The notes under the pieces: model-generated | The model's database searches: none | Seen by the model: only the letters and a program-made list of their open reading frames with translations | Told to the model about the DNA's origin: nothing | From: a virus | Reading direction: 5' to 3' (one strand) | IMG/VR virus record: IMGVR_UViG_3300043172_000063 | Location: 1-24,798 of that record | DNA: 24,798 bases | Position numbers and translations under genes: made by a program | Shown: positions 1 through 24,798 of the stretch, piece after piece | Position numbering within the stretch: the stretch's first letter is position 1 | Layout of the letters: every line of letters begins with the position of its first letter

Positions 1-308
1 ATATCCTCATTGGGTATGGCGCACAATGTGTTGTTGGCTCCTATGAGGGTTGTATCAATATCGGAGATGTTTTCTACGGAGAACTAGGTGCATCCACCAA
101 GAGAGTGAGATTCGGAGAGGCAGGCATCGGTACAGCCTTTCTTACCAGTGCTGCTTTGGAAATCAATTCTACTCAAGGCGCACTCGTCGTTTCGAGAATG
201 ACGACAACTCAACGGAATGCTTTAACGGCAGTCAATGGAATGATTATTTATGACACGACACAGAATGCTTTTCGGGTTTACCAAGCTGGTGCTTGGAAGG
301 CAATCTAA
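1..308 (+). CDS. C-terminal part of a phage fibre/virion surface protein (partial)
   Basis: The reading frame is open from the left edge (first full codon at base 3) to the stop at 306-308, so only about 101 C-terminal residues are visible and the start lies outside the window. The end of the protein carries a pattern common at the C-termini of phage fibre and other phage surface proteins: a segment MTTTQRNAL, then NGMIIYDTTQNAFRVY, then a Trp-containing tail (GAWKAI). The upstream part is rich in Gly and short beta-type stretches. A ribosome site for the next gene follows directly after the stop. The exact role (fibre, decoration, appendage) cannot be fixed without the N-terminal part. Confidence 0.7.
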   Translation, partial: ILIGYGAQCVVGSYEGCINIGDVFYGELGASTKRVRFGEAGIGTAFLTSAALEINSTQGALVVSRMTTTQRNALTAVNGMIIYDTTQNAFRVYQAGAWKAI

Positions 309-325
309 CCAAGGGAGAGAAGAGT

Positions 326-508
326 ATGAGTAAGAGGCAGGACAAAATCAATGCGTTCAAGGTCCAAGGTTTTGATTTGGTGCGGCAGATTAGCCAAGCC
401 CAGAATCAGGCCCGCGAAATGCAGCAAAAGCTGGCTCAGCTTGAGGGCGAAATCAATCGCCTGGAAGTCGAGGAGGCCAAGGAGAGAAAAGCGGATGCCG
501 ACGCCTAA
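326..508 (+). CDS. Small coiled-coil protein, function unknown
   Basis: A 60-residue charged protein with no hydrophobic segment. Residues about 15-55 read as one amphipathic helix (QNQAREMQQKLAQLEGEINR and following), typical of a coiled coil. I chose the ATG at 326 over an upstream GTG at 293 because an AAGGGAGAGA ribosome site (311-320) sits just ahead of it, and because the upstream start would overlap the previous gene. Its end overlaps the next gene by 14 bases, suggesting translational coupling. Small coiled-coil proteins beside fibre genes can be oligomerisation or assembly factors, but nothing in the sequence fixes the function. Confidence 0.65.
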   Translation: MSKRQDKINAFKVQGFDLVRQISQAQNQAREMQQKLAQLEGEINRLEVEEAKERKADADA

Positions 509-1199
509 GAAGAACGTCGCCTATTCATTCCCAATAGCGTTGATTGATACGATCACTGGTAAGTTCAAGGCGAACCCAACTCTCGCGGCTGGCGATTTCA
601 AAGTCAGCATTGACGGTGGGGATTTTGAGAATCTCGCTACGCTACCAGTGGTCGAACCGGCTGGTTCAATCCGGGTCCTGGTGAGTCTTTCCCAATCAGA
701 AATGAATGGTGACAAGATTACAATGACTTGCATCGACGCTTCCGGAGACGAATGGGGCGATCAACTGATTTGCATTGACAATGATGCCGTGAACATTGAC
801 GATGTTGTTCGATCAACTTCACCAGCCAACACACTCAACATTTCTGCGAGCGGTGTGGCTGAATCCAATGTCAAAGAACTCGGCGGCAGTGCTACTGCAC
901 TCGCCACGCTGGCCGCTTTGTATGATGGAGCGGTAGTGCGTGGGACAGTGGGAACTGTGACAGGCTCAGGTGACTTCAATGTCATCAGTAGTGACCTGTC
1001 AAGCAACGATTACGATTACGATAACATGTGGCTCGTTCTTTTGACCGGGTCCAACAAGTTCATTCCGCGACTGATCGGCATCTATACGGAAGACGCTGGG
1101 ACGAAGCGGGTCCAGTTTACCGGGACCGGTGCGGCGGGCGCATTTCCTCAAACTGTCACAGCCGGTGATACTTGGATGATTATCTCCGGTAGTTTGTAA
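495..1199 (+). CDS. Putative virion protein with beta-sandwich domain
   Basis: 234 residues from the ATG at 495, preceded by AAGGAGAG within the end of the previous gene. The longer frame back to 351 has no ribosome site and would overlap its neighbour completely. The N-terminal half (about residues 10-95) reads as a beta domain: AAGDFKVSIDGGDF, then PAGSIRVLVSLSQSEMNGD, then a Gly-Asp-Glu-Trp turn. I associate this with phage structural and fibre proteins. A linker with NISASGVAESNVKELGG leads to a second beta-rich part ending in DTWMIISGSL. No catalytic motif is visible. It most likely belongs to the virion surface or an appendage, but this rests on pattern and position only. Confidence 0.6.
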   Translation: MPTPKKNVAYSFPIALIDTITGKFKANPTLAAGDFKVSIDGGDFENLATLPVVEPAGSIRVLVSLSQSEMNGDKITMTCIDASGDEWGDQLICIDNDAVNIDDVVRSTSPANTLNISASGVAESNVKELGGSATALATLAALYDGAVVRGTVGTVTGSGDFNVISSDLSSNDYDYDNMWLVLLTGSNKFIPRLIGIYTEDAGTKRVQFTGTGAAGAFPQTVTAGDTWMIISGSL

Positions 1200-1208
1200 A
1201 GGGGCAAC

Positions 1209-1676
1209 ATGGCAAACATCATCTTCACCAAAGCTCTGGAGCAAATCCAGAAAACGAATCTGGATTGGGAAACTGATACTCTCTGTTTACTCCTGGTGCG
1301 GAGTACGTCAGCTTACTCACCAAGCAAGGACCACGATTATCTCGACTCGTTTACGGGTGGGGGCGGGGTTGAAATTTCGGTAGCAAGCTACGCACGTCGA
1401 ACACTCATTGGTGGTAACATCAATCTCAATGATCCGAGCAACCAAGTTGAATTCCAATGTAACAACGTTGCATTTGGCAGCTTGGAATCTGGTCAAACGG
1501 TGAAAGCACTGCTTGTGTATTTGCAAGTGGGCGGTGATGATTTGTCGCCGGAAGACGATTTGATGATTGCCTACATCGACACCGATGCCAATGGATCACT
1601 TCCTGTAGCATTGGGTGGAGGTGCTTTCAATATCACCATCAATGGTGAAGGTCTGATGAAAATGGCCCAAGCCTAA
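1209..1676 (+). CDS. Conserved phage-type structural protein, function unknown
   Basis: 155 residues starting at MANIIFTKALEQ, 9 bases after the previous stop with a weak ribosome site (AAGGGG, 1198-1203). The text resembles a family I have seen in phage structural clusters: an N-terminal 'DW.TDTLCLLLV' strand, an acidic loop, a 'SYARRTLIGGNINLND' segment, then alternating strands and a Gly-rich end. There is no transmembrane segment or catalytic motif. Position just upstream of the head module and within a co-directional block supports a virion component. Specific role unknown. Confidence 0.6.
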   Translation: MANIIFTKALEQIQKTNLDWETDTLCLLLVRSTSAYSPSKDHDYLDSFTGGGGVEISVASYARRTLIGGNINLNDPSNQVEFQCNNVAFGSLESGQTVKALLVYLQVGGDDLSPEDDLMIAYIDTDANGSLPVALGGGAFNITINGEGLMKMAQA

Positions 1677-1686
1677 TGGTGATCCT

Positions 1687-1974
1687 ATGTCCTACTTTTT
1701 CTTTTCCGGTAGCCGGGGACTTCCTGCGGGAGTCTCCCTAACAGTCGCAGCGTTGGCGATTCAGGTATCACCTGTTGAGCCGTTACTTTTGATCGGCACC
1801 GTGTTGACGTTACCTGTCCTTGATGTGGGTGTGACCTTGGTCATGCCAGAGGTGGCCGGGGGTATTGAAGTAGAACTGTTCTCCGTAGTGCTTGCGGTCG
1901 AGTTGAATATGCCCGCCGTTACAATCGGAGTGGGCCCTTTGTGGTACTACGACATGATACGTGAAGGAGAATGA
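1687..1974 (+). CDS. Small Val/Leu-rich repeat protein, function unknown
   Basis: 95 residues dominated by Val, Leu, Gly and Pro. Three to four degenerate repeats of the type V-x-L-x-x-P-x-V-x-x-G-V run from about residue 17 to 85 (for example LTLPVLDVGVTLVMP, and later VELNMPAVTIGVG). The Pro and Gly spacing argues against a transmembrane helix and suggests a short beta-repeat or solenoid piece. Its last codons contain the ribosome site of the next gene, and its stop at 1972-1974 is one base from the next ATG, so the two are probably co-translated. The ribosome site ahead of its own ATG is weak. Function unknown. Confidence 0.5.
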   Translation: MSYFFFSGSRGLPAGVSLTVAALAIQVSPVEPLLLIGTVLTLPVLDVGVTLVMPEVAGGIEVELFSVVLAVELNMPAVTIGVGPLWYYDMIREGE

Positions 1975-1975
1975 C

Positions 1976-2905
1976 ATGGCAATGAAACCTGTCAATCGGA
2001 ATATCAAGGTCGTGTTCGGACCTGCTATTGATGATGCTGACTTCAAGAGTCGTGAAGAAGCTATTGCATTTGATGCTCCCGGTATGGAGATCGATGTAAT
2101 TATGGAGGCAGCCGATGGCACCGTCACACATACCGCAGTGATCCCTACTGATACAGGAGGTGACTACGATTGGTTGGCCGCCGATCAAGGATACTACGAA
2201 TTGGAACTACCTGCATCAGGTGGTGTCAATTTCAACAACGATACTTTAGGTTTACTTACGGTTGCAGTTTATGTGACTGGGGTAATGCCCATGCGGTCGG
2301 TTGCCTATGATGTCGTCCCCGGCAATGTTTACGAAGCGATGGTGGAAGGCACCTCGCCTCTCTTCATTCCCGAGGACCCCAATGCGGAAGCATTGATGTA
2401 CGGGGTCTATGGGACGGTGGCTGAGGCGGACGCTTACTTCAGCATGCGACTTCACGAATATGCTTGGACGGCCGCGATGGCCGACGAGCATCTCAAAGCA
2501 CTCTGGGCGGCGACGTTGATTATCGACGCCCTGAATTTCAGAGGCTCGAAGAATGCGGTTTACGCACTCCTCGAATCAAATTCATCTGCTACTGGTGAAG
2601 AGATTCGAGAAGCGGAAGCCAGCCAACCTTTGGAGTTTCCCAGAGGCGAAGACACATCTGTCCCGGATGCAATCCGCAAGGCTTGCTACGAGATCGCATA
2701 CTCACTACTCGACGGGAAAGACCCGGAACTCGAACTCGAAAACCTTGGCATCGTGAGCCAAGGGTTCGGATCGGTTCGTACTACGTACAGCCGTTCCCAA
2801 ATCCCGATTGAACACATCATCAACGGAATTCCAAGCGCCCAAGCCTGGAGATTTCTCAAACCGTTCCTTCGGGATGATGAAGCAATCAAACTGTCCCGAG
2901 TGTAA
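1976..2905 (+). CDS. Head-tail adaptor (DnaT-like/gp6-like) fused to an N-terminal beta domain
   Basis: 309 residues. The ATG at 1976 has AAGGAG at 1964-1969; a GTG at 1961 lacks this. Residues about 1-135 form a beta domain (GYYELELPASGG, then GLLTVAVYVTGVMP, then YDVVPGNVYEAMVEG), a pattern I know from phage structural proteins. Residues about 145-309 look like the helical head-adaptor family often labelled 'putative DnaT-like ssDNA-binding protein': YGTVAEADAYFSMRLHEYAW, a helix with LWAATLIIDALNFRG, the hallmark LEFPRG, then IRKACYEIAYSLLDG and a conserved C-terminus. Such proteins bind under the portal and start the neck. It lies directly before the scaffold and coat genes. The fusion of the two domains is the unusual feature. 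Confidence 0.7.
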   Translation: MAMKPVNRNIKVVFGPAIDDADFKSREEAIAFDAPGMEIDVIMEAADGTVTHTAVIPTDTGGDYDWLAADQGYYELELPASGGVNFNNDTLGLLTVAVYVTGVMPMRSVAYDVVPGNVYEAMVEGTSPLFIPEDPNAEALMYGVYGTVAEADAYFSMRLHEYAWTAAMADEHLKALWAATLIIDALNFRGSKNAVYALLESNSSATGEEIREAEASQPLEFPRGEDTSVPDAIRKACYEIAYSLLDGKDPELELENLGIVSQGFGSVRTTYSRSQIPIEHIINGIPSAQAWRFLKPFLRDDEAIKLSRV

Positions 2906-2993
2906 GCTCGGGCACTCCACGTCACTGGTCGCGTAAGGCCAGGATATAAGACACACTGAACAACCTACACCGGTGTGGCTATTTTCATGTAGG
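2895..2993 (+). promoter_or_regulatory. Hairpin cluster in the leader of the scaffold gene
   Basis: Three inverted repeats fill the 105-base gap before the scaffold gene. Hairpin 1 is CCCGAG (2895-2900), loop TGTAAG, CTCGGG (2907-2912), and contains the stop codon of the adaptor gene. Hairpin 2 is CTGGTC (2925-2930), loop GCGTAA, GGCCAG (2937-2942), with one G-T pair. A third region has two alternative pairings: CTACA with TGTGG around a CCGG loop followed by CTATTTT (terminator-like), or CCTACA (2964-2969) with TGTAGG (2988-2993). A role in transcript processing, attenuation or stability is inference. Confidence 0.45.
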
Positions 2994-3010
2994 GTACTGG
3001 AAGGATTACC

Positions 3011-3892
3011 ATGTTTAACGATCTGAAATTGTATCTGTGTCTCGGTCAAGTTTCCTGTTTTGATGGCGATGGCGGCGACGAAGCTGCGGCTGCGGCGGCA
3101 GCGGCGGCAACGGCGGCTGCGGCGGCAACAGCGGCGGAAGCCAAGGTGGTAGCGGATGCGGCGGCAAAAGCTGCGGCAGTCGGTGACCCCAAGACTTTCA
3201 CCCAACCCGATGTAAATCGCATCGTCGAGGAACGATTGGCCCGAGAGCGGAAACAGAATGAGACGAAGTATCGGGAGTTGGAAACCAGCTACTCGACACT
3301 TCTCGAAAGCCAGGGTCTCTCGGAAGAAGAGCGCGGCAAGATGGAAGAGAGTCTTGCTGACGTTCAAAAGAAGCTCCGAACGAAGGAACAGGACGCCGAG
3401 TTCCAACTGAAGAAGGTGAAGGAATCACATGAGACCGAGTTGACGGAAGCCAAGAGGGCAGCCGTAGTGTGGGAGGATCGCTTCCATACTTCGAGCATCG
3501 ACCGAGCGTTGCAGGATGCAGCAGTGGCCAACGAGGCTTACAGCAACGATCAGATCGTTAGGCTCCTACGCCCAATGACAAAATTGAAGCCTAAGCTCGA
3601 TGAAGCGGGGAAAGAGACCAATGACTTTGAGACGGTCATCGATTTCCCCGACGTTGATGACAAAGGCTTGGCAGTCATCACGCAAAGAACCCCTGTGGAT
3701 ACCGTGAAGCGAATGAAAGAGATGGCTGATTATGCCAATCTCTTCAAGAGCAACGTGGTGTCTGGGGTTGGTGCCAACAGTGTTACCGGTGGCCACACAC
3801 CGGGTTCCAATGGTCAAATCGACGTTCGGACTTTGACGCCCGAACAGTACGCCAAAATCCGAAAAGAGAACCCCGCGCTTCTCGGACTGTAA
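3011..3892 (+). CDS. Capsid scaffolding protein
   Basis: 293 residues, ribosome site GGAAGGA (2999-3005). Order: an N-terminal motif KLYLC...V.CF (residues 6-17), an Asp/Gly-rich turn, an Ala-rich tract (about 25-60), a typical phage scaffold segment FTQPDVNRIVEERLARERKQ (63-82), a long charged coiled coil to about residue 145, a helical middle (RALQDAAVANEAYSNDQIVR), and a C-terminal LTPEQYAKIRKENP motif of the kind that contacts coat protein. High Glu/Lys/Ala content, no catalytic residues and position directly before the coat gene all fit a scaffold that directs procapsid assembly and is later removed. No maturation protease is seen in the window. Confidence 0.85.
   Translation: MFNDLKLYLCLGQVSCFDGDGGDEAAAAAAAAATAAAAATAAEAKVVADAAAKAAAVGDPKTFTQPDVNRIVEERLARERKQNETKYRELETSYSTLLESQGLSEEERGKMEESLADVQKKLRTKEQDAEFQLKKVKESHETELTEAKRAAVVWEDRFHTSSIDRALQDAAVANEAYSNDQIVRLLRPMTKLKPKLDEAGKETNDFETVIDFPDVDDKGLAVITQRTPVDTVKRMKEMADYANLFKSNVVSGVGANSVTGGHTPGSNGQIDVRTLTPEQYAKIRKENPALLGL
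3083..3190 (+). repeat. GCN-rich low-complexity tract (poly-alanine)
   Basis: A run of GCG/GCA/GCT codons with a few ACG/ACA interruptions encodes nine consecutive Ala residues and then mixed Ala/Thr/Glu blocks. It is inside the scaffold gene, just after the N-terminal motif. Such trinucleotide tracts are prone to length change by slippage. Confidence 0.8.
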
Positions 3893-3905
3893 TGACCACT
3901 TACGG

Positions 3906-3925
3906 GGGTTGATGTATTTCAATCC
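3906..3925 (+). promoter_or_regulatory. Leader hairpin upstream of the capsid gene
   Basis: GGGTTGA (3906-3912) pairs with TCAATCC (3919-3925), including one G-T pair, around the loop TGTATT. It sits in the 60-base leader of the major capsid gene, 16 bases before its GGAG ribosome site (3942-3945). No T-run follows, so it is unlikely to terminate transcription. A role in mRNA stability or translation is possible but unproven. Confidence 0.4.
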
Positions 3926-3952
3926 AACTATTCCCTGTCTTGGAGAAACAAG

Positions 3953-5365
3953 ATGAAACTGTACCTGTGTAACTCGGAAGTCGTTTGTTTCGCGAACGAC
4001 AACGATGCCCTCATCCCCGAGAAGTGGGCCTTGGAGGGCCTGATGCAACTCGAAGAGCAGATGGTTGTGGCCAACTTGGTCCACCGCGACTTCGAGAATG
4101 AAATCGCCAACTTCGGTGATACCGTCAACGCCCATCGCCCTGGTGAGTTCAAGATTCGCCGGAAGAACGACACCACGTCCACCTTGGACAAGCAGGACGC
4201 CGTCGCGTCCAACGTGCCTGTCAAGCTGAACCAGTGGTTCTACAACTCGTTCATCATCAAGGATGGTGAGCAGTCCAAGTCCTTCAAGGACTTGCTCGCG
4301 ATGTATCTGGTGCCGTCGATGCGTACGATTGCCCGCTCGATTGACCGGGCCCTCATCGGTCACGTCCACAAGTTCGCGTCCTTCGGCACCCCCGCCGGTC
4401 GATGCGGTCGCTTGCAGAACCTCGATTCGGCGACGAGCCACGAAGTCGTGCTCGAAGCCCGCGAGATTCTCAACCAGAACAACGCTCCGCTGGACGAGAA
4501 CCGCAGCTTGCTCCTCTCTTCGATGAGCGAGACGGCTCTGCTCAAAAACACCATGTTTTTGAAAGCCATGGAGCGTGGCGATGGTGGCAACGCCCTGACG
4601 AATGCCAACTTGGGTCGAATCCTTGGCTTCAACACGTTCCTTGCCCAGAACGTCCCGTACTGTAACCTCCTGAACGCCGACGTGGTTGTGGGTACGGTCA
4701 CGGCTGCGGAAGTTGTGGGTGAAGCGGGTGCTCTGGATTGCACCTTGGGTGCGTCGGTCGTTGGCGAGTTCTGCAATGTTGCAGGCAACGATCAACCCAC
4801 TTGGATCACCGCTCTTACGGCCGCCACGACCGACGTGACGCTCAATGAGCCCCTGAAGTACGCGACGGGTGCTGGTGCGGTTCTGACCCTCTACGCGGCT
4901 GCCAATGTGGAAGCCACCTATGCGGTTGCCTACGACCAACAGATCGAGGTGTCCCACACCTCGGGCAAGGCTCCGCAGATCGGTCAGTTGATGGCTTTCG
5001 GTACGGGTGGTTCGCGCCATGTGTACACCATCATCGAGGTGGACGTGATTTCCGCGACCAACACCTATGTGATGTTGGATCGTCCGCTGGACTACTCCGT
5101 CGCCCAGAACGACGCCGCATTCCCCGGCCCCGCTGGCTCGCTCAACATGGCTCTGCATCGCGAGTGTGTGGCTCTGGTCACCCGCCCGGTTGCGGTCCCG
5201 CCGAACGCAATGGGCGTTCTGAGTGGCGCGGGTGCGTACAACGGCATCGGCATGCGTGTGTCGATGCAGTACGACATCAACGCTGGTGGTACGGTCGTGA
5301 ACTGCGACATCCTCGCCGGTATCAAGGAGCTTGACACCAATTTGGCGGTCGCGCTCCTCGGCTAA
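3953..5365 (+). CDS. Major capsid protein (P22 coat-like, HK97 fold)
   Basis: 470 residues. The N-terminus carries KLYLC...V.CF, shared with the scaffold. Then comes IPEKWALEGLMQLEEQMVVA and a segment typical of P22-type coat proteins: a HRDFENEIANFGDTV stretch, PGEFKIRRK, WFYNSFIIKDGEQS, and a helix LVPSMRTIARSIDRALIGHV. A Gly/Thr/Ala-rich middle (about residues 240-330) may be an inserted surface domain, as the P22 coat has; a beta-rich C-terminal half ends in DTNLAVALLG. Length is close to that of P22 gp5 (about 430). Codons are strongly C-ending compared with neighbours, fitting very high expression. Position after the scaffold and the strong terminator behind it agree. The P22 affinity is from pattern only. 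Confidence 0.85.
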   Translation: MKLYLCNSEVVCFANDNDALIPEKWALEGLMQLEEQMVVANLVHRDFENEIANFGDTVNAHRPGEFKIRRKNDTTSTLDKQDAVASNVPVKLNQWFYNSFIIKDGEQSKSFKDLLAMYLVPSMRTIARSIDRALIGHVHKFASFGTPAGRCGRLQNLDSATSHEVVLEAREILNQNNAPLDENRSLLLSSMSETALLKNTMFLKAMERGDGGNALTNANLGRILGFNTFLAQNVPYCNLLNADVVVGTVTAAEVVGEAGALDCTLGASVVGEFCNVAGNDQPTWITALTAATTDVTLNEPLKYATGAGAVLTLYAAANVEATYAVAYDQQIEVSHTSGKAPQIGQLMAFGTGGSRHVYTIIEVDVISATNTYVMLDRPLDYSVAQNDAAFPGPAGSLNMALHRECVALVTRPVAVPPNAMGVLSGAGAYNGIGMRVSMQYDINAGGTVVNCDILAGIKELDTNLAVALLG

Positions 5366-5383
5366 GCCGAGTCTTTGACAGGT

Positions 5384-5421
5384 CCACCCGCCCAGATAAT
5401 CTGGGCGGGTGGCCTTTCTTT
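5384..5421 (+). terminator. Strong intrinsic terminator after the capsid gene
   Basis: CCACCCGCCCAGAT (5384-5397) and ATCTGGGCGGGTGG (5399-5412) form a nearly perfect GC-rich stem around a very short A/T loop, followed by CCTTTCTTT. It lies 18 bases after the capsid stop and ends the high-level capsid transcript before the holin-like gene. Confidence 0.92.
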
Positions 5422-5451
5422 GTTCAAGCCGCCAGACAAGGGAGAGAGAAA

Positions 5452-5724
5452 ATGGAGTTTTTTGGATTTGTTGATGCACTTGGTGACTTGAATTGGCTTT
5501 TTCAAACTTTTGGACCACTTCTTGTTGCAGTTGTGTTCTTCATTTGGCGAGACGCTCGCCGCGAAGATCGACTGACTGCACGGATCAAACAACTGGAAGA
5601 CGAACAGCGAGACATTATCCTGCCCCTTGTCAAGGAATCGACGGCAGTCATTGTTCGGAACACTACCGTAATGGAACAGAGTTTCAAACTGATGGAACGA
5701 CTCGAACGTGCTCTCAACAGATAG
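5452..5724 (+). CDS. Small membrane protein, holin-like (BhlA/UviB-type architecture)
   Basis: 90 residues with one hydrophobic segment (about residues 15-32, LFQTFGPLLVAVVFFIW) followed at once by a charged, positively flanked helix (RDARREDRLTARIKQLEDEQ) and a predicted amphipathic tail. One N-terminal membrane helix plus a charged coiled coil is the architecture of BhlA/UviB-type putative holins. An alternative is a membrane-anchored virion or superinfection protein. The ribosome site AAGGGAGAGAG (5438-5448) is strong. It is unusual to find a lysis-type gene between coat and head-closure genes, and no endolysin is visible in the window, so the lysis role is tentative. Confidence 0.55.
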   Translation: MEFFGFVDALGDLNWLFQTFGPLLVAVVFFIWRDARREDRLTARIKQLEDEQRDIILPLVKESTAVIVRNTTVMEQSFKLMERLERALNR

Positions 5725-5734
5725 CAGGTGAGTT

Positions 5735-6229
5735 ATGGCTGGGTACAATGCACAATTGATCCGCATGGTCAACCAGAATCTTTACTCGCTCAAACGGCAG
5801 TATGGTGGGCGAGTGGTTCTTTGCTCTTTGATTGATGCCGAGACGGATTACATAACTGGCATCAAATCGGTGGAATACCAAATTTGCCATATCCGTCGAG
5901 CGGTCATTTTACCTTCACGAATGATGCGAGATGTAGTTGCCAGTGTGGCTCGTATCTCATCGAATAAGCAACTGGCCTACGGTGGCGAATTCAATGTAGG
6001 TGATCGTGGATTTATAATCCATGGGAAAGATGTACCCACTGGCTGGGAAATACGAAAGGACGATTGGATTTCCTATCGAGGTGAACGCTACAGCATCAAG
6101 ACAGTTCTCAATGTATGTGGCAACACCGGATGGATGATTTCCGCTCGTAAACATCCTGGTATGCCTCTTACGTTTCATGTTCAGGCTCACAATGCAATCA
6201 GTTTGAATGACGAGGCCCAACATGAATGA
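5735..6229 (+). CDS. Putative head-closure/neck protein, copy 1
   Basis: 164 residues. It is clearly paralogous to the next gene: both begin with an 'NLYSLKRQYG' block, continue with a Leu/Ile-Asp-x-Glu-Thr-Asp-Tyr-x-Thr-Gly segment, a '(V/I)RRA(V/I)(I/M)LP' strand, a 'SNK/ANK' turn, then a beta-rich half ending at a Gly-Trp-(M/I)-Ile strand. Position right after the coat and before the tail-terminator and tail-tube genes is where head-closure (stopper) proteins are encoded. The ribosome site is weak (CAGGTGAG, 5725-5732). Function inferred from position; I do not recognise a named family with certainty. Confidence 0.55.
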   Translation: MAGYNAQLIRMVNQNLYSLKRQYGGRVVLCSLIDAETDYITGIKSVEYQICHIRRAVILPSRMMRDVVASVARISSNKQLAYGGEFNVGDRGFIIHGKDVPTGWEIRKDDWISYRGERYSIKTVLNVCGNTGWMISARKHPGMPLTFHVQAHNAISLNDEAQHE

Positions 6230-6665
6230 TCGTTCACACTCTAACTTCGTCCGGCGTAATCTCTATTCTTTGAAACGTCAATATGGGGTCCAGGTTGCTG
6301 TCCACAAAATCCTGGATACTGAGACGGATTATGCAACAGGTGAGAAGGAAGTTACGAAGGAAATTCATTCAGTCCGCCGAGCAATCATGCTCCCCGTGGA
6401 AGCTGAACGAGTAGTGGAACAAGGCATCGCGCATTTATCGGCGAACAAAATGTTCGTCTCACAAGCCGGTTTCGATCAGGAGAAAGCACTCTTTATTTTC
6501 GATGCCCGCGATTTGCCCAGGGGCTTTCAATTCGACTTGAATGATTTCGTTGTTGTTGATGGCGAATACCACTGCATCACTGAAGTGGATGAGTACGAAT
6601 ATGATTCAGGCTGGATCATCAAGACTCATCTTGCCAAAGGTGCTGACCTTGAGGAGACACCATAA
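6222..6665 (+). CDS. Putative head-closure/neck protein, copy 2 (paralogue of the preceding gene)
   Basis: 147 residues from the ATG at 6222, which has a purine-rich GACGAGG before it; an ATG at 6207 has none. It overlaps the previous gene by 8 bases. Shared with copy 1: NLYSLKRQYG, the ETDYATGEK block, RRAIMLP, the SANK turn, the 'RDLPRGF' versus 'KDVPTGW' turn, and the Gly-Trp-Ile-Ile strand near the C-terminus. The tandem pair most likely arose by duplication, and the two proteins may form a hetero-ring or stacked rings in the neck. Function inferred from position. Confidence 0.55.
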   Translation: MNDRSHSNFVRRNLYSLKRQYGVQVAVHKILDTETDYATGEKEVTKEIHSVRRAIMLPVEAERVVEQGIAHLSANKMFVSQAGFDQEKALFIFDARDLPRGFQFDLNDFVVVDGEYHCITEVDEYEYDSGWIIKTHLAKGADLEETP

Positions 6666-7171
6666 TGGCTGATATCAATCCGAATTGGGCCAGATGGATT
6701 AACGCCTCCCTCGCGGTGTACTTCAAAGCGATTACCGATGCACTCAATCCTGCACTCCCCCTTATTGTCGAGGGGATTGATGAGCGGGAATCTGAAAAGA
6801 TGGAGGTTGACCACGCAGAATTGCGAATCAATGGTCCCTTCATTCGTCAACCGAGTAACGGCGATTTTGTTCTCGATGTGGACACCAATATCCTCTTGAC
6901 CGACCTCATGGAAGGCGAGGGTGAAAACACGTACAACCTTTCGACTTGGGCCGGGTACTTCCAGCAAGCTGCTGAGAAGTCAATACCTGTGTATCGCTAC
7001 GGCCCCGATACCGGAGGAGTTGATGACGGCTCCTGGGTTGGTTGCTTGTCTGTGAGGACTCGTAAAATGGGTCCTGACCTCTATCATTTTGGCCAAGTCA
7101 GTACGAAAGATCGTGTCCGCCAAGCCGCCGTGGATACGAAACATCGAATGTACTTGACCGTGTCGGAGTAG
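6665..7171 (+). CDS. Putative tail terminator/completion protein
   Basis: 168 residues, starting in a TAATG overlap with the previous stop and with GAGGAG at 6651-6656. The protein has an N-terminal helix (WARWINASLAVYFKAITDAL), then a beta core with LRINGPFIRQPSNGDFVLDVDTNI, and a second strand set around GCLSVRTRKMGPDLYHFGQV. An N-terminal helix packed on a beta sheet with a 'D.N.L' strand is the shape of tail-terminator proteins. Its place between closure-type genes and the tail-tube genes fits. The family is not recognised with confidence. Confidence 0.5.
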   Translation: MADINPNWARWINASLAVYFKAITDALNPALPLIVEGIDERESEKMEVDHAELRINGPFIRQPSNGDFVLDVDTNILLTDLMEGEGENTYNLSTWAGYFQQAAEKSIPVYRYGPDTGGVDDGSWVGCLSVRTRKMGPDLYHFGQVSTKDRVRQAAVDTKHRMYLTVSE

Positions 7172-7200
7172 GCAACTGCCTCTCCCGAACGCACGCTACT

Positions 7201-7240
7201 TGGGTCGCACCCACGGAGCATAATCAATTCCTTGCAAGGA
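7201..7240 (+). promoter_or_regulatory. Leader hairpin and palindrome over the ribosome site of tail-tube gene 1
   Basis: TGGGT-CGC-ACCCA (7201-7213) is a small perfect hairpin. TCCTTGCAAGGA (7229-7240) is a perfect 12-base palindrome whose right arm contains the AAGG of the AAGGAG ribosome site, 9 bases before the ATG at 7251. Folding of the palindrome as TCCT-TGCA-AGGA would partly mask the ribosome site, so translation could be tuned. That role is inference. Confidence 0.45.
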
Positions 7241-7250
7241 GAATGCCACC

Positions 7251-8003
7251 ATGGCAAGAATCGAACTGAAACATTGTGTCGTCCGAATGAAGGATGGCCT
7301 CGCGGGAGCCGGTGCAATCAATGAGCCGACCACCGCCCCGGTTGAAACTGACACGACTTTCGACATCGACACGGTCGTCTTGAACACGACCGACACAGAC
7401 TTGGTTCCGGTTGGGGCACGCTTCACCGTCGATGGTGAAACGGACGCCGCTCAGGTCCACGTTGTGACCGAGCGGACGCCGACCGACTCGGGTCCGACTA
7501 CCAATATCGTCTTTACGCCTGCCCTTGGTGCTGGCACCTATGCTGATGGTGGCGTGTTGGCGTTCGTCAATCAGCAGATCGACATCAAGATTGGTGACGG
7601 GAATATCACCTACACCGAGAACACCAACTACGATTACGATCTTGATCGTGGTGTTCTTGACACGGTGCGGGAAGGTGACCAAGCCCCGATGGATGTGAAT
7701 CTCGACTTCGTCTACGAGTACATTACGACGGGGACGGGCGAAACCATCACGCCGATGGACGCCGTCAAGCAGAAGGGTGGTGCATCCGAATGGGTCAATG
7801 CTGCTGCTGATCCCTGTGAACCTTACGCTGTGGATATCGAAGTCGTGTACACGCCGCCCTGCGGTGGTGCCGAGATCGAGACCACGTTGTTCCCCGATTT
7901 CCGTCCGGATTCCAAGGAAGTGGACTTGGGTGAAGCCAATGTCTCTGTGTCCGGCCGTTGCAACGCACTCGAACCGACTGTGACCCGTGCGGCTCAGTCC
8001 TAA
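7251..8003 (+). CDS. Major tail-tube protein, copy 1
   Basis: 250 residues. It starts MARIELKHCVVRMKDG, has a small beta domain with VPVGARFTVDGE ... IVFTPALGAG (about residues 50-100), and then the conserved tube part: DIKIGDGNITYTENTNYDYD, LDRGVLDTVREGDQAPMDV, FVYEYITTGTGETITPMDA, a CEPYAVDIEVVYTPPCGG segment and a C-terminal DSKEVDLGEANVSVSGRCNA. The order and text fit tail-tube proteins of long-tailed phages (an 'IGDG..TY.E' strand, 'REGD..PMDV.....YEY' and a long closing sheet). Ribosome site AAGGAG at 7236-7241. It is paralogous to the next gene and its C-terminal two thirds is nearly identical to it. C-ending codons suggest high expression. Confidence 0.75.
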   Translation: MARIELKHCVVRMKDGLAGAGAINEPTTAPVETDTTFDIDTVVLNTTDTDLVPVGARFTVDGETDAAQVHVVTERTPTDSGPTTNIVFTPALGAGTYADGGVLAFVNQQIDIKIGDGNITYTENTNYDYDLDRGVLDTVREGDQAPMDVNLDFVYEYITTGTGETITPMDAVKQKGGASEWVNAAADPCEPYAVDIEVVYTPPCGGAEIETTLFPDFRPDSKEVDLGEANVSVSGRCNALEPTVTRAAQS

Positions 8004-8028
8004 TCTCTAACATGGAGGACGATGCCAC

Positions 8029-9060
8029 ATGGCACGTATTGAACTCAAACACTGCGTCATCCGTATGAAGGACGGCTTTGTGGGGAGTGCCGCTGTCAAT
8101 GACACGCCTGCCCAAGATGATGTCACCCTGGAAATCGACACGATTGCCGGGATTCCCAACGCCGACACAATTGTCCCTGTTGGGGCTCGCTTCACCGTCA
8201 TTGGTGATGCGGACACGACCTTCGCGATCACTGATGTCAACTCGAATTGCCAATACACGGTAACCGTGTCCGGTGCCTCGGGTGGTAACTTCACGTTGAG
8301 CTTCGACGGGGAGACGACTAACAACATCCTCTATGATGCAACAGCACAGGATGTGGAAGATGCATTGGTTGCAGACTGCGCCAACATCTCAACTGGTGAC
8401 GTGGTTGTCACTGGTTCGGCCGGTAGTCCCTGGCTTGTTGAATTCCAAGGTCAGTACACTGACACGGATGTAGCCGCACTCACGGCTGCCGACGTGGATT
8501 TGACTGGTACGGGTCCAACGGTTGGGTCCGTGCTCACAAATACTGGCGGCACCACTTGGGAGTTGACTTTCACTCCCGCGATTCAATCGGGTGAAGTTCC
8601 GATTGATGATGCCGTCATCACGTTCCTTGCTCAGCAGCTTGAAATCAAGATCGGCGATGGCAACGTTACCTACACCGAGAACACCAACTACGATTACGAC
8701 CTTGATCGTGGTGTTCTTGATACCGTGCGTGAAGGTGACCAAGCTCCGATGGATGTGAATCTCGACTTCGTCTACGAGTACATTACGACGGGGACGGGCG
8801 AAACCATCACGCCGATGGATGCCATCAAGCAAAAGGGTGGAGCCGCGAATTGGTACAATTCATCGGCCGATCCCTGTGAACCCTATGCCGTGGATATCGA
8901 GGTCGTGTACACGCCGCCTTGTGGTGGTGCCGAGATCGAGACCACGTTGTTCCCCGATTTCCGTGCGGACTCCAAGGAAGTTGATCTTGGAGAAGCCTCG
9001 ATATCGGTATCCGGCCGTTGCAACGCACTCGAACCGACTGTGACTCGTGCGGCCCAGTAA
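8029..9060 (+). CDS. Major tail-tube protein, copy 2, with an inserted beta domain
   Basis: 343 residues. It matches copy 1 at the N-terminus (MARIELKHCVIRMKDG) and from about residue 175 to the end, but carries an extra segment of about 93-100 residues at roughly residues 74-174. The insert (YTVTVSGASGGNFTLSFDGE, then an 'A.DVEDAL' helix-like turn, then GDVVVTGSAGSPWLVEFQGQ and DVAALTAADVDLTGTG) has the pattern of an immunoglobulin-like repeat domain common in phage and surface proteins. It sits inside a loop of the small VPVGARFTV beta domain, so one domain is nested in another. Ribosome site GGAGG at 8013-8017. A tube subunit with an outward domain, made beside a plain one, is the likely role. 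A strong terminator follows. Confidence 0.75.
   Translation: MARIELKHCVIRMKDGFVGSAAVNDTPAQDDVTLEIDTIAGIPNADTIVPVGARFTVIGDADTTFAITDVNSNCQYTVTVSGASGGNFTLSFDGETTNNILYDATAQDVEDALVADCANISTGDVVVTGSAGSPWLVEFQGQYTDTDVAALTAADVDLTGTGPTVGSVLTNTGGTTWELTFTPAIQSGEVPIDDAVITFLAQQLEIKIGDGNVTYTENTNYDYDLDRGVLDTVREGDQAPMDVNLDFVYEYITTGTGETITPMDAIKQKGGAANWYNSSADPCEPYAVDIEVVYTPPCGGAEIETTLFPDFRADSKEVDLGEASISVSGRCNALEPTVTRAAQ
8245..8550 (+). other. Inserted domain segment within tail-tube copy 2
   Basis: These bases have no counterpart in tail-tube copy 1. They encode a complete beta-type domain (Gly/Thr/Asp rich, ending near VGSVLTNTGG) flanked on both sides by sequence that aligns to the other copy. Borders are approximate because the flanking loop itself has diverged. 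Confidence 0.7.
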
Positions 9061-9068
9061 GTTTCTAT

Positions 9069-9106
9069 AAGCCAGGGAGGCGCAATCCTCCCTGGCTTTT
9101 CTTTCC
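9069..9106 (+). terminator. Strong intrinsic terminator after the tail-tube genes
   Basis: AAGCCAGGGAGG (9069-9080), loop CGCAAT, CCTCCCTGGCTT (9087-9098), then TTCTTTCC: a perfect 12-base stem followed by a T-rich tract. It separates the highly expressed tube genes from the tail chaperone gene. Confidence 0.95.
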
Positions 9107-9127
9107 TATGTCTTGAGGGAGACTAAC

Positions 9128-9655
9128 ATGAGAATTGGTGGAATCGATCCAAATACCTTGCCCAAGGAAGAATTCCTTGTGCTACCCCGTGGCGAGGAGA
9201 TGATTGTCTTCCGTGCTACTGGTGTGCCTAACTATGATGAGTTCAACGCTCTTTGCCCTTCGCCCAAGGTTCCCATGAAACTGGTGAAGGGGAGCCGCGA
9301 ACCCAACCTGGATGACAAGGACTACAAATCGCTGATAGCGATTTACAATACCAACCGAATCGGTTGGTTGGTAGTCAAGTCACTCGAACCCAGTAATATC
9401 GAATGGGACACCGTCAAACCGGACAAGCCCTCGTCATGGAAGAATTGGGAAACCGACATGCAGAAGAATGGATTCAATCAAGTGGAATGCAACCGTGTCA
9501 CCCAACTCGTCTTCCAGGCCAACTGTTTGGATGAAGACAAGTTGAATCAGGCACGGGAAAATTTTCTACGTGGTCAGCAGCCGGAACCAAGCGAATCCTC
9601 TGGCCAAAGTACCGAACCGGAGACTACGCTATCTGGAAAGCCTGCATCCGTGTAG
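9128..9655 (+). CDS. Tail assembly chaperone, short form (lambda gpG-like)
   Basis: 175 residues in the zero frame. The ATG at 9128 has GAGGGAGA at 9115-9122; the TTG at 9113 does not. The protein opens MRIGGIDPNTLPKEEFLVLP and has a 'LPRGEEMIVFRATGV' strand, PSPKVPMKL, an 'YKSLIAIYNTNRIGWLVVKSL' helix and strand, EWDTVKPDKPSSWKNW, and a helix CLDEDKLNQARENFLRG. Position between the tube and tape-measure genes is the classic chaperone site. After the slip site at 9559 the zero frame continues only as a polar Ser/Glu/Pro tail (about 29 residues), as expected for the non-shifted product. It would bind the tape measure during tail assembly. Confidence 0.8.
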   Translation: MRIGGIDPNTLPKEEFLVLPRGEEMIVFRATGVPNYDEFNALCPSPKVPMKLVKGSREPNLDDKDYKSLIAIYNTNRIGWLVVKSLEPSNIEWDTVKPDKPSSWKNWETDMQKNGFNQVECNRVTQLVFQANCLDEDKLNQARENFLRGQQPEPSESSGQSTEPETTLSGKPASV

Positions 9656-9807
9656 GAATCCTCCCTCCGGGAATAAATCCTGTTTGGGAAGATAATGGCG
9701 TCCAAACAAAAGCGTTCATCCTCGGGTTCGATCAAATGTGCGAGCACGATGAAGCTGAAGAAACAAACCGCATGCTTAAAGCAGGCGTCATGTCTCGAAC
9801 ACGCTGA
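9128..9807 (+). CDS. Tail assembly chaperone, -1 frameshift product (lambda gpGT-like)
   Basis: Codons 1-146 of the chaperone gene (9128-9565), then a -1 shift continuing from base 9565 to the TGA at 9805-9807, giving about 226 residues. The second frame is open from 9535 to 9807 and reads as protein: a Trp-rich stretch, AIWKACIRVGILPPG, NPVWEDNGVQTKAFILGF, then an acidic helix DQMCEHDEAEETNRMLKAG. It has no usable start codon or ribosome site at its head, so it is made only by frameshift. The gene order and design match the G/GT pair of lambda, where the T part recruits tail-tube subunits. The product would be missed by ordinary gene calling. Confidence 0.8.
9559..9565 (+). promoter_or_regulatory. 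-1 ribosomal frameshift slippery site (A AAT TTT)
   Basis: In the zero frame this reads gaA AAT TTT cta, a canonical X-XXY-YYZ heptamer in which both tRNAs can re-pair after slipping back one base. It lies in the short window (9535 onward) where the -1 frame is open. Confidence 0.8.
9571..9606 (+). promoter_or_regulatory. Possible frameshift-stimulating stem-loop
   Basis: TGGTCAG (9571-9577) can pair with CTGGCCA (9600-9606), with one G-T pair and a 22-base loop, starting 5 bases after the slippery site. That spacing is typical of stimulators. The stem is modest; the loop holds CCGG, and another CCGG lies downstream at 9617-9620, so a small pseudoknot is conceivable. Confidence 0.4.
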
Positions 9808-9825
9808 GTATGGAGGCTGTTGACC

Positions 9826-10326
9826 ATGAAGTTCAAAGGTACTTTGAAATCCTTTAGGATTGACATACGAGCCTACAAGGCTAAGCTGCATGAGCATTTG
9901 TCAGAACAAATTGCGCATGCAGCTTTCTTGTGGCTCAATGCAGTCCTGTCACAAATCCCCGTTTGGAGTGGAGCATCCCATGCTACGTTCCTCCGCTTGG
10001 CACGCGAGGTGGGATACGAACTGGCTATTCAACCACGAGTCATCAGTCGAATCCCGTATGGGCAAAGACACGGAGATGGGGAAGTAACAACTGATCCAAA
10101 CAAGGGTCAGTATACATTTCGCTTTGAGACTTCTCTTGCGCATTTGATTTACAATGAATTTTCTGATGCAAATATAGTGCCCGATGCCACACTCTTTGCA
10201 CAACTGATCCAGCCAGGACCGTATGGCTTTCAGCAGGTTGGAGTGAGTGTGTTTCAGGAATTTGCAAAATCAGTGAGGCTACCCAATCCTTTGGATAGCC
10301 TCAAGATCAAGAGGCATCGTATCTAG
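9826..10326 (+). CDS. HK97 gp10-like minor tail/neck protein
   Basis: 166 residues; ATG at 9826 with GGAGG at 9812-9816 (an upstream TTG at 9820 is less likely). The N-terminal helix (YKAKLHEHLSEQIAHAAFLW) is followed by the characteristic 'IPVWSGASHATFLRLA' motif (about residues 45-60), where the 'P.-SG..-A...' turn resembles the HK97 gp10 family, then a 'YTFRFETSLAHLIYNEFSDA' strand-helix and an aromatic 'PGPYGFQQVG' loop. gp10-like proteins act at the head-tail joint or tail terminus. Here the gene sits after the chaperone rather than in the neck cluster, which is a little unusual. Its TAG stop overlaps the next gene's GTG start by one base. Confidence 0.55.
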   Translation: MKFKGTLKSFRIDIRAYKAKLHEHLSEQIAHAAFLWLNAVLSQIPVWSGASHATFLRLAREVGYELAIQPRVISRIPYGQRHGDGEVTTDPNKGQYTFRFETSLAHLIYNEFSDANIVPDATLFAQLIQPGPYGFQQVGVSVFQEFAKSVRLPNPLDSLKIKRHRI

Positions 10327-10985
10327 TGAATGTTTTCTATGTGTATGTGTATATCGATCCGAGTGATGGTGTGCCTTTCTATATTGGGAAGGGTAAGGAT
10401 AAGCGTGCATACAAGCATTTGACAGCGAGTGCGATGCAGACAGGTTTAGACAAAGGTTGGTTCTTTTATCGCAAGCTACGAAAGTTGTTAGCGTCCGACA
10501 CATCTCCTGAAATTCGCTTCCTTTGTAAAGAGCTAACCGAGGACCAATCTTTCTATTGGGAGACATTCTTCATCACTGCTCTTGGTAGACGAGATATCAA
10601 AACTGGTTGCCTTTGTAATCACACCAACGGCGGCGATGGGCCTTCACATAAGGGCCATCAACATTCGGAAGAGACCAAAGCTCTTATTGCGGAGAAACTC
10701 CGTGAAATAAGAACTGGATGGACTCTACCCGAAGAAACAAAACAGAGAATTGGAGACGCCCACCGAGGTCGTGTTCATACTGATGAAGCACGGGCACGAA
10801 TGGCTGAAGGGCAGAAAAAGCGTTTTGCTCGCCCATTCCCGGCTGAGACTCGCCAAAAGATGTCTGAGGCTAGAAAAGGCAAAAAGAGATCGGCTGAAAC
10901 TTGTTGGAAGATGTCTACCACGCGATGGCGAACACACTGGTTGAAATCCGGCGGAACGACTTGTCTTGATACCTGGAAGGTGTAA
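10326..10985 (+). CDS. Free-standing GIY-YIG homing endonuclease with NUMOD3 repeats
   Basis: 219 residues from a GTG at 10326 that shares its G with the previous TAG stop; AAGAGG at 10309-10314 is a plausible ribosome site. Residues 4-95 form a GIY-YIG nuclease domain: YVY (5-7) in place of GIY, FYIGKG (18-23), Arg27 and Glu79 in the places of the catalytic Arg and Glu, and the NGGDG loop at 101-105. Residues about 113-197 hold three to four NUMOD3-type DNA-binding repeats (HSEETKALIAEKL, LPEETKQRIGDAHRGR, HTDEARARMAEGQKKR, FPAETRQKMSEARKGK). It nicks or cuts an allele lacking the gene, so that it spreads between related phages. It lies between intact genes, so it is free-standing and not inside an intron or intein. 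Confidence 0.9.
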   Translation: MNVFYVYVYIDPSDGVPFYIGKGKDKRAYKHLTASAMQTGLDKGWFFYRKLRKLLASDTSPEIRFLCKELTEDQSFYWETFFITALGRRDIKTGCLCNHTNGGDGPSHKGHQHSEETKALIAEKLREIRTGWTLPEETKQRIGDAHRGRVHTDEARARMAEGQKKRFARPFPAETRQKMSEARKGKKRSAETCWKMSTTRWRTHWLKSGGTTCLDTWKV

Positions 10986-10987
10986 CT

Positions 10988-13900
10988 ATGGCAGAAAAAA
11001 TTTCCCAGGAATTGGGGTTTGACGCGGCCCAAGCATTACAGGCTCTCACGAGTCTTGACAAGATGATGGGCTCCTTCGAGAAGCGCATTGGACAATCCGT
11101 GAAGGCGATGGATAGCTTCAACAAAACGGGCGGTAAGACTATCGCGATGCTGAAGATGATGGCCACTGAAGGAAACAAAGCCGCAACCGCATTGGCCAAA
11201 GTGGCTGCCCTGCGAGGGCAAGTTGGGGGTGGTGGTGCCGCACCGGGCGCAGGGCTTCCGGCCGGACCTCCTCCTAATGTTGACGCATACATCCAAGCAC
11301 TCGAAAAACTCAACAAGATTTCGGACAAGGCAACGACGGCTCAGAAACGAGCCTATCGTAGCGCAGTCACCTCGGCTGCCGAGTATGCCGCCAAGAACAA
11401 AAAGTCGATCAACGAAGTCATCAAACAGAATTCCAACTTGGGCAAGAGCTTTACTGGCACGGCCAACACCATGGCCAATAAGCTCCAGAGGATGGCGAGT
11501 GCGGCAAAGAAGTCGCTCAATGAGGCTGGCCAAGCGACTCGCAAGCTGTCGGTTGATTTCCAGACGATGGTGCGTATCGTCACGACGCAAGCCATCGTGC
11601 GAGCGTTGAGCCAACTCCGTAATGTCATTCGTGGCGCTGTGTCGGATGCTGTTGAATTCCAAGTCCGCGTGGCTGAGATCGGTACCATTGCTCCTACTGG
11701 GGAACTGAGCGATCTGGCCGCCCGCGTGCGGGAGATTTCGGACGAGTTCAACACTCCGCTCGATACCACGGCTAAGGGTTACTACCAAACGATCTCGAAC
11801 CAAATCGGTCAGACGACTGAAGACTTCGATACGTTTATGGCGGCTTCCGCAAGGTTCTCAAAAACCTCAGTGACCGACTTGGCTTCTGCGGTGAACTTGG
11901 GTTCTGGTGCTCTCAATGCTTATGGTAAAGCTGCATCAGAGGCAGATAGTGTATTTGCGAAGTTCTTTGTGACCATTAAGCAAGGCCGTTTGGTCGGTGC
12001 TGAATTGGCTCAACACATGGGTACACTTTCACCTCTCGCCAATCAATTAGGCGTTGACTTGGAAGAAGTGAATGCCGCTTTGGCCACTATTACCATTCAA
12101 GGTATCGCGGCCGACAAAGCCGCCACTCAACTTCGTGGTGTCTTCAATTCGTTTATCAAGCCGACCACGGAAATGTCAGCGGCGATGAAGGAGCTTGGTT
12201 TTGCAAATAGTGAGCAAATTTTTCAAGCCCATGATTTGCAGGCAGCACTACGATTGGTCATTGGTACAACGGATGGCTCGTCTGAAGCAGTAGCAAAACT
12301 TATCCCACGCATCCGTGGGTTGACTGGTGGTATCGCTCTAGCTGGTGACGAGACTGAACATTTTACTGAAACCATGAAGTTGCAGAATGAGGAAGCTACG
12401 AAGCTATTCGAGAAAGGCTTCCAACTCATCATCGAGACCGATGCTGAAAAAGCCACCAAGGAGTTGAACAAGCTCAAGAATTATATGGCGACAGAGTTTG
12501 GTGATGCTGTTCTGAAAGCAGCTAATCAACTAGCGACGATGACAACTGGCGCAGATGGGATGAAAGACATCTTGGATTCTATTGGGACTGTCCTCCCTGG
12601 TGTTATAAAATCGGTCTTGGCTCTTGGTACAGCCTTTACTGTCATGTCAGTTCGAGCCAATCGTGCAGCATGGAGTTTGACCACGGCTAAACAAGGTTTG
12701 ATTGGTTTGGCCGCTCTGCTTCCGGTGGCTGCGGCTGTGGGTGATTATATTGGTAAGCAGCTTATCAAAGGGTACAATGCTGAGTATCTTGCTTTCAAAG
12801 AACTCATGGACAAACAATTGCAAGCTCGATTGAGCAAGAATGCAGCGGAATTGGATGCGGAGAAGCAAAAGGGCAAAGAGATGGATGCCCTTTTGGCTCA
12901 AGGATTGGCGTCCGCAAGGAAGGAATACTTCAAGGTTACCGACGCAGCCGTTGAGACTAACAAGACCATCCTGGACGATATCAAATACTTCACGGACGGG
13001 ATCATCAAGGAAGCTCAACGGGGCGCACAGGCAGCCAAAGCAGCTATCGAGAATTTAGGTAAGAACGTTCTGGCTTCGGAGCAGCGGGTAGGGAAACTAC
13101 GGACGAGTCTGGATGACAAGCTCTTCTCAAAACAGCTTCAGAACCAAAGTGAAATCCAGAAGGTTTTCGCTTTGACAGAGAAGTCAAGTGATCTTGCTTC
13201 TCGGGCAGCCGGGAAAATGGCAAGAGCCACCACGGAAGATCAACGCGCATCAGCCGAAGAGGAATTTCAGCGAGCTAATGCCTTTGCTGAGCAAGCACTC
13301 TCGATTGCGGAGGGCACCGAAAATCGCGTCTTAGAGCGGAAGGCTCTTGAAGCAGTTGAATCACTGACTCGGAAGAATATGGAATCCGAGAAGGCATACC
13401 AGCAAACGTTGGCTTCTTCTCAGCAAATGTTGGCGAGGCGGGCCAAGACCGAGGAGAAGCGGGTTGGTGACTTGAAAAAGAAGCAGGTTGAACTCCTTGA
13501 CGCCTTCACTCTCTATGATAAGAAAACTGGCGAACTTCTCGGCACAAAAGAACGGGCTGACAAGCTCAAGGGTGCCCAGAAGACATTGTCCGAGTTCATT
13601 CGTCTGTCAACTAAGGACAAACCTCTTGATGTTGGCGCGATGCTGAATTTCGCCAATCTCTCTTCACGTATGGCTGCGGAGATGGATGAGTTCCGTATCA
13701 ACGAGATCATCGTTTCGGCTGAAGCACTCAATAGTCTTCAAGCCCAATTGCAGGGTGCAACCAAGGATTTATTCGCGGGTGCCCCTGGTGCTGGTGATTT
13801 ACAAGCGTTGACAGGTATTGAAATCACTGGGGCCAAATCGGCGGCTGAGGCACAAGCGAATCTCACTGAAGAACGGAATCGATTGCTTGAGTCGATGAAG

Positions 13901-14842
13901 AATTACAAGGATGCCGTCAGTGGAGTATTTGCTGCTGAGCAGGAACTCAGCAAATCTATGGAGAGTATCTCAGAAGGTGTCCAAGAGACCAACCCCGGCT
14001 TAGAGAAACTCGGACGTGGGTTACTCATCGTCACTGGGGGTATGGAAAGCCACAACAAAGCTGTCACGGAGTACAGTAATGCCCTCCTTTTGATGAAGGA
14101 AGCCGCCGGTGGAGGCATTGTCAAAATGGAAGAATTTGAACGTGTGGTTGGCAAACTTCAAGCCACTGAACCTAAACAACCCTACCTGAGTAAAACAATA
14201 ACTGGTGGGACCAAGGTACGGATCACGGACGCTATGAACGCGACTTATGGTTTGATTGAGGCTCAGCAAGAACTTGAGTCCATCAAACTTGACTTCCCTG
14301 GCGGGAAGTCAGTGAAGGAAGTGCAACAACGTCTTGATGAAATTGGGGATTCTGGGGCGATTTTGGAGAAGCCAAAGCAGGATGCAGCAGCAATGGACCT
14401 GTCGATCTCTTCGGCGGCCACTGCAACTTCGGAGACGCTGACACCTGCTGCTCAGTTGGCATCCCATTGGAGTTCGATTGCAGCCAGCGCACAGCTTGCT
14501 GCTTCGGCCTCGACGCGAATTGCAACACCAGCAATGGCGGCCCACGGTGGGCCAATTCGATATCTGGCTTCGGGCGGCTTTGCTCGTGGCACGGATAAAA
14601 TCCCTGCGATGCTTACTGCGGGCGAAACAGTCACGGATGCGAAATCATCCCGACGCTTTGCCTCACAACTAACTGCAATCGGTGCTGGTGTCCAGCCAGT
14701 GTACCGTGAGTCAGGCGGGACGGTCACTAACATCGGCGACGTGGCGATCAATGTCACGGAATCGAAGTCACCACAAGCGACCGCCCGTGAAGTCATGTCC
14801 GCTATTCGGCGGGAAACACGGAGAGGTTCTGGACGCCTCTAA
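10988..14842 (+). CDS. Tail tape measure protein (TP901-type)
   Basis: 1284 residues; GGAAGG at 10975-10980, start 2 bases after the endonuclease stop. An N-terminal helical region with a Gly/Pro linker precedes the TP901-type core (about residues 220-470: VEFQVRVAEIGTIAPTGELS, DLASAVNLGSGALNAYGKAA, QHMGTLSPLANQLGVDLEEV, LRGVFNSFIKPTTEMSAAM). Two hydrophobic segments follow (about 534-553 and 568-588), then long coiled coils (about 590-1130), and a C-terminal Gly-rich end with AAHGGPIRYLASGGFARG and DKIPAMLTAGE, typical of tape measures. At about 1.5 angstroms per residue the tail would be roughly 190 nm. It sets tail length and takes part in DNA delivery. No lysozyme or peptidase domain is evident. 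Confidence 0.93.
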   Translation: MAEKISQELGFDAAQALQALTSLDKMMGSFEKRIGQSVKAMDSFNKTGGKTIAMLKMMATEGNKAATALAKVAALRGQVGGGGAAPGAGLPAGPPPNVDAYIQALEKLNKISDKATTAQKRAYRSAVTSAAEYAAKNKKSINEVIKQNSNLGKSFTGTANTMANKLQRMASAAKKSLNEAGQATRKLSVDFQTMVRIVTTQAIVRALSQLRNVIRGAVSDAVEFQVRVAEIGTIAPTGELSDLAARVREISDEFNTPLDTTAKGYYQTISNQIGQTTEDFDTFMAASARFSKTSVTDLASAVNLGSGALNAYGKAASEADSVFAKFFVTIKQGRLVGAELAQHMGTLSPLANQLGVDLEEVNAALATITIQGIAADKAATQLRGVFNSFIKPTTEMSAAMKELGFANSEQIFQAHDLQAALRLVIGTTDGSSEAVAKLIPRIRGLTGGIALAGDETEHFTETMKLQNEEATKLFEKGFQLIIETDAEKATKELNKLKNYMATEFGDAVLKAANQLATMTTGADGMKDILDSIGTVLPGVIKSVLALGTAFTVMSVRANRAAWSLTTAKQGLIGLAALLPVAAAVGDYIGKQLIKGYNAEYLAFKELMDKQLQARLSKNAAELDAEKQKGKEMDALLAQGLASARKEYFKVTDAAVETNKTILDDIKYFTDGIIKEAQRGAQAAKAAIENLGKNVLASEQRVGKLRTSLDDKLFSKQLQNQSEIQKVFALTEKSSDLASRAAGKMARATTEDQRASAEEEFQRANAFAEQALSIAEGTENRVLERKALEAVESLTRKNMESEKAYQQTLASSQQMLARRAKTEEKRVGDLKKKQVELLDAFTLYDKKTGELLGTKERADKLKGAQKTLSEFIRLSTKDKPLDVGAMLNFANLSSRMAAEMDEFRINEIIVSAEALNSLQAQLQGATKDLFAGAPGAGDLQALTGIEITGAKSAAEAQANLTEERNRLLESMKNYKDAVSGVFAAEQELSKSMESISEGVQETNPGLEKLGRGLLIVTGGMESHNKAVTEYSNALLLMKEAAGGGIVKMEEFERVVGKLQATEPKQPYLSKTITGGTKVRITDAMNATYGLIEAQQELESIKLDFPGGKSVKEVQQRLDEIGDSGAILEKPKQDAAAMDLSISSAATATSETLTPAAQLASHWSSIAASAQLAASASTRIATPAMAAHGGPIRYLASGGFARGTDKIPAMLTAGETVTDAKSSRRFASQLTAIGAGVQPVYRESGGTVTNIGDVAINVTESKSPQATAREVMSAIRRETRRGSGRL

Positions 14843-14864
14843 CCCTTCATCCAAGGATACCCCT

Positions 14865-15461
14865 ATGAATAGTAAATTGCGACTCAGCCAACGGGCAACG
14901 TGCGAGTTGGTCAAGGCTGGCCCGAACGCTGCCTCTAAACTCGGACTCAAAGGTCGGTATGTCGTCGAGCATTGGCGAGATGGCAAACGGATCAACGAGT
15001 ACCACTTCGACAATGGCATCGTGGACGAGGCCAAGAACAAGCTCCTCGACGTGATGTTTGATGAGGGCACTCCCATCGCGACGTGGTATCTTGGTCTGAT
15101 CGACAACGCTGGTTACTCTGCGTTGGCCGATGACGACACCTACGATGATGTGAATCAGGCTGGTAATGGCTGGGATGAATTCCAGGCATACGAAGTCAGT
15201 TCCAATGCCACAAATCGCTCGGTGTGGGTTACGGATGCTGCTTCCGGCCAGTCGGTCACGAATTCCACTGTCGCCGTCTTCGACATCACTGGCACCGCGA
15301 CCGTCAAGGGTCTGTTCTGCTGTGGTGGTGTTGCCAACTGTCTCCTCAAGGGCGACCATGACGCTGGTGGTACGCTTTGGGCGACCGCTCTGTTCGGCTC
15401 CGGCGATGTAGCCGTCCAGAATGGCGATCAATTGAAGGTCACTTACACCGTAAGTGCCTAA
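14865..15461 (+). CDS. Minor tail/virion protein of a common phage family, function unknown
   Basis: 198 residues. The ATG at 14865 follows AAGGA (14853-14857); the frame extends back inside the tape measure gene but without a better start. After a basic N-terminus come a strand pair (GRYVVEHWRDGKRINEYHFD), the segment NGIVDEAKNKLLDVMFDEGT, a 'TWYLGLIDN' strand, a 'WDEFQAY' turn and a C-terminal set of strands ending in GDQLKVTYTVSA. I recall this pattern ('N.IV..a...LLDV.f.....-..WY-G-id') in many phage structural clusters. It is followed by a strong terminator. Location after the tape measure suggests a tail component. No enzymatic motif. Confidence 0.6.
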   Translation: MNSKLRLSQRATCELVKAGPNAASKLGLKGRYVVEHWRDGKRINEYHFDNGIVDEAKNKLLDVMFDEGTPIATWYLGLIDNAGYSALADDDTYDDVNQAGNGWDEFQAYEVSSNATNRSVWVTDAASGQSVTNSTVAVFDITGTATVKGLFCCGGVANCLLKGDHDAGGTLWATALFGSGDVAVQNGDQLKVTYTVSA

Positions 15462-15479
15462 CGATTCTCTCCCTCGTGG

Positions 15480-15515
15480 TGGCCGGGCTCGGATGTCCGG
15501 GCCCGGCCATCTTTT
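15480..15515 (+). terminator. Strong intrinsic terminator
   Basis: TGGCCGGGCTCGG (15480-15492), loop ATGT, CCGGGCCCGGCCA (15497-15509), 13 base pairs with one G-T pair, then TCTTTTC. It ends the transcript behind the minor tail gene, 18 bases after its stop. Confidence 0.92.
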
Positions 15516-15531
15516 CATATTGGAGGTCTTC

Positions 15532-16020
15532 ATGGCTTATCGACTATTTCCTATGTCTTCGTTCCCAGCAACGGAGAACAAGGTCTTTCCCTTTGTTCAC
15601 GCTACAACTACGAACTCTTTCTTGGTTGAAGGTCTTGGGGTGGTAGGGGGCCTTGATGTAGACGCTGAGCTTCACTATGTCTTCCATGTACCTCCAAGCT
15701 TACCATCTGGCACCGCGAAGCTTGAAGTGATTGCATTGGCTAACCCATCCGTTGGTGGGACCGCCTACTTCAATCCTAAGTGGAAGAGTATCGCTGTTGA
15801 GGAGACTCTTGACTTAGCGGCCGGTAGTTTGAATGCAGAGGGTACACAATCAATCGTTTGGTCATCAGGCGACAATGATAAGTTCCACCGTGTCAAAATT
15901 GCATTGGATGCAGACACGGTGGTAGCAGATGAATTTGTTGTCTTACGTCTTGTAATGGAGTCCACCTCTTGGTCGCTCAATTACACTTCACTCTGGTTGC
16001 CAGCGATTATTTGGGAGTAA
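15532..16020 (+). CDS. Beta-rich virion protein (fibre or decoration type)
   Basis: 162 residues from the ATG at 15532, preceded by GGAGG (15522-15526). The reading frame extends back to 15454, but that part covers the terminator. The protein reads as a jelly-roll-like set of strands: ELHYVFHVPPSLPSGTAKLE, TAYFNPKWKSIAVEE, GTQSIVWSSGDNDKFHRVKI, DEFVVLRLVMES, with a C-terminal SLNYTSLWLPAIIWE. I associate this style ('PPSLPSGTAKLE' then 'V.L.RL..ES') with appendage and receptor-binding modules of phages. It lies at the start of the fibre cluster. No catalytic residues are visible. Exact role unknown. Confidence 0.55.
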   Translation: MAYRLFPMSSFPATENKVFPFVHATTTNSFLVEGLGVVGGLDVDAELHYVFHVPPSLPSGTAKLEVIALANPSVGGTAYFNPKWKSIAVEETLDLAAGSLNAEGTQSIVWSSGDNDKFHRVKIALDADTVVADEFVVLRLVMESTSWSLNYTSLWLPAIIWE

Positions 16021-16044
16021 CACATTTAACGAGGGAGACTTCCA

Positions 16045-18951
16045 ATGGCTTGGTATTTTGATGGCTCCGACCATGTGACACTTGCGAATAGTCCTGCACT
16101 AGATATCCCCAATGATAGTTGGACGTTTGCTGGGTGGTTCCGTTTACAAGATCACAGTGGTACTGATATACCTATGATAATGGCTTGGGGTGTTCCAAAC
16201 GCAACACCTAATTTCAGGCTATATATGCCTCAAGCCGACACTGCGTTTGCTAACACGGATAATCTTTCAGCAAGAATTATTGATGCATCTGGCACTTCCG
16301 TCGGATCAATGTATGTGCATCAGATGGACCTTTCGGCACATCTCAACAAGTGGCTTCCTTGGTGTTTCACCCACAATGGGTCAAACAACCAGACTCATAT
16401 TAGAATGGCCGATCCGGCTACAGGGGTCATATCCAGTGGAGCCTATTGGAGCACGGCATTAGGGGCAATCACCAACTCGGATATTACGGCACCTTTGTAT
16501 CTTGGTGCGTCAAGCAACCTGGGTACAGACCGCTTCACTGGCGATATAGGTGAAAATACTTTCATTCCTGGCACATTTTTTGACGTGCCTACTTTCAGAG
16601 CATTTGTTAGTGGCACCCGTGGATACAAATTTCCTGGTTGTGCTTGGCATGTGCCAATGATTGGTGGCCGATACGAAGAGTGGATGAACCAACTCACTCT
16701 GAGTAACACCGGATCAACGGACAGTGAAAATCACCCTCCGTCGCAGTTAATAACTCCCAAACCCTCCGTCACAGCGCTTGATGTTGTTGACCCTCTCTCG
16801 GTGGTGGCGGCTTCGCCATTGTCCTTGGAGCAAAGTGCATCCTACGTTCTTGAACAAGGGAACCCCTGTGAGAACACACTTGCTCTGACACAAGACGCAT
16901 CCTACGTTCTTGAACAAGGAAACCCTTGTGAGAACACACTTGCTCTGACACAAGACGCATCCTATGTTCTTCTACCAGGATACCATAGTGAGAATACACT
17001 TGCCTTGACGGATGCGGCCGATTACGCGCGTGTCCGAAATGTCTCGGCTACCAGTGAGATTGAACTTGGTCAACTGGCAACTTACGTTGGTCCAAAATGG
17101 GTTGAGGCTTATTCAGTCTTAGCGTTGGATCAATCCATCTATGTGCCTTTGGTACTTGAGGTTGCAGCTTCTTCACAACTGGTTCTGTCTCAGGATGCGA
17201 GTGTGGGTGGGACGAGGCGTCTTGATGCTGAATCAGTAATCGTCCTTGACCAGTATGCGGATACCACCATCAAGATTCGATCTGCAACTTCGCAGATCGA
17301 ATTGACACAAGAAGCAACTGTTGATTTCGTTCTAACGGCGCACAGTCAGATCAATTTGACTCAGTCCGCCACTGCTGCTGAGATTACAAGGGACGCTTCA
17401 AGTACGCTTGAACTGACACAGAATGCCCGACATGAACCTTTTCCGCAAACGGCGGAAAGTCATATCGAACTGTCCCAGTCAGTACGGCAGAGCATCAGAA
17501 ACATCGCTGTGAGTTCAGACCTTGTTCTGTCTCATGCAGCAGAAGTTGAGAAGCCAGTCCGACTTTCAAGTGAAAGTTCCTTATCAGAGACGGACTGGAT
17601 TACTGATCTCGTCACTGGTGAAGTCTCTTTGGAAGAGATTGGTCTACGGCAAGAGGCAACACTCCTAAAATCCACTGGGCATTCCGTTGAGCATCTTCTG
17701 TCCTTCCGACAGGATGTTGGCTTGACTCACGTTCGAGCGGATGGTACCGAGGTCAGTGCAACATCCACACTGACTCTGACGCAGGAAGCTCGTGTCAGCC
17801 TAGTTGGTCGTGCTGGAAGCATAATCAACCTGACGCACGACGCACAAGGTTGGGCGGGGCGTCCGGGCGACTCTCAGCTTGAATTGACGCAAGAGGCATC
17901 CTATGTCCTCTCGCAGAGCATGGCCAGCCAAAGTACGCTGGCGATCAACCATGCTGCGACATACACGCTGATCTTGGCCAGCACCTCCTGTCAGTACACA
18001 CCCTTCGTGGGTGCGTCATCTGATCCGGATGCTCCGACGCCGCCGTCCGAAACTATCGACGGGCCAATGGCAGGCATCCAGGTGCCGTTCCAATTGGTCT
18101 ATCCCTCGGTTGGCGCGGTGACGGATTCAGTCTCATTGAAGACTCCGAATCTGGGTAATCTGGACCGGTTGGCTTTCAACCGAGTCCTACGAGAGACTCG
18201 CGGCGGGACCCTCGTGGTCTTTGCTGATCCGATCTGGCCTAAGATTCAAACTCTGGTCTTGTCATTCTCGCGTCTGTTGCGTGTGGAAGCCTACAACCTG
18301 ATGGACTTCATTGAAGCCCATCTCGGTTTGGAAATCGGCCTCATTGACTGGGAGCATCGCTATTGGCGTGGTGTGATTACCACTCCTGATGAACCGGTCA
18401 TTGAGGACAGGTTCGATAGCTTTACCGCGAACTTCGAGTTCCAAGGTGAATTGGACCCGACTTGGAATCCCCAAGTGGTTCCTGCCAACCTGAGATACTC
18501 GGCTACCCGGTCGCCACAAGTGGGCGGCTATTATGTTCCCAACGAACCCATCCTACCAATCATGCCTGAAGCTACAGATTACCATACCGCTGAGGCGGGC
18601 GCAACAATTAAGATTGGCAATCCATTGTACCTCACTGGTGCTGGCATTGTTAATCCAGCCCAAGCGAATGCGGCTGGTTCTACCCAAGTCGTGGGTGTCT
18701 CAATCAGTGATACCAACACGGGGTTTAGCTGTACCTACATCACGGAGGGTCGAGTTGAACGAACGGATTGGACGGAGATCGTCGGAACAGTAAATCTGTC
18801 ACCTGGGATTACATACTTCCTGGATGCTGATGCGGCTGGTAAGCTCACGTCTACGGCCCCAACCACGGTCGGTCAATATGTGGTACGTGTCGGTCGTGCG
18901 GTCGATACCACGACTCTCGATATTGAAATCGAATTGCCCATCCTCCTATAA
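16045..18951 (+). CDS. Mosaic tail protein: concanavalin-like domain, repeat stalk, distal-tail domain, beta-barrel
   Basis: 968 residues; GAGGGAGA at 16031-16038. Residues about 1-235 look like a concanavalin A/LamG-like carbohydrate-binding domain (YFDGSDHVTLANSPALDIPN, SWTFAGWFRLQD). Residues about 253-642 hold about 20 imperfect repeats of 18-24 residues with the core 'L-x-L-(T/S)-Q-x-A', probably a beta stalk. Residues about 680-805 resemble a distal-tail-associated domain (LGNLDRLAFNRVLRETRGGT, VVFADPIWPKIQTLVLSFS, DWEHRYWRGVITTPDEPV). Residues about 850-968 form a barrel domain that recurs in the next gene (TVGQYVVRVGRA, then PILL at the end). The protein probably joins the tail tip to a sugar-binding fibre. 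The fusion of these modules is the notable feature. Confidence 0.7.
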   Translation: MAWYFDGSDHVTLANSPALDIPNDSWTFAGWFRLQDHSGTDIPMIMAWGVPNATPNFRLYMPQADTAFANTDNLSARIIDASGTSVGSMYVHQMDLSAHLNKWLPWCFTHNGSNNQTHIRMADPATGVISSGAYWSTALGAITNSDITAPLYLGASSNLGTDRFTGDIGENTFIPGTFFDVPTFRAFVSGTRGYKFPGCAWHVPMIGGRYEEWMNQLTLSNTGSTDSENHPPSQLITPKPSVTALDVVDPLSVVAASPLSLEQSASYVLEQGNPCENTLALTQDASYVLEQGNPCENTLALTQDASYVLLPGYHSENTLALTDAADYARVRNVSATSEIELGQLATYVGPKWVEAYSVLALDQSIYVPLVLEVAASSQLVLSQDASVGGTRRLDAESVIVLDQYADTTIKIRSATSQIELTQEATVDFVLTAHSQINLTQSATAAEITRDASSTLELTQNARHEPFPQTAESHIELSQSVRQSIRNIAVSSDLVLSHAAEVEKPVRLSSESSLSETDWITDLVTGEVSLEEIGLRQEATLLKSTGHSVEHLLSFRQDVGLTHVRADGTEVSATSTLTLTQEARVSLVGRAGSIINLTHDAQGWAGRPGDSQLELTQEASYVLSQSMASQSTLAINHAATYTLILASTSCQYTPFVGASSDPDAPTPPSETIDGPMAGIQVPFQLVYPSVGAVTDSVSLKTPNLGNLDRLAFNRVLRETRGGTLVVFADPIWPKIQTLVLSFSRLLRVEAYNLMDFIEAHLGLEIGLIDWEHRYWRGVITTPDEPVIEDRFDSFTANFEFQGELDPTWNPQVVPANLRYSATRSPQVGGYYVPNEPILPIMPEATDYHTAEAGATIKIGNPLYLTGAGIVNPAQANAAGSTQVVGVSISDTNTGFSCTYITEGRVERTDWTEIVGTVNLSPGITYFLDADAAGKLTSTAPTTVGQYVVRVGRAVDTTTLDIEIELPILL
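16837..17016 (+). repeat. 60-base tandem repeat (three units)
   Basis: Units 16837-16896 and 16897-16956 differ at only two bases (16860/16920 and 16866/16926) and encode the same 20 residues, ASYVLEQGNPCENTLALTQD. A third, diverged unit follows (16957-17016). This is a recent expansion inside the older, degenerate repeat array of the tail protein. Confidence 0.95.
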
Positions 18952-18962
18952 AGGACAATCCT

Positions 18963-19445
18963 ATGACTCTACGGAAACCCCTCGTGATGGTTGCTGGTCA
19001 AATCCAGCAAATCCAATCGGGCGATACTCTCGATGCTGTGACAAGCGAGGTCGATGTAGTCTCGCAAACCAATGGGAATGCTTCACCGATTGTCATCGGA
19101 AATGCTGTCTATACTGATGCAGCCAACTCAGTAGACCTGGCGCAAGCCGATGCTTCTGGGACTGTGGAAGTCCTTGGTCTTGTACAGGAAGTCTCCATTG
19201 CTTCGGCAGCCAGTGGTTTTATCCAGACCGATGGTATCATGGCTGCCACCACAACGCAATGGGACGCGATTGCCGGGACGACTGGCGGCTTGACACCGGG
19301 GTCAATCTACTACCTGTCATCTGGAACTGCTGGCTTCCTAACCGAGACCGCCCCAACTTCGGTGGGGCAATATGTGGTTCGGGTCGGCAAGGCGATCAGT
19401 ACCACGGAACTGGAAATCTCCATTTCGCAACCCATCTTGTTGTAG
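18963..19445 (+). CDS. Tail/fibre protein with the barrel domain of the preceding gene
   Basis: 160 residues. The first 30 residues (PLVMVAGQIQQIQSGDTLDA) resemble the start of phage fibre proteins. From about residue 42 to the end it aligns with residues about 850-968 of the preceding protein: IGN at the start of the domain, a 'G.V...G' turn, 'L.PG..Y.L', 'TAPT.VGQYVVRVG.A' and a C-terminal 'PILL'. The stand-alone copy suggests duplication or domain shuffling, perhaps to swap a fibre attachment module. AAAGGA at 18950-18955 is the probable ribosome site. Confidence 0.65.
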   Translation: MTLRKPLVMVAGQIQQIQSGDTLDAVTSEVDVVSQTNGNASPIVIGNAVYTDAANSVDLAQADASGTVEVLGLVQEVSIASAASGFIQTDGIMAATTTQWDAIAGTTGGLTPGSIYYLSSGTAGFLTETAPTSVGQYVVRVGKAISTTELEISISQPILL

Positions 19446-19450
19446 AACAT

Positions 19451-19505
19451 ACCCGCTGGACCTCTCGCCTCTGGTGATGTCCATAATGGGCGGGTGGCCT
19501 GTTTC
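19451..19505 (+). terminator. Possible degenerate terminator
   Basis: ACCCGCTGGAC (19451-19461) can pair with GTCCA (19479-19483) and GCGGGT (19490-19495) across a bulge, followed by GGCCTGTTTC. The 14 bases TGGGCGGGTGGCCT here (19487-19500) are identical to bases 5402-5415 of the capsid terminator. The stem is interrupted and the T tract short, so activity is doubtful. Confidence 0.35.
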
Positions 19506-19519
19506 ATGTGAGGAGAATC

Positions 19520-21541
19520 ATGTCGTACTTACCTATCATCATCAACAATGGGCAATTGGGGCAGTTGCCCAGTGGTGAAGCTCTCGATGTCGGCGGATGG
19601 ACCCTGCCGATAGCGGGAGGTACGGAGAACTATGCACTGCAAGCTAATGGCAGCGGCAATGCTATTTGGAAAGAATTGGATCACGGTGCGCTCGCAGGTC
19701 TGAGTGACGACGATCATCCTCAGTACGTTCCGTACACCGGGGCGTCTGGTATGGTGAATCTTGGCTCACAGCAGCTTACCACAACTGGATTGATGACCGC
19801 CGGGTCGCTTAATGTCGATAACATCACGATTGATGGGGCTAACATTACCAGCGATAATGGGAGAGTCAATTTTAGTGGTGACGACGTGCATACGGATGGT
19901 AAGATGACGGCCCATTCGTTTATTGGCGATGATGCTCCGGATGCGGATAACAATCGAATTTATGCGGCGATGTATTCTCACCGAGGACCAAGTGGTCCTA
20001 CTGTAGGGACGATGAAAATCAACCTCCCCACCTCATGGACGGGTTCCATGCTGACCATCCGGATTCGAGGATTCAACTACAGCGGCATAAAGCCCGGCCC
20101 GTGGGAAGTCATCGTTGGTGGCTATCTATATGAGGCCACTGCTGATTGGCGAAATCCCAGTGCTATTGTGACGGGTGCATACCCACCATTTTCAACAGTC
20201 CGTTTAGGCCACGATGGTACTTATTGTTGTATCCTCCTTGGGGATATGGATACCACATGGACTTATCCGCAAGTCCACATCATGGACTGCACGGCTGGGT
20301 ACAATGCCCAATTTGATCTTGAAGATGGCTGGACTGTTGAATTATTGGCCAATGAGACTGGGCTCACCGACATAGTTACCTGTGACCTGGATATCTCTAA
20401 ACGAAAACTTGTCAATAATGAAACGATCTACGTTAAGACGACGGGTGATGATGGCACTGGATGGGGCAACAATGCTGCGCCGTATCTAACTCTTGACCGA
20501 GCTATCAAACATCTGGGTTATCTCGACATTGGTGAATACAATGTCACGGTTGTCATTGGGCCGGGGGTGTACTCCAAAGCGACTGAGCAAATCTTTGACC
20601 ACCCACAAGGGAACCGAGTGACCTTCCAGGGGGACCATGAAGTAGTTACCAGTCAATCGACTACTTCGATCAGTGCGACGGACTACGATCTGCCTACGGC
20701 GGATGGCGATCTTGATTATTATGAGGCCACTATCACACTCACGGGTAAGACATTAACCGCTGGTGATTATATTCTAATCTACAATGCTACCGGTGGGACG
20801 AACCCAGAGGCGCTTCAGGGTTGCCATAAAGTCGAAAGTTTTGCTTCCGACATAGCTACTATCCGTGTTGTTCATTATGCGGGCACCTCCCACGCGAGTG
20901 GCACGGTTAATTTTGATTGTACCCTGGTACGCACTGTACTTGCTTTCACTAATAGTTCGGGTCTCAAAGGTGACAACCACCACCTGGGTTCCTGGAAACA
21001 GTTAGTGATTCAAGGTGACGAGACTGAGACTAATTGTAATAATGGAATCGAGCTATACTCAGCCAAGATTTCTATTACGAACACGCTAGGTATCCGTGGG
21101 TGGCGGCGTGGCATTCTGGCTGCGGATAGTTCGACTGTGCGGGCTGATGTCTTTTCTGGTTTTGTTAGTTGTTGCTATTGGTTTGGGTTCCAAGCGACCA
21201 ATGGTTCTATGGTGGATGCCCTTGGTTGTTATGTATCAGGGTGTGGCTATAATGCTTTTCGTGCCTCCCGGAATTCAACAATTGGCGCAACGGGTGCATA
21301 CGCCACTGGTATTGCAGCATACAGCTTGAGATCGGAAGGAAACTCTTGGATCGACTTCACCGATGGTACTATTAAAGCTTCCACCAATAATGTGCTCTAT
21401 GCATCGGATGGTGGTGGCATCACAGCGGAAGCAGAAGATGTGTCCGCCACACAGGTTTACTATGACAGCACTGCAACCTGTAGCCCTGCACGAGACACCG
21501 AAGGCAATGGCGATGGCATCATGCGAGGTGGTCCTTACTAA
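19520..21541 (+). CDS. Tail fibre/tailspike with beta-helix
   Basis: 673 residues; GAGGAG at 19510-19515 selects the ATG at 19520 over a GTG at 19508. The N-terminal part has the fibre motif DHGALAGLSDDDHPQYVPYTG (about residues 53-73), a hallmark of phage tail fibres, followed by a repeat-like part (LTTTGLMTAGSLNVDNITID). A beta-sandwich region with 'TVGTMKINLP' and a linker lead to a right-handed beta-helix (about residues 310-640), starting with YVKTTGDDGTGWGNNAAPYL and a 'VTVVIGPGVYSK' rung and rich in short Gly/Ser/Asn rungs such as ILAADSSTVRADVFSGF. Such helices often bind or cleave surface polysaccharide; I cannot identify catalytic residues. Confidence 0.8.
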   Translation: MSYLPIIINNGQLGQLPSGEALDVGGWTLPIAGGTENYALQANGSGNAIWKELDHGALAGLSDDDHPQYVPYTGASGMVNLGSQQLTTTGLMTAGSLNVDNITIDGANITSDNGRVNFSGDDVHTDGKMTAHSFIGDDAPDADNNRIYAAMYSHRGPSGPTVGTMKINLPTSWTGSMLTIRIRGFNYSGIKPGPWEVIVGGYLYEATADWRNPSAIVTGAYPPFSTVRLGHDGTYCCILLGDMDTTWTYPQVHIMDCTAGYNAQFDLEDGWTVELLANETGLTDIVTCDLDISKRKLVNNETIYVKTTGDDGTGWGNNAAPYLTLDRAIKHLGYLDIGEYNVTVVIGPGVYSKATEQIFDHPQGNRVTFQGDHEVVTSQSTTSISATDYDLPTADGDLDYYEATITLTGKTLTAGDYILIYNATGGTNPEALQGCHKVESFASDIATIRVVHYAGTSHASGTVNFDCTLVRTVLAFTNSSGLKGDNHHLGSWKQLVIQGDETETNCNNGIELYSAKISITNTLGIRGWRRGILAADSSTVRADVFSGFVSCCYWFGFQATNGSMVDALGCYVSGCGYNAFRASRNSTIGATGAYATGIAAYSLRSEGNSWIDFTDGTIKASTNNVLYASDGGGITAEAEDVSATQVYYDSTATCSPARDTEGNGDGIMRGGPY

Positions 21542-21552
21542 GGGAGAGAACC

Positions 21553-21888
21553 ATGCAGCTTGTAATCAAAGACGGGAAGGTTCATGTAACACACCGGGAT
21601 GGGGTTGATATCCTGGGTTCCTATGACTTGTCTACCTACGAGATTGTTGATTGGGCTGGGCCTGGAAACTTCCGACCACATCCTGCCACGGGTAAGATGC
21701 CGGATGATCCACGATCTCCAGCCCAAAAAGCCCAGGACGCACAGAAGCGTCACATTCGCCGACGCAAGAGTGCGTACCCCCATGTCCAGAAAATGCTTCT
21801 GATGATTTACCGCGACATGAAGAACGGCACGACTGATTTTGTGGATGCGATTGATGCCATCCACGATCAATTCCAACCACCGGAGTAA
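21553..21888 (+). CDS. Small tail-associated protein, function unknown
   Basis: 111 residues; strong ribosome site AAGGGAGAGAA (21540-21550). The N-terminal half has a beta style (VIKDGKVHVTHRDGVDILGS, then YEIVDWAGPG), similar to short modules in fibre-associated proteins. The C-terminal half is charged and helical (KAQDAQKRHIRRRKSAYP, then DAIDAIHDQF). It lies between the beta-helix fibre and the distal-tail-type gene. A fibre assembly or attachment role is possible from position, not from a recognised family. Confidence 0.5.
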   Translation: MQLVIKDGKVHVTHRDGVDILGSYDLSTYEIVDWAGPGNFRPHPATGKMPDDPRSPAQKAQDAQKRHIRRRKSAYPHVQKMLLMIYRDMKNGTTDFVDAIDAIHDQFQPPE

Positions 21889-21891
21889 GCC

Positions 21892-22290
21892 ATGTTCACA
21901 CTACAAGCTCCGTACCCTGGTCTTCAGACCACGACAGTCGTACCGAATCCAGACTTCGGTGACGGTGAGAATCTGGCGGTTGAAGTCAATGTGAGGCGAG
22001 CATTGGATGGCACCATGTTCACGTACGTGAAGCGGAAAGGACGCCGAAGACTTCAATGGACTTTCAGTCTCACACGGAACAAAGGATTGGAAGTACGGGC
22101 GTTTCTTCAATCCTACTACGCTTCCAGAATCCTGGTGACAGATCACAATGGACGGAAATGGGTCGGACACTTTGTGAACAACCCATTTGAGTTCGAGACG
22201 GATCGTCGGTCTGCTCCAGCGATTACCCCAATGCCCCGTGGGGAGCGACAGAGAATCACCATTGAGTTTGAGGGAGAAGAACAACTATGA
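21892..22290 (+). CDS. Distal-tail-type protein
   Basis: 132 residues beginning MFTLQAPYPGLQTTTVVPNP. It continues with FGDGENLAVEVNVRRALDGT, 'TYVKRKGRRRLQWTFSLTR', then a helix GLEVRAFLQSYYASRILVTD, 'HNGRKWVGHFVNNPFEFET', and a closing strand TIEFEGEEQ. This is a pattern I know from tail-tip clusters, where a short strand-helix-strand protein precedes the hub. It also resembles in type the distal-tail domain in the 968-residue protein (a strand carrying 'R..L.W.F', a helix and a final 'F.FEGE'). Its stop overlaps the start of the next gene (ATGA). Confidence 0.6.
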   Translation: MFTLQAPYPGLQTTTVVPNPDFGDGENLAVEVNVRRALDGTMFTYVKRKGRRRLQWTFSLTRNKGLEVRAFLQSYYASRILVTDHNGRKWVGHFVNNPFEFETDRRSAPAITPMPRGERQRITIEFEGEEQL

Positions 22291-24798
22291 GAACTCTGAA
22301 TGCCCAAGCACTCGCTAAGATTGACACGAAACTCGGCACCGAGCCAGTGACAATCATCGAGATTGATTGGATAGAGGATGGGGCTCCATCGATTTATGCA
22401 GATCGTCGTATTGGGACGATCCTTGGAAAAATCCACGCTGTCTCCGATCTTGATAATGTCATCAACGTCTCCGACAGCGATAGCTCTCAAGAACTCGGAG
22501 TAACCCTGGATGACACAGACGGAACAATCAAAGCGATCCTCGACTCCACTGACATCCACAAACGCACCGCGCGTGTTTACCAGTGGTTCGAGGGGTTGGA
22601 TATCGACGACCGCTTCATGCTCTTCTCAGGAAAAATCAGTTCCCCAATCACTTGGAGTGAGCGCGACCGGAGCGTCTCGTTCACGATCATCTCGCAACTT
22701 GAAGACAAGGAAATAGGCTTCTCGGCCGAAGAGGGCGATTTCAATTGGATTCCGAAAGACCTCATCGGCGTAGCTTGGCCAATGATCTTTGGGACGGTCC
22801 AAGATGTGCCCGCCCTTCAATTCAATCAAGCGGTCTCTGGCACCACGTTGTGCCCCATTGGTGACATCATTGGTGAGGAGTATCACAATGCTGTGCCGCT
22901 TGGAGGGTCGGACCCCTCGTGGGGAATCAACCTCGGAATGCAAGGGATGCAGAAGAGCATGCTCTGGTGTGCCAAGGCAGCATTCGATAGTGCCGCTGCG
23001 ACACATCGATTGTCCAATCCCGGCAAGGCTGCCGAGTACGAAGCACGAGCCGCTGAGTGTCTGGAAAACATCAATGAGATTCAACGGTCCATTGCTGATT
23101 CGATGGCACAGAAGGCGTCTCAGGCACAGTGTGCCACTTCGCAACGATCCTCTACGCTAGACAATGCCAGAGGCGGTGGCTGTAATCCTGTCACCATCCT
23201 TGGCGGCGAGGATTTCCCACAGAACCAAGCCATCAATCTTCAGATTGGTAGCTTCATTGTATCAGGCTATTTCGTTGGTGCCAAGTTCCACTATTCCAGT
23301 GTCGTGAATGTGGACAAGGAAGCCAAGGCGGCTACTCGTTACGCATCATCGGTATCACAGCAATGTGAACAGCCTCCCAAGGATCAATCCTACGATTTCT
23401 CCATGGATGTTCCGTGTGGGTACGGGAACACGTTCCCGCAATTCTATTCGTGTCGTTGTAGGTATTCTGGTTTCTTCGTTACCACGTCTACTCACAAGTC
23501 TCGGCCGAACACGAATGCCGTGGCTGAGCATATCTGGATCGATTCAGGTGCGAGGGTGACGATCTACAGTGATGAGAACATCACGTATCTGGTCTCGATC
23601 ATTCCTGGTACCGTGCTGGCTGTCAAAGCCTACAAGACGTTTGAGGGTGGCGAGCGACGATTGGTCAATGTGCCCAACAATCTGTGGTGGGTTGAGAATC
23701 ACAACTACGGACCTATCTCGGCCGTTCAAGTTGTGGTCCAGAAACCATTGAGTTCGTATGATGGGCAAGGCTGGAGCGATCAAATCTACGTGACGTTTGA
23801 GTCCAGCGTGGGTCCGCATACGTGTGACATCCTCGAACACATCATCGACAACTACACGGACTTGACGTATGACACGACGAGCTTCACGGCGATTCGCACG
23901 AAGCTTGATCCGTTCCCGATGAACTTCCCGATCCTTGATCGGAAGAACACTATTGCGGTCTTGCAGGAGATTGCCTTCCAGGCCCGCTGTGCCCTGTGGC
24001 TCTCGAATGGGAAGTTCTACATCAAGTACCTGCCGGAAGAGCCCACCAGTGACGCTACGATCACTGTGAGCGATCTGGACTCGGAGACGGGGGTGGACTT
24101 GGAGTTGACTTCTACAGAGGATTTGGTCACGAAGATGATCGTCGAATGGCGCATGAGTTGGGCCGAGGATGATCCAAGCAAGATCATCCTACGTCACAAT
24201 GTGCGGAAGTACGGCACCCAACAAGAGACGTTCGATTTCTACTGCTTCAACCAGCCCGACATCGTTCTCAAAGCAGCCACGTTCTGGCTGATCCGTAAGA
24301 GCAACACCTGGAAGAAGGTTCGTTTCAAGACGTTCCTTCAGATGCTCAATTTGGAGACGTTCGATACGGTCACGTTGGATTTTGGTTCTCAAGACTATGT
24401 GTCAACGGGGCCGGTGAAAGCGATTGTTGAAGAAGCGAACTACAACTCGGACGACCAATCAATCAGCTTCGTTTGCAAGACGCCTGTCAGATCAGGCGAG
24501 ATGGTGGAGTACCAATTCTTCTGGCCTTCAACTCTTGCTGTCTCGGAGACATTTCCAACGGTCGCAGAACGGGCTGCTGGAAACGCTGGTGGTGATGGGA
24601 TTGGCTCTACGGCCTCTGGCGACCTACCTATCGGATTCCTTGATCTGGATGACTGGGGCGAGGGTGTGGTTTGGGTCGGTGGTCCCAACGTGGTGTTCAA
24701 AGGCCATGCGGACTACGGCGACCGGACGCCAACCGACGTGGACTTTGTCGCCCAGCAGGTGACCTTCCCTGAAACGTATGCCGAGTTGAATGTCACCG
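22287..24798 (+). CDS. Tail hub/tip protein (partial, runs off the window)
   Basis: The frame is open from the ATG at 22287 (four-base ATGA overlap; GAGGGAGAAGA at 22270-22280) to the right edge, 837 codons. Residues about 1-190 are beta-rich, with 'TIIEIDWIEDGAPSIYADRR' and a 'FSGKISSPITWSERDRSVSF' strand pair, as in tail-tip proteins. Residues about 200-510 hold a Cys-rich region with an Ala/Gln/Glu helix (about 215-285). From about 515 the hub-like part follows: DILEHIIDNYTDLTYD, FPILDRKNTIAVLQEIAFQA, RCALWLSNGKFYIKYLPEE, SDLDSETGVDLELTSTEDLV, and later FWLIRKSNTWKKVRFKTFLQ. The type is that of baseplate-hub and receptor-interface proteins that anchor fibres and open the tail. The C-terminus lies beyond the window. 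Confidence 0.75.
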   Translation, partial: MRTLNAQALAKIDTKLGTEPVTIIEIDWIEDGAPSIYADRRIGTILGKIHAVSDLDNVINVSDSDSSQELGVTLDDTDGTIKAILDSTDIHKRTARVYQWFEGLDIDDRFMLFSGKISSPITWSERDRSVSFTIISQLEDKEIGFSAEEGDFNWIPKDLIGVAWPMIFGTVQDVPALQFNQAVSGTTLCPIGDIIGEEYHNAVPLGGSDPSWGINLGMQGMQKSMLWCAKAAFDSAAATHRLSNPGKAAEYEARAAECLENINEIQRSIADSMAQKASQAQCATSQRSSTLDNARGGGCNPVTILGGEDFPQNQAINLQIGSFIVSGYFVGAKFHYSSVVNVDKEAKAATRYASSVSQQCEQPPKDQSYDFSMDVPCGYGNTFPQFYSCRCRYSGFFVTTSTHKSRPNTNAVAEHIWIDSGARVTIYSDENITYLVSIIPGTVLAVKAYKTFEGGERRLVNVPNNLWWVENHNYGPISAVQVVVQKPLSSYDGQGWSDQIYVTFESSVGPHTCDILEHIIDNYTDLTYDTTSFTAIRTKLDPFPMNFPILDRKNTIAVLQEIAFQARCALWLSNGKFYIKYLPEEPTSDATITVSDLDSETGVDLELTSTEDLVTKMIVEWRMSWAEDDPSKIILRHNVRKYGTQQETFDFYCFNQPDIVLKAATFWLIRKSNTWKKVRFKTFLQMLNLETFDTVTLDFGSQDYVSTGPVKAIVEEANYNSDDQSISFVCKTPVRSGEMVEYQFFWPSTLAVSETFPTVAERAAGNAGGDGIGSTASGDLPIGFLDLDDWGEGVVWVGGPNVVFKGHADYGDRTPTDVDFVAQQVTFPETYAELNVT

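Follow-up and report, generated by a model that had tools for sequence, protein, structure and literature searches.

The window analysed here, a 24,798-base IMG/VR-type virus record, encodes a head scaffolding protein, a major capsid protein (MCP, or coat) and, further downstream, two putative tail-tube proteins (Table 1). Both sequence (PF11651, 9.8e-25) and fold place the coat in the P22 type, with an AF2 model (84 sequences, pLDDT 83.6) matching the Sf6, CUS-3 and P22 coats in Foldseek. As in P22 and Sf6, a separate scaffold gene lies upstream of the coat gene. Residues 1-17 of the coat model are disordered, and the scaffold model has a pLDDT near 55 across the N-terminal segment that is treated below as a leader. 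Directly 3' of the coat gene lies a gene for a small conserved protein (5452-5724) that has a single hydrophobic segment and a tail resembling a coiled coil, and which is kept in most relatives. The next genes (5735-6229 and 6207-6665) are overlapping neighbours that look like diverged duplicates, with NLYSLKRQYG... near each N-terminus.

Table 1. Structural genes of the window and the leader segments delimited within them.
Feature	Position	Strand	Basis
Scaffolding protein gene, 293 aa	3011..3892	+	PHROG 206 head scaffolding protein, 3.4e-11; MCP gene directly downstream in relatives
Scaffold leader MFNDLKLYLCLGQVSCF, 17 aa, then D18	3011..3061	+	Boundary placed where within-genome similarity ends
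Scaffold 11-residue module LYLCLGQVSCF (P11-P1)	3029..3061	+	Per-column concerted similarity, P11 to P1 only
MCP gene, P22 type, 470 aa	3953..5365	+	Pfam PF11651 (P22_CoatProtein), 9.8e-25; PHROG 283; Foldseek Sf6, CUS-3 and P22 coats, E about 1e-13
Coat leader MKLYLCNSEVVCF, 13 aa, then A14	3953..3991	+	AF2 pLDDT <50 for residues 1-17, residue 7 excepted
Coat 11-residue module LYLCNSEVVCF (P11-P1)	3959..3991	+	Per-column concerted similarity
Putative tail-tube protein, copy 1, M-ARIEL..., untagged in the window	7251..8003	+	Function suggested by gene order and by the major-tail-protein hits of copy 2
Putative tail-tube protein, copy 2, with inserted domain, untagged in the window	8029..9060	+	PHROG 10909 major tail protein, 6.1e-9

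The translated scaffold and coat reading frames start with MFNDLKLYLCLGQVSCFDGDG... and MKLYLCNSEVVCFANDND..., respectively, and a Shine-Dalgarno-like GGAAGG/GGAG precedes both starts. Their N-termini align without gaps (KLYLCLGQVSCF versus KLYLCNSEVVCF) and have the pattern KLYLC-x5-CF in common. Within the first 40 residues, the top ungapped 12-mer between the two proteins scored BLOSUM 45, a value reached by none of 5000 shuffles (shuffle maximum 34). The common motif described in the original prediction is therefore real, and the reading frames are as it gave them. Over the whole motif, 23 of 36 bases are identical between the two genes; among the first 18 bases, a recount gave 14 matches rather than the 15 initially reported.

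Relatives were collected by an MCP search of viral contigs, which yielded 50 loci and then 80 + 80 more with MCP and scaffold alignments. Scanning genomes added three hits from two Planctomycetota MAGs (two of them on contigs 290 and 444 kb long), as well as one hit each in an Anaerolinea MAG and a Phycisphaeraceae MAG. On the basis of MAG binning, the hosts of at least some members of this large group of uncultured bacterial viruses are probably Planctomycetota. Related viral contigs and Planctomycetota prophages supplied 121 distinct scaffold/MCP pairs, nearly all with the peptide on both proteins: 117 pairs were scorable, with 106 carrying it on both proteins, seven on one and four on neither. 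In five of the seven one-protein pairs, the MCP gene is interrupted behind the peptide. A tag exon was located upstream of the split MCP in L034, L176, L273 and L290, and likewise in L257 and L294; none was recovered in L041, and L044 is similarly without a resolved exon. The other two one-protein pairs are a truncated contig (L001) and a diverged scaffold peptide (L213), and those scored as lacking the peptide comprise a distant relative (L147) and three loci with shortened leaders (L259, L263 and L280). The outcome that the original prediction named as refuting, related phages with the motif in only one of the two proteins, was checked in this way and not borne out.

The MCP genes of L034 (4281-5030), L176, L257, L273, L290 and L294 feature an intron-like insert directly after the exon that encodes the leader, at ...IPEL^W or close to it, and the insert of L034 bears an HNH-type ORF. 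In 2.5 Mb of large phage contigs, the leader was detected only on scaffold, coat and tail-tube proteins and on one second scaffold-like gene, in L107. The product of this gene (PHROG 206) has its own leader, LYLSPAVLISY, and the gene lies beside a large serine recombinase (L107:4568-5404 and 5506-7800 for the two together), a few kb before the normal scaffold/coat pair; it is possibly part of a satellite or a second prophage module. When host proteins with the same leader were sought in four MAGs with a strict pattern, only prophage genes and chance or non-N-terminal matches were returned.

The consensus module consists of 11 residues, L-Y-L-S-x-[AP]-x-[VL]-[AS]-C-[FY] (P11 to P1), and ends exactly after the aromatic residue. 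In a per-column test on 53 clusters (<80% identity), similarity between the scaffold and coat of the same genome was significant in all columns from P11 to P1 (z 3.5-7.0) and was gone on either side (P12, z -1.6; P1', 1.7; P2', 0.7). The P1' residue varies, with A, E or D in the coat and D or E in the scaffold. In contrast to the tagged group, the P22-type MCPs of the Streptomyces and Gordonia phages that were checked have no leader and start (M/V)-AN.FL, and the untagged Phycisphaeraceae MCP starts M-ANDLSAY, versus CF-ANDNDAFIPE at the tagged boundary. Since untagged coats read M-AN and untagged tail tubes M-ARIEL, the leader is prefixed at residue 2 of the untagged relatives. No leader is known to take part in P22 coat assembly. 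A lipoprotein signal, for which [AS]C would be the lipobox-like element, was dropped because the Cys can be lost and the core takes charged residues (MYQSRPWESCF).

If the two leaders were merely diverged paralogues, a coat leader should resemble every scaffold leader equally. Instead, scaffold and coat leaders from the same genome had a similarity of BLOSUM 36.0, whereas permuting the pairings gave 24.3 (z = 17.3, n = 93). With one genome per MCP cluster, z was 15.8 (n = 78, <90% identity) and 8.7 (n = 25, <70%), and stricter thinning gave 7.4 (n = 21, <65% MCP identity) and 5.8 (n = 12, <60%), residual shared ancestry lying outside the model in each case. In these pairing tests, 0 of 100000 permutations reached the observed value. 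Co-variation of orthologous scaffold/coat pairs, initially proposed as a check, is thus borne out, as the leaders drift in parallel genome by genome. The Cys is lost jointly in L230 (FYLSQAMVALY / LYLSTIEFGLY) and L237 (LYLCQAEVALF / LYLTTAWLGLY), and L210 features a C to S change in both leaders. LYSNPVLACY is identical on scaffold and coat in L254, the leaders of L038 are KYHAQVRYACY / RYWAGVRFACY, and in L259, L263 and L280 both leaders have been shortened together. At identical leader residues, codon identity was 0.397, compared with 0.465 expected from codon usage. Leader codons are therefore no more alike than codon usage predicts, which indicates selection on the peptide and not on the DNA, and DNA-level gene conversion is ruled out as the source of the likeness between scaffold and coat.

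The leader also occurs on homologues of the first tail-tube copy in L040 and in L143/L195. In the window and nearly all other genomes this protein starts M-ARIEL, a few with alternative start codons. The putative tail tube of L040 starts with MNKLYLSKSVVGCY immediately followed by ARIEL (...GCY-ARIEL), and those of L143/L195 start MN(P/L)LYLAPAMLICF-ARIEL. In each graft the leader is of the type that the virus has on its other tagged proteins. In L143, 21 bases are identical between the leader DNA of the coat and that of the tail tube, a sign of recent transfer, and the closest relative of L040 (L042) has an untagged MARIEL exon, so the L040 graft is derived. The two tail-tube genes of the window are tandem duplicates (MARIELKHC...), and the inserted domain of the second resembles other major tail/sheath proteins. 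An intron-like insert follows MARIEL directly in the tail-tube gene of G036 (L103:5400-6660, minus strand), with a GIY-YIG-like ORF just upstream of the gene. In five loci the tail-tube ORF apparently has an ATC start after a strong AAGGAGG ribosome-binding site (L156 ~9633, L157 ~9527, L160 ~10557, L180 ~9284 and L240 ~5892); other copies have TTG.

The statement in the original prediction that no described counterpart is known does not hold, as the coat and scaffold of Staphylococcus aureus phage 80alpha have a common leader that is cleaved by Prp (PMC5744158, PMC9405229). Host Prp, which cleaves between F and A, cuts the 80alpha scaffold (gp46) at MEENKLKFNLQFF'ADQS and the coat (gp47) at MEQTQKLKLNLQHF'ASNN, and likewise cuts the leader of S. 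aureus L27, MLKLNLQFF'ASKK (PMC5744158, PMC9405229). In 80alpha the scaffold leader is essential, yet neither it nor the coat leader has to be cleaved; the major tail protein of another phage, phi13, bears the same motif (PMC5744158, PMC9405229). Prp sites are of the type MLxx(D/N)LQ(F/L)F'A(S/H)KK (PMC9405229), and the role of the shared 80alpha leader is still called unclear in the literature. A literature search for other shared scaffold/coat N-termini returned only the 80alpha work, and none for planctomycete phages.

The two systems have several features in common: a short common leader on scaffold and coat, an aromatic end before the mature protein, the motif on a tail protein too, and no phage prohead protease. 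80alpha loses 13 and 14 residues, and a cut at the module end would free 13 residues from the window coat and 17 from the scaffold. Peptidase_S78 and ClpP, the two prohead protease families searched for, were found in 0 and 1 of 25 large records, respectively, and were rejected for most records. This differs from HK97, lambda, T4 and phiKZ-like phages, whose prohead proteases may likewise process several structural proteins each. Unlike 80alpha, the sequence is unrelated (LYLSxPxxACF versus KLNLQFF) and does not match the Prp site pattern, P1' is not restricted to Ala, and the coat is of P22 type. Prp (PF04327) was absent from all four MAGs, from 149 genomes sampled from the host phylum (that of G061) and from 30 phage records, and L27, located in three of the MAGs, reads MAHKKGQGS... 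there and so has no N-terminal extension. With Prp missing, L27 unextended and the motif unrelated, the group is not a member of the 80alpha system, and the Prp/L27 route was rejected for these hosts. By analogy, the leader system appears to work like that of 80alpha, presumably including cleavage.

Scaffold and coat thus have a common module that evolves in concert at the amino-acid level, ends at a sharp boundary and is portable. Its portability, N-terminal position, sharp aromatic end and need to match among co-expressed proteins fit a leader that is read by one factor. We infer that such a common factor reads the leaders and, less firmly, that it cleaves them. The explanation towards which we lean is a portable leader on scaffold, coat and sometimes tail tube, all read by one factor that would most likely be an endopeptidase cutting after the aromatic residue. 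The 11-residue module would be prefixed to high-copy self-assembling proteins (scaffold, coat and, in two lineages, tail tube) and recognised on all of them by a single cytosolic factor. With a single reader for all of them, a change in one leader of a virus would have to be matched in the others. Cleavage after the aromatic residue would leave coats starting AN... and tail tubes starting ARIEL..., as in untagged relatives after Met removal. As 80alpha suggests by analogy, assembly may depend on the scaffold leader without depending on its cleavage. Against a cleaving factor, we count the varied P1' (A in Prp sites) and the outcome of the searches above for Prp, Peptidase_S78, ClpP and a leader-bearing host protein.

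Most of these signals would also be expected from a docking peptide that stays uncleaved. The N-termini, including the grafted tail tube, would then bind the same chaperone or assembly site and so join the partners, with the aromatic residue just ending the motif. This alternative, which we regard as possible though less probable, predicts the same concerted evolution and is consistent with the disordered leader in the coat model and with 80alpha, whose scaffold leader is essential although cutting it is not, and for which a common chaperone has been proposed. It offers no reason for the module to stop precisely at the point where untagged coats and tail tubes start. Mimicry of the coat is unlikely. 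A scaffold peptide imitating the coat N-arm could fill the same groove of the procapsid lattice until maturation. Scaffold and coat do co-assemble, and such a groove would be expected to evolve along with the two peptides; the two independent grafts, however, are on the tail tube, outside the procapsid. The AF2 coat monomer also has no docked N-terminus (pLDDT <50), a weak objection as a monomer has no lattice contacts.

The coat-to-tail-tube transfer in L143/L195 occurred at the DNA level and took part of the ribosome-binding site with it, as might be expected if a nucleic-acid signal or duplicated translation start region were maintained and the peptide were a by-product. The codon comparison, many synonymous differences and unrelated flanks make this very improbable as the reason why the motif persists. 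A metal-binding or disulphide site, suggested by C-x5-C in both window proteins, hardly merits belief given that the first Cys (P8) is mostly Ser in relatives (35 of 53 coats and 37 of 53 scaffolds) and that the second is lost from both proteins in L210, L230 and L237. Among the options initially raised, the data favour a leader or recognition module.

Returning to a leader read by one factor, comparison of five near-complete genomes brought out a phage-encoded core protein of 158-166 residues with invariant C12, H120 and D131. These residues are invariant in 19 members, and by motif the candidate resembles C39-like (papain-like Cys/His/Asp) peptidases; it had no sequence match in Pfam, PHROG, NCBIfam or PDB. 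All 18 near-complete genomes compared encode the protein (166 aa in G019), as do 20 of 30 records, among them prophage contigs from both Planctomycetota MAGs. Its distances correlate with leader distances at a partial r of 0.51 given the genome mean, ranking second of 39 core families (median 0.03). A 245-aa gene of no relation to it does equally well, however, and correlations are also seen for other early genes. In G053 and G054 the candidate is missing and the leaders are present without Cys; most of that early gene block is missing too. Collectively, these data weakly support the candidate peptidase as the leader reader. The proposal that this phage-encoded protein is a cysteine peptidase from a family not yet described, and that it reads, cuts and co-evolves with the leader which scaffold, coat and tail tube have in common, is speculative and, at present, rather doubtful.

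If it were true, phages of Planctomycetota would have evolved, independently, a second system that processes leaders for virion assembly. More than 100 natural leader pairs are now on hand for testing leader specificity, and looking for concerted N-termini offers a way to spot similar leaders in other phages. An unrelated leader with 80alpha-like architecture, in another phylum, which co-evolves on scaffold and coat and has twice been grafted onto the tail tube, argues that giving virion subunits a common N-terminal leader is a solution reached repeatedly, rather than something peculiar to Prp and L27.
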